Shown here: positions 1 to 64,000 of the stretch, piece by piece
How positions within the stretch are numbered: the first letter of the stretch is position 1
Layout of the letters: the number at the start of each line of letters is the position of its first letter
Origin: Candidatus Sulfopaludibacter sp. SbA3
GTDB lineage: Bacteria; Acidobacteriota; Terriglobia; Bryobacterales; Bryobacteraceae
DNA length: 64,000 bases
Direction: 5' to 3'
Assembly: GCA_945890485.1 (NCBI GenBank)
Contig: CAMDCN010000002.1
Span: 62,001-126,000 of the forward strand
Translations under genes and position numbers: made by a program
Notes under the pieces: generated by a model
What the model saw: only the letters and a program-made list of their open reading frames with translations
Databases searched by the model: none
Told to the model about the DNA's origin: nothing

Positions 1-2852
1 TCCGCCGGGAGGGCTCCTACAATGTCAACGGCCTCCGCTCGGTCTGGAACAACTTCCTGCTCGACGGTATCGACAACAACTTCTACGGCACCACGAATCA
101 GGGCTTTTCGAACCAGTCCATCCAACCCTCCCCGGACTCCGTCGCCGAGTTTCGCCTCATCGTGAACGCCTACTCCGCCGAGTTCGGCCGTTCCGGCGGC
201 GCAGTGATGAACGTGGCTTCGAAGTCTGGCACGAACAACCTGCACGGCGCTCTTTGGGAGTTCCTCCAGAACGAAAAGCTCAACGCCACCGGCTTCTTTA
301 AGCCCACCCTCAACCAGAAGCCCATCAACAAACGCAATCAGTTTGGCGTCGCTATTGGCGGTCCGATCGTGAAAGATCGCACGTTTTTCTTCGCTGACTA
401 CGAAGGCTCCCGCTGGTCTATTGCCCCCTTCGCCCTTACCGCTGTCCCGACGGCCACGATGCGCGCTGGTGTCCTTCCCCTCGACGTCCGCGCTCCCTTC
501 ACCTTTCGTGACGACCAAGGCCGCACCATCGCCGCCGGAACCGTCTTCCCTGCCGGCACCGCCGTTCCCATGACCGCTTTTGCCCGCCGGGTCCTTGCCG
601 AACTTCCCCAGTCGAACCGCGCAGGCGGCGGCGCCCTCGGCATCGCCACCAACTTCGGCAACTTCGATCAGAACCGGCTCACCGATAACAAAGGGGCCAT
701 TAAAGTCGACCACAGCATCGCCCCCAATCTCACGTCCTTTTTCCGCTACGCCCATCGCCGCCAGAACATTCAAGCGCCTGGCCTCATCACCGGTTTCGCC
801 GGCGGCAACAACCTCGGCAACCTCGACACCTTCAACCAGCAGGGCATCGCCGGTCTCACCTGGACCAAGTCGCCCACGGAAGTCCTCGAATACCGTTTCG
901 CCGTCACCCGTCTCGGCATGGACCGCCTGCCTGCGCAAATCGGTGGCCCCTCCATGCGGGAACTTTTCGGCATCACCGGTCTGCCGGAAGGTCCTCGGAT
1001 CCAGGGCGGTATCACGCCGCAGGACATTCAGGGTTTCCCCCGCTTTGGCCGCCAGTCGACCAATCCTCAGGCCCAGTTTCCAACCACGCTGAACTCCCGC
1101 TTGAACCTCTCGAAGATTCGCAACCGCCACAACCTCAAGATGGGCTACGAGCTACTCTATATGGACATCGTGGTTGACGATACCAACCCGCTCTATGGCA
1201 TCGACGGCTACGGCGGCTTCTATTCACGCCTCCCCGGGCAGAACCTTGGCGCCCTTGCCGGAGCCAGCGCCAACACGGTTCACTCCCTCGCCGACTTCTA
1301 TTTCGGCGCGCGCAGTTCTTATCAATTCGCGACCCAGGTGGAGGCCGAAGTGCGCCAGCAGGCCCACTGGTTCTACCTCCAGGACGACTTCAAGGTCAAC
1401 TCCAAGCTCACCCTGAACTTGGGTCTGCGGTATGAGATGACCACCCCCGCCTACGACGCCAACAACCGCCTGGCCAACTTCGACCCCGCGCAGAACAAGC
1501 TCGTCGTTGCTACGGATGGAGGCATTGAGAACCGCACTCTTCAGCGCCAAACCTGGAACAACTTCGCCCCCCGCTTCGGCGCCGCTTATCAACTCGATTC
1601 GAAAACGGTTCTCCGCGGTGGGTATGGCTTTGGCTGGAACTATTGGAACCGCATGGCCTCGGCTGAGTACCTCAGCACGAATGCCCCGTTCGTCACCCGC
1701 TTTTCGGCCCAGAACAGCCCGGCTCAACTCGGCAACCTCTGCGTCGCGAATGCTTTTTCGAACTGCTTCCGCACCCGCGAACAGGGCTACCCCATTGACC
1801 CCGGTTCCAACGTCATCCTCCACATGGACCGCAACACGCCGTGGGGCTACGTGCAGAACTGGCACTTCACCATCCAGCGGACGCTCTTCAAGAACACCCT
1901 CCTCGACGTCGCCTACGTCGGCAACCGCGCTGATCACCTGCCTATCCTCGGTGACCTCAATCAGGCTCGGCCCATCACCCAGGCAGAACTCGGCCAGGGC
2001 CTCACCACCATCGGCACGCTGCTGGCGCGGCGCCCCTATCAGGGCTTCAACAACATCACGGCCGTCGTGCCCGCCGCCTTCTCCAACTACAACTCACTGC
2101 AGATCAAGTTCGAACATCGTGGCGAGTGGATCACACTTCTGAATTCGTTCACCTACGGCAAGGCCATCGACACTGTCGGCCAGGTCCTCGAAGGTTCCGT
2201 TGGCGGCAGCCCCAACCCGCAGGACATCCGCAACGTCGCCAACGACAAGGGCGCTTCCAGCTTCGATCAGCGCTGGAACAACGCGACCAGCTTCGTTCTT
2301 GACATCCCCTACGGCAAAGGCCGCCGCTTCGGTAGCAGCCTTCCCGGCGCTCTGGATGCTATCGTCGGTGGCTGGCAGACCAGTGCCATCATCAACTCGC
2401 AGAGCGGCCTGCCCCTCAACCTGCGTTACCCGGACGCCGCCGGCATCCTCTCCGACGGCCAACCGGACTTCCTCGGCAACGTGGCGCTCCGGCCGAACAT
2501 CATCGACGGCTCCATCGGCGTTCTTGCTCCGGAAGGTCAGCGCAGCTACACCAACTACTTCAACCGCGCTAACCTCGCCATCCCCCCGGTGACGAGTCCC
2601 TTTGGCAACCTCGGCCGCAATGTGGCGTATGGTTTCCCGCTCTATCAGACCGACCTGGTTTTAGCCAAGAGCTTTGCCATTCCAATGATCAACGAATCCG
2701 CCCGGCTTCAGTTCCGCAGCGAATTCTATAATCTGTTCAACAAGACGAATTTCACGCAGCCTGAGATCAATCTCGCCAGCGGCAACTTTGGCCGCGTTGG
2801 TTCCACGTTTGACCCGCGCTATGTGCAGTTCGCTCTGAAGCTGGTCTTCTGA
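1..2852 (+). CDS. TonB-dependent receptor, 5'-truncated by window edge
   Basis: The open frame starts at the window edge (first full codon at base 3) and has no stop before the end, so the N-terminus lies outside. The first visible residues (YNVNGLRS, FLLDGIDNN) and the following EFGRSGGAVMNVASKSGTN stretch are typical of the plug domain of large acidobacterial TonB-dependent receptors. The remaining roughly 800 residues alternate aromatic and polar residues as in a 22-strand barrel, and the chain ends in LKLVF with the terminal Phe expected of outer-membrane proteins. Role: energised uptake of an unknown substrate, perhaps an oligosaccharide. The substrate cannot be read from sequence. A strong hairpin follows the stop. 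Confidence 0.93.
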   Translation, partial: RREGSYNVNGLRSVWNNFLLDGIDNNFYGTTNQGFSNQSIQPSPDSVAEFRLIVNAYSAEFGRSGGAVMNVASKSGTNNLHGALWEFLQNEKLNATGFFKPTLNQKPINKRNQFGVAIGGPIVKDRTFFFADYEGSRWSIAPFALTAVPTATMRAGVLPLDVRAPFTFRDDQGRTIAAGTVFPAGTAVPMTAFARRVLAELPQSNRAGGGALGIATNFGNFDQNRLTDNKGAIKVDHSIAPNLTSFFRYAHRRQNIQAPGLITGFAGGNNLGNLDTFNQQGIAGLTWTKSPTEVLEYRFAVTRLGMDRLPAQIGGPSMRELFGITGLPEGPRIQGGITPQDIQGFPRFGRQSTNPQAQFPTTLNSRLNLSKIRNRHNLKMGYELLYMDIVVDDTNPLYGIDGYGGFYSRLPGQNLGALAGASANTVHSLADFYFGARSSYQFATQVEAEVRQQAHWFYLQDDFKVNSKLTLNLGLRYEMTTPAYDANNRLANFDPAQNKLVVATDGGIENRTLQRQTWNNFAPRFGAAYQLDSKTVLRGGYGFGWNYWNRMASAEYLSTNAPFVTRFSAQNSPAQLGNLCVANAFSNCFRTREQGYPIDPGSNVILHMDRNTPWGYVQNWHFTIQRTLFKNTLLDVAYVGNRADHLPILGDLNQARPITQAELGQGLTTIGTLLARRPYQGFNNITAVVPAAFSNYNSLQIKFEHRGEWITLLNSFTYGKAIDTVGQVLEGSVGGSPNPQDIRNVANDKGASSFDQRWNNATSFVLDIPYGKGRRFGSSLPGALDAIVGGWQTSAIINSQSGLPLNLRYPDAAGILSDGQPDFLGNVALRPNIIDGSIGVLAPEGQRSYTNYFNRANLAIPPVTSPFGNLGRNVAYGFPLYQTDLVLAKSFAIPMINESARLQFRSEFYNLFNKTNFTQPEINLASGNFGRVGSTFDPRYVQFALKLVF

Positions 2853-2868
2853 TCCAGTCTGCAATTAC

Positions 2869-2903
2869 GGCCATGCTGACAGCCATCACCTGTTAGCATG
2901 GCC
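2869..2903 (+). terminator. Terminator-like hairpin between receptor and next gene
   Basis: GGCCATGCTGACAG pairs with CTGTTAGCATGGCC across a 7-base loop, giving a 14-bp stem with one G-U pair. Only three T follow, so as a rho-independent terminator it is weak. It ends 5 bases before the next ATG, so in a read-through transcript it would also cover the ribosome-binding region. Confidence 0.6.
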
Positions 2904-2908
2904 TTTAC

Positions 2909-5278
2909 ATGAAGCGTCGCGCCTTTCTCTTCTCCCCCTCGCTCGCCCTCCTCGCCCAATCCCCCGCGCGGCGTCAAATCAGCGGCATTTATCCCCACCT
3001 CGCCATGTTTAACTCCCAGCACGAATGCGGCACCGGCGCCGTTGTGCCTTGGGCCGGCCGTCTCTGGGTCGTTACCTACTCCCCCCATCAACCCGTCGGC
3101 TCCGACGACCGCCTCTACGAAATCGACGACCAGCTTAACCAAACCATTCGCCCGGAAAGCATCGGGGGAACCCCCGCCAATCGCATGATCCATCGCGAAT
3201 CGAAGCAGCTCTTCATCGGTCCTTACGCCATCGATACCCAACGCCGCGTCCGCGCCATTCCCTACTCCGCCATGCACGGCCGCCCCACCGGCAACGCCCG
3301 CCATCTCACGGACCCCACCCGCAAGCTCTACTACGCCTCCATGGAAGAAGGCTTCTACGAAGTCGACGTCCAGACTCTCGCCGTTCGCCAACTCTACGAA
3401 GATGGCAACGCCCTTCTCCTCCGAAAAGCGGCCAAGGACGTAGCCGGCCCGCTCCTGCCCGGCTACCACGGTAAAGGCTTCTACTCCGGCCAGGGCCGCG
3501 TCGTCTATTCGAACAACGGCGAAATCGGCGGCGGCAACCTCCCGCCCGATATCCCCTCCGGCTGCCTCGCCGAATGGGATGGTAAAGACTGGCGTGTCAT
3601 CCGCCGCAATCAGTTCACCGACGTTACCGGCCCCGGCGGCATCGAAGGCAACGCCAACCCCGCCACGGACCCCATTTGGGCCATCGGCTGGGACCATCGA
3701 TCCGTTCTCCTGATGCTGCTCGATAAGGGCGTCTGGCACTCCTACCGCCTCCCCAAAGCCAGCCACACCTACGACGGCGCCCACGGCTGGAACACCGAAT
3801 GGCCCCGCATCCGCGACATCGGCGAGGACGAACTCCTGATGACCATGCACGGCATGTTCTGGCGCTTCCCGAAGACCTTCCGCGCCAACCGCTCCGCCGG
3901 CATCGCCCCCCGCTCCACCTACATCCGCGTCGTCGGCGATTTCGCCCGCTGGAACAATCGCCTCGTCCTCGGCTGCGACGATACCGCGAAGAACGAGTTC
4001 TTCAATACCCGCCGCGTCAAAGGCAAAATCCCAGGCCCCGGCCGCTCCCAATCGAACCTCTGGTTCCTCTACCCCTCCAAGCTCGACACCTTCGGCCCGC
4101 CCATCGGCCGCGGCGCCGTCTGGGTGAAGGACGATCTCCTCGGCAACCAAGCGTCCGAGCCCTACCTCTTTAGCGGCTTCTCCCAACGCCTTCTCCACCT
4201 CACGCATCAGTCCGATAGCCCGGTCACCTTCCGCCTCGAAGTCGACCGCGCAGGAACCGGAGTGTGGAGCCCGCTCCGCCAGCTCACCGTCCCTGCCCGC
4301 GGCTACGTCCACCATTCCTTCCTCCCCTCGGAAACCGGCGTCTGGATCCGTTTGACGCCCCTCCAGCCCTGCCTCCAAGCCACGGCCTTCTTCCAGTACG
4401 CCGCCGTTGACGCGCGCCCCGCTGCGCGCCCCGCGCCCGCTCCCACGGCTCCCGGCGCCCTCCTCTGGACCAGCGACGGCAAGACAGGAACGCTCCTCCT
4501 TTCTACCCCGAAGACTCTTTACGAAGTCGATGCCAACCTCGCGGCCCGGCCTCTTGCGGACGCCAAGCTTCACTCGTGGATGAACGACAATCTCCCCGCC
4601 CCCGCCGCTGCCCTCGAGGCGGACGCCGCCTCCGTCGTCTACGTCGATGAAGCCGGCAAGCGCTGGCGCCTGCCGAAGGGCCCCGCCCCGCCGGCCGGTT
4701 CCCGCATCGCGCGCGAAGTCTCCACCGAACGGGACCTCTTCCATTCGCACGGCACCTTTTACGAACTCCCTTCGAACAACGCCGGCGGCATCGCCATGGT
4801 TCGCCCCGTCTGCACGCACAACCTGCCGATTCAGGACTTCTGCTCCTGGCGCGGCCTTACGGTACTCGCCGGTCTGCCCCGCGTCGAACTACCCGCCGGG
4901 GAATTCGTCACCACCACCGACGGCCAGCATCGCCTCTGGCTCGGCGCGTCCGACGATCTCTGGCGCTTCGGCAAACCCAAAGGCGAAGGCGGCCCCTGGC
5001 ACGAAAGCTCCGTCCAAGCCAACACCCCTTCCGATCCCTATCTTCTAACCGGTTACGACCAGAAGCAGATCCGGCTCTCTCACAACGGCAAGGCCAGGGT
5101 CGACATCCGCATCGAAGTCGACCTCACCGGCAGCGGCCTCTGGGTTCCGTATCGAACCTTTTCCGTCGCCCCCGGCCAGCCCACCCTGCACAGCTTCCCG
5201 GCAGGGTACAACGCCTACTGGCTCCGCGCGGTCGCCCTTGCGGACACCGTAGCCACGGTCACCCTGACTTACTCATAG
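2909..5278 (+). CDS. Exported protein with duplicated C-terminal module, function unknown
   Basis: 789 aa. The N-terminus MKRRAFLFS followed by a hydrophobic stretch is a twin-arginine signal. I do not recognise a named family. The middle has repeated strand-rich segments that suggest a beta-propeller-like fold. Two stretches near residues 415-490 and 705-780 resemble each other: PYLFSGF/PYLLTGY, then FRLEVDRAGTGVW/IRIEVDLTGSGLW, then HSF and a Trp-x-Arg ending, so a module is duplicated. No Shine-Dalgarno is visible before the ATG, which sits 5 bases after a strong hairpin. It lies between a TonB-dependent receptor and a convergent radical SAM gene. It may be an accessory of the receptor, but that is inference. 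Confidence 0.8.
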   Translation: MKRRAFLFSPSLALLAQSPARRQISGIYPHLAMFNSQHECGTGAVVPWAGRLWVVTYSPHQPVGSDDRLYEIDDQLNQTIRPESIGGTPANRMIHRESKQLFIGPYAIDTQRRVRAIPYSAMHGRPTGNARHLTDPTRKLYYASMEEGFYEVDVQTLAVRQLYEDGNALLLRKAAKDVAGPLLPGYHGKGFYSGQGRVVYSNNGEIGGGNLPPDIPSGCLAEWDGKDWRVIRRNQFTDVTGPGGIEGNANPATDPIWAIGWDHRSVLLMLLDKGVWHSYRLPKASHTYDGAHGWNTEWPRIRDIGEDELLMTMHGMFWRFPKTFRANRSAGIAPRSTYIRVVGDFARWNNRLVLGCDDTAKNEFFNTRRVKGKIPGPGRSQSNLWFLYPSKLDTFGPPIGRGAVWVKDDLLGNQASEPYLFSGFSQRLLHLTHQSDSPVTFRLEVDRAGTGVWSPLRQLTVPARGYVHHSFLPSETGVWIRLTPLQPCLQATAFFQYAAVDARPAARPAPAPTAPGALLWTSDGKTGTLLLSTPKTLYEVDANLAARPLADAKLHSWMNDNLPAPAAALEADAASVVYVDEAGKRWRLPKGPAPPAGSRIAREVSTERDLFHSHGTFYELPSNNAGGIAMVRPVCTHNLPIQDFCSWRGLTVLAGLPRVELPAGEFVTTTDGQHRLWLGASDDLWRFGKPKGEGGPWHESSVQANTPSDPYLLTGYDQKQIRLSHNGKARVDIRIEVDLTGSGLWVPYRTFSVAPGQPTLHSFPAGYNAYWLRAVALADTVATVTLTYS

Positions 5279-5281
5279 CGA

Positions 5282-6298
5282 CTACTGCAGTACCTTGAAG
5301 GCCGGCGCGGGCACCTGCTCCTCATCCCCGCCGGTCAACTTGCGCCAAGTCTCGCCAACGGCTACTGAGCCGCGGAAGATCATTCCCACCGGCACCACGC
5401 CCCAAAGCTTATGGGCCGCCACGGCGGCCAACCCCATCGATGCAATGCACCCGCACTGCTCGCAATCCGGCTTCCCGCCGTATTGGCAAGGCGTCACTTT
5501 GGTCTTGAAGTCCGCGGTGAGAACCTGCGTTGTCCGCGCAAACACGCAATCCTCCGGCGTATGCGGAGGTGTCGCGAACTGCTCAATCAGCCCCTTTGCC
5601 ATATCCACTTTTGGATAACGAACCCGCAGATCCAACAGCTCCTGCATCGCCCGCAGCCGCTCTTCGCGAGTCAGAATCTCCGGCATCGAATCGCCAATCT
5701 GCGGCGTAAACAGGCTAAACCAAACCTTCCGGATCTCCGGCCGCGGCGTCCAAAACTGCAGGAACTTCTCGAGATACCCCGGCTGCTTCATCATCTGCCC
5801 GGTAATCGTGCTGTGGATCGTGATGTGCTGGCCTTCGATGTTCTTCAAGATGCGGTCATAGGTCGCCGGCGCCCGCCGGATGTCGTGGTCCGGCTGCAAG
5901 CCGTCAATCGACACCACTACTGACAGATGCTCCATATCAGCCCATTCGGACGCGATTTTCCGGAACGCGCTCGTCACCACCTGCACATGGATACCCCGCT
6001 TCAAGAGCAACGGCACCATCGTCTCCACTTCCCGGTATCGGACGAGCGGGTCGCCGCCCACCAACGACAAATGCAGCGGCTTCAGCCGGTCCACCGTCTC
6101 CAAAACACCGTCGATCAGTTCCTGGCCCTTCCGGTCCGTCAGGCTCCGCAGCGTGGTCCCGCCGCCCAAATGGCCATCATCGTAGGCATAGCAGCCAGGG
6201 CATTTCAGCGGACATTCCTTCGTGATTTCGATTGAAAGCGAAGGCTGCTGCCCCCGTAAAATCTTGCCCCACGCCTGTACAACCTCGGAAGTTCTCAC
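5282..6298 (-). CDS. Radical SAM protein
   Basis: 338 aa with GTG start preceded by AAGGAG at 5-base spacing. CPLKCPGCYAY near residue 29 is the CxxxCxxC [4Fe-4S] motif that binds S-adenosylmethionine. LVGGDPL follows as the glycine-rich SAM-contacting element, and VVVSIDG is a typical TIM-barrel strand. A second cysteine group near the C-terminus (CQYGGKPDCEQCGC) suggests an auxiliary cluster of the SPASM/twitch type. The substrate is unknown. The stop lies 3 bp from the convergent gene's stop, so the two genes share no spacer. Radical SAM chemistry is secure; the reaction is not. Confidence 0.85.
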   Translation of the reverse strand: MRTSEVVQAWGKILRGQQPSLSIEITKECPLKCPGCYAYDDGHLGGGTTLRSLTDRKGQELIDGVLETVDRLKPLHLSLVGGDPLVRYREVETMVPLLLKRGIHVQVVTSAFRKIASEWADMEHLSVVVSIDGLQPDHDIRRAPATYDRILKNIEGQHITIHSTITGQMMKQPGYLEKFLQFWTPRPEIRKVWFSLFTPQIGDSMPEILTREERLRAMQELLDLRVRYPKVDMAKGLIEQFATPPHTPEDCVFARTTQVLTADFKTKVTPCQYGGKPDCEQCGCIASMGLAAVAAHKLWGVVPVGMIFRGSVAVGETWRKLTGGDEEQVPAPAFKVLQ

Positions 6299-6374
6299 AC
6301 GCTCTCCTTAAAAGCAGCGTTAAGGCGCAGCTCAAGTTATAGGATGCGTGAAAACCCGACTTGCGTTACGACTT

Positions 6375-7127
6375 TTATTCTCCTTGCATCGCTCGGGCCA
6401 AACTTCCAAACCCTTTGGCCAATAGTCCCCGATCCGAGCCGATCGCGAGTACCGTATACCCTAGCTTCCGATATCGTTCCGCCTGCTCAACACTCCGCGC
6501 CAGGATCCCAGCCGCTTTTCCTGCCTCGCGAGCAGCCGCGCCGATGGTTGCCAGCGCCGCCCAGAACTCGTCGCTCGCATCCGTCACCCCCATGCTGATG
6601 GATAAATCCGTCGGCCCCACAAACAAGACATCCACCCCGTCAATCGCCGCAATGGCCGCGCAGTTACTCACCGCCAACGCCGACTCGATCTGCAGCATCG
6701 TGACCAACCGCCCGTTCGCCTCCCGCAGATACTCCTCGTAAGTGAACCCGTACCCGCTCGCCCGTGTCGACGAGGCCGCCCCCCGCTCTCCCAGCGGCGG
6801 AATTCGCACCGCCCGCATCACCCGCTCTGCCTGCTCCGCCGTATCAATCGAAGGCACCATCACTCCCGCCGGACCCCAGTCCAGCGCCCGCTTGATCTCC
6901 GCTGCATCAATCCCGGACACCCGCACAATCGGCGCCGCGCCGCCGCACTGCGCCGCCAGTATCTGCATCGCCAGGTCCTTTTCATCTCCTGACCCATGCT
7001 CCCGGTCGATCAACACCCAGCCAAACCCAGCGAGGCCCGCCATCTCCGCCGAAAACGGCGAACCCAGGTTCAGCCAGGTACCGAACTGCGGCGCTCCAGC
7101 CAGGATCAGTTCACGAGAAAACGTCAT
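6375..7127 (-). CDS. HpcH/HpaI-family aldolase
   Basis: 250 aa from the ATG at 7127. A longer frame to 7166 is open but adds a non-family N-terminus. FGWVLIDREHG, PIVRV, GPAGVMVPSIDTAEQAE, MLQIESALAVSN and VLFVGPTDLSISMG are the successive barrel strands of class II pyruvate/2-oxo-acid aldolases such as HpaI and GarL, with the metal-binding Glu in MLQIES and the Arg in PIVRV. These enzymes cleave 4-hydroxy-2-oxo acids to pyruvate and an aldehyde. It is divergent from the sialidase-like/sugar-kinase operon with 63 bp between, which fits a role in breaking down a sugar acid made by that operon. The exact substrate is unknown. Confidence 0.87.
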   Translation of the reverse strand: MTFSRELILAGAPQFGTWLNLGSPFSAEMAGLAGFGWVLIDREHGSGDEKDLAMQILAAQCGGAAPIVRVSGIDAAEIKRALDWGPAGVMVPSIDTAEQAERVMRAVRIPPLGERGAASSTRASGYGFTYEEYLREANGRLVTMLQIESALAVSNCAAIAAIDGVDVLFVGPTDLSISMGVTDASDEFWAALATIGAAAREAGKAAGILARSVEQAERYRKLGYTVLAIGSDRGLLAKGFGSLARAMQGE

Positions 7128-7190
7128 ACTCGTGATCTTACAGCTTGCCCGCCCGCAAACCGGCAAGATAGGATGCCCTAGACCTCCTCC

Positions 7191-8414
7191 ATGCTACGAC
7201 TCGCCCCGGCCTTCCTCACACTCGCTCTGCTCCTTCCCGCGCAGTCGCTCGATCTATCTCCCGAACAAACCCGCGAGTTCGAAATCGCCGTGATGGAGAA
7301 GATCGCCGACCTCGCCCTTATCCCGCCCCGCCTCAACACCAACCCCCTACCCGCCTACGACTACGACCAACTCGACTACGGCATGACCATTGGCATCACC
7401 CGCACCCCCGCAGGTCGCCTCTGGGCCGCCTGGGTCGCTGGCGAAGACGGTCCGAAAGCCTTCTTCGTCCTCGCCTCCAGCGACGACGACGGTCTCACCT
7501 GGTCCAAGCCCCGGCTCGTCGTCGACGGCCAATCGAAAAACCTGCCGATGTACCGCAGCATCCTCGTCGGCAACCTCTGGACCGATCCCCAGGGCCGCCT
7601 CTGGCTCTTCTTCAATCAATCGATGATGCAGTTCGACGGCCGCTCCGGCGTCTGGGCCGCGGTCTGCGAGAACCCGGACGCCGACCCCCCCGTCTGGTCC
7701 GCCCCGCGCCGCCTTTGGCACGGCTTCACCCTGAACAAACCCACCATTCTCTCCACCGGCGAATGGCTCCTCCCCGTCTCGCTCAACCCCAAAGGATTCG
7801 GCCCCTTCGAAGGCGCGTTCCGTAATCTCGATCCCCTGCGCGGCGCCAATCTCTTCGCCTCTTCCGATCAAGGCGCCACTTGGACCCGCCGTGGCCATCT
7901 CCAATTCCCCAACGCCACCTGGGACGAACACATGACCGTGGAACGCAAGGACGGCAGCCTCTGGATGCTCGCCCGCACCACCACCGGCCTGATGCAATCC
8001 ACCTCCGCTGACGGCGGCCGCACCTGGGCCACGCCCACCGTTCCTGGCATCAACCATCCCGTTGCCCGCTTCCACCTCCGCCGCCTCGCCTCCGGGAAGC
8101 TCCTCCTCGTCAAGCACGGCGAAACCATCGACACCCACGATGGCCGCAGCAAACTCACCGCCTGGCTCTCCTCTGACGACGGCGTCTCCTGGTCGGGCGG
8201 CCTCATGCTCGACGAGCGAAAGGGCATCTCCTACCCCGACGGCTTCCAAGCTCCCGACGGGTCCATCTACATCTCCTACGACCGCAACCGCTCCACCGAC
8301 GGCGAAATCCTTTTCGCGAAGTTCACCGAAGTAGACATCCTCGCCAAGAGCCTCGTCAATCCAAAGTCCCAGCTCAAGAATCTCATCAGCCGTCCCACGA
8401 AGAAGAAACCATGA
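7191..8414 (+). CDS. Exported sialidase-like BNR-repeat protein
   Basis: 407 aa with a Sec signal peptide ([19 protein letters not shown]). Asp-box repeats are visible as [25 protein letters not shown] and SSDDGVSW, the hallmark of the six-bladed sialidase/neuraminidase propeller. [13 protein letters not shown] and [11 protein letters not shown] match conserved segments of bacterial exo-alpha-sialidase-like proteins. The full arginine triad was not verified, so the glycan specificity is open. The stop overlaps the next start by 4 bp (ATGA), implying translational coupling to a second protein of the same type. Confidence 0.82.
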
Positions 8415-9553
8415 TCACTCGCCGCCTCGCCCTCCAACTCGCCGCCGCCCTTCCCTCTGCCGCTGCCCGCGAGCGCGATTGGGCCCAGCAGGCCGCCCTC
8501 GACGCGAAGCAGGATCGCAAGTCCATACCGTACGATGGCCAAAAGCCTAACAGCATGGTCTGCGACACCACCCTGCGCCAGCTCCAGGATGGCTCCTGGG
8601 TTCTCTTCCTTCTCGCTGGCGGCGACATTGAACCTTCACCCGAGAACTATACCGGCCTCACCCGCAGCACCGACCAGGGCCGCACCTGGACGCCTCTCGA
8701 AGCGGTTAACGTCGGCTTCCCGCGCAGTGGAAAAACCATCGGTCAAGGGCCGACGGAACTGATTGTCCGCGGCAAGCGCGCGACGCTCTACTTCTCCACC
8801 CACTCCCACCACTGGCGCAACGATTGGCGCTCCTGGGTCATGCACAGCGACGACCGCTGCCGCACCTGGAGCCAGCCCACCGCCGTCCCCGGCCGCCTCC
8901 AGAATCGAACCTTCATCCGCAACCACATCGTCACCCGCGATGGCCGCATTCTCCTGCCCTTCCAGCACTACATCGGCCCGGAAGCTGAAGCCTCCAAGCC
9001 GCCGCTCGAACGCGCTCTCACCAACCCTCGCAACGGCATCCTCAGCAGTGCCGACGGTGGCCGCACCTGGACCGAACACGGCAATATCCGCCTCACCTCC
9101 GACGATACCTACTTCGGTTGGGCCGAAAACAACATCGTCGAACTCGCCGACGGCCGGATCGCCATGATCATTCGCGGCGACAAGCTCGGCGGCGTGCTCT
9201 ACTACGCCGAATCCACCGACGGCGGCCGTACGTGGCCCGAATTCGCGGTCAAATCCACGATTCCGAACCCCGGCTCCAAGGCCACCCTCTACGGCCTCGG
9301 CGGCGACACCGTCGCCCTGCTCCACAATCCCAATCCCTCCCACCGCAGCCCCATGGCCCTCTGGATCAGCTTCGACGGCCTAAAAACCTGGCCCTATCAA
9401 CGCGTCCTCGTCCCCGAATCCGTCGACGGACCCAAGGGCCGGATGAACTACCCCGACGGCTTCGTCAGCAAAGACAAACGCTGGCTCCATTTCGCCTTCG
9501 ACGACAATCGCCACCGCGCCGTCCACTATAGTGCCCGGCTGCCCAAACTATGA
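8411..9553 (+). CDS. Exported sialidase-like BNR-repeat protein, second copy
   Basis: 380 aa. [19 protein letters not shown] is a short Tat-type signal, unlike the Sec signal of its neighbour. Asp boxes are [17 protein letters not shown] (one degenerate), SADGGRTW and STDGGRTW. It shares the MNYPDGFVS segment with the upstream paralogue but is diverged, so this is an old duplication or two separately acquired subfamilies. It starts inside the upstream stop and its own stop overlaps the sugar-kinase start by 4 bp, so all three are probably made from one mRNA. A lyase or other glycosidase using the same fold is possible. Confidence 0.82.
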
Positions 9554-10881
9554 TTTTAGTCTTTGACCTCGGCACCCAAAGCTTCCGCGCCACTCTTGTC
9601 GATCGCGACGGCCGGTGCCAGCTCGCCTACTCCTGCCCCATCGAAACCCATCGCGATGGCTCCATCGCCGAGCAGGACCCTGTCGTCTGGCGAGGGGCCC
9701 TCAAGGCTGCCCTGCAGAACATCGACAAGCCCTCCGTCACGGCCATCAACGCGACGGCCACGCTCTCCGGCCTCGTCTGCCTCGATGCCAATGACGAACC
9801 CCTCCGTCCCGCCATCCTCTACGGCGACCGCCGCCCTGCCGTCCAACTCCCCGCCATCGAGGCCTCGGCGCAATATCAACAGTCCCCCTTCCGCGCCTAC
9901 TCCGGCGACTTCCTCCCGCAACTCCACTACCTTCGCGATCACGAACCCTCCCACTTCCAAAACGCGAAGCTGCTGCTCGACGCGACCGGCTACTTGAACT
10001 ACCTTCTTACCGGACAACCTACCCTCGACCGTTACACCACCCTCACCTGCTACGGCGATCCCACCGGTGACTTCCTCAAGCTGGGCCGTATCGTCGACCC
10101 CGGCGCCGTCATCGCTCCGGCCCTCGATTGCGCCGGGGCCCCAGTCCTCAGCGTCAGCTACGATAGCGCCGCCGCCTACCTCGGTTCCAGTTTGCTCGAA
10201 CCCGGCGACGCCCTGGATATCTCCGGCACGGTCACCTCCTTCGGCGTCCTCACCAACGATCAAATCATCGATCCGCAACGCAGGGTCTTCCCCATTCCCT
10301 ACGGCGATCGATGGCTCCTCCGCGGGTCTACGGCCATGTCGGGCGGTGTCCTCGAATGGGCTCGCCAGACGCTCTTCGACGGTACCTTCGCCGAGTTCGA
10401 TCAAGCCGTTCTTGCCTCGCCCCCCGGAGCCAACGGCGTTACCTTTCTGCCTTTCCTTGCCGGCGCCCGCGCCCCCATCTGGGACCCCGCAGCCACCGGC
10501 ACTTTCCACGGCCTCACCGCCCAAACCACCCGCGCCGATCTCGCCCGGGCCGTCTACGAAGGCCTCTGTTTTTCGCTCCAGCACATCGTCGAAACCATCG
10601 AACAGCTCGGCGCATCCGTCAGCAATACCCAGCTCGGCGGCGGCCTCTCCCGTAACGCCCTGCTCAACCAAATGAAAGCCGACGTCACCGGCCGACCTGT
10701 TCGCCCCCAACTCGATACCGAGGTCACCACTCTCGGCGCCGCCTCCATCGCCGCCCGCGCCCTCGGCTGGCTCCCGCCGGGCGGTTCCTACTGCCAACCC
10801 GGCCCCGCTATCGCCCCCAAGCACTCCGCCTATCACCAAGCCTTCGACCGCTACAAAGCCCTCCTGCAAAAAATCCTCTAG
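9550..10881 (+). CDS. FGGY-family carbohydrate kinase (xylulokinase-like)
   Basis: 443 aa. [14 protein letters not shown] at residue 5 is the phosphate-1 motif of the ASKHA fold, [14 protein letters not shown] matches the xylulokinase N-lobe, [11 protein letters not shown] is the phosphate-2 region, and [24 protein letters not shown] is the FGGY signature near residues 360-380. It phosphorylates a free sugar or polyol in the cytoplasm. Coupling to two exported sialidase-like proteins suggests that it acts on a sugar they release. A 2-oxo-acid aldolase is divergent. The substrate is not predictable from sequence. Confidence 0.9.
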
Positions 10882-10887
10882 CTTCCT

Positions 10888-12372
10888 ATGCACTGCCCGG
10901 CCGAGCTCAGATCCGACAAGCCCCTCCTCTGGTACCCCGGCACCGGCCGCCAAGTGTGGGCCATGCTCCTCGCCGCCCGCGAAGGCGACGTCTCCACTCT
11001 CCGTCGCCTCCTGCAGCAGAACCCTGCCCTCGCCCAGTGCCACTACGAGTACCGCACCCCGCTCGATTTCGCCGTCCGCGCTGACCGGCTCGCAGCCGCG
11101 AAGCTCCTGCTCTCCTATCAGGCCGACGGCCTCAGCCTCGAAGTTCATCAGCCTCTCCTCACTATCGCCTCCCCCGCCATGCGCGAACTCCTCGCGGCCA
11201 GGCTGTCCGTATCCACGAGCGGTGAGCCGCTAGCGGTCGCCATCCGCGCCCGCAACCTTCGCCGAGTCCGCCAACTCCTTAACGCCGAACCCACCCTCCT
11301 CGAAGCCCCCGACCAGCGCGGCAACCTTCCCATCCACTGGGCTGCCATGACCCGCCAACTCAAGGTCATCGACGAACTGCACGCCCGCGGCGCCAGCCTC
11401 AACGCCTCTCGCCCCGACGGGGCCCGCCCCATCCAGCTTTCGAACGGCGACTATCTCTTCCGCGGCTGGCGCGACGTCCCCGCTGACACTAAGACGACTG
11501 CCCGCGAAGTCATCGCCCACCTTCGCAAGCGCGGCGCCAAATGCGACATCTGTACCGCTTCCTACATCGGCGATTTCGCCCACGTTGCCAGACTCCTCGC
11601 CGCCGATCCCACCCTCGCCAACCGTCCCTCGCCCTACATCACCTACTACCCCTGCTCCGGCAATCCCCTCCGCAACGCCGCGGCCGCCGGCCACATCGAA
11701 ATCGTCCAGCTTCTTCTCGACCACGGAGCCGACCCCAACCTCCGCGTCGAAGGCATCGCCCCCCTCGGCCAAGCCCTCCACGAAGCCGTCTGCAATAGGC
11801 ACCGCGCTATCGTCGAGCTCCTCCTCGCTCACGGCGCCCATCCCAACGTCCCCGTTGAAAGCTCCGCGGACACCCTCTCTGCCGCCATCCGCAACAACGA
11901 CCCCGAGATGGTCTCCCTCCTCGCTTCTCACGGCGCCGCCCGCTCCCTCGAAATCCTCGCCTACTACGGCGACATCGTCCCCGCCGCCGCCATGCTCGCC
12001 GCCAACCCCAAGCTTGCCAACGACCCCACGGCCCTCCGCTATGCCGCCGAAGAGGGCCACGAGCCCTTTGTTCGTCTCCTGCTCCACCATCGCCCACAAC
12101 TTGCGAAACAAGTCGGCGTTGGCGGCAAAACGCAAGTTATCACCGAGCTGCTCTTCGCCCACGGCATGAACCCCAACCATCGCGATTGGCTGGAGGTCAC
12201 GCCCCTCCATCGCTTCGCCCGCCGCGGCGATGTCGCCAACGCCCAGCTCTTTCTCGCCCGCGGAGCCCGGCGCAGCGCCGTCGACGACGACCTAAAACTC
12301 ACCCCCCTTGGTTGGGCCGAACGCTACAACCAACCCGCCATGGCCGAAGTGCTCAGTTCGTTTCGGCGATGA
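10888..12372 (+). CDS. Ankyrin-repeat protein
   Basis: 494 aa and no signal peptide. Repeats of the form G-x-TPLxxAxxxG-xxxVxxLLxxGA run from about residue 25 to the end, for example RTPLDFAVRADRLAAAKLLL, NLPIHWAAMTRQLKVIDEL and TPLHRFARRGDVANAQLFL. I count at least eight repeats, some degenerate. It is a protein-protein interaction scaffold. It follows the sugar kinase by only 6 bp and so may be co-transcribed, but the fold gives no clue to a catabolic role. Confidence 0.88.
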   Translation: MHCPAELRSDKPLLWYPGTGRQVWAMLLAAREGDVSTLRRLLQQNPALAQCHYEYRTPLDFAVRADRLAAAKLLLSYQADGLSLEVHQPLLTIASPAMRELLAARLSVSTSGEPLAVAIRARNLRRVRQLLNAEPTLLEAPDQRGNLPIHWAAMTRQLKVIDELHARGASLNASRPDGARPIQLSNGDYLFRGWRDVPADTKTTAREVIAHLRKRGAKCDICTASYIGDFAHVARLLAADPTLANRPSPYITYYPCSGNPLRNAAAAGHIEIVQLLLDHGADPNLRVEGIAPLGQALHEAVCNRHRAIVELLLAHGAHPNVPVESSADTLSAAIRNNDPEMVSLLASHGAARSLEILAYYGDIVPAAAMLAANPKLANDPTALRYAAEEGHEPFVRLLLHHRPQLAKQVGVGGKTQVITELLFAHGMNPNHRDWLEVTPLHRFARRGDVANAQLFLARGARRSAVDDDLKLTPLGWAERYNQPAMAEVLSSFRR

Positions 12373-12382
12373 TAAAACTAGC

Positions 12383-13381
12383 TTGGTTCGCCTAATCCTC
12401 TCTGTCATCCTCCTAGCTGCTGCTGCACATCCGCAGGAGAAGCCGATCGCCGTTCTCGATCAATGCTGCGTTCTCTCTCCTGACGACATCAAGACCCTCG
12501 ATCGTGGCCAACCCATCGGCCGCCTCATCAAATTTGGAGATGATGCGGACATCGCGATCATGGGCGCCATCCGCCTTTCCGTCCCCAAGGAATCCTTTCT
12601 CCGCTGGTATCGCAACGTCGAGAACTACAAGTACAGCGAGCTGGTTGAACAGGCGGTTCCTTTCCACGTCCCACCGCGCCCGGAAGACGCCTCCAGCTTC
12701 GTCATCGATGCCAACCAGTTGAAGCTAATGAAGGAGTGCCGACCCGCCAACTGCGGCTTCAAACTCAGCAACGAAACCATCACCCAATTGCAGTCCCAAC
12801 TGGATTGGCGCCAGGAGGACGTCTCCTCAAAGGCGGAGAACCTCGCCCGGTCCATTCTCCTTCGCTATGTCACCCGCTACGTACAGCAAGGCGATGCCGC
12901 ACTTGCCAAGTACAACGACAAGCCCGAGGAGATCGACGTCCGCAACACGTTCCGCGGGCTCCTCGAATCCTCGCCGTATATCAAGGCAGCCTTCCCCGCG
13001 CTGTATGACCGCCTCTGGAACTATCGGGGGGTTCAGCAAAGCGCAGAGAAGGACGATCTTTTCTACTGGTCTCGCGAGCGCTATGGCTTCGGCCTCAAGT
13101 CGCTGATCAATGTCAGCCACACGACAACCTTCCGAGCCAGCCCCGCCATCACCGTCCTCGCCAATCGCCAGATCTGGGCCAGCCACTACTACGACGGCTC
13201 CCTCAGCATCACTGTCCTGGTCGACGCTAACCCCGGCACGTATCTTGTCTTCCTGAACCGCTCCCGCATCGACCTCCTCAAGTCTGGCGGCGTGAAGCGC
13301 TGGCTGGTCAAACGGTTTGCCCCCGGGGCTATCCGCAAAGAGGTCACGGCCTTGAAGCGGCAGGTGGAAGCCCAGCCCTAA
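12383..13381 (+). CDS. Secreted protein of unknown function, TTG start
   Basis: 332 aa from a TTG that begins a clean signal peptide (VRLILSVILLAAAAHPQ). An ATG at 12308 is in frame but would overlap the ankyrin gene by 65 bp and put a charged, Pro/Asn-rich leader before the signal, so I prefer the TTG. The mature part is mixed alpha/beta with a CC pair at the N-terminus and further Cys in KECRPANCGF. I do not recognise a family. The 3' end overlaps the convergent gene by 4 bp. Confidence 0.7.
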   Translation: MVRLILSVILLAAAAHPQEKPIAVLDQCCVLSPDDIKTLDRGQPIGRLIKFGDDADIAIMGAIRLSVPKESFLRWYRNVENYKYSELVEQAVPFHVPPRPEDASSFVIDANQLKLMKECRPANCGFKLSNETITQLQSQLDWRQEDVSSKAENLARSILLRYVTRYVQQGDAALAKYNDKPEEIDVRNTFRGLLESSPYIKAAFPALYDRLWNYRGVQQSAEKDDLFYWSRERYGFGLKSLINVSHTTTFRASPAITVLANRQIWASHYYDGSLSITVLVDANPGTYLVFLNRSRIDLLKSGGVKRWLVKRFAPGAIRKEVTALKRQVEAQP

Positions 13382-14541
13382 CGGATCTGCAGTCCCATCA
13401 GCCGCGCCAGCACCATGGCCTGCGCCGGATCCACGATCGCGCCGTCCAAGTCGCCGACGCCCACCAGCATCTCTTCCAGTTCCGACTTCCGGAAGTCCGT
13501 CCCGCGCAACCGCGCCTGCCGCAGGTCCGCCCGTCCCAACTGGCATCCCCGCAGCACCGCGCCGCTCAGGTCCGCCTCCCGGAAATCGGCCTCCTGCCAG
13601 TCGCCACCGTCGAACTCGCATCGCCGAAACACGCCGCCCAGCAACTGGGCGAAGCGTCCATCGCCGTTCCGCACCAACACGTCCTGCCACTCCGCCGCCC
13701 GCGCCGCGAACCCCGTCAACCGGCAGTCAACCAACTCCACGCGCACCAGGTTGATCCGGTGCGCCTTCACGTTCGCCAGGTCGCATCCCACCAGCCGGAC
13801 GTCCTTCCACGTCACGGAGCCAAACTCACTCCCGGCTAACCGGACCCGCTCCAGGATGCACCCTTCCATCCGCATTGCCGATACCTTCCCGCTCGTCCAC
13901 TCGAGGTCCTCCACCCGTCGGCCTTGCAGCCAAATCTCCCCGCCATCTGGAACCAGGTCCTCAGCGGTGCCGGCTTCAAACTCCGCCGGCAAATCCGGCC
14001 GCTCACGCTCCAGCGGATCGTTCTTCTTCGCCTTCTGTGGTCGCTTCACCGCCTGGACCTCCTCGTCCATCTCTCGGATCTGGTCCGCATGCCGCCGCGC
14101 ATGACCATCCATCAACTGCATCAGCTCCGCACCGTTCACCCCGCCGAACCGGGGATGCCGTACCGAGATCGAGTACAGCCCTTCGCCCACGTCCCGCGCC
14201 GTCCGGACGCTCCGGTCTCGCACGGTTTGAAACTCCGCCACCGCCGCGTCCAGGGTCTTGAACCGGCCCACTGGCTGGAACACCGCCGGCGCTTCCACCT
14301 TCGTCCCCCGGCTTCGAATCATGCCAAGCAACTGGAGTTCGCGTTCCGGCCGCCGCTGCGTCGCCGTTGCCGTGCCATCGGCCAGCCAATCGAGATACCT
14401 CCGCTCTACGGCGATCACATGCTCGATACATTCGAGCACCGTCCACCCGGCGTCCGCGCTCGCCCTCCGACCTGCAGGCGCACTTCTGACGGCCTCCAGA
14501 AAATCCAGCCGTCCGGCTTCGAGAATCGACACGAAGCTCAT
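13378..14541 (-). CDS. DinB-like / pentapeptide-repeat fusion protein
   Basis: 387 aa from the ATG at 14541. A longer open frame upstream only reads through the preceding gene. Residues 1-165 form a DinB-like four-helix domain (ILEAGRLDFLEAV, TVLECIEHVIAVERRYLDWL, MDGHARRHADQIREM), with three spaced His as in metal-binding DinB proteins. Residues 230-370 are pentapeptide-like repeats (A-D/N-L-x-x; ADFREADLSGAVLRGCQL, ADLRQARLRGTDF), which form a right-handed quadrilateral helix. The function is unknown. The start overlaps the TonB-C gene's stop by 4 bp. Confidence 0.8.
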   Translation of the reverse strand: MSFVSILEAGRLDFLEAVRSAPAGRRASADAGWTVLECIEHVIAVERRYLDWLADGTATATQRRPERELQLLGMIRSRGTKVEAPAVFQPVGRFKTLDAAVAEFQTVRDRSVRTARDVGEGLYSISVRHPRFGGVNGAELMQLMDGHARRHADQIREMDEEVQAVKRPQKAKKNDPLERERPDLPAEFEAGTAEDLVPDGGEIWLQGRRVEDLEWTSGKVSAMRMEGCILERVRLAGSEFGSVTWKDVRLVGCDLANVKAHRINLVRVELVDCRLTGFAARAAEWQDVLVRNGDGRFAQLLGGVFRRCEFDGGDWQEADFREADLSGAVLRGCQLGRADLRQARLRGTDFRKSELEEMLVGVGDLDGAIVDPAQAMVLARLMGLQIR

Positions 14542-15233
14542 TTCGTCTGGTTCCCCTCCGGCCAAGGTGGGCAGTCGATATCCACCTCGCCCTCGGAAGG
14601 CACCGCCTGCCCCTCTCGCCGCGCCGCCCGGAAACGCCACGTGCGCAGGCTCTGCATCAGGCTTTCGCCGCTCACTCCATCGGGCGCCCGCACCACCCGC
14701 ATATCCTTCGGCGTCCCATCCACGTCCACGCGGAAGCCCAACGTCACCGGTCCGCAGTGCGCCCCGGCGATAGGAAGATATCGGAGCGTGGGCTGCGGCG
14801 GAGCGACGCCCTCCGGGGCGGTAAACGCGATCCGCGTCTGCTGCCATGGCCGTAGCCGGAAATTGGCTTCCACCGTGGCCGCCACCCGAACCGGGCTGCC
14901 GTTCCTTTTCCCCGGCTCAAACACCCAGCTTCGCACCGCCGTCACGGTGTTTTCATCCAACCCCAAGCCTGCCCGTTGAACGACGGTGATCTCTTCCGCC
15001 TTCCCGTCCAACCCCACCACCAGAGAGACCTTTACAACAGCCTGGTAGTACGCCTTAAACCCGTCATCCGAATAGACGGGTTCGGTCCGCGACAACACCA
15101 CCGGAACGCTCGTTCCCGCCTCTGGTTGAAACGAGATCTTTACGCTCGCCGTCGGCAGGTCATTACCATACCCCACACGCAAGGCACCCAGCAGTAGAGC
15201 CCCTACCCATCTGCTCAACCCAGCCATCCCCAC
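14538..15233 (-). CDS. Secreted protein with two TonB C-terminal-like domains
   Basis: 231 aa with an N-terminal hydrophobic segment. Residues about 60-128 read as a TonB C-terminal domain (VKVSLVVGLDGKAEEITVVQRAGLGLDENTV...SWVFEPGKRNGSPV) and residues about 150-220 as a second, weaker one (LGFRVDVDGTPKDMRVVR...LRTWRFRAARREGQAV). A periplasm-spanning proline-rich region is absent, so it is not a classical ExbBD-linked TonB. The position downstream of a TonB-dependent receptor fits a helper role. It is translationally coupled to the DinB/pentapeptide gene. Confidence 0.82.
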   Translation of the reverse strand: MGMAGLSRWVGALLLGALRVGYGNDLPTASVKISFQPEAGTSVPVVLSRTEPVYSDDGFKAYYQAVVKVSLVVGLDGKAEEITVVQRAGLGLDENTVTAVRSWVFEPGKRNGSPVRVAATVEANFRLRPWQQTRIAFTAPEGVAPPQPTLRYLPIAGAHCGPVTLGFRVDVDGTPKDMRVVRAPDGVSGESLMQSLRTWRFRAARREGQAVPSEGEVDIDCPPWPEGNQTK

Positions 15234-15367
15234 AACCCTTCGATCACTATTTCCAGACCCGCATCCGCCGCCACATCCAATGCCGGGCCAAGCAACGTTT
15301 CCGCGACGACGGGCATCTCCGCCCGGCCTTCTTCCAACCGGCCACCATCACGAATCACAGAATCAAA

Positions 15368-15393
15368 GGGAGGCATCCGTCCACCTCCCTTCA
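15368..15393 (-). terminator. Probable terminator after TonB-dependent receptor
   Basis: Read on the - strand, AAGGGAGG and CCTCCCTT form an 8-bp stem with a 10-base loop, followed by TTGATT. It lies about 20 bp after the receptor stop and before the TonB-C gene, so it may only attenuate read-through. Confidence 0.5.
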
Positions 15394-15413
15394 TTCTCTG
15401 CCAACTCTCACGT

Positions 15414-18400
15414 TTAAAACAGTAACTTCAGGCCCAACTGAATAATCCGCTGGTTGTCGTCCACCACGGCCGTTATCCGTCCCACCTGCGCCGAAGTCGC
15501 CGTCGAATTCGGCAGCCGGAAGTTCGGCCTGTTCAGCACATTAAACACCTCGCCCCGGAACTGCAACTGCACCCGTTCCGTAATCGCCGTGTTCTTCAAG
15601 ACGCTCGCATCCGCCTGCAGAAAGCCCGGTCCGCGGATGATGTTTCGTCCGGAGTTTCCGAACGTGCCCACCGCATTCGCCGTAAAGCGCGACGTGTCGA
15701 ACCACTGCAGCACCTGCTCGCCCCGGCTCCGGCCGCCCGGAAACGTTGCCGATCCACCCAGATAGTCCGCAAAATCCGACCCAATCCCGCTGAAGGAGTT
15801 ATCGCGCCCGCTGGTCACCGTAAACGGAAAGCCGCTCTGCGCAATCACAATCCCGCTCAACTGCCAACCATTCACCAACTTACTGGCAAATCCATCGCTC
15901 TTCATCCGCGGCAACTCATAGATATTCGAGAACTTGAAGTTATGCTCCACGTCCTCCCCCGCCAACCCCCGGTTCTGCCGCCGGTTGAACGGATTCACGA
16001 CCAAACTCCCCGCCTGCGCATCGTCAATCGTCCGCGACCACGTGTAGTTCGACAGAATCGAATAGCCCTTCGCAAACCGCTTCTCCACATTCAACTGCAG
16101 CGAATGGAACGAACTGTTCCCGCCGGAGTCCGTCCGCCGCACATTCCCGAAGTTCGGATACACCCGCCGCTGCTGCGTATTGCCTACCGTCGCCCCCGGC
16201 CCATAGATCGCCGGGTTCTCCTCAATCGCGTACTGCAGAAACGTTCCCTTGTTCCCGATGTATGCCAGGCTTCCCACCCAATCGCCCCGCAGTTGCCGCT
16301 CCAAGCGCATACTCCACGAAGCTAACTGCGGAATCCGGTAATCCGGCGCGAAGTACGCTCGAATCGCGTTATTCGGCGAGAATACGAACTCCGGCCCCGG
16401 AATCGTCGGGCCAAAGTTTGCCGGGAACGGATTCGCCATCCCCTTGCTCCCAAACGGATCCTCAAACGCCACATCGTTCAACGTGAACGTCCCCGCAAAG
16501 GGCGCGATGTTCGTGTACGGATTCATGTTGCTCGACTGAATCGGCGTATAGTACAGCCCAAATCCGCCCCGAATACTCGTCTTCCCGTCGTTCGTAAGGC
16601 GATACGCAAAACCCAGCCGCGGACTCACGTTCCCCCAGTTCGCCTCCGACCCCGCCGTCGGGCAGCCCTCGTCGGCGTTGTCGCCGCCGTAGAGCAACCC
16701 CGCCGGAGCGTTCGGATACCGCTGCGAAACCCGTCCTGAACCCGGTTGGAAACACACGACGCGTCCCTGCCGGTCGTAATACGGCAGATACGGATCCCAC
16801 CGCACGCCCAGGTTCACCGTCAACCGGCTGTTCACGCGCCAGTTGTCCTGGACAAAGAAGCTCCAGCGCGTGCCCAACAGGTCTTTGAATTCGCCGCCGC
16901 CCTGCGTAAACGCCGACGCCCGGCCAAACATAAAGTCGGCCAACCCGTTCCCGGAAAGCTGCCCGTTGAACGAGAAGTTCCCCATCATCTGGAACGTGTT
17001 CGTAATCGGGTTATGCACCCGCACCGCCTCCCCGCCGAACCGCATCTCGTGGTTCCCTTTGTTCCAGCTCAACACCTCGCGAATCGTGAAGTCGCCCCGG
17101 TTGAAGATCCCTTGATGGTTCGACCCGATGCTGAAACCGTCGGTCACCGAAAGGTTCAGCGCCGGCGGCGCCTTCAATGTCGAATCCTCCGGACCCACTA
17201 CCTTCGATCCCGCCGCGGCAAAGCCGAATGGAGCGCCGGACAAGCTGCCGCCCCGCTGCAGATTCAAGCCGAAGGTGCTGTTCAGTAGCAGCGTTGGCCG
17301 CATCACGTAAACGTGGTTCAAGGAGAAGTTCGTCACTCGAACTTCGTTGCCGCCGCGCGCCGCCAGCAGATTGTCCCCTTCGCCGGGAATTCCGGCGGGC
17401 CGCCCAAAATCGGTCACGAACAGGCGGCCGCTCAACTGGTGGGCGCCCGTTTGATAGTCCACCTTCGACATGAACTGGTGCTCCGTGTCCTGCAGCGGTA
17501 ACCCTGGAAACGTCAACTGGTTGCCCGGTCCGTTCGGCAGCGGAATCCGCGCCAGGAAGTACTTCGAAACCGGGTTGATCCGGCTCGCCGGAATGATGTT
17601 GCCCGGTACCGGCAACCGGCTCACCGGATCCACCAACTGCCGCGCCAGACCAGAGAAGTTCCCCTCCCGCTCGGCGGCCGTCGGCACAAAGCGAATGTTC
17701 CCCGCCGGCGTATTGCGCACTTCCGTTCCCTGATAGCTCCCGAAGAAGAAGAGTCGGTTCTTCACAATCGGTCCGCCCACGGTTCCTCCGAACTGGTTCC
17801 GCTTCAGCGCGTCCCGTTCCGGCGCAAAAAACTGCCGCGAGTTCATCGCGCCGTTCCGCAGAAAGTGGAACAGCGTCCCATGCACCTGATTGGTGCCCGA
17901 CCGCGCGATGATGTTCACCACGCCCCCCGCCGCGTTCCCGTACTCCGCCGTAAAGTTGCTCGACTGCAGATTGAACTCCTGCACTGTATCCGGATTCGGA
18001 AACGGCAGGCTCGCGTTCAGATAGGTGTCGTTATGGCTCGTCCCGTCGAGCTGAAAGTTCACCTGTCCAATTCCCGCCCCGTTCACTCCCGCCGTCTCCT
18101 GCCCCGGATACACCCCGCCGTGGCCGCAGATGCGGCAAGCGTTCCGCCCCAGGTCTACTGTCCCCGCAGCGAGATAGACCAGGCGCTCCGGACGCCGCCC
18201 CTGCAGCGGCAACTCTTCAATGTTCTTCCGGTCCACCAACTGCCCGCCCGTCGCGCTCCGCGTCTGGATCAGTTCGGCTTCGCTCGTGACAGTGATCTGT
18301 TCATTCACCTGACCCACTTTCAGCGAGACGTTCTGATTCGCCAACTGGCCCACGGCCAACGTCAGCCCATCCTGCGCGTAGGTGGAGAACCCCTGTTTTT

Positions 18401-18629
18401 CCACGGTCAGCCGGTAGTTCCCCACCGGTAGCAGGGAGAGTTGGTAAGCACCCGTGCTATTGCTGGTGGCCGCTTGCGTAAAGCCGGTCTCGACGTTGCG
18501 CGCGGTCACTTTGGCCTCTGGCACGGGCGCGCCAGACGAGTCGGTGACGATACCGCCGAGACTAGCCGTTGTGAACTGCGCCAGGCTCGGCAGAGCCAGC
18601 AAGAGCAGGAAGGAAACAGTCGATTTCAC
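15414..18629 (-). CDS. TonB-dependent receptor with carboxypeptidase-regulatory domain
   Basis: 1071 aa from the GTG at 18629, chosen because GGAGGA lies 7 bases upstream and a signal peptide (VKSTVSFLLLLALPSLAQ) begins there. An ATG 60 bases upstream has no such support. Residues 22-105 form a CarboxypepD-reg Ig-like domain (LGGIVTDSSGAPVPEAKVTARN), 110-230 the plug (TSEAELIQTRSATGGQLVDRK...FQLDGTSHND), then a barrel ending in LGLKLLF. CRICGHGG near residue 165 is a Cys-x-x-Cys insert in the plug. This is the outer-membrane family greatly expanded in Solibacterales. The substrate is unknown. Confidence 0.93.
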   Translation of the reverse strand: MKSTVSFLLLLALPSLAQFTTASLGGIVTDSSGAPVPEAKVTARNVETGFTQAATSNSTGAYQLSLLPVGNYRLTVEKQGFSTYAQDGLTLAVGQLANQNVSLKVGQVNEQITVTSEAELIQTRSATGGQLVDRKNIEELPLQGRRPERLVYLAAGTVDLGRNACRICGHGGVYPGQETAGVNGAGIGQVNFQLDGTSHNDTYLNASLPFPNPDTVQEFNLQSSNFTAEYGNAAGGVVNIIARSGTNQVHGTLFHFLRNGAMNSRQFFAPERDALKRNQFGGTVGGPIVKNRLFFFGSYQGTEVRNTPAGNIRFVPTAAEREGNFSGLARQLVDPVSRLPVPGNIIPASRINPVSKYFLARIPLPNGPGNQLTFPGLPLQDTEHQFMSKVDYQTGAHQLSGRLFVTDFGRPAGIPGEGDNLLAARGGNEVRVTNFSLNHVYVMRPTLLLNSTFGLNLQRGGSLSGAPFGFAAAGSKVVGPEDSTLKAPPALNLSVTDGFSIGSNHQGIFNRGDFTIREVLSWNKGNHEMRFGGEAVRVHNPITNTFQMMGNFSFNGQLSGNGLADFMFGRASAFTQGGGEFKDLLGTRWSFFVQDNWRVNSRLTVNLGVRWDPYLPYYDRQGRVVCFQPGSGRVSQRYPNAPAGLLYGGDNADEGCPTAGSEANWGNVSPRLGFAYRLTNDGKTSIRGGFGLYYTPIQSSNMNPYTNIAPFAGTFTLNDVAFEDPFGSKGMANPFPANFGPTIPGPEFVFSPNNAIRAYFAPDYRIPQLASWSMRLERQLRGDWVGSLAYIGNKGTFLQYAIEENPAIYGPGATVGNTQQRRVYPNFGNVRRTDSGGNSSFHSLQLNVEKRFAKGYSILSNYTWSRTIDDAQAGSLVVNPFNRRQNRGLAGEDVEHNFKFSNIYELPRMKSDGFASKLVNGWQLSGIVIAQSGFPFTVTSGRDNSFSGIGSDFADYLGGSATFPGGRSRGEQVLQWFDTSRFTANAVGTFGNSGRNIIRGPGFLQADASVLKNTAITERVQLQFRGEVFNVLNRPNFRLPNSTATSAQVGRITAVVDDNQRIIQLGLKLLF

Positions 18630-18930
18630 GGGAACATCCTCCAGGGAGATAAAAATACGAAACGAAGCCAGAACTGCGCCGGAAGACACTACGAGCGTTG
18701 GATCGATAAATCGTCCAGCATTCTGGTCAAAAACAGCCGAAATTCAAATCACCAGCGCCAATCTACAGCACATCGGAAAATCGACTCAAATCTTCGTCTC
18801 CCCAAAGAAACCATCCACCTGACGGGGGTTAGAACGGGAGCGAAGAGAACAGTACCCGCAGGATAATCCATGTCAGACGGGAGAGCAATAAAAATATTTA
18901 ACGGTGCTCCTTTCTCTCCGGATTCGCGGG
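18630..18930. other. Intergenic leader before the TonB-dependent receptor
   Basis: About 300 bp, clearly AT-richer than its surroundings, containing the receptor's Shine-Dalgarno (18637-18642) and presumably its promoter. An AATAAAAATATTTAA tract at about 18891-18905 is the most AT-rich point. I see no tRNA, riboswitch fold or credible small gene. Confidence 0.5.
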
Positions 18931-19332
18931 CTAGAAGTCTTTGTCGTCGCGCGAACTGCCGATCATCTCCTTCCGCAGCTTCCTGTACTCTTCGAATTTT
19001 TGTAGTTGCGCCGGACGCAGAACCCGCCGAATCTCTTCGTCTTCGTTCACCCGGATCTGCCGCAGCTCCTCATGTAGCCGGTTGGTGATCTGCTCCTGTT
19101 CCGCCATCTGCTTGCTGTCATTTGCGATCCGCGCGCGCCGCAGTTTCCGCAGCTCCTGATTCTGCACCTGCCGCTTCGCAGCGAATGGCACGCGATACTT
19201 CGCCTGAATCGCATCCACCTGTCGCGCCTGCTCAACGTCCAGGCTCAAGGCCGACTTCAGCGACTGGTCCGCCATGAGCGACACGGCAAAAAACGTCACG
19301 GAAAGACCCGTCATCAAAATTCTGTTCAACAT
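18931..19332 (-). CDS. Spy/CpxP-like small periplasmic protein
   Basis: 133 aa from the ATG at 19332, with GGAGGAAG just upstream. The open frame extends further but without support. A signal peptide (MLNRILMTGLSVTFFAVSLMA) is followed by an almost wholly helical, charged mature part. LSLDVEQARQVDAIQAKYR and VLRPAQLQKFEEYRKLR are two LTxxQ-like motifs, the signature of Spy/CpxP periplasmic chaperones and stress sensors. Acidobacterial genomes hold many short proteins of this form, so the chaperone role is inferred. Confidence 0.75.
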   Translation of the reverse strand: MLNRILMTGLSVTFFAVSLMADQSLKSALSLDVEQARQVDAIQAKYRVPFAAKRQVQNQELRKLRRARIANDSKQMAEQEQITNRLHEELRQIRVNEDEEIRRVLRPAQLQKFEEYRKLRKEMIGSSRDDKDF

Positions 19333-19407
19333 GACTTCCTCCAGAAATCCGGTAGTGTAGTGGCGCAAAGTGCACCCGGGAACATCGTTCCCACACCCGG
19401 ATATGTG

Positions 19408-19436
19408 AAAAGGCCGGTGAGATTCACTCACCGGCC
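19408..19436 (-). terminator. Rho-independent terminator of the DUF3179/dehalogenase operon
   Basis: Read on the - strand, GGCCGGTGAG pairs perfectly with CTCACCGGCC (10 bp) around a 5-base loop and is followed by TTTT. It lies about 45 bp after the iron-sulfur protein stop. This is the clearest intrinsic terminator in the window. Confidence 0.82.
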
Positions 19437-19479
19437 CGTCATATTTCTAAAATTCCTCTGCTGCTCCAAGTCCGATCGC

Positions 19480-20520
19480 TCAGTCCAGACTCTCCCAGAT
19501 CCGCTCAATCACCTCGAGCCCGCCCTCCGCCGATACCTCCGATCCCGTGTCGGTTGCCACCGCCGAGCGGCGCGCCATCGTCTTCAGCAGCTTCGGTCTC
19601 ACCTCCGGCCGTGTCCATGGGCACACCGCGATGCAGATGCCGCACGAAGCCCGCTCTGCAAAATACGGAATGCACTTGTCAAAGTCCACGTACCACCGCT
19701 CCACACCCCGCACCATCTGCTTCTGCTCCGTAATCGCCTCCGGAGGGCACTCCACCGTGCAGATTTGGCACGTCGCGCAGAACTCGTCGCCGCCAAACCG
19801 GACCGGAGCCGTCGCCGCCAGCGGCATATCCGTCGTCACCCCCGCCAGCCGGAAGCCCGACCCAAACTGCGGGCTGATCATCGACCCATGCTTGCCCAAC
19901 TCTCCCAGGCCTGAGGCAATCGCCGGCGGAATCAGCAGCAGCGCATTCGCCGCCGGCCCCGGATACGCCTTCGCCGTGTACCCTTGCGCCCGGATCCAGT
20001 TCGCCAACGCGAACGCCGCCCGCGTCCCGCGCGCGTACTGTTCGCCAATATCCGTCACTCCGGCGCCGTTGGTCTCATCGGAAGGAACCTGCCGCAGCCG
20101 CTCGTAGTCGTGGGCCAACGCCAGCACAATCACCCACGGTTCCTCAATCTCGTAGCCCTGAAACACGTAGAGCGGATCCATGGCAGCAATCCCCACGGCA
20201 TCCGCTTCATGCTCAAGCGCGAACGCTCTCAATTCCGCGGAGAACTCTTCCGGCGAACGTTCCGGGTGCTGCTCCGCCACGGGAGTCAATTCCGGATGGT
20301 TGTATGCCGCCTGAAACGCCGGGCCTGCTCCCGGGCACCGGCGCGAACTCTGCCGCGCGAGGTTTTGCAACGCGCCAAACGGATGCAGTTCCGGCGGATG
20401 CCAGAAGAACGGCGATGCCTGCCGCGCCGCGGCCTCGCCAACGCCATTGATCGAGTTCCCCGAAGCGGTGAGAAGAGCCAGGGTCTCGGGATGGGGCTCA
20501 TAGCGTTTCTTGTCTTTCAT
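19480..20520 (-). CDS. Reductive-dehalogenase-like 4Fe-4S protein
   Basis: 346 aa from the ATG at 20520. Two ferredoxin-type motifs are complete: Cys248, 251, 254, 258 (CATCQICTVECP) and Cys283, 293, 296, 300 (CGICIAVCPW). The preceding region (KAYPGPAANALLLIPPAIASG, LGELGKHGSMISPQFGSGFRL) matches the cobalamin-binding core of reductive dehalogenases and, more distantly, epoxyqueuosine reductase QueG. No Tat signal is present, so this is a cytoplasmic, non-respiratory type. The start overlaps the DUF3179 gene's stop (ATGA). The electron donor and the halogenated substrate, if any, are unknown. Confidence 0.8.
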   Translation of the reverse strand: MKDKKRYEPHPETLALLTASGNSINGVGEAAARQASPFFWHPPELHPFGALQNLARQSSRRCPGAGPAFQAAYNHPELTPVAEQHPERSPEEFSAELRAFALEHEADAVGIAAMDPLYVFQGYEIEEPWVIVLALAHDYERLRQVPSDETNGAGVTDIGEQYARGTRAAFALANWIRAQGYTAKAYPGPAANALLLIPPAIASGLGELGKHGSMISPQFGSGFRLAGVTTDMPLAATAPVRFGGDEFCATCQICTVECPPEAITEQKQMVRGVERWYVDFDKCIPYFAERASCGICIAVCPWTRPEVRPKLLKTMARRSAVATDTGSEVSAEGGLEVIERIWESLD

Positions 20521-21749
20521 CGTTGCGGCCGCCCGGCACGCCGGAAAACGGAGGTCTCTGGGTTGTACTGCCGCCAGTCGAACCAGTAGTCCTTCGTCAA
20601 TTCGACGCGTTCCAGACAGACTCCAGCCGCCTTCCCCGCTACGGCGCAACCCTGGAAGTTCCAGCGACTGCCCGTGATATCGTCCATCAGCAACCCATCG
20701 CCATCGCCCGTCCGGTAGAGCTCAATCTCTTTGCCCCCACCCGGCATCTGTGAACGAAATCCACGCACGGATCGGCCATCGGGCCCCACGGCGATCACTA
20801 TCGGGACACTGCCGAGGCGATCCAGAACCACCTTTTCCGCCAAGACGATATCGTGCGGATACGCCCGCGCGATACCATCCGCCCGAACGCCCAGCACCAG
20901 CGTGCGCGGCTTCACGCCCTCCTGCGCGTAGCTCAGCACCGTTGGGGATTGCTGCATCCGTTCTTCCCAGTCTTTCTTGGCGTACCGCCCTGCGTCTTCG
21001 GCGGACTCCTTCAACAGCGTGGCGTCCGGTTGTTCGGTTTTCCAGAGTCCGAAGGTCAACTCATCGGAAGGAATTAGCACAAGCTGCCGCCCTGCCAGCG
21101 GTCCGGAGATGGCCTTGCCGCTGATTTGTTGCCAGAACGTACCCGTTTCTTCATCGCGCATCAGAAAGTTTTGATTGTTGATTCCTGCCAGCCGGAAGCT
21201 CAGAGAAAGACCGTCCACCTCGCGCCTCCACACCAGACCGGTGTGACAGAGCGTTCAATAGGTAGCCACGATTGGAACACTGCCCACGTTGTCGTTCACG
21301 ATGTGGTGATAGGCGATCGCGCGGACCGGGTAGCCACGCGCGACGCCGTTCTGTTGAATGGCTAACACCATATCGTCGTCGTCGAGCCGCCCCTCGATTG
21401 CGGCCTCGAACTGTGGCTCGGGAATGGGGTGGAACATGATTTCGAACACGTTGATGCGGGCCGCCACCGCCGCACCGCAGGTGACAAAGACCGCCAAGGC
21501 GAGGGCGGCCTTCCCGGCTTTACTGGCCACGCCCCGCCAAGCCAAGGTGGCCACGAGAATGGCTATTCCGACACAAACGAGCGTCAGCACGGGTCGAAAT
21601 CGCATGAGGAGCAGCGCGGCGTTCAACTCCTCCGCGCCTTGTGCGCGAAAAGGCCGAATCACGTACATCGGATAGAGCGCGCAGAACAGAGAAGCCAAAG
21701 CGCATCCCAGCAAAAGCCCCCGAACTCCAGGTCCTCGAACGAGTTTCAT
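20517..21749 (-). CDS. DUF3179 membrane protein, probable selenoprotein (TGA = Sec165)
   Basis: Read through the in-frame TGA at 21255-21257 the product is 410 aa. Residues 1-110 are hydrophobic, with several membrane segments. Residues 125-400 form a DUF3179 domain: IVNDNVGSVPIVATY, then UTLC, then HTGLVWRREVDG and FWQQISGKAISGPLAGRQL. In this family the motif after VxVTY is normally CxxC (CPLC). Here the first Cys codon is TGA, giving Sec165-x-x-Cys168, a redox pair. A 6-bp hairpin with loop GGUCU starts 9 bases after the TGA. Frame and homology continue unbroken on both sides, which argues against a decayed gene. It is coupled by ATGA to a dehalogenase-like protein. Sec machinery is not in the window. 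Confidence 0.82.
21229..21254 (-). promoter_or_regulatory. Putative bacterial SECIS element
   Basis: Immediately 3' of the TGA on the - strand, CACACC pairs with GGUGUG (6 bp, plus a possible U-G extension) around the 5-base loop GGUCU. The same GGUCU occurs in the apical loop of the E. coli fdhF SECIS. The TGA-to-loop distance is 15 bases, about the lower limit of the usual range. SelB would bind this loop. Confidence 0.75.
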
Positions 21750-22131
21750 AGTCCTGACACGCTACTCCGCTGCCTCCCGGCCGCTCAATAATGGATTTCC
21801 GCTATCGGCAGCGAATGGGGCGATTGTGCAGTCCCTGAAGCATCGAGAACGAGCCCCGCGCTTCCGACGCCCGCCTTTCGTCGCATTCGCTTCTGCAATT
21901 TGCAGGGTCTCAGCGGATTGGGGGCGCTTGCCAGAGGAACGGACTCTGGAGCCGAATCGCGTTGAGCCATGATGCAGTCGTTGCGTGAACGTCGGCAGTT
22001 TGGGTGCACAATTGGTCACGGTCAAAGCTGACGGATTCCGTCGACGCCAACGGATGAATAGCCGTCCTGCCGAATAGGACAGGCCAGCGAGCACCCTACT
22101 GACGCAAGTCTGGCCTGAAAGCTCCTAACCT
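21750..22131. other. Intergenic region upstream of the DUF3179 gene
   Basis: About 380 bp. It contains AGGAC before the DUF3179 ATG and presumably that operon's promoter. A 110-codon frame on the - strand (21762-22094) has Arg/Ser-rich composition and no family features, and I do not call it a gene. No RNA gene or repeat was recognised. Confidence 0.4.
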
Positions 22132-22626
22132 CTAGACGGCCGCGGCCGGCCGGAAGTTTTTCGTCGCTCGCGTCCCCAGCAGAAGGAACACCCCCAGCAG
22201 CGCCAACTGCGCAACCAGGAACGGCGCCTCCGACTGCGTCGGCGCTAGCGCCTGCAGCGCCGGAATCTTCTGGAATGCCTGCGCTACGCCCACAAAAGAG
22301 TTGAGGTACAGCGCGACGGACGCGGTCACCACGTAGACACTGCGCCATGAACCGGACAGTTGGAATCCGTACAACGCCACCAGGGCCACCGCCAGCACAA
22401 CAAGTGAAATCGTTCCGACAATGTGCGAAGGCAGTAGTTTCTCGAAGGGAAACATAAAGCCGGTGACGCTGGTCAAGACGGTGGTCGCCAGAAAACAGGT
22501 ATTCCAGCCGTCCAGCCGTTTTCCCGAGATAATGCCGAAAACGACAGCAAATCCGGTGGCGATGCCAATCAGGCTGATTACCACATGCAACAGCGTAAAT
22601 GCGAAAAGACTCATTCCGAGCATCAT
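22132..22626 (-). CDS. Small multi-pass membrane protein, unknown function
   Basis: 164 aa with four to five hydrophobic segments (LFAFTLLHVVISLIGIATGF, FLATTVLTSVTGFMFPF, VGTISLVVLAVALVALYGF, APFLVAQLALLGVFLLLG). A conserved-looking TM1 motif HVVISLIG and GISGKRLDGWN between TM1 and TM2 suggest a recurrent uncharacterised family. It follows the alpha/beta hydrolase by 28 bp on the same strand and is probably co-transcribed. Confidence 0.75.
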   Translation of the reverse strand: MMLGMSLFAFTLLHVVISLIGIATGFAVVFGIISGKRLDGWNTCFLATTVLTSVTGFMFPFEKLLPSHIVGTISLVVLAVALVALYGFQLSGSWRSVYVVTASVALYLNSFVGVAQAFQKIPALQALAPTQSEAPFLVAQLALLGVFLLLGTRATKNFRPAAAV

Positions 22627-22654
22627 GATTCTGTTCCTCTCCGGGTAGGACCGG

Positions 22655-23479
22655 CTAGGCCTGCAGAAAGGCCAGCAGATCCGCGTTCAGTTGATCCTTG
22701 TGTGTGTCGGTCAGGCCATGCGGCGCGCCGGCATAAACTTTCAAAGTCGCGTTGTGGATGAGCTTGGCCGAGGCCAGCCCTGCCGCCCCGATCGGCACGA
22801 TCTGGTCGTCGTCGCCGTGAAGAATCAAAGTCGGAATGTCGAACTTCTTCAGGTCTTCCGTAAAGTCTGTTTGCGAGAAGGCTTTGATGCAGTCATAGGC
22901 ATTCTTATGGCCGGCCAGCATGCCCTGCCACCAGAACCAGTCGATCATCCCTTGTGAAGGTCTCGCCCCCGGACGGTTGAAACCAAAGAACGGCCCACTG
23001 GCGAGATCCCGGTAAAGCTGCGATCGATCAGTCACGGACGCTGTCCGCAGGCCATCAAAAACATCCATCGGCAGCCCGTCCGGATTGGCCTCCGTCTTCA
23101 ACATCAGCGGCGGCACGGCCGAGATCAGCGCGGCCTTAGAGAGGCGGCTGGTGCCGTACCGGCCAATGTAGCGAGCCACCTCACCGCCCCCCGTCGAAAA
23201 GCCGATCAGCGTCGCCCCCTGCAGTTCCAGCGCGTCCATCAACTCCGCCAGATCGTCGGCATAGGTATCCATTTCATTGCCATCCCACGGCTGGCTGGAC
23301 CTTCCATGTCCGCGCCGGTCGTGCGCGATGCATCGGTAGCCCCTATCTGCCAGGAAGAGCATCTGCGCCTCCCAACTGTCCGCCGTCAGCGGCCACCCAT
23401 GACTGAAGACCACGGGCGCCCCGGCGCCCCAGTCTTTGTAGTAGATCTGCGTTCCGTCTTTGGTGGTGATCTTGCTCAT
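22655..23479 (-). CDS. Alpha/beta hydrolase, non-haem chloroperoxidase type
   Basis: 274 aa. The catalytic triad is readable: Ser95 in GFSTGG (nucleophile elbow), an Asp in HGDDDQIVP (223-225) and His254 in [19 protein letters not shown] is the oxyanion-hole strand and [14 protein letters not shown] the usual loop. This is the cofactor-free haloperoxidase/esterase subfamily, whose perhydrolase activity makes peracids in vitro; the natural substrate is usually unknown. Two conserved elements lie in its upstream region (23528-23550 and 23591-23609). Confidence 0.92.
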
Positions 23480-23527
23480 TTCAACTCCAACTCCTTACGA
23501 AACTATGCCCGACCCCTCAGGACTTCT

Positions 23528-23550
23528 CATCACGAGATCGACTGATCTTT
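23528..23550 (-). promoter_or_regulatory. Recurrent island element, copy A
   Basis: Reads CATCACGAGATCGACTGATC plus TTT on the + strand. Twenty-one of 23 bases are identical at 38230-38252. It lies 49-71 bp before the hydrolase start. Exactly 20 bases downstream on the - strand is CATAGT, a possible -10. It could be an operator or the upstream part of a non-standard promoter. Confidence 0.6.
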
Positions 23551-23590
23551 CTTTACCCCAACGGCGTGGCTATCCAAGTCCCCCAATAGT

Positions 23591-23609
23591 GGTAGCCGGG
23601 CCAGCTACC
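23591..23609. promoter_or_regulatory. Inverted-repeat element GGTAGC...GCTACC, copy 1
   Basis: GGTAGCCGGGCCAGCTACC is a near-perfect dyad about 112-130 bp before the hydrolase start. A close relative (15 of 19) lies at 29488-29506, upstream of a pseudogene. This is an operator-like form with binding protein unknown. Confidence 0.5.
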
Positions 23610-23640
23610 GCGATCCGTCTGTAGCATGTCCCGGGTCTAT

Positions 23641-25047
23641 CTAATGGGGTAGTCGAACACAGAAGACCGTGCGCCCGGGCCGGGAGTCCACAGATACAGA
23701 ACCTTTATGGCTGCGGACAATCCGCTGAACGATATCCAGCCCCAGGCCGGCTCCCTCGCCTACGGATTTGGTTGTCAAGAACGGATCGAAGATTCTCGCC
23801 TGCAGATCCGTGGGAATGCCCTTTCCGTTGTCACTGATCTCGACCAGCACGCCGCCATGCTCGGCCCTAGTCCGTATTGCCAGAAGGCGCGCTGCGTCAC
23901 GAGGCAGATCCTCCAATCCGTCCAGCGCGTTTTGAATAAGATTCGTCCAAATCTGGTTCAACGCACTGCCGTTGGCACGAATGCGCGGAAGGTTCCCTTC
24001 GTAGTTCCGGCCTACTTCAATGCCCTGCTGAAGCCGGTGTTGGAACATGCGCAGGGTGACTTCGATACCTTGGTCCAATGCCACATCCGCGATGGGGTTC
24101 TGGTCCATGTAGGAGTACGACTTCACGGACTGAACGAGGTCTGCAATGCGTGTCGACGCGTCCTCCAGTTCGCGGGCCAGGCATAGGATCTCGTGATCGG
24201 CCTCCAGTATTCGCAGACCGATTTCGATCTCTTCCGCCGGTAGCAGTGTGGCCATCGGGCGCACTTGGCCCACCGGAATCCCAGCCCCGGCGAGCCCGCC
24301 GGCGAGTTCACCGCTTCTGCCCAAAGTTTCGAGCCATTCGGCCAGCTCGGACTCGCGGTCGGACTGCTCCAAGGCGTCTATGGGCTGCGAGGACTCCGCA
24401 TAGGCAACGATCGACTCGCCAAGTCCAGCGAGGAGGTTCCTTGCCTCGGGCGAGAGCACCTGGCCACGCAGCGCTACCGCACACTTAGATCGCTTTGCCA
24501 GCACGCTTCGCAGTCGGCTGGCGGATCGAACCGCGGCGGACGCCGGATTATTGAGCTCGTGCGCCAACCCGGCCGAGAGTCTTCCTAGCGAAATCAACCG
24601 GTTCGTGCTTTCCTGCATGCGCGTGAAAAGCCGCGTCCGCTCCGTCATGGCCGACACCAGTCTTTGCGCCAAGAGCGGGGCGCGATACACCAGCTCCCGA
24701 AGGTGGATTGCGGGCATGGCCGCCACGCGGGAGTCGACCGCGGCCCAACCGCGCCCGGCCCACGTTTTCATGAGGGAGAGCGGCAGCACCCCCGTCGCCT
24801 GTCCCGCCGGCACAACGATTAGCTCGTGAAATTCACGCCGCTGAAAGTGAATTTCCCCCGCCAAGACCACCAGGAAATCTTCCGCGGGGTCTCCCTGCTT
24901 CACTATCTGGTCCCCGGAAGCAAAGGTGCGCGCCACCGTGCGGCTGGCGATCCGGTCTACGGCCTCTCGGCACTCGCCTTCAAACAGCGCGAGACTCGCC
25001 AGCTCTTCCACCGAAACGCTGTCCAGACTCGTGTTCACGGACGCCAT
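23641..25047 (-). CDS. Sensor histidine kinase with cyclic-nucleotide-binding-like domain
   Basis: 468 aa from the ATG at 25047. The 90-codon upstream extension reads through another gene's remnant and is not credible. Residues 18-95 resemble a cNMP-binding jelly roll (FASGDQIVKQGDPAEDFLVVLAGEI). His163 in LAHELNNPAS is the phospho-acceptor, followed by the ATPase N box (NQIWTNLIQNALDG), G1 (EISDNGKGIP) and G2 (GEGAGLGLDIV). There is no membrane segment, so it is a cytoplasmic sensor. No response regulator is adjacent; the NarL-type regulators at 26.6 and 27.9 kb are the nearest candidates, though they usually pair with HisKA_3 kinases. Confidence 0.88.
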   Translation of the reverse strand: MASVNTSLDSVSVEELASLALFEGECREAVDRIASRTVARTFASGDQIVKQGDPAEDFLVVLAGEIHFQRREFHELIVVPAGQATGVLPLSLMKTWAGRGWAAVDSRVAAMPAIHLRELVYRAPLLAQRLVSAMTERTRLFTRMQESTNRLISLGRLSAGLAHELNNPASAAVRSASRLRSVLAKRSKCAVALRGQVLSPEARNLLAGLGESIVAYAESSQPIDALEQSDRESELAEWLETLGRSGELAGGLAGAGIPVGQVRPMATLLPAEEIEIGLRILEADHEILCLARELEDASTRIADLVQSVKSYSYMDQNPIADVALDQGIEVTLRMFQHRLQQGIEVGRNYEGNLPRIRANGSALNQIWTNLIQNALDGLEDLPRDAARLLAIRTRAEHGGVLVEISDNGKGIPTDLQARIFDPFLTTKSVGEGAGLGLDIVQRIVRSHKGSVSVDSRPGRTVFCVRLPH

Positions 25048-25304
25048 TCGCCCCCCAGTGCCCGATACAAATGCCACTCGCCGTGGTGAATCCGCCCCCG
25101 CACCCACTCGGCGTCGAACAGGTTCCGATCCGCATCGAGTACCTGTGGAGAGCTGGCCATGCCACCTTCGTACGACCTCCTCGAAGACCGGTTCGCGCTG
25201 ACGTACCCCTCGAAAAACAGGACTGGCTTCATCTGAACGGACACCACTGCGACGGGAACAGCCAGGGCAGTAACAGCGCCGACGAGTATAACCACCGAAG
25301 GCAC
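25035..25304 (-). pseudogene. Remnant of a TolC/NodT-type outer-membrane efflux protein
   Basis: The last 47 codons read RSYEGGMASSPQVLDADRN, then LFDAEW and LYRALGGEW, which is the C-terminal helix pair of TolC/NodT outer-membrane factors (usual form: YxxGxxSYLEVLDAxRxLFxAE...LYxALGGGW). The remaining 400 or so residues are absent. The N-terminal 40 residues (MPSVVILVGAVTALAVPVAV) do not belong to that family. It overlaps the sensor kinase start by 13 bp. I take it as a decayed fragment; a small expressed protein cannot be excluded. Confidence 0.55.
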
Positions 25305-25317
25305 ATCGAATCCACAC

Positions 25318-25647
25318 TCATTTCTCTATTGCCGAGATGCAAGCTAAACGCTGTGCAGCTAGGCACGATTCCTCGTCGACGGTCGTCGCTGGAATCTCCA
25401 ACGCCGCCGCACACTGATCGGACGGCCATCCGGCCACGACTCGGAGGACAAAACACTGTCGCGGAACTTCCGGGAGTAGCGGTACCCGCTGCAACTCGAC
25501 GGGCAACCAAGCCTGCTCGTCCTGCGTCGCCGTTCCGTCAAGCAGGAAAGCCAGCAGGAACTTGCGGGACACTACGAGTTCTTCGGCAACTTTCAGCGCG
25601 AGCACGTAGCCAGAATAAGGGCGAGGGCGCTGCCGGCGACATCCCAA
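25318..25647 (-). pseudogene. Possible remnant with sigma-70 region-4-like C-terminus
   Basis: A 109-codon frame whose second half, LLPEVPRQCFVLRVVAGWPSD then QCAAALEIPATTVDEE, has the helix-turn-helix layout of sigma region 4 (LPxxxRxVFxLRxxEGxSxxExAxxLxIxxxTVxxR). Nothing upstream supplies a region 2, and the first 40 residues look random. It may be a short regulatory protein, but the neighbouring debris makes a remnant more likely. Confidence 0.4.
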
Positions 25648-25688
25648 AACCAGCCAGGCTGAGGGTACCTACATTGGGTAACGAGCGG

Positions 25689-26585
25689 CTACGACCCGAT
25701 GGGCCGGCCGATAAATGGCGGAGCCGGCAGCCGCGGACCTTTGTACCGGGGAACGTCCCCAACCAGCTCGCGGTTCTCCCACTGTTGGCGCGCCGCCAGA
25801 ATCTCGTCCGCAGTCCGGGCAACAAAGTTCCACCACATCAGAATGCGCTCACCGAAAGGCGGCCCTCCGATCAGCAGCATCCGCGCTCCGCCCGCGCTCT
25901 TCAACCCAAGTTCGCCGCGTCCCGCGCCGAGGTAGTAAAGCGTGTTGCGCTCAACCGGAGCGCCGAAAACAGTGATGTCGCCGTCAACCAGCATGGCCCC
26001 ATATTCGAATGAACGATCGAGCGGCAGATTCAGCCCGCTCCCCGGCTCGACTCTGATCTCTGCGCCCACACCGGGACTGAATTGATGACCGGGCGATACG
26101 GCGCCGTCAAACGCTCCCAGGATTGCCGTAACCTCCCCGCCTCGATAATGCTGCCGCGGCAGCGCGGAGGTACATTGATACCCTGGCGGCAGCCAGCGAC
26201 TCGATTCTGGAAGCGCCACCCAGAATTGCACTCCATCCAGCAATCCGGAGTTCTGCGCCGGAGTCTCCTCCGTGTGCGCGATGCCGCGCCCCGCCGTCAT
26301 TAAACTCAAGTGCCCTGGCTTCACGAGGCATTCGCTGCCCAAACTGTCGTTGTGAACGATCTCTCCGGCCAGGAGCCACGTCACGGTCTGCAGCCCGATA
26401 TGGGGATGCGGCCCAACATCCATGGCCTTCTCGGCTTCAAATCGCAGAGGGCCAAACCGGTCAAAGAAACACCAGGGCCCGATCATTCTGCGGCCGCGAA
26501 CGGGCAAAACGCGGTGCACTTCCAGAGATCCGAGCCGCAGGGAGCGATCCGGGAGCGCTTCAATTGACGGCAGCAGGTTACTCAT
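25689..26585 (-). CDS. Pirin family protein
   Basis: 298 aa, the usual pirin length. The N-terminal cupin holds the metal ligands in DVGPHPHIGLQTVTWLLAGEI (His-x-His), the following HNDSLGSECLVKPG, and TAGRGIAHTEETP. The second cupin contains FGAPVERNTLYYLGAGRGEL and GGPPFGERILMWWNFVA. Pirins bind Fe; some bacterial ones are quercetinases or regulators of central metabolism or stress. The start overlaps the upstream regulator's stop by 4 bp, so the two are coupled. Confidence 0.93.
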   Translation of the reverse strand: MSNLLPSIEALPDRSLRLGSLEVHRVLPVRGRRMIGPWCFFDRFGPLRFEAEKAMDVGPHPHIGLQTVTWLLAGEIVHNDSLGSECLVKPGHLSLMTAGRGIAHTEETPAQNSGLLDGVQFWVALPESSRWLPPGYQCTSALPRQHYRGGEVTAILGAFDGAVSPGHQFSPGVGAEIRVEPGSGLNLPLDRSFEYGAMLVDGDITVFGAPVERNTLYYLGAGRGELGLKSAGGARMLLIGGPPFGERILMWWNFVARTADEILAARQQWENRELVGDVPRYKGPRLPAPPFIGRPIGS

Positions 26586-27262
26586 GATTGCAGGTGGAAA
26601 ATGCCTCGCGTCAGCGCAATGGTTACGGCATGCGTCCGGTCGTTTGCCACCAGTTTACTGAGTATGTTCTTCATGTGCATGCGGACGGTTTCGTCGGCGA
26701 TCGCTAACTCGGCGGCCACCTGCTTATTCCGGTTTCCGCGCGCCACCAAGCGCAGTACCTGGACTTCCCGCGGAGTGAGCGAATCGTCGCCGAAGTGCTC
26801 GGCCAGATTTGACGCGACCTGGCGGGGCACCACCTTCCTGCCCGCATGAACTTGTCGAATGGTTTCGATCAGTGCGCCATGCGGCATTCCTTTCAGAACT
26901 ACGCCCTTGATTCCGGCCTCCATTGCCCGAAGCATGTGCACGTCGCCGCGCACCCCCGTTATCACCACTACGCGGGCGCCCGGAAACTCCGCCAAGATTC
27001 GCTCCGCCACCACTTCTCCCGGGATATCGGGCAACAGCAAATCGAGGGTCACGACGTCCGGCCGCCAACGCCTATACAGTTCAATTGCCTCGGCCCCAGT
27101 TGCTGCGTCGGCCACCACCTCCATCCCGGCTTCGCGATGAATAACCGCGGCAATCCCCTCGCGGACAAGCGAGTGTTCATCGACAGTCATGATTCGGATT
27201 CCCGTCGGAGCGGCCCAGGGACTTTCGGCGTAGCGGGAAAAGTTCTCGACGAGTGTTGCCAT
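26582..27262 (-). CDS. NarL/FixJ-type response regulator (first)
   Basis: 226 aa from the ATG at 27262. Eleven further in-frame codons upstream cannot be excluded. The receiver domain has Asp74 (VTLDLLLPD) and the conserved VVITGVRG and VVLKGMP (Lys) segments. The C-terminal LuxR helix-turn-helix is SLTPREVQVLRLVARGNRNKQ then VAAELAIADETVRMHMKN. It is coupled to pirin. Partial island element C (27295-27307) is just upstream; if a -10 at 27269-27274 is real the transcript would be nearly leaderless. Confidence 0.9.
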   Translation of the reverse strand: MATLVENFSRYAESPWAAPTGIRIMTVDEHSLVREGIAAVIHREAGMEVVADAATGAEAIELYRRWRPDVVTLDLLLPDIPGEVVAERILAEFPGARVVVITGVRGDVHMLRAMEAGIKGVVLKGMPHGALIETIRQVHAGRKVVPRQVASNLAEHFGDDSLTPREVQVLRLVARGNRNKQVAAELAIADETVRMHMKNILSKLVANDRTHAVTIALTRGIFHLQS

Positions 27263-27294
27263 AGCCTGATAGTGCCCAAACGCGGAACGAAACA

Positions 27295-27307
27295 CATCAC
27301 GAGATCG
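27295..27307 (-). promoter_or_regulatory. Recurrent island element, partial copy C
   Basis: CATCACGAGATCG is identical to the first 13 bases of copy A. The rest diverges. It lies 33-45 bp before the regulator start. CACTAT follows at the same 20-base distance as CATAGT in copy A. Confidence 0.4.
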
Positions 27308-27319
27308 GAGCGTATGCGC

Positions 27320-27736
27320 CTAACCTGTACGTGGTATTCGAGGAATGATAATCTCCCGCCGGCCGAACAAGTGGGCATCTAACGACACGGCGCCGGGGCC
27401 AAGCAATACGATAGAGACGGCGATGACGATGGACAACATGGTGGGCAGCGGTGAATCGAAGAGATTCACCGGCGGTGGCTGGCCCCCCATCGCCGCGGTG
27501 CCCGCGACGACGATTCCCACCAACGTGCTTGCCAGTGGCGTAAGGAATCCAATCACAAGCGACGTTCCACTCAAGATCGCAACGGCGCCAACGATGTTCG
27601 CTAGAACCGTCCCGTGCTCGGTATCGGCGAAATAGAGAAATCCCTGGATGATGGCAACTATCGCCACCGCCGTTCGCAGAAGCAGCAGCCCAATGCCTTG
27701 CCGTCCACCCGGAAACGTGGAAAAAAGCCGACGCAG
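27320..27736 (-). CDS. DoxX-like membrane protein, CTG start
   Basis: 138 aa. The family N-terminus (FPGGRQGIGLLLLRTAVAI) is open upstream of the nearest GTG and is preceded by an in-frame TAA. The only plausible start is the CTG at 27736, which has AAGGAG (27744-27749) at 7-base spacing. Four membrane segments follow (AIVAIIQGFLYFA, VGAVAILSGTSLVIGFLTPLA, LVGIVVAGTAAMGG, MLSIVIAVSIVLLGPGAVSLD). The ending SLDAHLFGRREIIIPR is usual for DoxX/SURF4-type proteins. The function is poorly known; it often sits near oxidoreductase or stress genes. Confidence 0.8.
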   Translation of the reverse strand: MRRLFSTFPGGRQGIGLLLLRTAVAIVAIIQGFLYFADTEHGTVLANIVGAVAILSGTSLVIGFLTPLASTLVGIVVAGTAAMGGQPPPVNLFDSPLPTMLSIVIAVSIVLLGPGAVSLDAHLFGRREIIIPRIPRTG

Positions 27737-27766
27737 TTTTTATCTCCTTCACCCGGGCCCTTGGTG

Positions 27767-27788
27767 GATACCGCCAGTTATTGGTATC
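27767..27788. promoter_or_regulatory. Inverted repeat upstream of the DoxX gene
   Basis: GATACC and GGTATC are perfect 6-bp arms 10 bases apart, about 18 bp before the DoxX Shine-Dalgarno. Half-site spacing would suit a dimeric regulator. No second copy was found. Confidence 0.35.
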
Positions 27789-27854
27789 GTAACGGGTCCC
27801 GGAAGGACTCGAATCCCCAAACGCCGGAGCGGCGAGCTAACACGTTCGGGTTAT

Positions 27855-28484
27855 TTAGAGCTGAATGATTCCGCGCCGCACCCCGATCGCCACTGCCTGC
27901 GTCCGGTCGCTGGCGCCGAGCTTCTCCATGACGTGCTTCAGGTGAACCTTCACAGTCTCCTCGGAAATGAACAGTCGCTCGGCGATATCCCGATTCCGGT
28001 TGCCGCCCGCGACGTGGCGCAGTACGTCGATTTCCCTCGCGGTCAACGCGTCATCACTCAGGTGTTCGGCAAGTTGGGCCGCCGCTTCCTGCGCAATTCG
28101 TTTCTTTCCCGCGTGTACCTGTCGTATCACTTCTACAAGCTCGTTCGGCGGCAGGCTCTTCAGGACGTACCCTCGCGCTCCAGCTTCAAGCGCGCGCTGG
28201 ATCTCCACGTCACCCTCAAAGGTAGTCAGCATGATCACTCGGGCGGCCGGATATTGCGCGCGGATGGAGATCAGAACATCAATCCCGCTGATATCGGGCA
28301 ACCGCAGATCCATCAGCGTTACGTCGGGCTGATGCTCTTTGTAGCTCTGCAAGGCGTCGGTGCCGTTGGCCGCCTGCGCGACTAACCGCATGTCGGGCTG
28401 ACTGTTTATGATCGCCGCAATGCCTTCGCGCAGCAGAGGATGATCGTCCACGCTGAACACTCGGATAGGGGGTTGATCGTTCAT
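27855..28484 (-). CDS. NarL/FixJ-type response regulator (second)
   Basis: 209 aa. The receiver domain has acidic pair DD at 13-14, phospho-acceptor Asp59 (VTLMDLRLPD), LTTFEGDV and Lys in GYVLKSLPP. The LuxR HTH is ALTAREIDVLRHVAGGNRNRD then IAERLFISEETVKVHLKHVM. It is clearly paralogous to the regulator 1.2 kb downstream. The Reg_prop/HisKA_3 kinase about 1 kb upstream (29.5-32.5 kb) on the same strand is the natural partner, with a pseudogene now between them. Confidence 0.92.
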   Translation of the reverse strand: MNDQPPIRVFSVDDHPLLREGIAAIINSQPDMRLVAQAANGTDALQSYKEHQPDVTLMDLRLPDISGIDVLISIRAQYPAARVIMLTTFEGDVEIQRALEAGARGYVLKSLPPNELVEVIRQVHAGKKRIAQEAAAQLAEHLSDDALTAREIDVLRHVAGGNRNRDIAERLFISEETVKVHLKHVMEKLGASDRTQAVAIGVRRGIIQL

Positions 28485-28890
28485 CTTTCTCCTTTCTTCT
28501 GCCCGCTGAAAGCCACGAGAAGTTCCTGTCTATGGTCTGAGTTGAAGAGCAACGCTACGCGGGACGGAGAGTACCGCTCCGGTGCCGGCAGAAGCGCGAT
28601 TCCAAACATGACGCGGGCCGCAACACAGGCGGTTCAATACCGAGACTATTATCGCGGACGCGGACCCAAAACTGGCGGGTGGACTTGTGGATTCCATCTC
28701 GAACCGTGTCGCCGTGGAGAGCCGGCCTGCTTCTCTTCGAAAGGCGGCGGCGATGGCGACCCTGGAACAGAAATCCGGTACAACCTTTCCGGGTTGCAGC
28801 GCGGCATCACGGAGACCGATTCCAGGATGTTTCACTGCGGGAGTTCCGCGCCACCCGAAATACTTGCAGTCTGCGAGTACCTCGAAAGTG
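28485..28890. other. Non-coding stretch between regulator and pseudogene
   Basis: About 400 bp with no convincing gene on either strand. Several overlapping frames exist but have arginine/serine-rich shadow composition. CCACGAGAA at about 28513 loosely recalls the recurrent element but is too short to call. Given the pseudogene beside it, this is probably eroded coding DNA. Confidence 0.4.
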
Positions 28891-29395
28891 TTAGGCGGTT
28901 CGCCGAACGAGGGGTCCGATCAGCCAGCGAAGCGTGGCCGGAATGTCGCGGCGTAGCACGATCGCTTCGACCTCACGGAACACACCGCCGTCACGTTCCT
29001 CGAGACGGGTCGTGCTGAGAACCCGCCAGATCAGCCCGGCGCCGTTGTCGGCTGGCTTTCGGCGCGGGTTGCTTGTCCCATAGCCAGCAATCTCCTGGAC
29101 CCGTGTGGTTTGTGTGATGCGGTAGGGCCGCCGGGCGTCGACAGGAATCCGCGCAGACTTGAATTGCACTCTTGCGAAAGAGCGACGGGTTCGACATGAG
29201 GATGAGCGATGGGGACTCCAGCACGGCCGGCCGATAGTAGTCGCGCATTACCGGCAGAACCTGGCTAAGTGCTACGCCTGCGATGAAGATGGCTCCGATC
29301 CAGTGGTGAATCAGGCCGGAGTCTCTTCGGCCGAGAGAAGTTGCTACCAGTTGAGCGCCGCGCTTGAGCCGGCTTTCGAGGACGAGGTCTGCCAC
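28891..29395 (-). pseudogene. Frameshifted remnant of an acidobacterial conserved hypothetical gene
   Basis: Two - strand frames together spell one family protein. The first gives LSQVLPVMRDYYRPAVLESPSLI, and the second gives IPVDARRPYRITQTTRV then GAGLIWRVLSTTRLEERDGGV and LRRDIPATLRWLIGPLVRR. Related intact proteins, as I recall them, read like FLWRLNSYWRFEERDGGVYV and SLTRDIPxGLGWLI. The frame changes near 29165-29200, and the segment between is shorter than expected, so a deletion plus frameshift is likely. An operator-like repeat still lies upstream (29488-29506). Confidence 0.6.
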
Positions 29396-29487
29396 GCCTG
29401 CCCCCGGTCAATCCCTCTACTACTCGTCAACCAGTGGACTAGTTCGAACCGGAAAGCGGAAGCAGGTTATTGGTGCTCTCTCATCGT

Positions 29488-29506
29488 GGTAGTTGGCCCA
29501 GCTACG
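29488..29506. promoter_or_regulatory. Inverted-repeat element GGTAG...GCTAC, copy 2
   Basis: GGTAGTTGGCCCAGCTACG matches 15 of 19 bases of copy 1. It overlaps the sensor kinase stop codon and lies about 93-111 bp before the remnant gene's start, similar to copy 1's position before the hydrolase. Confidence 0.45.
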
Positions 29507-32500
29507 GCTTAGGACCATTCCATCGCCATCGAGACCTTCCGTGATCCTGGAATGCGATACGGCTGGGGACAGCGAGCTCAATTTCGGTGCCCGACGTGGA
29601 ACTGCTCCGGATAACGAATCGCGATTGGATTCGATTCGCTCTCTCATTCATACCCGAGAGACCCCAGTGTCCGTCGCGCCCAGCGGCCACAATTTTCGGG
29701 TCGATGCCACGGCCGTCGTCGCGTACTACCACACGAAGTTCGACGGCTGAATAGTGGATCTCCATTTCAACGCTCTTGGCTCGGGAATGGCGAAAGGCGT
29801 TGATCAACGCTTCGCGGCCGATTCGGTACACATCGTCTCGGAGAATCGGGTGCAGCGGCCGAGGCGCTCCCTCGACGATCACGCGAAACGCTACCGCTTC
29901 CTGGCTGTTGTCGGGCAGTGCCAGCTCTTGCTGAATCCGCGAAAATGCTTGCTCCAAATCGAGCGAAGCGCTGTTTGAGGAGCGCAGCCCGCGTACCGCG
30001 TTCCGTCCCTCTTCAATCACCTGCCGCATCAGTTGAAGCGCACGCGAAAGGACGGGCTTCGCCCGGGAATCCTTGTCTAACTGGTCGGCGGCGACGTGAA
30101 CCTGCATGGATGCGCTGAGAAACCCTTGCAGCAACGTGTCGTGCAGCTCCTGCGCAATGCGGGTCCGCTCGGCCAGCCTTTCCTCGAACCGGACGTTCAT
30201 CTGCTTGGTGACCTGGTGCAGCCGGTAACGGTATAGGGCGATCGTGGCGAAGCCGAGCCCGAGTAGCGAAGCGGCGCGGAACCACCACGTTTGCCACAAC
30301 ATTGGCGCAACGCGGAAGCTCGCCACCGCTTCGCTGCTGCTCCAGACGCCATCGGGGTTACTGGCGATGACGCGGAAACGATAATTGCCGGGGCCCAAGT
30401 TCGTATAGACGGCTTCTCTTGTCGCGGCGGGCTCGCTCCAATCTCGATCAAAGCCATCCAGCCGATAGCGGAATCGAACGCGATCCGGAACGGAAAGACT
30501 GAGCCCGGTGAAGGTGAAGGCGAGCCGGCGATGCCCGCCCTTGATCCGGATGGACGGCTGGAGAGCGACCGCATTTCCATCGGCGGAGACTGCCTGGATG
30601 TGGGCGATGGCAGGTGTCGTGTTGCTTCTCATTCGCTCCGGATCGACGACGGAAATCCCCCGATTCAACGAGAACCAGATCCGGCCTGGCTTGTCCGCGA
30701 CAACCGAACGATGCCGCTTCACGCCCTCCGTGCCGCGGAGTCCATCGGCCAGGCCGAACTCGTGCAGGTCGCTTTCCGTGAGGGCGCCTTGCCGGAGCCG
30801 CTCCCGGCTCACTCGCAATACGCGGCTGGCCGTGGAAACCCAAAGAAAACCGTCGTTGTCCTCCGCGAGGCCAAGGACAGGTTCGCGCAGGGAGGCCGGC
30901 GCCTTGGGTAGCGGTAGAATCCGCTCGCCCGCGCGGATCGAAAGACCGGTGGCGGTACCGATCCAAAGCACTCCGGCCGAATCCTCCAGCAGGCAATTGA
31001 CCTCACCCGCGGCATAGGCTTGCCAGCGGCCATTCGAGAGTGCGCTGAGTCCCATCGGGCTCGCGATCCAAACGACACCCGAGGATGTCTCGAGGATCGC
31101 ATTGACGGTGTTGGAAATCAGCCCGTCGGCGATTGTGTAGTTGGTGAACCGGCCGTTAGCGAGCTTGCTGACACCGCCACTTAAGGTGCCCGCCCATACG
31201 GCGCCATCGCGCGCCCGGTACACGGAATAGACGCTATTCTGCGCCAAGCCCTGCGCCGTGGTGAACGTTCGAGAGGTCGTCGAGTTTCCTTCGCCTTGCA
31301 GTAGCGTCAGGCCACCGTTTTGCCTGCCTACCCACAAATCACCGTTTCCACCGGCGATCGAGTAGATGATGTCCCGGACCAATCCCTCGCGGTCGATGCT
31401 TCCGCGCTGGCCGTCCTTCAGCCACCAGAGTCCTCCAGTCGCCGGAGCGAACCAGACCCGGCCATCCGGGGCGGCGAATATTGGGTTGCTCCCATCCGTT
31501 GGCACGCCCTCGGGTAGCGAATAGGTCACAAAAGTGCTGTCGCGAAGTCTCTCCAGGCCACCGCCGCTCCCAATCCAGATGTTACCCTCACGGTCCTCGA
31601 AGATCGACGTTACCGCATTGTTCGATTCGCCCCCGGGATCTACCAATGACGCCACGCCGTAACCGTTCACCCGAATCAATCCACGAGAATTCGTGCCAAC
31701 CCAGAGGTTTGCATCGCGGTCGACGGCGAGTGACAACGCCTGAACGCCATCAAGCGCGGCAGGAATGCCGGACTTCGTCAGCTTCTCTCCATCCCAGCGG
31801 ACGATACCGGCGTCCGTTCCAATCCACAACTCGTCATTGCCCGCGGACACAATCGCATTCACCTTCCGGTCCGGAAGGTTCTTGGTAATGGCGATGGTTT
31901 CGCTCCCCCGAAGGCGGAACAGGCCGACGTCGCGCGTCCCGACCCAACTGCTCCCATCAGGCGTTTGCGCAATGGCCAGCACTGGCGAACGCGAGAATCC
32001 AACCGGCGCCGCAACCGTTTCGAATTTCTCGCCGCGTAGAACGATCGCGCTCGGTTCACCCTGTAGGGCCCACAGCATCAGGGAACCGTCATGTGCGCGT
32101 CCCATGGCGGTGGCGTTCACGGAAGGCGCTCCCAATTTCCCCAACACATCTTCGAATACGCTGCCTCGATAGCGTAGAAGCGTCGGGCGTCTGAGGCGCG
32201 CCCAGAGGCTGCCGTCGCCGTCAACCGTCAAGCCCAACACGTGGCTCAGCGTGGGCGATTCCGGGATTCCCGACAGCATCGGCAGGAACCGGAGGCCGTC
32301 AAAACGGAAGAGCCCGCGCTCCGTACCGATCCAAAGATATCCATCTGGGGTCTGATTGATGGAGTAGATCGGTCCTTTCGGAAGGCCACTTTCGGCGCCC
32401 CATCGTTGCCGTACGTACTGCGAGATCGTCCGGTGTGGATCGATGGCGTAGCTGGCGGGAATCGACAGAACGCCGAGCAGGCACGCGGCGAGCAGTCGAA

Positions 32501-32549
32501 GGCGCCTAAGGCAGGTACTCGAACTTCTCAATGACCACCTCGACGCCAT
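29502..32549 (-). CDS. Reg_prop/Y_Y_Y sensor histidine kinase (HisKA_3)
   Basis: 1015 aa. A signal peptide or anchor (LRLLAACLLGVLSIPASYA) is followed by about 14 Reg_prop beta-propeller repeats (TPDGYLWIGTERGLFRFDG, DREGNIWIGSGGGLERLRD, DSAGVLWIGTATGLS), a Y_Y_Y domain near 660-745 (RFRYRLDGFDRDW...LGPGNYRFRV), a membrane segment near 755-780, His803 in AQELHDTLLQGF (HisKA_3) and an HATPase (REALINAFRHSRA, VRDDGRGIDP). The periplasmic propeller probably senses a carbohydrate or other exported ligand. It overlaps the GH16-like gene by 44 bp. NarL-type regulators lie downstream. Confidence 0.93.
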   Translation of the reverse strand: MASRWSLRSSSTCLRRLRLLAACLLGVLSIPASYAIDPHRTISQYVRQRWGAESGLPKGPIYSINQTPDGYLWIGTERGLFRFDGLRFLPMLSGIPESPTLSHVLGLTVDGDGSLWARLRRPTLLRYRGSVFEDVLGKLGAPSVNATAMGRAHDGSLMLWALQGEPSAIVLRGEKFETVAAPVGFSRSPVLAIAQTPDGSSWVGTRDVGLFRLRGSETIAITKNLPDRKVNAIVSAGNDELWIGTDAGIVRWDGEKLTKSGIPAALDGVQALSLAVDRDANLWVGTNSRGLIRVNGYGVASLVDPGGESNNAVTSIFEDREGNIWIGSGGGLERLRDSTFVTYSLPEGVPTDGSNPIFAAPDGRVWFAPATGGLWWLKDGQRGSIDREGLVRDIIYSIAGGNGDLWVGRQNGGLTLLQGEGNSTTSRTFTTAQGLAQNSVYSVYRARDGAVWAGTLSGGVSKLANGRFTNYTIADGLISNTVNAILETSSGVVWIASPMGLSALSNGRWQAYAAGEVNCLLEDSAGVLWIGTATGLSIRAGERILPLPKAPASLREPVLGLAEDNDGFLWVSTASRVLRVSRERLRQGALTESDLHEFGLADGLRGTEGVKRHRSVVADKPGRIWFSLNRGISVVDPERMRSNTTPAIAHIQAVSADGNAVALQPSIRIKGGHRRLAFTFTGLSLSVPDRVRFRYRLDGFDRDWSEPAATREAVYTNLGPGNYRFRVIASNPDGVWSSSEAVASFRVAPMLWQTWWFRAASLLGLGFATIALYRYRLHQVTKQMNVRFEERLAERTRIAQELHDTLLQGFLSASMQVHVAADQLDKDSRAKPVLSRALQLMRQVIEEGRNAVRGLRSSNSASLDLEQAFSRIQQELALPDNSQEAVAFRVIVEGAPRPLHPILRDDVYRIGREALINAFRHSRAKSVEMEIHYSAVELRVVVRDDGRGIDPKIVAAGRDGHWGLSGMNERANRIQSRFVIRSSSTSGTEIELAVPSRIAFQDHGRSRWRWNGPKP

Positions 32550-33588
32550 TCTGCTGGGACGTTCGCGACTTTCCGAACGTGTATAAGTTCAGATGCACTC
32601 GTTCGCCACCCGGAGTGGGGATTCCGGAAGTGAAGACATGCTCCGCAACCAGTTCCTTTGTAGCGCGATGGCTCTTGAACGAGACCCGCGCCGGTTCCCA
32701 CCGGAAAGAATTCGTCAGGCTGCCACCCGGCGAATCGAACCGGAACACATTCGCTGGAACGTAATAGGGCTGGATGGCGAACTGGGCGTTCTTGGCGCCG
32801 GGATCGCCCCACTGGCTCAGTTGGATATCGATCTCCCGGTGATTCTGGCCGGCTTCCATGGGATCGTACGTGAAGAGGCCCAGGACGGTCCCCGGCTCCA
32901 ACCGAGGTACGTTCCGCATGACGAACCGGTAAAGCCCGTAGCCGAGGCCACGTGTCAACGCGATCTCCGCGCACGTCCATTCATCGCGTTCGCGAGCGAT
33001 GCGAAGGTGCAGAAATCCTTCGGCATCCGTCCAGACGTTGGACGCCCGATTGGCGTGCATCACGCCGCCGCTGTCGCTTGGGACTTGCAGCACTTCCCAG
33101 TCGTATCCACTGAATTGTATGCTCTTCGGCACGATGGGAGGCGCGATTGGCGATGGCCGCCCCGGCGACAGGGCGATCGCCTTCACCGCGCCGCCAACCG
33201 CAGGTAGAGCGTCGGTCTTTTTGGCTACAGCAAATTCAGGATCCACCAGTAGTGCGGCGTAGTCGGTTCCCAGATGCGTGGGGCTGCTGAAGGTTGAATC
33301 CGGCTCGATGTTGGTGAACGGTTTGCTCGAGAGTGGCTGCACCCACCAGATGCCACTCTTAGCGTAGAGAACAACTCGCTGTCCGGAGCGGGCGCCCGTG
33401 ACGCGACCCGATATCGTCTCCATTCTCGCCGCGCCACCGGGGCCAGACTCCGGAATCTCAGTAAAGTGGATAGCCGGTTGCGAACAAGCCTGCAGGGCAA
33501 GGGACAGCAGGGCTAAGGCGCCCGCATAGTGGCGTGGAGGTCCTGATGGTGCCACAGTCTTTACCCTATCAAAACCGGCCACGGGCAC
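32506..33588 (-). CDS. Lipoprotein with GH16-like fold, probably non-catalytic
   Basis: 360 aa. A hydrophobic stretch ends in LALQAC, a lipobox, so it is probably a lipoprotein. An internal GTG start would give a shorter leader. The C-terminal 210 residues follow the concanavalin-like GH16 order: SGYDWEVLQ, FLHLRI, CAEIALTRGLGYGLYRFVMRN, then REIDIQLSQWG and FRWEPARVSF. The GH16 catalytic motif is ExDxxE; the stretch here, EIDIQLS, has Gln where the acid/base Glu of a compact EIDIE form would be. It therefore probably binds rather than cuts a glycan. It is coupled to the Reg_prop kinase, perhaps as its ligand-binding partner. Confidence 0.7.
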   Translation of the reverse strand: MPVAGFDRVKTVAPSGPPRHYAGALALLSLALQACSQPAIHFTEIPESGPGGAARMETISGRVTGARSGQRVVLYAKSGIWWVQPLSSKPFTNIEPDSTFSSPTHLGTDYAALLVDPEFAVAKKTDALPAVGGAVKAIALSPGRPSPIAPPIVPKSIQFSGYDWEVLQVPSDSGGVMHANRASNVWTDAEGFLHLRIARERDEWTCAEIALTRGLGYGLYRFVMRNVPRLEPGTVLGLFTYDPMEAGQNHREIDIQLSQWGDPGAKNAQFAIQPYYVPANVFRFDSPGGSLTNSFRWEPARVSFKSHRATKELVAEHVFTSGIPTPGGERVHLNLYTFGKSRTSQQNGVEVVIEKFEYLP

Positions 33589-33677
33589 GAATCACCCGAT
33601 CGTGTTAGCGCGCCGATTGCGCCCGGGAACTCTCTGGTTTTCAGGGAATAGCCGGTTATGGTTCCACTCAGCTCCTT

Positions 33678-35006
33678 TCAGAATTTGAACGTGGCCCAAA
33701 GGCCGACGAAATCCACCGCGTGTCCCAAGCCAACCTCGCGCAGGAATGGACCGGGGAAAAAGTGCAGGTAGTTGGCAGTAAAGCTTAGATGCCGAGTCGC
33801 TTCCCATTCCAGCATCACATTTGCGTGAGCGCCGATGTAGCGGGAGCGGGCCTCCCGCCCGGAAACGATCAGGTTGCCTGGCATGTCATAGATTCCGTCT
33901 CGCGTCGACTGCCGCCAGAAGTAGTCGGCGTCCGCTGAAACGGTTACGCCCCGGCCGATGGGCACTGTCACGGATGGATGCAGATCCATGATGTTGTAAG
34001 GACCCAGCAGATCGGCTTCGCTGAAGTAGGCTCCCTTGGGAAAGAGCGCGTTGAATGTGCCGAGTCTTCGGTCGAGCGGATTCCTGTCTCCACTGGCGAT
34101 GTCGGCCTTCAAGCCGATTCGCGGGCGCAGGGCCAGGCTCTCCAACGTGTACCCACTGTTCGAGGCTACAGTCCACGCGCGAATCTGCGAGGATCCGAAC
34201 GTGCCGAACTGCCATAGGCCCTCGTAGTCGAAGTCCCAGGCTCTGACCTTGTCGTACCATCGCACGCCGGCGGAGTGACGCTGTTCCCGCGCCGCGCCCT
34301 GATCGAACTCGTGATTCTTACGGTCTAGCCCGAGATAGTACAGGTCGGCTGAACCCCATCGCCGGCGCTTGGCCGTGGCGTACGCGCCCCAGAACGATTG
34401 CCGATGGCCAATCGAATCGTCAAACTTTCCGGGATTGGTCTCGGCGGGGCGAATGGCCAACAAGTCCACCCTCCAGTGAGTGCTCTCCCCCGAAAGGCGG
34501 CCGCCATCGAACGATTGGCGGACGTTGGGTCCTTCCCGGATGCCCACGAGCCGCGATGACCCGAGACTGATCTCCTGCCGCCCGGCCCGCAGTTGTATCG
34601 CCGAGCCAGGCGACTTCACTTCGACGAAGGCCTGATGGACATCAAGTTCGTCCCGGTCTGGCGGCCGGGGACCTCCGATCCGGCCGCTCTCGATACCGCT
34701 CTTCATTTGGCTGAAGACGCGCAGGCGGCTTCCCAGGTGAAGATCGGCATGTAACATGTATCGCTGAAGCAGGTATCCGTTCCCGTCGTCGGGATCCAGT
34801 CCCCAGACGGGGTTGCGAAAGTATTCGTAGCGTTGGCGCGTCTCTCCACCGATCGTGAGATACATCCCTCGGCTTCCCATTGGGATGTTCTTCAGCGAGT
34901 TTGAACGTTGGTTGCTCCAATCTTCTTCGTAGCGAATCAATTTGAACTCAGGCGGTTGTTCACTGAGCGGCAGCAAGAGCAGGCACAGTACCTGAGGCAT
35001 GCACAT
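33678..35006 (-). CDS. Alginate-export-family outer-membrane porin
   Basis: 442 aa from the ATG at 35006, chosen for GAGGAG 7 bases upstream and the signal peptide starting MCMPQVLCLLLLPLS. EETRQRYEYF-like text (GGETRQRYEYFRNPVWG), YLLQRYMLHADLHLGSRLRVF, LRAGRQEISLGSSRLVGIREG, then FDGGRL and the ending FVGLWATFKF match the Alginate_exp family of 18-strand barrels. Such porins pass small or anionic solutes. Island element D lies 61-74 bp upstream, inside the 3' end of the amidohydrolase gene, so this gene may have its own promoter. Confidence 0.87.
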   Translation of the reverse strand: MCMPQVLCLLLLPLSEQPPEFKLIRYEEDWSNQRSNSLKNIPMGSRGMYLTIGGETRQRYEYFRNPVWGLDPDDGNGYLLQRYMLHADLHLGSRLRVFSQMKSGIESGRIGGPRPPDRDELDVHQAFVEVKSPGSAIQLRAGRQEISLGSSRLVGIREGPNVRQSFDGGRLSGESTHWRVDLLAIRPAETNPGKFDDSIGHRQSFWGAYATAKRRRWGSADLYYLGLDRKNHEFDQGAAREQRHSAGVRWYDKVRAWDFDYEGLWQFGTFGSSQIRAWTVASNSGYTLESLALRPRIGLKADIASGDRNPLDRRLGTFNALFPKGAYFSEADLLGPYNIMDLHPSVTVPIGRGVTVSADADYFWRQSTRDGIYDMPGNLIVSGREARSRYIGAHANVMLEWEATRHLSFTANYLHFFPGPFLREVGLGHAVDFVGLWATFKF

Positions 35007-35017
35007 CGCTTTACTCC

Positions 35018-36829
35018 TCAGAAGGCAAAGCAATCGCAGCCGGTTCCGCCACCCCACAAGCTGAACTCACGAGATTGACTTTGGCTGGCGCAGCGATGCG
35101 TGGTCGTCACCAAGTGCCCGCTTTTTGCATTGTGGTAACCGCCGAAGTGCTTGACCGGAGACCAATCGTTGCTGATTGGGGGTAGCGGCGGGCAGCTTCT
35201 TAAAAACTCTTCGGCCCCATACACGATCTTGCCGCCCAGCACCGTCAACACCGACTCCACATGCTTAATCTCCTCTTCCGGGATCGAGAAGTAGTCGGCT
35301 GATAGAGCCGTGAAATCCGCCAATTGCCCGATCGCAATCTCCCCTTTGCCCCCTTGCTCCGAACTGAACCAGCTCGATCCCGTCGTATACAGGCGCAGCG
35401 CTTCCTCGCGCGACAACAGGTTCGATTCTCCATAGAGAGCCGTGCCCCCGACGGTTCTGCCGGTGGTCAGCCAGTAGAGCCCAACCCACGGATTGTAACT
35501 GGCCACGCGCGTCGCGTCAGTCCCGCCGCCGACCGGCACGCCCATCTCCAACATGCGCCGCACAGGCGGCGTGCGCCGCGCCGCGGAAGCGCCGTAACGA
35601 TCCACGAAATACTCGCCTTGATAGGCCATCCGGTGCTGAATGGCGATGCCTCCGCCGAGTTGCCGCACGCGATCGATGTTCCGGTCGTCGATTGTTTCCG
35701 CGTGGTCGAAGAACCAGTGCAGACCATCGAAGGGGATTTCGCGATTCACCGCCTCGAAGACGTTCAGCATGCGCGTGATCGACTCGTTGTAGGTGGCGTG
35801 CAGGCGAAACGGCCAACGATTGGCAACGAGAATGCGGATTACTTGTTCGAGGTCCGGCTCCATGGTCGGAGAAAGCTCCGGACGGGGCTCCAGAAAGTCC
35901 TCGAAATCGGCGGCGGAGAAAACCAGCATCTCTCCGGCGCCGTTCATGCGATAGAAGCTATCGCCGTCGCCGGGCTTTGCCATTTGCACCCATTTGGCGA
36001 AGTCGTCCCGTTCTTCCTTCGGGCGTTGGGTGAACAGGTTGTACGCCAGGCGAACCGTCAGTTCGCCGCGGCTGGCCAGACCCTCTACGACTCGATAGTC
36101 GTCGGGATAGTTTTGGAATCCGCCGCCCGCATCGATGGCGGAGGTCAGTCCCAACCGGTTCATCTCGCGCATGAAATGGCGGGTCGAATTGGCCGCTTCG
36201 TCCGGATTCAGCTTGGGGGCCTTGGCGAGGGTGGAGTAGAGGATGCTCGCGTTCGGCCGCGCAATCAGCAGGCCGGTGAGCCGACCTGCTGCGTCGCGCT
36301 GAATCTCGCCGCCGGGCGGGTTCGGCGTGTCTTTCGTATAGCCACACACGCGGAGGGCGGCGGCGTTAACCCATGCGCGGTCGTAGAGGTGGAGGATGAA
36401 GCAGGGCGTGTCTCCGGTGGCGGAGTTAATCTCTTCCATTGTCGGCATGCGCCGCTCTGCGAATTGCTGTTCGGTCCAACCGCCCACGACGCGCACCCAC
36501 TGGGGTGGTGGCGTCCGGCGAGCCTGTTCCTTCAGCATCCGCAGGGCGTCGGCCAAGGACGGCACCCCGTCCCACCGCAGCTCCATATTGAAATTCAAGC
36601 CCCCACGAATCAGGTGCAGATGGCTGTCGTTCAATCCGGGGATTACTGTTCGTCCCTGTAGATTCACTGTTTCGGCGTGGGGGCCTTGCAGGGAAAGCAT
36701 CTCCGCGTCAGAGCCCACGCCGACGAACTTGCCGCCTCGTACCGCGACCGCGGTGGCATGGGGCCGGGAACGGTCCAGCGTCGTTATGTTCCCGCCGTGG
36801 TACACCACATCCGGCGCGTGTGAAGGCAT
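35018..36829 (-). CDS. Amidohydrolase-family metal-dependent hydrolase (YtcJ-like)
   Basis: 603 aa from the ATG at 36829, which overlaps the previous stop as TAATG. VVYHGGNITTLDRSRPHATAVAVRGG, VIPGLNDSHLHLIRGG (metal-binding HxH), FRLHATYNES, DHAETIDD, VPVGGGTDATR (catalytic Asp) and LGGKIVYG are the marks of the YtcJ-like amidohydrolases. These hydrolyse amides or esters, and some are annotated as exoenzymes for formimino compounds. The last 40 residues (HRCASQSQSREFSLWGGGTG) go beyond the usual end and overlap regulatory element D. Confidence 0.93.
   Translation of the reverse strand: MPSHAPDVVYHGGNITTLDRSRPHATAVAVRGGKFVGVGSDAEMLSLQGPHAETVNLQGRTVIPGLNDSHLHLIRGGLNFNMELRWDGVPSLADALRMLKEQARRTPPPQWVRVVGGWTEQQFAERRMPTMEEINSATGDTPCFILHLYDRAWVNAAALRVCGYTKDTPNPPGGEIQRDAAGRLTGLLIARPNASILYSTLAKAPKLNPDEAANSTRHFMREMNRLGLTSAIDAGGGFQNYPDDYRVVEGLASRGELTVRLAYNLFTQRPKEERDDFAKWVQMAKPGDGDSFYRMNGAGEMLVFSAADFEDFLEPRPELSPTMEPDLEQVIRILVANRWPFRLHATYNESITRMLNVFEAVNREIPFDGLHWFFDHAETIDDRNIDRVRQLGGGIAIQHRMAYQGEYFVDRYGASAARRTPPVRRMLEMGVPVGGGTDATRVASYNPWVGLYWLTTGRTVGGTALYGESNLLSREEALRLYTTGSSWFSSEQGGKGEIAIGQLADFTALSADYFSIPEEEIKHVESVLTVLGGKIVYGAEEFLRSCPPLPPISNDWSPVKHFGGYHNAKSGHLVTTTHRCASQSQSREFSLWGGGTGCDCFAF
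35067..35080 (-). promoter_or_regulatory. Recurrent island element, partial copy D
   Basis: TCACGAGATTGACT matches 13 of 14 bases of the core of copy A. It lies 61-74 bp before the alginate-export gene start and within the end of the preceding coding region. No CATAGT-like hexamer follows at the 20-base spacing seen in other copies. Confidence 0.4.
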
Positions 36830-37389
36830 TAGGAATCTCCTTGAGTCGAGGGAAACAGCCAGTTTTTGAATAGGCGAGTCAGGTTTGGCATGACAAGCCA
36901 AGTGAGCGACGCCACGGTGAGCGCCGCAATCAAGACGCCTCGAAGCAGCGGGGGCCAGTGTGGAGTGAGCGGTGAGATGATTGCGGGGAACACGATGCTC
37001 AGCGGATACACGCCGAGCATCGTTAGCAACGCCATCTTGATCTTTGGAGGTGGCTGGTGGCCCGGTTCGTTTGGAAGCGTGAACCAGAATGCCAGCCCCT
37101 CCACTTCCTCAACCCGCGGCCGCGCCTCCGAAACATCGCGAAGCCGATCCATCCAACACGTGTATTCCTTCGAGTCGGTGAACCGTCGCCGATCTTCCGC
37201 GGTGGCGAAGCGGTCGAAGACGGTGTAGTCTCGGGAGCCGGATGTTCGAATCACCTCGATCCCGAGGTGGCCTGGCTGTCGCAGCACGTGGGCTACAAAC
37301 TCCTGCATCAACGCTTCAAACGCGCTTTCGGCGCCCGGCTTGATTCGCCGGCGAACGACCGCCGTGACGGGGTGAGTGGCAGTATTCAT
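36829..37389 (-). CDS. Antibiotic biosynthesis monooxygenase domain membrane protein
   Basis: 186 aa. Residues 5-100 form an ABM/ferredoxin-like dimeric domain (VTAVVRRRIKPGAESAFEALM, GHLGIEVIRTSGSRDYTVFDRF, EGLAFWFTLP). Residues 115-175 hold two membrane segments (MALLTMLGVYPLSIVFPAII, LLRGVLIAALTVASLTWLVM). The ABM-plus-two-TM layout is a known bacterial form. Its substrate may be a quinone or aldehyde-like compound, which is inference. It follows the isochorismatase-like gene by 24 bp. Confidence 0.88.
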   Translation of the reverse strand: MNTATHPVTAVVRRRIKPGAESAFEALMQEFVAHVLRQPGHLGIEVIRTSGSRDYTVFDRFATAEDRRRFTDSKEYTCWMDRLRDVSEARPRVEEVEGLAFWFTLPNEPGHQPPPKIKMALLTMLGVYPLSIVFPAIISPLTPHWPPLLRGVLIAALTVASLTWLVMPNLTRLFKNWLFPSTQGDS

Positions 37390-37413
37390 GGAAGAGTCCG
37401 GGCTTTCGCGGCG

Positions 37414-38118
37414 CTATTTGTGCGCAATAGCCAACGGCGCCGCATACTCGGGGAACTTGGTGGCCGGAGCGCCGTGCACCATGGTGTACGCGTACTCCAC
37501 GCCCATCCCATAGGCTCCGCAGTGGTTCTTGACGATGTCCATTACGGCGTCGTAGGTTTCCCGGGCGGCCCAGTCCCGCTGCCACTCCAGCATCACCGAG
37601 AGGGCCGTTACGGGCTTGGCTCCCGCCTGGATCACGCGTTTCATTGCATTGTCATGGGCCAATTGACTCACGTCACCGCAGCAATCCTCGACCACATAGA
37701 CTTCGTAGCCATCGTGGATCGCTTGGATGGTTGGCAGGGCGACGCAAGTCTCTGTCCAGAGGCCTGCCAGCACGATCTTCTTGCGCCCGGTCTTCTCGAT
37801 GGCGGCCACGAAGTTCCGGTCGTCCCAGGAGTTCATGGAAGTACGTTCGACGGGCGCGAGTCCCGGAAACACCGCGAGGAGCTGGGGCCAGAAATGACCG
37901 CTGAAGGCGGCGGATTCGACGGTGCTTAGGACAACAGGCACGTCGAACACCTTCGCGGCTTTGGATAGGACTAGGTTGTTGTTGATGATCGATTGACGGT
38001 CAAGACTCGAGACGCCGAAAAGCATCTGGGGCTGCAGGTCGATCATCGTGACCACGCAATTGTCGGGGGTCAGTAGGCCCTTTTCGCTAAGCTTCGGACG
38101 GCCGTTGTTCTGGGACAT
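37414..38118 (-). CDS. Isochorismatase-like cysteine hydrolase (YcaC type)
   Basis: 234 aa. Asp in TMIDLQPQMLFG, Lys in GRKKIVLAGLW and Cys in LWTETCVALPTI make the catalytic triad of the cysteine hydrolase superfamily; SMNSWDDRNFVAAI and YEVYVVEDCCGDVS resemble YcaC. The substrate of YcaC-like enzymes is unknown. It is the first gene of the run that continues with the ABM protein, amidohydrolase and porin. A full recurrent element (copy B) lies 112-134 bp upstream. Confidence 0.92.
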   Translation of the reverse strand: MSQNNGRPKLSEKGLLTPDNCVVTMIDLQPQMLFGVSSLDRQSIINNNLVLSKAAKVFDVPVVLSTVESAAFSGHFWPQLLAVFPGLAPVERTSMNSWDDRNFVAAIEKTGRKKIVLAGLWTETCVALPTIQAIHDGYEVYVVEDCCGDVSQLAHDNAMKRVIQAGAKPVTALSVMLEWQRDWAARETYDAVMDIVKNHCGAYGMGVEYAYTMVHGAPATKFPEYAAPLAIAHK

Positions 38119-38804
38119 CTTTGTTCATCCTTGTTCTGAGTAGGAGTTCCTGGTTGCCGTTCTGCGTTGTTGCGATGTGCAGAAGCAGGATCCTCTGAGA
38201 GCCAGTGTGTGGGATTCGGCCGGAGAAGCCATTACGAGATGGACTGATCTTTGGATAGCCTTTCTGTTCTAGTGAGGGATTCCCCGATGGAGGTAGCAAT
38301 TCTCGGCGGTACTTATACCCGACATGTGGCAGCAGGGAGCCATTCCCACGGGAAGTCAGAATCGGTGTGCGCAGTCCGCGCGGCAACCGGAGGGCTACTC
38401 TCGGCCGCTTAAGGGATGCGGCGCGACGATCTGGCTTTGTTGCCAGATGGGATCGACGAGATTGCCGGCTAGGTGCTGGTCAGCAATTGAGAACGGCCCG
38501 CGAGGAGATTGGCGCGCCGACTCGGATGCCTCGCATGCCACTGATTCGCGTGTCGATAAGCGTCAATGGCGCTATACGAAAGGCCTTGGCTCATTTCATA
38601 GAGTGCTTGCTTGGAGTCCCGCCGCGTCCTGCGTGAATTCACGGCACGACATACCAAGGCGAAAGACAGAGTCCGACGAGTGCGTAAACCGCGCGAAGAG
38701 CCGGGCAACGCTGGGAGTAGCAGTTGGTACCGGACCATTTGCCAGATTTTGAGGGGGGAAGGGGAGAGTCGACGGAAGGCGTCGAACAACTACCAATTGG
38801 GAGT
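38119..38804. other. Gene-poor stretch between island operon and tRNA
   Basis: About 690 bp. It contains regulatory copy B (38230-38252) and a possible CACACT -10 for the isochorismatase operon. The remaining 500 bp hold only short arginine-rich frames with no family features. Its lower coding quality beside a tRNA fits an eroded integration boundary, but I see no integrase or direct repeat. Confidence 0.4.
38230..38252 (-). promoter_or_regulatory. Recurrent island element, copy B
   Basis: CATTACGAGATGGACTGATC plus TTT, 21 of 23 identical to copy A. It lies 112-134 bp before the isochorismatase-like gene, in the same orientation as the other copies. CACACT lies 20 bases downstream. Confidence 0.6.

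Positions 38805-38806
<2 letters not shown>
38787..38806. repeat. 20-bp imperfect palindrome at the tRNA 3' end
   Basis: CAACTACCAATTGGGAGTTG is self-complementary except for one pair. It overlaps the encoded CCA of the tRNA by two bases. It could be a weak terminator or a processing signal; no T-run follows. Confidence 0.4.
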
Positions 38807-38881
<75 letters not shown>

Positions 38882-38925
38882 CTCCAATACTACCAAGCAG
38901 CGTCACGTTTTGGCAACAATTTGCC

Positions 38926-40950
38926 TCACCAAAGTTCACATTGCTTATCCAACGGCCGCACCATCGCATCGCCCACCTTGCATTGAAACGCCCGATGGAA
39001 CTCCGGCATGTTCTGCAGCGTGCCTGTCGCCCGGAACCTCCCCAGCGGATGCGGATCCGTGGTCAACCGTAACCGCTTCGCCTCTGGCCGCAACTGCGTC
39101 GCCCAAACTCTCGCAAACGCCAGGAAAAAGCGCTGATCGCCCGTGTACCCGTCAATCACCGGCGCCTCCTTCCCTCCCAAGGCCCGCCGATACGCCCGGT
39201 ACGCCAACTTCAACCCACCCAAATCACCCAATGCTTCCCCCACTACCAACCGCCCATTGTGCCGCAACCCGTCACCCACATCCAACGTGTTGAACTGATT
39301 CACGACACACTCGGCCCTCGCCTCAAATTTCTTCCGATCCTCGGGCGTCCACCAGTTCCGCAAATCACCGCTGGCCGCATACTTCGAGCCCTGGTCGTCA
39401 AACCCATGGCCCATCTCGTGCCCAATCACCGCGCCAATCGCACCATAATTCGCCGCTTCATCAGCCTCCATGTCGAACATCGGCGGTTGCAGAATTCCAG
39501 CAGGGAATCCGATCTCGTTCCGCAGCGGGCTGTAGTAGGCGTTCACAGTCGGGGGGGTCATCCCCCAATCGTTCCGGTCGAGCGGCTTGCCGATCTTCGC
39601 CAGATTCTCCATCCGCGAAAACTCGCTCGCCGATTCCATGCTGCCGAAGAGGTTGCCCCGATCCACCTTCACGGCGGCGTAGTTCTTCCATCGGTCCGGG
39701 TAGCCGATCTTCGCGCGAAAGGCGTTCAACTTCTCAATTGCATTCCTCTTCGTCTCGGCGTCCATCCAAGTCGACGCCTCCAGTTGTTCCCGCAAGGTTA
39801 CCCGCAAATTCTCGACCAACGCATTCATCTGTGTTTTGGCAGCCGGCGGAAAATGCTTCTTTACGAAAGCCTCGCCCAACGCATCTCCCAGCGTCTGATC
39901 CACAAGCGTCGTACACCGCTTCCAGCGCGGCTGCTGCTCCTTCACTCCGGTCAAAACAGTACTCTGGAATCGGAAGCTCTCATCCACGAAGGCTTGTGCC
40001 AGGTAGGGAGCCGCCGCCAAAATCGTCTTCCAGCGCATCCACGTTTTCCAGGTCGCCAACGGTGTAGCCGTGAACTCCTTCTCCACTGCCTTCAAATAGG
40101 CCGGCTCCGAGACGATCACCTGCGTTGACTCGGCAATGCCTAGCCGGGCGAAAGTTGCCTTCCAGTCAAAAGACGGCATCAACTCGGCCGTCCCTTTTAA
40201 TCCCAGCGGATGGTAGGTCGCGTCGGGATCACGCCGTTGCACATTCGTCAGCCGCGGCTCGGCCAGCTTTGTCTCAAATGCCAATACGGCCTGCGCCTGT
40301 GCGGCGGCGTCCTCCGGGTTCGCTCCCGCGAGTGTCAACATCTTGGTCACATGCACCAGGAACTCCGCTCGAATCCCCTTTGTCCGCTCATCGTCGCGGA
40401 AGTAGTAATCCCGCTCCGGTAGAGAAAGGCCCGTCGGTGACACGCTGGCGACGGTTTCGCTCGAGTTCTTTGAATCCTGCCGGGCAAATACGATCACGGG
40501 GCCAAACGGCGAATTTTTCTGGAACGCCACCAGCGTGTCCAGCATGGCTTTCACCGTGCCGATCTTCTCGATCTGCCCAAGCTCTCCCGTCAGCGGCTTG
40601 ATCCCCTGCTTTTCCACCGCCTCTGTATCCATGCAAGCGGCATAGAGATCCCCGATCTTTCGTTCGCCGCTGCCCGCGGGCGCTTTCGATAGTGCCGCGG
40701 CCTCCAACAGAACTCGCAGTCGTTCCCGGTTCCCTTCCACCACCACCGAAATGGTGCCCCATCCGGACTGCGTGGCAGGAATCGGATTCTTGTCTACCCA
40801 CAAGCCGTTAGCATACCGCCAGAAATCGTCGCAAGGCTTGCACGTGGTATCGATCCCGGTCACATCAATGCCGCTTTTCTTCTGCGCCGGTAGGCTCGAA
40901 ACCAGCAGCGTGGTCACCACGCTCAAGTGGAGGAATTGTCGCATCTGCAC
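38926..40950 (-). CDS. M13-family (neprilysin-like) metallopeptidase
   Basis: 674 aa with a Sec signal peptide (FLHLSVVTTLLVSSLPAQ). The zinc site is His511-Glu-Met-Gly-His515, with the third ligand in GEALGDLGG (Glu572). NAYYSPLRNEIGFPAGIL gives the substrate-binding NAxYxP motif, and the C-terminal CELW box is present. M13 proteases cut small peptides outside the cytoplasm. DDFWRYANGLW near residue 40 is the usual N-terminal family marker. It appears monocistronic with the tRNA after it. Confidence 0.95.
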   Translation of the reverse strand: MQMRQFLHLSVVTTLLVSSLPAQKKSGIDVTGIDTTCKPCDDFWRYANGLWVDKNPIPATQSGWGTISVVVEGNRERLRVLLEAAALSKAPAGSGERKIGDLYAACMDTEAVEKQGIKPLTGELGQIEKIGTVKAMLDTLVAFQKNSPFGPVIVFARQDSKNSSETVASVSPTGLSLPERDYYFRDDERTKGIRAEFLVHVTKMLTLAGANPEDAAAQAQAVLAFETKLAEPRLTNVQRRDPDATYHPLGLKGTAELMPSFDWKATFARLGIAESTQVIVSEPAYLKAVEKEFTATPLATWKTWMRWKTILAAAPYLAQAFVDESFRFQSTVLTGVKEQQPRWKRCTTLVDQTLGDALGEAFVKKHFPPAAKTQMNALVENLRVTLREQLEASTWMDAETKRNAIEKLNAFRAKIGYPDRWKNYAAVKVDRGNLFGSMESASEFSRMENLAKIGKPLDRNDWGMTPPTVNAYYSPLRNEIGFPAGILQPPMFDMEADEAANYGAIGAVIGHEMGHGFDDQGSKYAASGDLRNWWTPEDRKKFEARAECVVNQFNTLDVGDGLRHNGRLVVGEALGDLGGLKLAYRAYRRALGGKEAPVIDGYTGDQRFFLAFARVWATQLRPEAKRLRLTTDPHPLGRFRATGTLQNMPEFHRAFQCKVGDAMVRPLDKQCELW

Positions 40951-40972
40951 AATTCCCAGTAAATCACAAAGA

Positions 40973-41977
40973 TTATGGGAGATCTGCCACTTTCACCATC
41001 AATTTACCGCGATTGGCGCCGCTGAAGAGCCGGTCGAGCGCCGCGGGCGCATGCTCCAGTCCCAGAACGACGTCAGTGGCATACTGCAGCTTCCCCGCAG
41101 CCAACCACTCGCCCAGCTTGCCGAATGCCTCCCCAGCTCGGGGGAGATAGTCGAGCACAATGAAGCCCTCGATCCGGCCTCGCTGCATCAGCACGTTTGC
41201 GAGATTCTTCGGCCCGGACGGCGCACCCGTGGCATTGTATTGCGAAATCATCCCACACAGCACGACTCGCCCCCGTAATGCCAACCGCCCAAGGCAGGCA
41301 TCCATAATCTCGCCGCCGACGTTCTCGAAATCCACATCGATGCCCGCCGGGCAGAGCTCCCGCAGCCGCTTGGCCACGTCTTCGCTCTTGTAGTCAATGG
41401 CGGCGTCAAATCCCAAATCTTCGGTAATCCACCGGCACTTTTCCGCACCGCCCGCGATGCCCACCACGTGCATTCCGATATTCTTGCCGATCTGGCCCAC
41501 CAACGATCCCACCGCCCCGGCCGCCGCCGACACCACGAGCGTTTCGCCGGCTTCCGCCTTGCCTACATCGAGAAGTCCGAAGTAAGCCGTCAGCCCGATA
41601 TGGCCGAACACGGCAAACCACTGCTCCGGAGTGACGCCCGGCGGTAGCCCGTTCAATGCCGCCCCTGGAACAACCACCCGTTCCTGCCAACCCAACATCC
41701 CCTGCACCAAGTCGCCCGCTTTCCAGCGCGGATCCGCCGACTCTTCCACCACTCCCACGGCAATGCCCCGCATTACCTCACCAAGCGGCACCGGCGGCAG
41801 ATAGCTCTCCACCGGCGACGCCCAGATGCGGTTTGTCGGGTCAAGCGACAGCATAAGCGTCTTCATCCGGACACTGCCCGGCCCCACCGCCGGCAGCGCC
41901 ACCTCGCGCCACGCAAAACAATCGGAATCCAGTTTTTCCACCGGACGCCGCTCTAAAATCCAGCCGTGATTGGTCAT
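40973..41977 (-). CDS. MDR-family NADP-dependent oxidoreductase
   Basis: 334 aa from the ATG at 41977, whose first bases overlap the NIPSNAP stop (ATGA). LSLDPTNRIWAS, PLGEVMRGIAVGVV, GMLGWQERVVV, then the Rossmann motif VVSAAAGAVGSLVGQIGKNIGMHVVG-type glycine run, IDYKSEDV, and VDFENVGGEIMDACL match YncB/CurA and leukotriene B4 12-hydroxydehydrogenase-like reductases of the zinc-less MDR class. These reduce alpha,beta-unsaturated carbonyls with NADPH. Confidence 0.92.
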   Translation of the reverse strand: MTNHGWILERRPVEKLDSDCFAWREVALPAVGPGSVRMKTLMLSLDPTNRIWASPVESYLPPVPLGEVMRGIAVGVVEESADPRWKAGDLVQGMLGWQERVVVPGAALNGLPPGVTPEQWFAVFGHIGLTAYFGLLDVGKAEAGETLVVSAAAGAVGSLVGQIGKNIGMHVVGIAGGAEKCRWITEDLGFDAAIDYKSEDVAKRLRELCPAGIDVDFENVGGEIMDACLGRLALRGRVVLCGMISQYNATGAPSGPKNLANVLMQRGRIEGFIVLDYLPRAGEAFGKLGEWLAAGKLQYATDVVLGLEHAPAALDRLFSGANRGKLMVKVADLP

Positions 41978-42747
41978 TTGATTGGAGAGAACGGCAATGG
42001 CCGCAGTAGAGAATTTGAAATGTTCGAGACGATTTCGGCATCGCTCCAGCCTGCGGTCGCCCGGAGCTTCAGCCACTCCGGATGCGAAACGAATTTGCTC
42101 CAGTTCGCCTCCCGCGCCGCCAGACTGTCGTACCAGAGCAGATAAGTCAGGTTCGGCTGCTTCTCGCCGATCACAGTCTCGCCGAAAAACACAGGATTCA
42201 GCCCTGTCTTTTGGAAGATCGCGATTTCGCCTTCGTTGAACATCCGAATCTTGTCGGCGAGGGTGGTGACATCGTCGCTTTCATAGGTCCTCAGTTCGAA
42301 CAGACGCGCCGTCTTCGCTGGCGGCGGCGCGACAACACCTGGGAACCCAGTAAACCCCTTTAAAATCTGCGAGGAATATCGTACGAAACGCTGCCCCGGG
42401 GCTTTATTGAATGCTGCCAACTCGCTTTGGAACTTCTTATCGGCGGCCAACCGGTTCATGCCTTCTTCGAGCGCGGCAAACGACGGATAGCTCTCAAGCG
42501 TCAGGTAGTACGGCGTGTCCGGTCCAATAAAGGAGCTGAAGAAACCCAGCCCCTGTGCTCCGGCGCGCTCGAGGGCCGGGCGCTTCGATACCTCCATAAA
42601 CTTCGCCAGGGTCGCGCCCATTGCGTCGCCGCTATTGCGAAGTTGATATCGCCGCAGCAGCAGGGTCTGCGGAGGTCCGCCCGCCGTTTGTTGCGCCATC
42701 GCCGCTGCGCCCGCCGCAGCCGTACCAATCAGTTTCCGTCTCGTCAT
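41974..42747 (-). CDS. NIPSNAP-family protein with Tat signal
   Basis: 257 aa. MTRRKLIGTAAAGAAAMAQQ is a Tat-type leader. Two NIPSNAP/dimeric ferredoxin-like domains follow: residues 28-125 (LLLRRYQLRNSGDAM...) and 145-250 (RLFELRTYESDDVTTLADKIR...NLTYLLWYDSLAAREANW). The function of bacterial NIPSNAP proteins is unclear. Its coupling to an enone-reductase-like gene suggests a shared small-molecule detoxification role, as inference. Confidence 0.88.
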   Translation of the reverse strand: MTRRKLIGTAAAGAAAMAQQTAGGPPQTLLLRRYQLRNSGDAMGATLAKFMEVSKRPALERAGAQGLGFFSSFIGPDTPYYLTLESYPSFAALEEGMNRLAADKKFQSELAAFNKAPGQRFVRYSSQILKGFTGFPGVVAPPPAKTARLFELRTYESDDVTTLADKIRMFNEGEIAIFQKTGLNPVFFGETVIGEKQPNLTYLLWYDSLAAREANWSKFVSHPEWLKLRATAGWSDAEIVSNISNSLLRPLPFSPIK

Positions 42748-42757
42748 CGCTCTTATC

Positions 42758-43120
42758 CTACCGCTTACGCATCGCGCCCAACAGCGCTTCCAGATGGCTC
42801 AAATACTTCTCCAGCGCCACCCGACCAAGCTCCGTCAACACGTACTCCGACTTCGGCTTCCGGTTCTCAAACGTTTTCGTGCACTGGATATAGCCGGCCT
42901 CTTCCAGCTTCCGTGCGTGCACGCTAATGTTGCCATCCGTAGTCTGCAGAAGCTCCTTCAACTCGTTAAAGCTCATTGAGCCGCTTGCCGCCAAGGCACT
43001 CACGATGCCCAGCCGCATTTTTTCGTGGATCAGGCCTTCGAGAGCTTGCGCCTCCCGGTTGACCTCAACGGCCACCTCGTCCAGAATCGGCTTCACTTTT
43101 GCTACTGCTGCTCTAGCCAC
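42758..43120 (-). CDS. Winged-helix transcriptional regulator
   Basis: 120 aa from the GTG at 43120 with AGGAGG 4-5 bases upstream; a longer open frame only covers the neighbour. LIHEKMRLGIVSALAASGSMSFNELKELL, TTDGNISVHARKLEEAGYI and KPKSEYVLTELGRVALEKYL are the helix-turn-helix and wing of the MarR/ArsR-like 'winged helix DNA-binding domain' regulators. It overlaps the downstream end of a membrane-protein gene by 8 bp, the typical acidobacterial pair of regulator and membrane partner. Confidence 0.87.
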   Translation of the reverse strand: MARAAVAKVKPILDEVAVEVNREAQALEGLIHEKMRLGIVSALAASGSMSFNELKELLQTTDGNISVHARKLEEAGYIQCTKTFENRKPKSEYVLTELGRVALEKYLSHLEALLGAMRKR

Positions 43121-43697
43121 CGTACCTCCTCGCAATCCACAGCCCGAAACCCATATGCAACCCACCGAAACCCGCCGCCAGGAACGAATTCCCAAGCTCC
43201 GCTGGGCTCGCCAACGCCGCCCCGCCCAGCGCCATGAAGCATAGGCCCATCAACGGCACCACGCGAACGCTGAACGCGCCCGCCGTCATCACACCCGCGC
43301 CATAAAGCAGCAGCCATAAGCCTGGAAGAACGCCAACCATGTGCTGCCTGTACAACACCGCGCTCAACACAGCGCCCGCCGCCACGGGCGGTGCAAAGCT
43401 CAGAAAAAATCGCCGGCCTGGCGCCGAAAACAGGCTGCGGTCGCCGTGATGCGTCTTGCGCCAAATCGCCAAGACACCGATGGTCACCGCGAGTCCCATC
43501 TCCGCCACCCACACGCCAAACCATCCCGCTTCGGACCCTTGGCGGGCCGCCAGCCAAGTCGCCCCCACTGCCGTCAGCCCCATCCAGAACCCGCCCCAGC
43601 CCGGCACAGCCGTAAACGCGCCGGTTTTCTCCATCGTCTGCCGGATGTACCGGAGCTGCGCCAACGCGTGATCGCCCATATCTATCGGCTGCGCCAT
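43113..43697 (-). CDS. Multi-pass membrane protein partnered with regulator
   Basis: 194 aa with five predicted membrane segments (WMGLTAVGATWLAA, VAEMGLAVTIGVLAIW, FFLSFAPPVAAGAVLSAVLY, LPGLWLLLYGAGVMTAGAFSV, VPLMGLCFMALGGAALA). The N-terminal ALAQLRYIRQTMEKTGAFTAVPGWGG motif is recurrent in acidobacterial proteins of this type. It is co-transcribed with the winged-helix gene. The function is unknown. Confidence 0.83.
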   Translation of the reverse strand: MAQPIDMGDHALAQLRYIRQTMEKTGAFTAVPGWGGFWMGLTAVGATWLAARQGSEAGWFGVWVAEMGLAVTIGVLAIWRKTHHGDRSLFSAPGRRFFLSFAPPVAAGAVLSAVLYRQHMVGVLPGLWLLLYGAGVMTAGAFSVRVVPLMGLCFMALGGAALASPAELGNSFLAAGFGGLHMGFGLWIARRYGG

Positions 43698-43730
43698 ACG
43701 CCTCCATCTTCCAGCAAGCGCTTTGCCTCG

Positions 43731-44684
43731 TCAAGCGAACAGGCTCAACTGCTCGGGCCGGGGCGAGCGAAAATCGTCGGTCCGGCTGTCAAGGCCGTGC
43801 CGCGTCCGAACCCGCTCCACCCGCTCGCGGAGCCAATCGCGATAGGCGGTTTCGACATACGCGCCCCGGCCATACCTCTCCCGGTATCGTCTCGCCAAAT
43901 GCGGAAACTCCCGCTGCAACCAAGGTAGAAACACCGCCCACGCCGAATCGCGCAGAAACAGCGGATTGGCATGGAACGTCTTCGCTCCCGCCGCCCGGGC
44001 TGCCCGCGCGACCGCTTCGAGTGATTCCTCCCGGTCTGTCAGCCAAGGCAGCACCGGTGAGGCGGAGACCCCCACGTCTAGCCCTCGGCGCGCCAGTTCG
44101 GCAATCGCACCCATCCTCAATTCCGGCATTGGGGCAAACGCTTCCGTCCGACGCGCCAGGTCTGCGTTCATCGTCGTCACCGTTATGAATACGCGCACCC
44201 TGTTTCGTCGTGCCAACTCGACCAGCAGGTCCGCATCCCGCGTCACCAGATCGGACTTCGTCGTTATCCCGATCCGCATTCCTATCCGCCCGGCTAAACC
44301 CTCCAGCATCTTTCGCATCAGCCCATACCTCCGCTCCGCCGGTTGGTAGCAGTCGGTCGCTGTACCAAACGCCACCGTGTCGCCGGGCTTAACTTGCCGC
44401 AGGTCGCGCCGCCACATCGCCTCGTCCCACGTTTTGGCGAAGATGCGCGTCTCGAACTCTTCAACAGGTAGCTCCATGAATTCATGGGTATATCTCGCGT
44501 AGCAATACCGGCAACCGTATTCGCACCCCCGGTAAGGATTCACCGTCCAATCGAAGATCTGCCGCTTACCCGAACACCGATTCAGAAGGCTCTTTCCGGC
44601 TAGCTCGAAGTAGGCTACGCGACGCTTGGCGTCGAGCAACGTACCCTCCGCGGCCATTCGAGCGATCCCAACCAGAACACTCAT
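43731..44684 (-). CDS. SPL-like radical SAM protein
   Basis: 317 aa. NPYRGCEYGCRYCYARYTHEF holds the CxxxCxxC cluster motif in the context of spore-photoproduct-lyase-like/PA0069-type proteins. TDCYQPAERRYGLMRKMLE, ITTKSDLVTRDADLL and SASPVLPWLTDREES follow in the usual order. These proteins are often annotated as DNA repair photolyase homologues, though the C-terminal Cys of true SPL is not evident here. It is divergent from a methyltransferase gene with an AT-rich 83-bp spacer. Confidence 0.9.
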   Translation of the reverse strand: MSVLVGIARMAAEGTLLDAKRRVAYFELAGKSLLNRCSGKRQIFDWTVNPYRGCEYGCRYCYARYTHEFMELPVEEFETRIFAKTWDEAMWRRDLRQVKPGDTVAFGTATDCYQPAERRYGLMRKMLEGLAGRIGMRIGITTKSDLVTRDADLLVELARRNRVRVFITVTTMNADLARRTEAFAPMPELRMGAIAELARRGLDVGVSASPVLPWLTDREESLEAVARAARAAGAKTFHANPLFLRDSAWAVFLPWLQREFPHLARRYRERYGRGAYVETAYRDWLRERVERVRTRHGLDSRTDDFRSPRPEQLSLFA

Positions 44685-44767
44685 CGGGGTATATTCGCCT
44701 TTTGTTCGCTATTTGTCAAGGTTAAAGGATTTGTTGTATTCAAAAAGGCAAACATTGAGCCCTTCGC

Positions 44768-45388
44768 ATGAGTAAAACTAGGGAGGTGCGAAACGCAGAG
44801 TCCAAATCGGTTGAGGACTACAAGCTCATCCTGCGGGAGTTTGCTCGCGATCCTTTCGCGGTCGCGACCGTGTGTCCTAGCTCCCCGTTCCTAGCCCGCC
44901 ACCTAGCCAACTCTTTGGCCCTAGCCGACGCGAAGGTCGTAGTGGAGTTGGGGCCCGGCACAGGAGCCTTGACGGAGGCCGTTCTTCCGCGCCTCCGGCC
45001 CGGCACCCGCTTTCTGGCCGTGGAACGTAATCCGGCCCTCTGCGCAGCATGGCGGAAACGTTACCCGAAGTTCGACGTCGTTGAAGGCAGCGTCGCCGAT
45101 CTTGCTCAGATCTGCAAAAGCCAAGGTATTGACTCTGTCGATTGCGTCGTGAGTGGTCTCCCTTGGCCCTCGTTCGATGCGGAACTGCAGCAAGCGGGAT
45201 TGTCAGGCGTTCATCAGGTGTTAGGCCCCGGTGGACAGATGGCTTCGTTTGGCTATCACATTGGCTTGCTAATGCCCGGCCGCCAGCGCTACTACAAACT
45301 TCTGGACAAGTACTTCAGCCAGGTAGAACGCCTCAGTTGCGAGTGGCGGAATCTACCTCCGGCCTTCGTCACGCGCTGCACAAAATAA
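44768..45388 (+). CDS. SAM-dependent methyltransferase (phospholipid N-methyltransferase-like)
   Basis: 206 aa. LREFARDPFAVATVCPSSPFLAR precedes motif I VVELGPGTGALTEAVLPRL, then FLAVERNPALCAAW, FDVVEGSVADL and VVSGLPWPSFD (the post-II NLP-like motif). This combination is that of PmtA-like phospholipid N-methyltransferases and the related KsgA-like enzymes; the missing RNA-binding C-terminus and short length favour the former. The target cannot be proven from sequence. Confidence 0.83.
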   Translation: MSKTREVRNAESKSVEDYKLILREFARDPFAVATVCPSSPFLARHLANSLALADAKVVVELGPGTGALTEAVLPRLRPGTRFLAVERNPALCAAWRKRYPKFDVVEGSVADLAQICKSQGIDSVDCVVSGLPWPSFDAELQQAGLSGVHQVLGPGGQMASFGYHIGLLMPGRQRYYKLLDKYFSQVERLSCEWRNLPPAFVTRCTK

Positions 45389-45421
45389 CGCTTGCGCCCC
45401 TTCCGACCTCATGCTACTTTC

Positions 45422-45435
45422 CTAGCACGTGCTAG
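45422..45435. promoter_or_regulatory. Perfect palindrome at the BlaI-like start codon (operator candidate)
   Basis: CTAGCACGTGCTAG is a perfect 14-bp palindrome, with TTT and AAA flanks that extend the dyad after one mismatch. The GTG start codon sits in its right half. BlaI/MecI repressors bind short dyads at their own promoters, so this is a good candidate for autoregulation. Confidence 0.6.
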
Positions 45436-45815
45436 AAAACCAGCAGGTCCTTAGCCGACGGGAACGTCAGATCATGGACATCGTCTTCCAGCGTGGCTCC
45501 GCCACCGCGGCCGACGTCCTGGCCGGTCTTCCGGATCCGCCATCGTATTCAGCCGTCCGCGCTCTCCTGCGGACACTCGTCGACAAAGGCCATCTCACGC
45601 ATCGCCTCGATGGACTGAAGTACGTCTACCTCCCGACGCTTGCCCCCGCCGAAGCGAAGCACTCCGCCCTGCAACACCTCCTTCAAACGTTCTTTCGCAA
45701 TTCACCCACGCAGGTCGTTGCCGCCCTGCTCGACGTATCCGCCGCCGAACTCACTCGCGATGATCTGGATCGCATGGCCGCTTTGATCGAACGAGCTCGC
45801 AAAGAAGGACGGTGA
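45429..45815 (+). CDS. BlaI/MecI-family transcriptional repressor
   Basis: 128 aa with GTG start. LSRRERQIMDIVFQRGSATAADVLAGL, SYSAVRALLRTLVDKGHLTHRLDGLKYVYLP is the winged helix of BlaI/MecI/CopY, and the C-terminal helices (QHLLQTFFRNSPTQVVAALL) are the dimerisation part with the BlaR-cleavable region. It sits 1 bp before a BlaR1/M56-type gene, the normal pairing. The start lies inside a perfect palindrome. Confidence 0.95.
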   Translation: MLENQQVLSRRERQIMDIVFQRGSATAADVLAGLPDPPSYSAVRALLRTLVDKGHLTHRLDGLKYVYLPTLAPAEAKHSALQHLLQTFFRNSPTQVVAALLDVSAAELTRDDLDRMAALIERARKEGR

Positions 45816-45816
45816 T

Positions 45817-47328
45817 ATGGATCTCCTTTCTATAGCCCTCAAAAGCACGCTCCTGCTCGCCTCGGCCGCATTGGTTACGCAGTTCCTCCGCCGTCAATCC
45901 GCCGCCGCGCGTCACCTCGTCTGGCTCCTGGCCTTCGCCGCACTGCCTCTGTTGCCACTCCTCACCCGCACGCTGCCATCGCTCCCGATCGCCGCCCCGG
46001 CTCTGTTGTTCAGTACGACCGTCACAGCCGGCGCCCCGCAGGCATCCGGAATTCCTGTCGCCACCTCGGTTCGTGTGAATCTACTCACCCTCTGGGCCCT
46101 TGGCGCAGCCCTAATGCTGCTGCATCTCGCAGGCGCCCTGTTCCTTCTCCGCCGCCTCCGGCGACAAGCAACCGGCCGCCATCCCATTCTGCGCACCGCG
46201 CCCCCTGGCGCTATGCCGCTGACGTTTGGCTTCTTCCGGCCGATCATTCTGCTCCCGGCCGATGCCTCCGAATGGCCGGCCACCCTTCGCCGTCACGTCG
46301 TACTCCATGAAATCGCTCACATCCGCCGTCATGATTTCGCCGCGCAGTTGTTCGCACGCTGTGTTCTCGCCGTGTTTTGGTGGCAACCGCTGGCATGGTA
46401 CGCATGGCGGCGTTTGATGGCCGAGCGGGAAATCGCCGCCGACGACCTCGTCCTGAACCGTGGCGTTCATCCTTCGGAGTACGCGCAGCACCTGCTCAGC
46501 GTTGCCGCTGCGTTTCCCCCGGCTCCCTTTGCAATCGCCATGGCACGGCGGCTTCCGCTGGAGGCCAGGCTCCAGTCAATCCTTTCGGCAGGTACCGTCC
46601 GCACCGCGCCCGGCAAGTCCGCCACCGTTTTCGCCATCCTGGTGTGTTGCGTGGCGCTGCTGCCATTGGCCACGATCAGCGCCCAGCCGCCGCAGCCGAA
46701 TCCACCCGCACTGACGCAGGGGATCGACGCGCTACAACGCAAGTCTTACGACGAAGCATTCAGAAGCTTTGGTACATTAGACCCGGCCCGCGCCGCCCTC
46801 TGGCAGGCCATTACCCGCGAACGGCAGGGCCAAGCGGCGGCTGCCGAGGAGCTCTTCGAACTGGCGTCGTCCCTTTATGCTGGAAATGATGCCGCGCAAG
46901 TTGTCGCTCTGCAGCTATATGCTCGCTTCCTGATGGCGCAACCCGGCCGCGATGCCGCAGTCCAGGCGGTGCAGGCCCGGCTGGTACCCATCAACGCGCG
47001 CCTCCGCGCACAATCGCGGACTGTTCCGCCGTCGCCGGAAGTACGCCGGATTGGCGGAGCTGTTTCATCGCCTCGCGTGCTGACGAAGGTGGAGCCGCAA
47101 TATTCCGAAGAAGCTCGCGCGGCAAAACTGGAGGGCACGGTGGTACTATCCGTCGAGATCGACCCTACCGGGACACCTCGCAACGTCCGCGTGATTCGTG
47201 GTCTTGGCCTGGGACTGGACGAGCGGGCCCGCGAGGCCGTGGCTACCTGGCGATTCGAGCCCGGCCGCGAAAACGGTCAGCCGGTCGCGGTGGGAGCAAC
47301 CGTTGAAGTCAACTTCCGGCTCCTCTAA
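45817..47328 (+). CDS. BlaR1-type M56 peptidase fused to a TonB C-terminal domain
   Basis: 503 aa. Four membrane segments surround an M56 zinc protease with His164-Glu-Ile-Ala-His168 and downstream REIAADDLVL (third ligand Glu). After the last membrane segment (TVFAILVCCVALLPLATISA) a TPR-like region (residues 300-390) leads to a TonB C-terminal domain (EGTVVLSVEIDPTGTPRNVRV...WRFEPGRENGQPV). There is no penicillin-binding sensor, so it probably senses another signal, and the protease would cleave the BlaI-like repressor. Confidence 0.92.
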   Translation: MDLLSIALKSTLLLASAALVTQFLRRQSAAARHLVWLLAFAALPLLPLLTRTLPSLPIAAPALLFSTTVTAGAPQASGIPVATSVRVNLLTLWALGAALMLLHLAGALFLLRRLRRQATGRHPILRTAPPGAMPLTFGFFRPIILLPADASEWPATLRRHVVLHEIAHIRRHDFAAQLFARCVLAVFWWQPLAWYAWRRLMAEREIAADDLVLNRGVHPSEYAQHLLSVAAAFPPAPFAIAMARRLPLEARLQSILSAGTVRTAPGKSATVFAILVCCVALLPLATISAQPPQPNPPALTQGIDALQRKSYDEAFRSFGTLDPARAALWQAITRERQGQAAAAEELFELASSLYAGNDAAQVVALQLYARFLMAQPGRDAAVQAVQARLVPINARLRAQSRTVPPSPEVRRIGGAVSSPRVLTKVEPQYSEEARAAKLEGTVVLSVEIDPTGTPRNVRVIRGLGLGLDERAREAVATWRFEPGRENGQPVAVGATVEVNFRLL

Positions 47329-47333
47329 CCGCC

Positions 47334-47891
47334 GTGCGACTGCTGCTGCCCGTTCTCCTGCTCCTAACCGGTTGCGCCAACCGGACTCCTCTACTGGTGA
47401 CTTCGCCGTCCCGCGAGTACTTTGATCTTCAACCGGGGCAGACTCTTCGCGTCATCACTCCACTGCTCCGGTCCGGAGGTCTCCAGTTGGCCGGTCCTTC
47501 CGCCCCCACGCGCCGATCCGAAGCCGGCCTCCCAATAACGGTCGACTCGGGAGGCGATTTCCTCGGCTACGAAGAGTCGTTCTACACGGTTTCTCCTGGC
47601 CTCCGCATCATCTTTAGCCGCGCTGAATCGGTGATTGAGGGAGTGCGCACGCCGCAACCGCATCCCCGGGTCGCTATCTTCCGCCTCTCCCGCCGCGCGC
47701 GCCACGTCCGTCTGCTCTACCTACTTCGATCGAGTCAGGCCGATCACAACATGGCCATCCTAGCCGCCCCGGACGCCGAGACCCTGGAGCGGCTTACCGC
47801 CGCCATCCGCGCCAACCCAGCCACCGCCTGCCAAGCTCCGCGATGCACGTGGGTCCCCGCGGGAATCGCCGTTCGCCCGCTCAACATGTGA
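47334..47891 (+). CDS. Small lipoprotein of unknown function
   Basis: 185 aa, GTG start 5 bp after the M56 gene. VRLLLPVLLLLTGC is a clear lipoprotein signal (lipobox LTGC). The mature part is strand-rich with two Cys near the C-terminus (ATACQAPRCTWVP) that may form a disulfide. I do not recognise a family. It is likely in the BlaI/BlaR operon and could be an effector of that system. Confidence 0.72.
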   Translation: MRLLLPVLLLLTGCANRTPLLVTSPSREYFDLQPGQTLRVITPLLRSGGLQLAGPSAPTRRSEAGLPITVDSGGDFLGYEESFYTVSPGLRIIFSRAESVIEGVRTPQPHPRVAIFRLSRRARHVRLLYLLRSSQADHNMAILAAPDAETLERLTAAIRANPATACQAPRCTWVPAGIAVRPLNM

Positions 47892-47904
47892 GAAACTGGG
47901 CCCC

Positions 47905-48459
47905 GTGGAGCCCGTCACGCAACTTCTCCTCCGCCTTCGCGAAGGCGATGAACAGGCGCGCGAACAGCTCTTCCCCCTCATCTACAACGAACTCCGCCGC
48001 GTCGCCGGCGCCCTCCTCCGCCGCGAAGCGCCCGGCCATACCCTCGCCCCCACCGCCCTTGTCCACGAAGCGTACCTTCGCCTCGCCGACGCCGACCACC
48101 TCGACGCCAACTCCCGCTCCCACTTCCTCGGCATCGCCGCCCGCGCCATGCGCCACATCCTCGTCGACCACGCCCGCTCCCGCGATGCCGCCAAACGCGG
48201 CGGCGGCCTCCAAAAAGTCACCCTCGAAGAACAGCTCGTCTACTCCCCCGATCACGCCCCCCAGATCGTCGCCCTCCACAACGCCCTGGAAGAACTCGCC
48301 CGCCTCGACCCCCGCAAAGCCCAAGTCATCGAACTTCGCTACTTCGGTGGCCTCGAAGGCGAAGAGATCGCCCAAGTCCTCAACATCGGCCGCGCCACCG
48401 TTACCCGCGACCTCCGCACCGCCCAGGCCTGGCTAGCCCAAGCCCTGCGCCAGGAGTAA
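47905..48459 (+). CDS. ECF-family RNA polymerase sigma factor
   Basis: 184 aa with GTG start. Region 2 is ARRELFPLIYNELRRVAG-like text (QLFPLIYNELRRVAGALLRRE), with TALVHEAYLRLAD and SHFLGIAARAMRHILVDHAR. Region 4 is LDPRKAQVIELRYFGGLEGEE then IAQVLNIGRATVTRDLRTAQAWL. This is the ECF subgroup found in Acidobacteria and Planctomycetes paired with a Ser/Thr kinase. The kinase follows after 3 bp and presumably controls it. Confidence 0.94.
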   Translation: MEPVTQLLLRLREGDEQAREQLFPLIYNELRRVAGALLRREAPGHTLAPTALVHEAYLRLADADHLDANSRSHFLGIAARAMRHILVDHARSRDAAKRGGGLQKVTLEEQLVYSPDHAPQIVALHNALEELARLDPRKAQVIELRYFGGLEGEEIAQVLNIGRATVTRDLRTAQAWLAQALRQE

Positions 48460-48462
48460 ACC

Positions 48463-50610
48463 GTGTCCCCGGAGCAGTTCCAGCAAATCGACGCCCTGTT
48501 CCTCGCCGCCGCCGACCTGCCTCCTACCCAACGCACCGCCTTTCTCGCCACCGTCGATCCCGTCCTCCGCCCCGCGGTCGAAGTCCTGCTCGCTCACGAC
48601 GCTGGCGCCGAGGCCCAGCTCGATGCCGTGCTCCAAAACGCGGTCGACGATCTCGAAACCCCTTCCGACATCGGCCTCCGCGTGGGACCCTATCTGCTCA
48701 TCCGCGAACTCGGCCACGGTGGCATGGGCACCGTCTATCAAGCCGTCCGCTCCGATGGCGAATATCTCCAAACCGTCGCCGTCAAGCTCGTCCGCCGCGG
48801 CATGGACTCCGCCGCCATCCTCCAACGCTTCCGCACCGAGCGCCAGATTCTCGCCGCTCTTACCCATCCAAATATCGCGGCTCTGCTCGATGGCGGCACC
48901 GCGCCCGATGGCCGCCCTTATCTGGTCATGGAGTACATCGACGGCGATACGCTCCTTCGTTACGCCGTCGCCCGGGGCCTCGACACCACCGCCCGTCTAG
49001 AACTCTTTCTCCCCGTCTGCCGCGCCGTTCACTACGCCCATCGCCAGCAGGTACTCCATCGCGACCTCAAACCCGGCAATATCATGGTGAACGCGGAAGG
49101 CATCCCCAAGCTCCTCGACTTCGGCATCGCCAAGCTGCTCCTGAACGAACTCGTCCCCGGCGGTGCACCGGTCACCGAAACCCAAGTCCGCCTCCTCACT
49201 CCGGACTACGCGAGCCCCGAGCAACTCGCCGGCCTCGAACTCTCACCCGCCACGGACATCTATTCGCTCGGCGTCCTTCTGCATGAACTGCTCACCGGTG
49301 AGCGTCCCGCGCCCACCGGTTCCACGAATCCACATCTCCCTCGCGACATCGCCAATATCATCGCCTACGCGCTCCGGCCCGAGCCCTCCCGGCGCTACCC
49401 CTCCGCCGAAGCCTTCGCCGAGGATCTTGAACGGTTCCTGGCTGGGGCGCCGATTCACGCGCGCCGGGAGAATGTTTTCTATCGTGCCCGCCGTACACTC
49501 CGCCGTCATTGGCTGCCAGCCGCGGCCACCCTCGGCCTCGTGATCGGTTTAGCCACCACGGCCTTCAATCTCTCGGAACAGGGGCCTCCGGCGGCTGCCG
49601 TCGCGGCCTGCCTGCGTGGGGAACAACTGCTCCGCGTAGACCTGCGAGCTACGGAAGCCGGCCCTGGCCTGCCCCGCAGTCTCCGCGGGTCGATCGCTGC
49701 GTTTGAAGCTGCGATTGCCGCCGACCCCACGTATGAACGCGCCTGGGCGGGCCTCGCCGAAGCGGCCGAGTACGCCCTCGACTTCGATCAAAGCCAGGCC
49801 GAGGCGCTCACCGCGAAGGCCGAACTGGCCACCCGGCGTGCCATCGCGCTCAACCCTCACTCCGCCACGACTCTCGCGGTTGATGGCCGTCTCCACTTCC
49901 GTGCCTGGCGTTTGGCGGCCGCCGCGGAAGGCCTCGGCCGTGCCGTCGAGGCAGACCCCGCCCAGGCCTTCGTCGTCAGTGAGTACGGCCAGGTGCTGGT
50001 CCTCCTCGGCCGCTATGCAGAGGCCATCACCGCGCTTGAACGCACGATCGCCATTCATAATCAGGCAGGCTCCTCGTCCATCGGTGTCGGCATTCGTCCG
50101 CAGTTGCCTCCGCTCACGCAGCTCAGCAACGTCCTTATCCATAGCGGCCGCATCGCGGAGGCGATCGATCGGGCCGACTATGCCGTCAGTCTCCAAGCCA
50201 ACAATGGCCCTACCCGCACCGCGGCTGGCCGGGCGTACGAGGCCGCCGGCGACCTCGCCCGCGCCGAGAAGGAGTATCGCACCGCCATGCTGATGAGCCC
50301 CGGCGACCCTGGGCTTCCCGCCGAGCTCGGATTCCTTTATGCCCGTCAGAACCGGCGCCCCGAGGCGTTGGCCATGCTCCGAGAACTCGAGACGTTCCAA
50401 GCCGCCGGCCGACCCATGCATACGCTGATCGCGCGACTGCAGTTTGCCCTCGGCGACACGGCCGCGGCACTCCGCCATATCGACGAAGCCGAGCGCCGCC
50501 GCGAAGCTGTGCTGCTCGCCATGCTGGTGGATCCCCGGATGTCCCGATGGCTATCGGAGCCCCGGCTTCAATCACTCGCCGCCCGCGTCGGCGTCGTTCG
50601 TCCTCAATAG
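48463..50610 (+). CDS. Ser/Thr protein kinase with membrane segment and TPR tail
   Basis: 715 aa, GTG start. After a short N-terminal helical part the kinase domain has the glycine loop GHGGMG (84-89), Lys108, HRDLKPGN with catalytic Asp201 and DFG at 219-221, and TPDYASPEQL as the activation/P+1 loop. A membrane segment lies near residues 350-368 (WLPAAATLGLVIGLATTAF). The outside part is TPR-like from 385 to the end. It pairs with the ECF sigma factor. Confidence 0.95.
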   Translation: MSPEQFQQIDALFLAAADLPPTQRTAFLATVDPVLRPAVEVLLAHDAGAEAQLDAVLQNAVDDLETPSDIGLRVGPYLLIRELGHGGMGTVYQAVRSDGEYLQTVAVKLVRRGMDSAAILQRFRTERQILAALTHPNIAALLDGGTAPDGRPYLVMEYIDGDTLLRYAVARGLDTTARLELFLPVCRAVHYAHRQQVLHRDLKPGNIMVNAEGIPKLLDFGIAKLLLNELVPGGAPVTETQVRLLTPDYASPEQLAGLELSPATDIYSLGVLLHELLTGERPAPTGSTNPHLPRDIANIIAYALRPEPSRRYPSAEAFAEDLERFLAGAPIHARRENVFYRARRTLRRHWLPAAATLGLVIGLATTAFNLSEQGPPAAAVAACLRGEQLLRVDLRATEAGPGLPRSLRGSIAAFEAAIAADPTYERAWAGLAEAAEYALDFDQSQAEALTAKAELATRRAIALNPHSATTLAVDGRLHFRAWRLAAAAEGLGRAVEADPAQAFVVSEYGQVLVLLGRYAEAITALERTIAIHNQAGSSSIGVGIRPQLPPLTQLSNVLIHSGRIAEAIDRADYAVSLQANNGPTRTAAGRAYEAAGDLARAEKEYRTAMLMSPGDPGLPAELGFLYARQNRRPEALAMLRELETFQAAGRPMHTLIARLQFALGDTAAALRHIDEAERRREAVLLAMLVDPRMSRWLSEPRLQSLAARVGVVRPQ

Positions 50611-51008
50611 AGGTTGCTCACGGTGCCGTCGGCCAGTATTCGAACCCGGCGGTTGAAATCCACGGCCGCACTTCTGGGCCGCACCGCCTCCTGGCAAAGC
50701 GTAACCCAGACAGATTCCTCGGCCAGCGACGGGGGGTGGGCCAACGCCGCGCGAACAACCCGCAACACCAGTGCGCCAAGCAACATCTGCTGCGCCGGAC
50801 CGGCGCCGCGTTGGCGGTAGCCTTGGATCATGCTGCGTAGCAGCACGCGGAGGCGTTCCGGGTCACCGAGGTGATTCAGAATTGATTCCCAAACGGCGCA
50901 TAGGTGCGCATAGTCGTCCCGAACGAGTTGCGGCTCCAACAAAGATAGGTCGTTCAAAAATACGGCAGCCGCCTGTTCGGCAGGCGCTACGCTGACGGCG
51001 TTGGACAT
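50604..51008 (-). CDS. Conserved-looking small helical protein, unknown
   Basis: 134 aa, predicted all-helical (LLEPQLVRDDYAHLCAVWESIL, ERLRVLLRSMIQGYRQRG, AQQMLLGALVLRVVRAALA). No family recognised and no signal peptide. It is convergent with the kinase gene, overlapping it by 7 bp. Codon use is normal, which supports a real gene. Confidence 0.55.
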   Translation of the reverse strand: MSNAVSVAPAEQAAAVFLNDLSLLEPQLVRDDYAHLCAVWESILNHLGDPERLRVLLRSMIQGYRQRGAGPAQQMLLGALVLRVVRAALAHPPSLAEESVWVTLCQEAVRPRSAAVDFNRRVRILADGTVSNLY

Positions 51009-51063
51009 TCGTGGTTCTCTGTTTCCGTATGCGGATTCGTCAGCCCATCTGGCTCATGCTCAT

Positions 51064-52368
51064 TTAAAGCTCAAGGTCCTCCCTCGAGATCAACACTCGA
51101 TCCACCCGATTCCCCTCCATGGCCGTCACCTCGAACTTCCACCCATCGATGGTGAAGGAGTCACCAGCCGTGGGAATCCGGTGGAGATGCGCCAGCACCA
51201 GGCCGCCCAAGGTCGTAAATCCATCCTCCTCGCCGGGCACCTCCCGCCACTCGAGCGCCTCCTTCACGTCGGAAATCGGCATCGCGCCGTCCACCTGCCA
51301 AGTGCCATCCGGCAACTTCGTGATCCGTGATCGCACGCCTTCGCCCGGACCCCGCAGGTCACCCACCACGGCCTGCAGCAGGTCGGTTAAAGTCACCATG
51401 CCGTCGATACCGCCGTGCTCATCCACCACCAGCGCCATCTGTTCGCCGGTCTCCTGAAACTGCTCCAACACGTCCAGCGCCGGGGTCGTTTCCGGGACCA
51501 TCATGGGCGCCGTTGACAACGCCCGCAGATCCAGCGGCCGCCCCGATTCGAGCGCCATGAACAACTCCTTCACATGGACAATTCCGATGACCCCGTCCAG
51601 GTCACCGTCCACCACCGGAAACCGGGAATGCGTTGCCTGCCGGATCAGTTCGCGGTTCGTTTCCCACGGCGAGGCGATGTCGAGCCACACCACCTTTCCG
51701 CGCGGCTGCATCAGATCGACCACACGCCGGTCCCCGAGCCGGAACACGCCTTCCACCATCTCCTGCTCCGCCTCTTCAAACGTGCCGTGCTCGGTCCCTT
51801 GGGCAATCAGTACTTTGATTTCGTCTTCTGTCACCGGCGCATCATTACTCTGCCGGAAAGGAAGCAGCTTCATCACCAACTGTGTCGAAAACGTCAGGAA
51901 GCTTACGGCTGGCGAACCCACTCGCGACAGCCACCGCATCGGCGGCGCCAACGCAGTCGCGATTCCCTCGGCATTGCTGAGAGCCAGATTTTTGGGCACC
52001 AATTCGCCGATGATCAGCGAGAGGTACGTGATGATCAGCACGACTACCGTGATCGAGATCGAATCGCTGTAGGCCGCTACCTGCGGAAATTGCTTCAGGT
52101 ATACGGAGAACTTTTCTGCGATGGTAGCCCCGCCGAAAGCCCCGGCCAGCGTGCCGATCATCGTGATGCCCACCTGCACCGTCGAGAGGAAGTCGTGCGG
52201 ATTCGCCGCCAGTTCCAGCGCCACTGCCGCGCCCTTGCTGCCTTCTTCCGCCCGTTGCCGTAGCCGTGCTTTCCGCGAGGATACGACGGCCATCTCGGCC
52301 ATCGAGAAGATGCCGTTCGCGATCACCAGGAGAAGGATCAACGAAACCTCAAAGCCAATGTTACCCAT
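51064..52368 (-). CDS. CNNM/CorC-type hemolysin family membrane protein
   Basis: 434 aa. An N-terminal CNNM domain with three to four membrane segments (LILLLVIANGIFSMAEMAVVSSRKARL, GITMIGTLAGAFGGATIAE) is followed by two CBS domains (LMQPRGKVVWLDI..., VIGIVHVKELFMAL, ...VVDEHGGIDGMVTLTDLLQAVVGD) and a C-terminal CorC_HlyC domain. Members act in Mg2+/Co2+ efflux or homeostasis; hemolysin is a historic name. It follows rapZ by 10 bp as the last gene of a long operon. Confidence 0.94.
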   Translation of the reverse strand: MGNIGFEVSLILLLVIANGIFSMAEMAVVSSRKARLRQRAEEGSKGAAVALELAANPHDFLSTVQVGITMIGTLAGAFGGATIAEKFSVYLKQFPQVAAYSDSISITVVVLIITYLSLIIGELVPKNLALSNAEGIATALAPPMRWLSRVGSPAVSFLTFSTQLVMKLLPFRQSNDAPVTEDEIKVLIAQGTEHGTFEEAEQEMVEGVFRLGDRRVVDLMQPRGKVVWLDIASPWETNRELIRQATHSRFPVVDGDLDGVIGIVHVKELFMALESGRPLDLRALSTAPMMVPETTPALDVLEQFQETGEQMALVVDEHGGIDGMVTLTDLLQAVVGDLRGPGEGVRSRITKLPDGTWQVDGAMPISDVKEALEWREVPGEEDGFTTLGGLVLAHLHRIPTAGDSFTIDGWKFEVTAMEGNRVDRVLISREDLEL

Positions 52369-52378
52369 TGGCTTTATC

Positions 52379-53263
52379 TTACTTCTGAATGTCCCGGTGC
52401 AACCCTTTTACGCGATACCCCATCTTGCCCAATCGCTTCCGTATCTCTTCCGCCATCATCACGCTCCGATGATGCCCGCCCGTGCAACCAAAAGAAATGG
52501 TCAGGTAGCTCTTGCCCTCTTCGATGTAGTGCGGGAGAAGATACTCGAGCAGATCCGAGATCCGCTCCATAAACTCATTCGTCTGGGGGAAGCTGCGAAT
52601 GTACTTCGCAACGTTCGGATTCTTTCCGGTCAGGTCCTTATACTGCGGAATGTAGTTCGGATTCGGCAGAAACCGCACGTCGAACACCAGATCGGAATCC
52701 GGAGGAATCCCGTGCCGGTAGCCGAAGCTGGTTACGTAGATCAGAATCTGGGTCTCGTCCCGCCCGGCGCCAAACTTCTCTCCGATCACCTCGCGCAGCT
52801 CATGGACGTTGAACTTTGACGTGTTCAACACGATATCGGCCAGCGCCCGGATCGGCTCGAGAACCTGCCGCTCCTCCTTCACGCTGGTGGCCACGCTACG
52901 GTCTCCGCCGAGTGGGTGCGGCCGCCGCGTCTCACTGAAGCGGCGCATCAGCGAGGAGTCGTCGGCCTCCAGGAACAGCAATTTGGTGGGCAGCGCTTTC
53001 TGGATCTGCTCGTACATTGCGGGGAAGCGCCGCATCGCCTCGCCCTCCCGCACGTCCACCACCAACGCCGCCGAAGCAATCTGCGGACTGCTCCCGGTCA
53101 ACTCGGCGAACTTGGGAATCAGCTCCAGCGGCAAATTGTCCACCGAGTAATAGCCCAGATCCTCCAGCGCCTTCAGCGCCGTTCCTTTCCCGGAACCGCT
53201 CATGCCCGTGATGATCACGAGCTCTGAGCGGCCGGCCTGTTTGATCGGGGTCTTCTTCGCCAC
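52379..53263 (-). CDS. rapZ: RNase adapter protein RapZ
   Basis: 294 aa, full length. Walker A is G20-MSGSGKG, then TALKALEDLGYYSVDNLPLELIP, and the C-terminal GCTGGHHRSVMMAEEI motif and ARDETQ-like middle segment identify RapZ/YvcJ. In enterobacteria it binds GlcN6P and the GlmZ/GlmY RNAs and guides RNase E; elsewhere the role is less clear. It lies next to hpf and rpoN, the conserved cluster in which it is usually found; ptsN is absent. Confidence 0.96.
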   Translation of the reverse strand: MAKKTPIKQAGRSELVIITGMSGSGKGTALKALEDLGYYSVDNLPLELIPKFAELTGSSPQIASAALVVDVREGEAMRRFPAMYEQIQKALPTKLLFLEADDSSLMRRFSETRRPHPLGGDRSVATSVKEERQVLEPIRALADIVLNTSKFNVHELREVIGEKFGAGRDETQILIYVTSFGYRHGIPPDSDLVFDVRFLPNPNYIPQYKDLTGKNPNVAKYIRSFPQTNEFMERISDLLEYLLPHYIEEGKSYLTISFGCTGGHHRSVMMAEEIRKRLGKMGYRVKGLHRDIQK

Positions 53264-53274
53264 TGGAAACCTGA

Positions 53275-53823
53275 TTATGCCTGGAAGAAGTCGAAATCGC
53301 CATCCGCCCGGCGGATGACCACACTGATCCCTTCCGTCTCCGAATCCCGGAACGCGACGTACGGAACGCTCTTGCGGATCGCCACCAGCACCGCTTCGTC
53401 CACGCTCATCGGCTTCTTGCTGACCTTGGCGGCATGAACTTTCGGGCCGGCCGGCTTCGCGGGGGCCTTCTTCGCAGCCTCTTTAGCTGCCTCTTTGGCG
53501 ACCGTCTCCACCAGCTTCACGCCCACGCGCACCGTATCGCGCCGCTTCTCGCGCAGCTTGATCACCTGCTTTTCGAGCTTGTCGAGCGCCTCGGTGAGCG
53601 CCGGCAGATAGGCCGGCCCCTTCGCGATCGAAACCAGCGAGTGATTCTGGAAATTCACCGTGATCTCGGCCTTCTTCTGGCGCTTGTCGGGGTTCAGGAT
53701 CACATGAGCTTCCTTCTCCCCCTTGCCATCGATCATCTTGCCAAGCTTGACGAACCGCTTTTCGAGCTTCGCGAGTTGAGCGGCGGTTAACTCTCCGTTA
53801 CCGCCGGTGTAGTGCAGATTCAT
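53275..53823 (-). CDS. hpf: Long-form ribosome hibernation promoting factor
   Basis: 182 aa. The N-terminal domain (LHYTGGNGELTAAQLAKLEKR, AHVILNPDKRQKKAEITVNFQNHSLV) is the ribosome-binding HPF/RaiA fold. A Lys/Ala-rich linker (about 100-135) leads to a C-terminal domain (KPMSVDEAVLVAIRKSVPYVAFRDSETEGISVVIRRADGDF) resembling the dimerising domain of long HPF, which forms 100S ribosomes in stationary phase. Its place between rpoN and rapZ is conserved. Confidence 0.93.
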   Translation of the reverse strand: MNLHYTGGNGELTAAQLAKLEKRFVKLGKMIDGKGEKEAHVILNPDKRQKKAEITVNFQNHSLVSIAKGPAYLPALTEALDKLEKQVIKLREKRRDTVRVGVKLVETVAKEAAKEAAKKAPAKPAGPKVHAAKVSKKPMSVDEAVLVAIRKSVPYVAFRDSETEGISVVIRRADGDFDFFQA

Positions 53824-53830
53824 AGTCGAT

Positions 53831-55363
53831 TTAGTCCCTCACGCGGCGCTGATGGGTCGACGGGATTTTCAAATCCTCCCGATACTTCGCCACAGTTCTC
53901 CGCGTAACATTAATTCCTTCGGTCTGTAGTTTCGCGGTGATCTGATCATCCGTCAGAGGCTTGCTTGTGTCCTCTTCCTCAATCATCTTTTTCACCATCC
54001 GCTTCAGCAGCAGCAGCGGCGTTGAACTGCCGCTCGGCCCCTGCACCGCTTCCGAAAAGAAGTACCGCAACTCAAACACGCCTTGCGGCGTATGCGCGTA
54101 TTTGCCTGCCACTGCCCGGCTTACCGTCGAGGCATGCACGCCAATCTCTTCCGCCAGATCCTTGATCATCATCGGCCGCAGCTGGTTGAGCCCATGCTCC
54201 AAAAATTCACGCTGGCGCTCGATAATGCAATGGCAAACCTTCAAGATCGTCTGCTTCCGCTGTTCGATATTCTTGAGCAACATCGATGCCGCATTGAAGC
54301 GGTCCTTCACGTAGTTCCGGACTTCCTTGTTCGGCTCCTGCTCCCGGTCCAGCATTTTGATGTATTGCCGGTTCAGTCGCAGCTGCGGCATATCGTCGTC
54401 GTTTAACTCGATGTGGTAGTTCTCGCCGTCTTTGTAAATGTAGACGTCCGGCTCCACCGTTCGCGCGCCCGGCCCCGAATAGCGCAGCCCAGGCCGAGGA
54501 TCCAAGTGCTTGATCGCTTCGACGGCCACTTGAATATGATCCAGCGGACGCCCCAGCGCCTTGGCCAGGTCGCGATACTGCTTCATCTCGAGTAGCTTCA
54601 TGTGCTGATCGAGAATCTTCCAAGCCACGCTGCCTACGGCGCGCCGGTTCTCCAATTGCAGCATCAGGCACTCGCGCACGTCCCGCGCGCCCACGCCGGC
54701 GGGATCCAGCGACTGGACTTCCTCGATAGCCTTCTCGACGTCGTCCACCGTATGGTCGCCGTAAGTGGCAATCTCTTCGGCGGTTGCCGTCACGTAGCCG
54801 TTGTCGTCCAGGTTGCCGATCACGCTTTCGCAGGCGTCCCGGACTTCTTCCGGCATCACCACCAGACTCAACTGGCTCCGTAAATGGTCGCCCAGCGTCA
54901 CCGGCGCCGAAGCGAAAGTCTCCCAACTCGGCTTCTCCGGGTTCTCACCGGCCGGACTCTTGAACCCTGGCTCCAGGTAGTCGTTGAAGTAGTTGTCGAA
55001 GTCGATTTCGTCGAAAGGGTCTGTCGTCGTCGCGACGACGCTCTCCTCGCTGCTCGCTTCCGCCGAATCTCCCGATCGTTCCGCTTGATATTCCGCTTCG
55101 GTCCCCGCCGCCGCCAGGAGCTCATGGTCGGCCGGTGTCGACTCTCGCTCCCGCTCCAAAACCTCTTGCAGTTCCGCTGGCGTCAGCTCTTCCGAGGGGT
55201 CCAGAGACTCCTCCAGCACAGGATTCTGCGCCACTTCCTGGGCGATCATATCCTTCAGTTCGAGCCGATTTAGCTGCAGAACCGTCACCAACTGGACTAG
55301 GCCAGGGGTCAGGATTTGCTTCTGCGCGACGCCAACATGCAGTCGCTGGGAAAGCATACTCAT
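53831..55363 (-). CDS. rpoN: RNA polymerase sigma-54 factor
   Basis: 510 aa. Region I starts RLHVGVAQKQILTPGLVQLV, the Gln/Leu-rich activator-response part, followed by an acidic linker, the core-binding domain (ACESVIGNLDDNGYV, LDPAGVGARDVRECLMLQL), the HTH (MIKDLAEEIGVHASTVSRAVA) and the RpoN box (TRRTVAKYRE). It is essential for enhancer-dependent transcription. The start overlaps the upstream phosphodiesterase's stop by 4 bp. Confidence 0.97.
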   Translation of the reverse strand: MSMLSQRLHVGVAQKQILTPGLVQLVTVLQLNRLELKDMIAQEVAQNPVLEESLDPSEELTPAELQEVLERERESTPADHELLAAAGTEAEYQAERSGDSAEASSEESVVATTTDPFDEIDFDNYFNDYLEPGFKSPAGENPEKPSWETFASAPVTLGDHLRSQLSLVVMPEEVRDACESVIGNLDDNGYVTATAEEIATYGDHTVDDVEKAIEEVQSLDPAGVGARDVRECLMLQLENRRAVGSVAWKILDQHMKLLEMKQYRDLAKALGRPLDHIQVAVEAIKHLDPRPGLRYSGPGARTVEPDVYIYKDGENYHIELNDDDMPQLRLNRQYIKMLDREQEPNKEVRNYVKDRFNAASMLLKNIEQRKQTILKVCHCIIERQREFLEHGLNQLRPMMIKDLAEEIGVHASTVSRAVAGKYAHTPQGVFELRYFFSEAVQGPSGSSTPLLLLKRMVKKMIEEEDTSKPLTDDQITAKLQTEGINVTRRTVAKYREDLKIPSTHQRRVRD

Positions 55364-56511
55364 TTCGTATCTATTGTAGAAGATAGGCCCGCGAGCACGC
55401 TGAGCTTCTCATAAATCTGTTGCATCGGTATCTCTGGCGTCCGCTGCGCCGGTAAGCCCTTTCCCCACGCCAAATACACGGCCCGGTAGCGAGTGGGCCA
55501 GTGACCGTGGTTCCCGACCTCGCGGGGTTGATTCAGTAACTTTACGTTGCCGAATCCAAACCAGACCCCCTCGGCGCACTCAAAAATTGCTTTTGCCCCC
55601 GCCAGCCGGGGCGCCAATCGCTTCACCTCGTCCGCCGGAATCTCCCGGCCAATGCCATACTTCGCCTCGCCCTTAGCCCGCTGCAACCACGCGGCCCCTT
55701 CTTCGTCCTCGCCTACGACGATTCCCCCCATCGGCCGGACACCCTTGGGAGCGACAGTCCGCAAATGGACCTCGCTGGTAGCGGCCTCAAAACCGTGGTC
55801 GGATACCACAGCCATCCGGCTTCCTTTCGGAAGCGCCGCCACCATCGTCCCAATTAACTCGTCCGTGTATTCCAGCAAGGAGTTGGATTCAATAGAGAAC
55901 GGTCCCGTTTCATGCGCCTCGCTATCGAGGTCCACCAGATGCACCAATATGATGTCCGCTTTCTGCTCGAGAAAATACCGGACGGCCAACGTCCGTGTCC
56001 GGTCATCCATCCACTCCTGCCGGAAACTGGGAAACCTGGCCGTTATCTGCTCGCACAGCCCAGCCGGTTTAGCCTTCGAACAGATCGACGGGGTATCCAT
56101 CGCCCCGCCACGCCGCTTCTTAAAGTATTCAGGCAGGTTGTAAGCCACCGGCGCGTTCACTGTCACTGGCCACGTGATCACCGCCGCTTTCTTACCCTGC
56201 TTCGCCGCCGCGTCGAGCAGTGTCGGCCGCTTCAGCAGGTTGACGTCCCAGTAGTAGTCGCCTCCCTCCTCGGCCGGCCGCCGATTCGATAGGATCCCGT
56301 GCTCCTCCGCGGTAGCGCCGGTAATCAGCGTGGTATGCGACGGCCACGTCACCGTCGGCACCACACCCATCACCCCGCGAGACCATTCCCCCTCCCGCAT
56401 CAGCTTGCGCAAGTTCGGAATCTTCAGGCGCATTTGGTCCGCGTTCTCGAGGTAACGCTGGTCCAACCCGTCCACGGAAACCACCAGGAGCGTCGCTAGT
56501 AAGAAGGTCAT
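55360..56511 (-). CDS. Secreted type I phosphodiesterase/nucleotide pyrophosphatase
   Basis: 383 aa from the ATG at 56511, overlapping the MFS gene's stop by 4 bp. A signal peptide (MTFLLATLLVVS) leads into VDGLDQRYLE (metal Asp), PTVTWPSHTTLITG with the nucleophile Thr, then AVVSDHGFE and GNHGHWPT with metal-binding Asp/His. This is the alkaline-phosphatase superfamily NPP branch, hydrolysing phosphodiesters or pyrophosphates outside the cytoplasm. Substrate not known. Confidence 0.93.
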   Translation of the reverse strand: MTFLLATLLVVSVDGLDQRYLENADQMRLKIPNLRKLMREGEWSRGVMGVVPTVTWPSHTTLITGATAEEHGILSNRRPAEEGGDYYWDVNLLKRPTLLDAAAKQGKKAAVITWPVTVNAPVAYNLPEYFKKRRGGAMDTPSICSKAKPAGLCEQITARFPSFRQEWMDDRTRTLAVRYFLEQKADIILVHLVDLDSEAHETGPFSIESNSLLEYTDELIGTMVAALPKGSRMAVVSDHGFEAATSEVHLRTVAPKGVRPMGGIVVGEDEEGAAWLQRAKGEAKYGIGREIPADEVKRLAPRLAGAKAIFECAEGVWFGFGNVKLLNQPREVGNHGHWPTRYRAVYLAWGKGLPAQRTPEIPMQQIYEKLSVLAGLSSTIDTK

Positions 56512-57704
56512 TTTCGGAATACCGGCCAAGCGCAAAGCGCCGCCACGAAGATAAACGCTGCCCCCGACCAGTACGGCGAACCCGCACCAAAGTGATCGAA
56601 CACCAATCCCGCCCACAAGGGCCCGAACACCCGCGTCAAGCTCAGCACGGCCTGCGTCGTCCCCAGAATCGACCCTTGTTCCTTACTGCTCACTCGCTGC
56701 GAGATAAACGACGTAAGCGTCGGGTTCGTAAAGCTGCTGCCGGTCGCAATCAAGCCGCTGGCGACATAGAGCATCCACCCCTCCGTCGCGAGCGCGATCA
56801 AAATGAACCCAGGGCCGAAGAGGGCGAACCCCCACATCGCCAGCGTTCGCTCCTTCGCCACCTTCGTCAGCCGCCGGATCAGATAACCCTGGTTGAAGGC
56901 CACCATCAACCCGATAAACGCGAAAATCCACGCGTTGTCCTCAGCCGACCACTGGAAGCGGGATAGCGTAAACACCGAAAAGTTCGTCTGCAGCGCCGCG
57001 AACGCAAAATTCAACAGGAACAAGCTGATGAGCAGTACACGCAACGCCGGGTTCTGGAATGCGGTGACTACCGGCCGCAGCGGATTCAGGTCGCTCCACT
57101 GTGCTGACCCGCTCTTCCGCCGCTCGGGCGGCAGCGTCTCCGGAAGGAGGAAATAGGCAAACACGGATGTCACGAGCGCCATGCAGCCGGCGCCGTACGC
57201 CGGGGCGTGGATGCTGATCTTGCTCAGAAAACCGCCTAATGCGGGGCCGATGATAAACCCAAGCCCGAACGCCATCCCGATCAGCCCAAAATTCTTCGCC
57301 CGGTCCTGCGGACTCGAAATATCCGCCAAGCACGCCTGCGCCGTCGAGATATTCCCACCCGTAATGCCGTCGACAATCCGCGCAAAGAACATCAGCCACA
57401 GCGTACCCGCCCAGCCGAACAGGAAGTACCCAATTGCCGATCCGAAAATGCTGAACACCAGAATCGGGCGACGGCCGTACCGGTCAGAAAGCACGCCCAG
57501 GATTGGAGACGCCACGAACTGGGCAGCCGAGTAGGACAGGCTCAGGACACCTACCGTCGTCGCGTCCGTTTGAAACTGCCGGACCAAATACGGAATGATC
57601 GGGATCAGAATCCCTACGCCGAGAAGGTCCAAGAATACAGTTACAAAGACGAGGGTCAGCGTCCGGCGCTGCAGTTTTTCGTCAGTCAGAACGGGAGCTG
57701 TCAT
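56508..57704 (-). CDS. MFS transporter, TetA-like
   Basis: 398 aa from the ATG at 57704; a second ATG at 57725 is equally in frame. Twelve hydrophobic segments are visible. FLDLLGVGILIPIIPYL in TM1 and GVLSDRYGRRPILVFS in the TM2-3 loop are the motif A and N-terminal signature of the TCR/Tet drug:H+ antiporters, and GFIIGPALGG is motif C. It probably exports a drug-like compound. Its start overlaps the end of rsmG. Confidence 0.92.
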   Translation of the reverse strand: MTAPVLTDEKLQRRTLTLVFVTVFLDLLGVGILIPIIPYLVRQFQTDATTVGVLSLSYSAAQFVASPILGVLSDRYGRRPILVFSIFGSAIGYFLFGWAGTLWLMFFARIVDGITGGNISTAQACLADISSPQDRAKNFGLIGMAFGLGFIIGPALGGFLSKISIHAPAYGAGCMALVTSVFAYFLLPETLPPERRKSGSAQWSDLNPLRPVVTAFQNPALRVLLISLFLLNFAFAALQTNFSVFTLSRFQWSAEDNAWIFAFIGLMVAFNQGYLIRRLTKVAKERTLAMWGFALFGPGFILIALATEGWMLYVASGLIATGSSFTNPTLTSFISQRVSSKEQGSILGTTQAVLSLTRVFGPLWAGLVFDHFGAGSPYWSGAAFIFVAALCAWPVFRK

Positions 57705-58359
57705 GCCGATCTTCCAGTCTCCCATACCGCGTCATCTCCACCACTGTTCTCGTTCCCAGCCCATCCGGCAAATCGTAGCGTTCCACCACCCGCAGAAACA
57801 TCCGATGCTTCTTGATTTCAATCGCCGCGTCGGTAATCTCCGTCTCCGCGTCCGGCCCCTTATAGAACAATGCCCGCGTCCCGGCTTTCACCGCGGGTGC
57901 GAAAAGTCCCACGGCCCGCGAAATCGGCGCGACGGCCCGCGCCGTCACGGTATCTGCCTTCAGTGCGCGAAGTACATCCTCCGCCCGCTGCGGTAGCACG
58001 CTGACGTTTTCGAGACCCATCTCTTCCACCGCCGCGTCCAGAAACCGAGCCTTCTTCTGCACGCTCTCCGCCAACACGAACCGGACGTCTGGAAGCACCA
58101 GCGAAAGCGGTACCCCGGGAAATCCCGGCCCTGATCCAGCATCCACGACCTTCTTGGCGCCCGCGAACAGCCGCCACGGCAGCACCGAATCCAGCACGTG
58201 TTTGATCGCCGCTTCCCGCGGCGAAGTGATCCGCGTCAGGTTCAGATGTTCGTTGGCGGCGACAATCAATGCCAGATGCTGTCCAGCCTTCTCAACTACA
58301 CGGACGCGGTTCGGCAGGTCCGGCGGGAGAACCCGCTCCAGTTCCTCAACAAAATTCAT
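57682..58359 (-). CDS. rsmG: 16S rRNA (guanine527-N7)-methyltransferase
   Basis: 225 aa. NEHLNLTRITSPREAAIKHVLDSV and motif I VVDAGSGPGFPGVPLSLVLPDV, followed by LAESVQKKARFLDA, LPQRAEDVL and VTARAVAPI, are diagnostic of RsmG/GidB. It methylates G527 of 16S rRNA, and its loss gives low-level streptomycin resistance. It is 6 bp after the TPR gene and overlaps the MFS gene. Confidence 0.96.
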   Translation of the reverse strand: MNFVEELERVLPPDLPNRVRVVEKAGQHLALIVAANEHLNLTRITSPREAAIKHVLDSVLPWRLFAGAKKVVDAGSGPGFPGVPLSLVLPDVRFVLAESVQKKARFLDAAVEEMGLENVSVLPQRAEDVLRALKADTVTARAVAPISRAVGLFAPAVKAGTRALFYKGPDAETEITDAAIEIKKHRMFLRVVERYDLPDGLGTRTVVEMTRYGRLEDRHDSSRSD

Positions 58360-58365
58360 GCTCGG

Positions 58366-59634
58366 CTATTGGCCCTCAGCAATCAGTTTATCGATCTGTT
58401 CCAACTGCTTCTTCACCGCATCGGCATCACCCGCGTTCGGGCTGGCCTTCAGGTATGCCGACAGGCTGTCTTTCGCCCCCGGCAGGTCCCGCTTCTGCGC
58501 CAGGATGATGCCCAGCACATGATCAATCTTCGGAATCCGATTCTTGGCATCGAGTTTCCGCGCCTCTCTTGCCGACTTCTCCGCTTCGTCGAGTTTCTGC
58601 AGGTTCAAGTTCGCGACCGAGTTGTAGAAGTACATCGTCGGGTACTCAAAGGGATTCAGCTTTACGGCCTTCGCCGTCAGCTCCGCTGTCTTCTCCCAAT
58701 TGGCTTCCTTGGCGAAGATCCCGGAAAGGTTTAGATACGGATTCACGTACTTCGGATCGGCGTCGATCGAAGCCTGGAAGGCCTTCCTCGCCGGCTCCAC
58801 CTGATTCTGGGCTTCGTAAACCCGGCCCAGGTCATACCAGGCAGTCGCATACTTCGGGTACAGCGAAGTAGCTTTTTCAAGCTCCTTCTGTGCCTCTGGC
58901 AACTTCTTTTTTTTCAGCAGGTCGCGGCTCTTCTCAAACGCCTTCTTGGCGTCTTTCGGCGCCAAGCCAGAGGTCGCGCTGAAGGTGAATCCTTCCACAT
59001 TCGCCAAGCGGTGCAGCACGATGGTCCCAACGTCCGGATTGTCCATCACGCGCCGACCGGCCAAGCTGACCATATCGCTGCGGAAGCCAGGCAGCGAGGC
59101 CCGCAGTTCGCAGCCCATCAATTGCGACTCAATATTGGAGTTACCGCCAAAACCGCTGTTGCCGAACCCGCCGCGCTGCGGTTGTCCCGGCATGCCCCCG
59201 CCAAACCCGTCATTGCCCATATTGGTGCTGGCGTCGGCCATCATCGCAGTGTTCCGGCCGAGTTCAAAGCTGAACCGGCCTTTCGAATCCGTATAGCCTT
59301 CCGGCCGTGGGCTACCATTGCAGACGCGTTCAATGGTGACGGGCTCTGGAGGTGGCGTCCCGTCGTCCAGCATCACTTTCCCGGAGAGGTAGATCGCGCG
59401 TTGCATCTCCGGCATCCGCTGCTGTTGATTGGGGTCCTGAGTTTGGCCGGGAAATGGATTCCGGCCCGTGTTGCCCGGCTGCTGCGTCCCTTGGCCCGGA
59501 TTGGGCATGGTCGGCTGTTGCGTTCCCCCGCCTCCGCCACCACCCGCAGTAGGTGCGGGCGCCGGGGCCGGCTCTTGGGCCTGTATCATTCCAGCCAGTG
59601 CGAAGGCCGCCAGAGAAATTCGAAAACGCGCCAT
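58366..59634 (-). CDS. Secreted TPR protein with carboxypeptidase-like domain
   Basis: 422 aa from the ATG at 59634, with GGAGG 7 bases upstream. After the signal peptide comes a low-complexity Pro/Gly/Gln-rich linker (about residues 25-75), a beta-sandwich region with GxxxxTDSKGRFSFELG, a Gly/Asn-rich insert, and TPR repeats from about 225 to 400 (TAWYDLGRVYEAQNQVEPARKAF, VNPYLNLSGIFAKEANW). Acidobacteria hold many such proteins. The function is unknown. Confidence 0.87.
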   Translation of the reverse strand: MARFRISLAAFALAGMIQAQEPAPAPAPTAGGGGGGGTQQPTMPNPGQGTQQPGNTGRNPFPGQTQDPNQQQRMPEMQRAIYLSGKVMLDDGTPPPEPVTIERVCNGSPRPEGYTDSKGRFSFELGRNTAMMADASTNMGNDGFGGGMPGQPQRGGFGNSGFGGNSNIESQLMGCELRASLPGFRSDMVSLAGRRVMDNPDVGTIVLHRLANVEGFTFSATSGLAPKDAKKAFEKSRDLLKKKKLPEAQKELEKATSLYPKYATAWYDLGRVYEAQNQVEPARKAFQASIDADPKYVNPYLNLSGIFAKEANWEKTAELTAKAVKLNPFEYPTMYFYNSVANLNLQKLDEAEKSAREARKLDAKNRIPKIDHVLGIILAQKRDLPGAKDSLSAYLKASPNAGDADAVKKQLEQIDKLIAEGQ

Positions 59635-59666
59635 GAGGCACCCTCCTGCGAATTGCCCCCAGTATG

Positions 59667-60866
59667 TCACAACCCGTTCACATCGAAAAGGTACATCTGC
59701 CGCCCACCGGCGTGGGGCGAATCAACAACAACGCTCCGCCCGTCCGGGCTCGACCGGGGATGGGTATCGCACCGCCACTCGCCGGTGTACTCCTTCGGCG
59801 ACAGCAGGCTGCCCAGCGGCTTCCTCTCGCCGGTCTTGGTGTCGAAGACGTAGACATTTTGCCTCCGCTCCTTATCCGGATAGGTGTCGTTCAGCACCCA
59901 CCGGTTGCCGCGCTTTGGCAGGTAGGTGCAGTGCCCGTTCACGGTCATGACGCCGTCGCCGATGACTTCCACCTGTTCCGTCCTATCCCGATACAAATAA
60001 AAGCGATCGCCCTTCGACGGGTGCCAGGCCCAGGCGATGACACTATCCTTGTCCCGCCATACAAAGTGGGACGTCTTGCCATAGGGATCGAGAATGTGGA
60101 GGTTCTTTCCGTCGGAATCGGCCGTGAACATTCGCGTGGCGAAACTGGTGCCTTCTTTCTTGCCTCGCCAGCGGTGGAGGAAGATGAAGCGCTTGTCGTC
60201 TGGCGCGATCAGCAGGTGGTTGAACCAGTGTTTGGCGTTCTCGGAGTAGCCTGCGGGGTAGGGAATCCGCGCCGCGTCCGCCACCGAAATTAACAAAGAT
60301 CTCTTGCCGGTAGCCAAGTCGACCTTCCAGATCCCGACGTCTTCCGGGATAAGCTTATCGCGGTTGGGATCAGCGATGCCGGCGTAGCCATATCCGGGCC
60401 TGACGTCGTTCAGCCGGCGGAAGTCGCAGGCGATCCCCCACTTTCCGCTCGCGGCTAGCGTGTAGACGGCGTGGGGGATGGTCCGCTTCTTTCCCGACTT
60501 TACGTCCAGGATATGGGACACGTATGCTCCGTCGACGCGGTCGTTCAAGAGCACTTCGGACTTGCTGCCGGGGACCCATTGGAGCATGCAGCCTTGCTGC
60601 CAGTTCCAGGCCCGGGTCTCGCCGAGATCGATCCAGCGGTCGTTGTCCTTCAGGTCGACCATGCCGACACGGATGGTGTCGTCGGCTCGTGGGGACCGGC
60701 CTTCGAAGTCGACTTCATTGCTGAGAACGTAGCGGCCGGTGGGATCAAACTCGAGTTTGTCGTAGTAGCCGAACCAGTGAAACTTGGGGCCTTTGGTGAT
60801 GGCCCGCATGGGGACGGGCTGCTTGAGGGCCAGGGAGGCCAGAAGTTGGCGGCGGGAAAGCACCAT
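59667..60866 (-). CDS. Tat-exported beta-propeller protein, unknown
   Basis: 399 aa. MVLSRRQLLASLALKQ is a short Tat leader. WFGYYDKLEFDPTGRYVLS, GIWKVDLATGKRSLLI, KRFIFLHRWRG, HFVWRDKDSVIAWAWH and THPRSSPDGRSVVVDSPHAGGRQMY read as WD40/TolB-like blades, similar to the oligogalacturonate-lyase-type propellers. The His/Arg residues of that enzyme were not verified, so I do not assign it. It is 14 bp after the DUF4276 gene and before the TPR gene. Confidence 0.75.
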   Translation of the reverse strand: MVLSRRQLLASLALKQPVPMRAITKGPKFHWFGYYDKLEFDPTGRYVLSNEVDFEGRSPRADDTIRVGMVDLKDNDRWIDLGETRAWNWQQGCMLQWVPGSKSEVLLNDRVDGAYVSHILDVKSGKKRTIPHAVYTLAASGKWGIACDFRRLNDVRPGYGYAGIADPNRDKLIPEDVGIWKVDLATGKRSLLISVADAARIPYPAGYSENAKHWFNHLLIAPDDKRFIFLHRWRGKKEGTSFATRMFTADSDGKNLHILDPYGKTSHFVWRDKDSVIAWAWHPSKGDRFYLYRDRTEQVEVIGDGVMTVNGHCTYLPKRGNRWVLNDTYPDKERRQNVYVFDTKTGERKPLGSLLSPKEYTGEWRCDTHPRSSPDGRSVVVDSPHAGGRQMYLFDVNGL

Positions 60867-60880
60867 AGCCCGTTACTTCA

Positions 60881-61543
60881 TCACATCTGGCCACGCGCTT
60901 CCAGCCTGCGGACCCATTCGGCGAAGTGGGGGCACTGGTCCTGCATCGTCAGCAACCCAATCGCTGTCGCGCAAACGATCCCGTCGTCGACTTTCTCGTA
61001 TCTTTGCTGGATCCCTTCGATTCGTTTGGACGGGGCGGTGTGAACAGAATCGTTAATCTCTTCCGGGCTGGGAAACTGGTTTCTAATCTCCCAGAGTAGC
61101 CCTGGATCAACCTTGAGAACCGATCCCAACAGGTCCGGGTTACTGAAAAGAAGGGCCTCAAACTCGTGCATCATCACGAACGGAATGAAGCGCCGGGGGT
61201 TGAAATCCGGCCCCATGGCTTCGACGATGTCTCGATGCATTCCGGCCTCAATTTCTCTGGCATGGCGGGCCGTCGGTTTCGCCGGCCAGTCTTGGCGAAG
61301 CGCGTAGAAATCGACCATGGTGGTAACCGTAAGTGCGGGGTCGTTGCGGAGATCCCACAAGATCCCCTTCTTCGCGCTCGCCCAAGCTCTCCCGCCAAAT
61401 CTCCCGCTGCGGGTCGGAGCGCTCCCCAATCCGACTGCTCTTACGAACCAGTAACCGGCTTGAGCGTGGAGATAGGGCGCGAGAAGGTCATTGACGAATG
61501 ACTCCTCGGTCTGGCCCTCAACGTGAACAAGCAATCGACTCAT
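60881..61543 (-). CDS. DUF4276 (TOPRIM-like) protein
   Basis: 220 aa from the ATG at 61543. VEGQTEE at residues 8-14 is the conserved DUF4276 opening with its acidic residue, TMVDFYALRQDWP carries the DxY motif and MMHEFEALLFS the EFEALLF motif. The acidic cluster resembles a TOPRIM metal site, suggesting a nuclease, by family reasoning. The start overlaps the AAA ATPase stop by 4 bp. Such pairs are widespread as candidate defence modules. Confidence 0.85.
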   Translation of the reverse strand: MSRLLVHVEGQTEESFVNDLLAPYLHAQAGYWFVRAVGLGSAPTRSGRFGGRAWASAKKGILWDLRNDPALTVTTMVDFYALRQDWPAKPTARHAREIEAGMHRDIVEAMGPDFNPRRFIPFVMMHEFEALLFSNPDLLGSVLKVDPGLLWEIRNQFPSPEEINDSVHTAPSKRIEGIQQRYEKVDDGIVCATAIGLLTMQDQCPHFAEWVRRLEARGQM

Positions 61544-62577
61544 CGCGATGTAGAAACCGGTCTGCCACCAAGTCGATTCTTTTGCCACAACTGACCCAGG
61601 CTATAGTCCTCCAGCCATTCCTCGAGGGGTTCGGCCTCCAGGCGTCGCACTTGGGTCGCCCCATCTAGCCGGTCCATCACCAAAACATCTTCCGGATCAA
61701 ACTCGTCCAACAGTTGCGGTGACTGCGTCGAGACAATCACCTGCGTATCCACTGAAGCTTTGCGCAAGAGTGCGGCCAGCAGCGTGAGCGCCGCCGGGTG
61801 AAGACCCAGTTCCGGCTCATCGAGCAGGAGTACCGCCGGTCGGAGCGGTTGTGGCAGGAACAGTAAGGTCGCCAGTGCGATGAAACGAATCGTTCCATCA
61901 GAGAGGGATTCCGCAAAGAAAGAATCGTCGGAGCCACTGTGCCGCCATTGCAGCCGAATCGTGTTTGCGTTTAGTGCAAGAGGCTGGAGTAGAAAATCAT
62001 CAAAAAAAGGAGCCACCCGTTGCACTGCACGGCGAACTTGCAGTAGGGACTCCGGATAGCGCTCCTGCATCAGATAGAGAATAGACGCCAAGTTCGATCC
62101 ATCGCCCCGGAAATACGAATTGTTGTCAACATCGACGGTCTTTCGCATCAAAGAGGAGACGCCTGCGTCCGCAAAGTGAAAGGTCTCCCACCGGTACATC
62201 GCCAAGTACGTCAATACCGAGCGCAGACCAGGGGTGTCTAAACGCTTGGACAAGCGTAATGTATCGCCCGACGTAGCCACGAGTGCAAAATCGAGCGGAA
62301 GGCGGAACTCGCTCAGCGAAGCCGCTAAGTCGATTTCCTTGGTCACCTTTGATCCGAAATGGAGCAAACTCTCGGCGCCGCCCGCTCGAGCCACATACTC
62401 CTCAAGCCTTACCTCCACGATCGCGCGAAAGAGCCCGAACACCCCCAAAAAATTGGACTTTCCCGCCCCATTCGCCCCAATCAACACATTCAGCGGCCGA
62501 AGCTCCAGGTTCTCCAACGCCCGGATCCCCTTAAACCCCCGCACCGTGATCGTCTTTATCGCATTGTTCCCCAGCAC
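61540..62577 (-). CDS. AAA_21-type ABC-like ATPase
   Basis: 345 aa, GTG start. Walker A is G34-ANGAGKS, with TITVRGFKGIRALENLEL before it as in OLD/RecF/SMC-like ATPases. The signature region FFAESLSDGTIRFIALATLL, Walker B VLLLDEPELGLHP and switch VIVSTQSPQLLD follow. There is no long coiled coil and no fused TOPRIM domain; the nuclease-like part is the separate DUF4276 gene next to it, so the pair is a two-gene analogue of OLD nucleases. Confidence 0.92.
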   Translation of the reverse strand: MLGNNAIKTITVRGFKGIRALENLELRPLNVLIGANGAGKSNFLGVFGLFRAIVEVRLEEYVARAGGAESLLHFGSKVTKEIDLAASLSEFRLPLDFALVATSGDTLRLSKRLDTPGLRSVLTYLAMYRWETFHFADAGVSSLMRKTVDVDNNSYFRGDGSNLASILYLMQERYPESLLQVRRAVQRVAPFFDDFLLQPLALNANTIRLQWRHSGSDDSFFAESLSDGTIRFIALATLLFLPQPLRPAVLLLDEPELGLHPAALTLLAALLRKASVDTQVIVSTQSPQLLDEFDPEDVLVMDRLDGATQVRRLEAEPLEEWLEDYSLGQLWQKNRLGGRPVSTSR

Positions 62578-62593
62578 GCTCCCAGTCTACCCC

Positions 62594-62995
62594 TCACCGT
62601 GATCCCGGCAGCAGAACCTTCTTAAACACCAAAAACTGCCCAATCACGAAGTTAATCCCCCCCGACCCCACAATCGCCAACGGCGTCGCCACCAACGTCG
62701 GCAATCCAAACACCCCGACCAACACCCGCATCGCAAACAAATTCGCCAACAAAGCCACCGTTCCCGTCCCCAACTGATACTTCCAAGCCCGCGTGCCCCA
62801 ATACGGCTGCCCCGCCGTCTTCCACGTCCAATGCTCATGCCAAACGAAGTTGTGCGCTAGCGTCACCTCCACCGCCAACACCGTCGCCACCAGGTAATGC
62901 AGGCCCGCCACATCCCGCCCCAAGTACAGCGCCACCGTCTGCACCACCGACCCCAACACCCCCACCACACAAAATCGCAGCCAAAGTTTGAACAC
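62594..62995 (-). CDS. GtrA-family membrane protein
   Basis: 133 aa with four membrane segments. LRFCVVGVLGSVVQTVALYLG, then ATVLAVEVTLAHNFVWHEHWTW (the conserved NFxxHxxWTW), GTVALLANLFAMRVL and IVGSGGINFVIGQFLVFKK are typical GtrA features. Family members flip lipid-linked sugars for cell-surface polysaccharide. It is 16 bp before the ATPase gene and divergent from an aminotransferase 36 bp away. Confidence 0.93.
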   Translation of the reverse strand: MFKLWLRFCVVGVLGSVVQTVALYLGRDVAGLHYLVATVLAVEVTLAHNFVWHEHWTWKTAGQPYWGTRAWKYQLGTGTVALLANLFAMRVLVGVFGLPTLVATPLAIVGSGGINFVIGQFLVFKKVLLPGSR

Positions 62996-63031
62996 GGCAC
63001 CCTCAGTGTAGCCGTTTAGAATAGAAGTTTA

Positions 63032-64000
63032 TGTCCAGAACCTACGACCTCACCCCACGCCCCGTCCCCCGCGTGGAAACATCCCTCCGCCGCATCGTGA
63101 CGGACTTCCCCGTCCCCGAGTCCATCCCGATCCTCAAACAACTCGCCGAGTACGAGCCCGCCGCCATGCAGGGCCAACCCCCCGTCGTCTGGGACTCCGC
63201 CCTCAACACCACCGTCCGCGACCGCTGGGGCAACCAGTGGATCGACTGGTCCTCCGGCGTCCTCATCACCAACGCCGGCCACGGCCGCCCCGAAATCGTA
63301 GACGCCATCGTCAAACAGGCCCAGCACGGCCTCCTCACCAACTACTGCTTCCCCAACGAGGTCCGCGCCAACTTCGTCAAGCGCCTCTCCGACCTCATGC
63401 CGGAACCCCACAAGAAGGTGTTCCTCCTTACTGTCGGCTCGGAAACCGTCGAATGCGCCATCAAGCTCTCCCGCGCCCACGGCGTTAAGGTCGGCGGCCC
63501 CAACAAGAACGTCATCGTCTCCTATGAAAAGGCCTTCCACGGCCGCACCCTCGGCTCCCAGCAGGCCGGTGGCATCCCCGCGCTCAAAGAGTGGATCGTC
63601 AATCTCGACCCCGGGTTCGTCCAGGTTCCTTTCCCCGATGGCTTCCGCACGGAAGACACCTCCTTTGAGTTCTTCCTCAAGTCCCTCGAAGCCCGCAACG
63701 TCACCGCCGGGCAAGTCGCCGGCGTCATCATGGAGACCTACCAGGGCGGCTCCGCCTCCTTCGCCCCCGTCGAGTACATGCAGCGGATGCGCCAGTGGTG
63801 TACCGAAAACGACATCCTCCTCACCTGCGACGAAGTCCAGGCCGGCTTCGGCCGCACCGGCACCTTCTCCGGCTTCGAACACTATGGCATCGTCCCGGAC
63901 CTCTCCACCTGGGGAAAGGGCATCTCCAGCTCCCTCCCCATCGCCTGCATCATCGGCTCCCGCGAAGTCATGGACCTCTTCCCTCCGGGCTCGATGACCT
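63032..64000 (+). CDS. Class III (omega) aminotransferase, 3'-truncated by window edge
   Basis: 323 codons are present and the frame stays open to the window end. WIDWSSGVLITNAGHGRPEIVDAI, GSETVECAIKLSRAHG, YEKAFHGRTLGSQQAGG, Asp267 in LTCDEVQAGFGRTG (PLP N1 partner) and Lys296 in WGKGISSSLP (Schiff-base lysine) identify a 4-aminobutyrate/ornithine aminotransferase-like enzyme. The amino-donor specificity cannot be fixed from the partial sequence. Confidence 0.93.

Follow-up and report, generated by a model that had tools for sequence, protein, structure and literature searches.

Within the stretch of Candidatus Sulfopaludibacter sp. SbA3 DNA analysed here (64,000 nucleotides, referred to as the window), a gene of the DUF3179 family carries an in-frame TGA, and the question is how this codon is read. 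The minus-strand frame runs from an ATG at 21749 through 164 codons to a TGA at 21257-21255 and continues for another 245 codons to a second TGA at 20519-20517. A plain ORF listing breaks it into two ORFs, 21255-21749 (164 aa) and 20517-21233 (238 aa), the latter with its own GTG start. The Pfam family PF11376 (DUF3179) matches across the TGA in one unbroken span, over residues 109-399, with an E value of 1.1e-61 and 209.3 bits against a cut-off of 27 (the Pfam gathering score was thus passed); a search of NCBIfam with the 410-residue protein returned no family. DUF3179 occurs once in the source genome. An earlier sequence-only reading had described 164 codons, a TGA and DUF3179 sequence onward in the same frame, and had predicted that a gene caller would split the gene. 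The frame and the span of PF11376 bear out the former, and the two listed ORFs the latter.

We estimate at about 0.93 the probability that the UGA of codon 165 is decoded as selenocysteine (Sec) by SelB and tRNA-Sec under the direction of a downstream hairpin, the support being comparative rather than experimental. The features that bear on this reading are as follows.

20517-21749, minus strand: putative DUF3179 selenoprotein gene of 410 codons, with Sec at 165 and a TGA stop at 20517-20519; a single open frame when TGA is read as Sec, with PF11376 spanning the TGA
21255-21257, minus strand: TGA codon 165, read as selenocysteine in U165-T-L-C168; TGA in 34 UTLCHTGL family sequences and TGC in 10 orthologues
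21229-21245, minus strand: SECIS-like hairpin CACACC-GGUCU-GGUGUG, with the loop 15 nt past the TGA; no synonymous change in 34/34 sequences and compensating third-base pairs in distant copies

We compared the gene with its relatives in 150 sampled genomes of the same family. DUF3179 was found in 52 of them, with 59 matches, 37 of which held one in-frame TGA. All 37 TGA copies read U-x-x-C: 34 had UTLCHTGL (the window included), and USYC, UVVC and UGLC occurred once each. Since 36 other genomes of the family thus carry a DUF3179 TGA at the U-x-x-C site, 33 of them in the motif U-T-L-C-H-T-G, a sequencing error is very unlikely. Column 165 was then read in two alignments, A1 and A2, which are overlapping sets chosen by the analyst; A1 took 30 of the 35 Sec references, leaving out L078, L081, L084, L086 and L089. 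The alignment with homologues that the sequence-only reading had proposed as a check for Cys at this column gave Cys or Sec in 36/36 (A1) and 33/33 (A2) sequences. Its description of the motif as CxxC holds for the first position, which is Cys or Sec, but the second Cys proved dispensable in other subtypes. Cys occupied position +3 (residue 168) in 65 of 86 Sec copies and in 26 of 29 Cys copies; the remaining copies had A, T, S, V or D there. These 115 collected sequences were picked by a motif beginning with U or C and are therefore uninformative on the U/C position itself. Ten of 83 loci from the phylum sample gave no motif; six of these were recovered, and L102, L114, L115 and L142 lie outside the 115.

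Two loci in the sample differed from the rest. L095 (G078:C32, from the same genus), with its TGA at about 5109, encodes a strongly diverged DUF3179 whose motif is UVVCNSG and whose downstream sequence folds differently; it is probably another Sec subtype. L069 (G009:C48), a DUF3179 gene of Cys type, has an in-frame TAA that lies outside the Sec column and is either a broken gene or an error.

The hairpin begins 9 nt past the UGA. Its stem pairs CACACC (21245-21240) with GGUGUG (21234-21229) around the loop GGUCU (21239-21235), and it folds with 6-7 bp at -16.3 kcal/mol. This stem and loop had been picked out by eye from the letters, together with a likeness to fdhF, and both observations were confirmed: the loop of E. 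coli K-12 fdhF is also GGTCT. In the SECIS element of fdhF, as here, the UGA is followed by a hairpin with a GGUC(U) loop, whereas the spacing is 18 nt there and 15 nt here, and the two proteins are unrelated. A distance of 16-37 nt from the UGA to the apical loop is given for bacterial SECIS elements (PMC13188914, Fig 2 legend); our own count of 15 nt, from which the published counting rule may differ, falls one below that range. An Rfam search of 20400-21900 gave no match at E up to 1. We term the hairpin SECIS-like in action and do not place it under the published bSECIS consensus.

Taken by itself, the stem-loop is unremarkable relative to chance. A loose 6-bp stem-loop of similar kind follows 54 of the 1539 TGA triplets of the window (both strands, any frame). 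Equally good folds were obtained in 5 of 200 shuffles of the 38-nt segment (z -2.3) and in 19 of 200 shuffles of the 46-nt segment (z -1.3). Among the 1539, this TGA is the only one followed by a GGTCT loop on a stem of 5 bp or more. The earlier argument that a SECIS-like fold at this codon speaks against gene decay thus survives only in part: the fold is present, but such folds are frequent by chance, and most of its stem pairs are dictated by the encoded H-T-G-L-V-W and are retained in Cys copies too. That the hairpin is more than a chance structure follows from the conservation of synonymous sites across relatives.

Synonymous usage was counted in 34 of the 37 TGA copies of the family; L058 and L095, which belong to other subtypes, and L093 were left out. 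Positions from codon -25 to codon +45 were considered if the residue was conserved in at least 30 of the 34 sequences and more than one codon was available for it. Forty-one positions qualified, and 35 of them vary. A single codon was used at the remaining six: -1 (TAT), +4 (CAC), +5 (ACC), +6 (GGT), +7 (CTG) and +8 (GTG). Codons +4 to +8 cover the hairpin. Because the protein sequence H-T-x-x-V-W fixes most of the stem pairs, it is the third bases that bear the evidence, and the free tests of the hairpin are the third-base pairs His/Val and Thr/Leu and the Gly codon of the loop. In L093, where Arg replaces His, the third-base pair is kept as G-U. The protein-fixed stem therefore weakens one argument, while the third-base evidence stands. 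Comparison at the sequence level very strongly supports the Sec reading of this UGA and supports selection on it.

A wider survey extended these observations. Named genomes were scanned for a U-x-L-C-H-T-G-x-V-W frame in which a TGA was required, which gave at least 117 loci; all 117 were analysed, and DUF3179-like residues precede the TGA in every one of those listed. An identical 17-base hairpin is present in 104 of the 117 listed loci. Among the other 13, the Thr/Leu third-base pair is G-C in three, U-A in two, G-U in two and C-G in one, with no standard pair in five, and the His/Val third-base pair is U-A in one and lacks a standard pair in three. Five of the 117 listed copies thus break the Thr/Leu pair, and three of these break the His/Val pair too. 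When the sequences were reduced to 24 distinct 30-mers (set A5, assembled without the last 37 of the 117 listed loci), 95.8% of cells paired, as opposed to at most 62.5% for slid structures. Four of the seven stem pairs are invariant in this set, being fixed by the H-T-x-x-V-W codons. The observed value was reached by 5, 12, 11 and 10 of 500 shuffles on four measures and by 329 on a fifth, with kinship ignored throughout.

By record title, the 117 listed loci include 109 from Acidobacteriota, 4 from Nannocystis and 3 from Gemmatimonadota. The U-x-L-C-H-T-G motif with Sec is also found beyond Acidobacteriota, at L236, L251, L312 and L329 (Nannocystis) and at L215, L290 and L327 (Gemmatimonadota); gene transfer or a wider ancestry are both possible explanations.

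In a sample of the phylum, DUF3179 was detected in 133 of 396 genomes, and other Sec subtypes were seen, including UPLAHTGV and UPLTGSGV. All five core pairs formed in the present register in only 2 of the 29 non-CHTG Sec copies collected. Since the stem is mostly absent from them in this register, such copies would need another element. At L119, L162 and other loci of the phylum sample with UPLAHTGV or UPLANTAV motifs, single folds placed a stem further downstream. As far as these predicted folds indicate, the recoding hairpin may occupy differing registers within one protein family.

Orthologues with Cys at the same position provide a natural control. Ten orthologues from the class (L170-L179, CTLCHTGLVW) have TGC at this codon, and selB scored over the cut-off in none of the 10 genomes. 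Four more genomes of the class without DUF3179, taken as controls, also lacked selB over the cut-off. Within the taxonomic family of the ten Cys genomes, G233 combines a TGA copy with selB over the cut-off, and G358 has selB and two weaker DUF3179 matches. DUF3179 matched in 13 genomes of family f2, and in all of these but G358 and G499, 11 in number, the codon was read.

The Cys orthologues resemble the gene of the window in the type of protein, in the position of the residue and in the protein-fixed pairs, but they carry TGC instead of TGA, their third bases and loop codon vary, and their genomes have no selB over the cut-off. At each of the positions +4 to +8, two or three different codons occur among the ten copies. 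Of 57 CHTG-type Sec copies, 52 form both third-base pairs and 51 have GGT as the loop codon; the corresponding figure for the 10 Cys copies is one in each case. The five core pairs, which are mostly fixed by the protein, all form in 53 of 57 CHTG-type Sec copies and in 7 of 10 Cys copies. In one genome with both types (G014), the Cys paralogue L076 has a broken His/Val pair and a different loop, alongside the Sec copy L085. The third-base constraint has been lost in the ten Cys orthologues. Cys copies in genomes without selB over the cut-off amount to a natural experiment in which the requirements of a SECIS element, including the 15-nt spacing, could be measured.

The source genome (7.1 Mb in 35 contigs, 97% complete) encodes the machinery for Sec insertion. 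The sequence-only reading had proposed a search for selA, selB, selC and selD elsewhere in the genome, and selA (455.9 bits), selB (378.8 bits), selD (354.9 bits) and a tRNA-Sec were all found. The tRNA-Sec scored 70.6 bits, over the Rfam cut-off, and was called by ARAGORN as tRNA-SeC with anticodon tca. In the same genus, tRNA-Sec was over the cut-off in all 6 genomes searched for it. Among the 37 genomes of the family with a TGA copy, selB was over the cut-off in 33 and below it in G006, G012, G067 and G131; these four assemblies consist of hundreds of contigs each, yet two of them are rated 96 and 99% complete. Because as many as 129 of the 150 sampled family genomes have selB over the cut-off, its agreement with the TGA is weak evidence by itself. 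The selD gene of the source genome (L025, G000:C9:111412-112320) also holds one in-frame TGA, in VKAAG-U-ASKL, and is probably a selenoprotein gene itself.

These comparisons bear on two other readings of the TGA. The gene could be of the ordinary Cys type, with the TGA due to nonsense mutation or to an error in base calling; TGA is one base away from TGC or TGT, and genomes with Cys orthologues do exist. Against this, the TGA is present in 37 of the 59 family matches and in the at least 117 named-genome loci, from the scan that required it, with DUF3179-like residues upstream. The residues before and after the TGA are conserved, and it is only in its vicinity that synonymous sites are frozen. 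With a TGA common to many genomes and constrained synonymous sites, both of which were found, we regard decay or error as extremely improbable. Alternatively, a suppressor or recoded tRNA might insert Trp or Cys at the UGA, or each half might be a protein of its own, as the 238-aa downstream ORF with its GTG start would allow. Set against this, the gene uses TGA as its own stop, the genome has selA, selB and selD along with a tRNA-Sec (tca), the ten Cys orthologues belong to genomes without selB over the cut-off, and separate halves would divide a beta-hairpin within a single predicted domain. Neither version of this second reading seems at all probable to us, and insertion of Sec at codon 165 is the reading adopted below.

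Selenoproteins of the DUF3179 family have been named before. The guess that databases might use the name '(seleno)protein' for DUF3179 turned out to be right: a plasmid record of the haloarchaeon Salinirubellus reads 'DUF3179 domain-containing (seleno)protein'. The family (PF11376) is among the selenoprotein families listed, with the motif UxxC/T, in PMC9312934 and PMC13188914, and so its status as a selenoprotein family is not novel. PMC9312934 attributes the DUF3179 selenoprotein to Zhang and Gladyshev 2007 (ref. 63 there), a paper on the Olavius algarvensis symbiont, and the term DUF3179 also occurs in PMC9230427. The gene described here is a new, unusually well supported member of this already listed family. 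It shares with the DUF3179 selenoprotein of the two reviews (PMC9312934, PMC13188914) the Pfam family and the same kind of U-x-x-C site. Unlike the entry as given there, it belongs to a UTLCHTGLVW subtype in Acidobacteriota, with three predicted N-terminal helices and a near-frozen hairpin. The string 'Acidobacteri' is absent from the main text of PMC9312934 and PMC13188914. One table of PMC12013277 includes a single Acidobacteriota genome with 3 known selenoprotein genes, and the main text of that paper contains neither DUF3179 nor PF11376. In the papers searched, selenocysteine was nowhere combined with a Rieske-like fold. What this analysis adds is the strength of the evidence, the extent of the gene's occurrence in Acidobacteriota and a predicted architecture in which three membrane helices are combined with two Rieske-like folds that lack cluster ligands. 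A strongly supported selenoprotein is thereby added for a soil phylum, from a gene that a plain ORF listing halves.

The following parts of the protein were distinguished in an AlphaFold2 model.

21459-21731, minus strand: N-terminal part (residues 7-97), where the model places three helices that we take to be membrane helices
21051-21347, minus strand: the first of two predicted Rieske-like domains (residues 135-233), which contains the Sec hairpin; modelled at pLDDT 95.5, with a best structural match of Z 8.9 and neither C-x-H nor C-x-x-H
20583-20879, minus strand: predicted second Rieske-like domain without a Sec/Cys site (residues 291-389), from alignment, AlphaFold2 model and structural matches

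The full model (pLDDT 94.5) has helices at residues 7-30, 39-71 and 77-97, followed by two beta domains. The helices are probably membrane-spanning, given their hydrophobicity. When the whole model was aligned with known structures, Rieske proteins came out on top (Z 9.7 over 98 residues, 3.3 A); the same list includes an unrelated designed protein at Z 7.7. The N domain alone gave a best Z of 8.9 over 91 residues at 2.5 A. According to a caution issued by the tool, top Z scores of 7-8 are usual when there is no clear match. We take all 50 matches listed for this domain to be proteins of the Rieske fold. Foldseek returned nothing below E 0.04 for the whole model or 0.07 for the N domain. By sequence, no similarity to Rieske proteins was found, with a probability of 0.3% in hhalign comparisons against 15 Rieske sequences; among solved structures, phmmer found none and the A1 profile gave two weak hits, which we take as chance. 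The predicted domain fold resembles that of Rieske ferredoxins, NirD and the Rieske iron-sulfur protein, but the C-x-H and C-x-x-H ligands of these proteins are absent from this protein (with Sec counted as Cys) and from 33/33 N-domains. On the basis of the models, two tandem Rieske-like beta domains are probable.

In the model, a strand ends at Sec165, and C168 is part of the turn that leads to the following strand. His148 and Cys/Sec165 are invariant in 33/33 N-domains, and His148 is conserved at 90% or more in the 36 A1 sequences. Lining up U-T-L-C with C-x-x-H by eye had suggested Sec as a ligand of a Rieske cluster, which we dropped as the main reading. In the match of the N domain to 3dqy, model positions 30-128 lie on chain positions 1-94 with 91 aligned and few residues unaligned, and Sec165 (model position 60) falls near chain position 30, well before the ligand positions, in a register deduced from the range ends. 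The ligands of the genome's own Rieske protein are at positions such as 43/45/62/65.

A related possibility concerns only the role of the residue and is graded on a separate scale: Sec165 might bind a metal together with His148 and Cys168 in the Rieske-like fold and not act as a redox selenol. The invariance of His148 and Cys/Sec165 in the 33 N-domains and the likeness of the fold to Rieske proteins speak for this. We nevertheless consider it unlikely, since the ligand loops of Rieske proteins fall elsewhere in the structural match (as far as the range ends indicate), the profile comparison with 15 Rieske sequences gives nothing, and 21 of the 86 collected Sec copies have A, T, S, V or D at position 168.

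We favour a redox selenol. The product would be a protein of 410 residues in which three N-terminal helices precede a tandem pair of Rieske-like beta domains, and these domains would face the outside of the inner membrane. In the first domain, Sec165 would close a strand before the tight turn U165-T-L-C168 and could serve as the attacking selenol; Cys168 would then form a selenenylsulfide with Sec165, and the conserved His148 may assist. We infer that the protein acts as a membrane-bound, outward-facing thiol/selenol oxidoreductase. More speculatively, and with the odds somewhat against it, DUF3179 as a whole might be a cluster-free, membrane-anchored branch of the Rieske fold with its Sec/Cys redox site in a different hairpin, a selenoenzyme fold other than thioredoxin. 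Acidobacteriota would then have kept one gene with a near-frozen recoding hairpin since early in the phylum, going to Cys upon loss of the Sec machinery. The predicted Rieske-like fold offers a testable structural idea for DUF3179.

The gene downstream was examined together with the genes around other DUF3179 loci.

19480-20520, minus strand: 4Fe-4S gene whose ATG overlaps the DUF3179 stop as ATGA, with similarity below the cut-offs to reductive dehalogenase and QueG

Its product scored 118.4 bits for reductive dehalogenase TIGR02486 (cut-off 160.35) and 46.1 for QueG (cut-off 200). Operon coupling, as the ATGA overlap might suggest, was considered and set aside: no neighbour kept a fixed place in 36 loci (the window included, many of them cut by contig ends). 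A relative of the 4Fe-4S gene was found near one other locus (L087), placed elsewhere, and the pairing was absent in the relatives examined. Upstream, 22132-22626 on the minus strand of the window encodes a 164-aa membrane-like protein without a match in Pfam or NCBIfam. Some of the neighbour clusters are other frames of the DUF3179 gene itself. The commonest cluster apart from these, a large family resembling TonB-dependent receptors, was present at 11 of the 36 loci, at scattered positions and on both strands.
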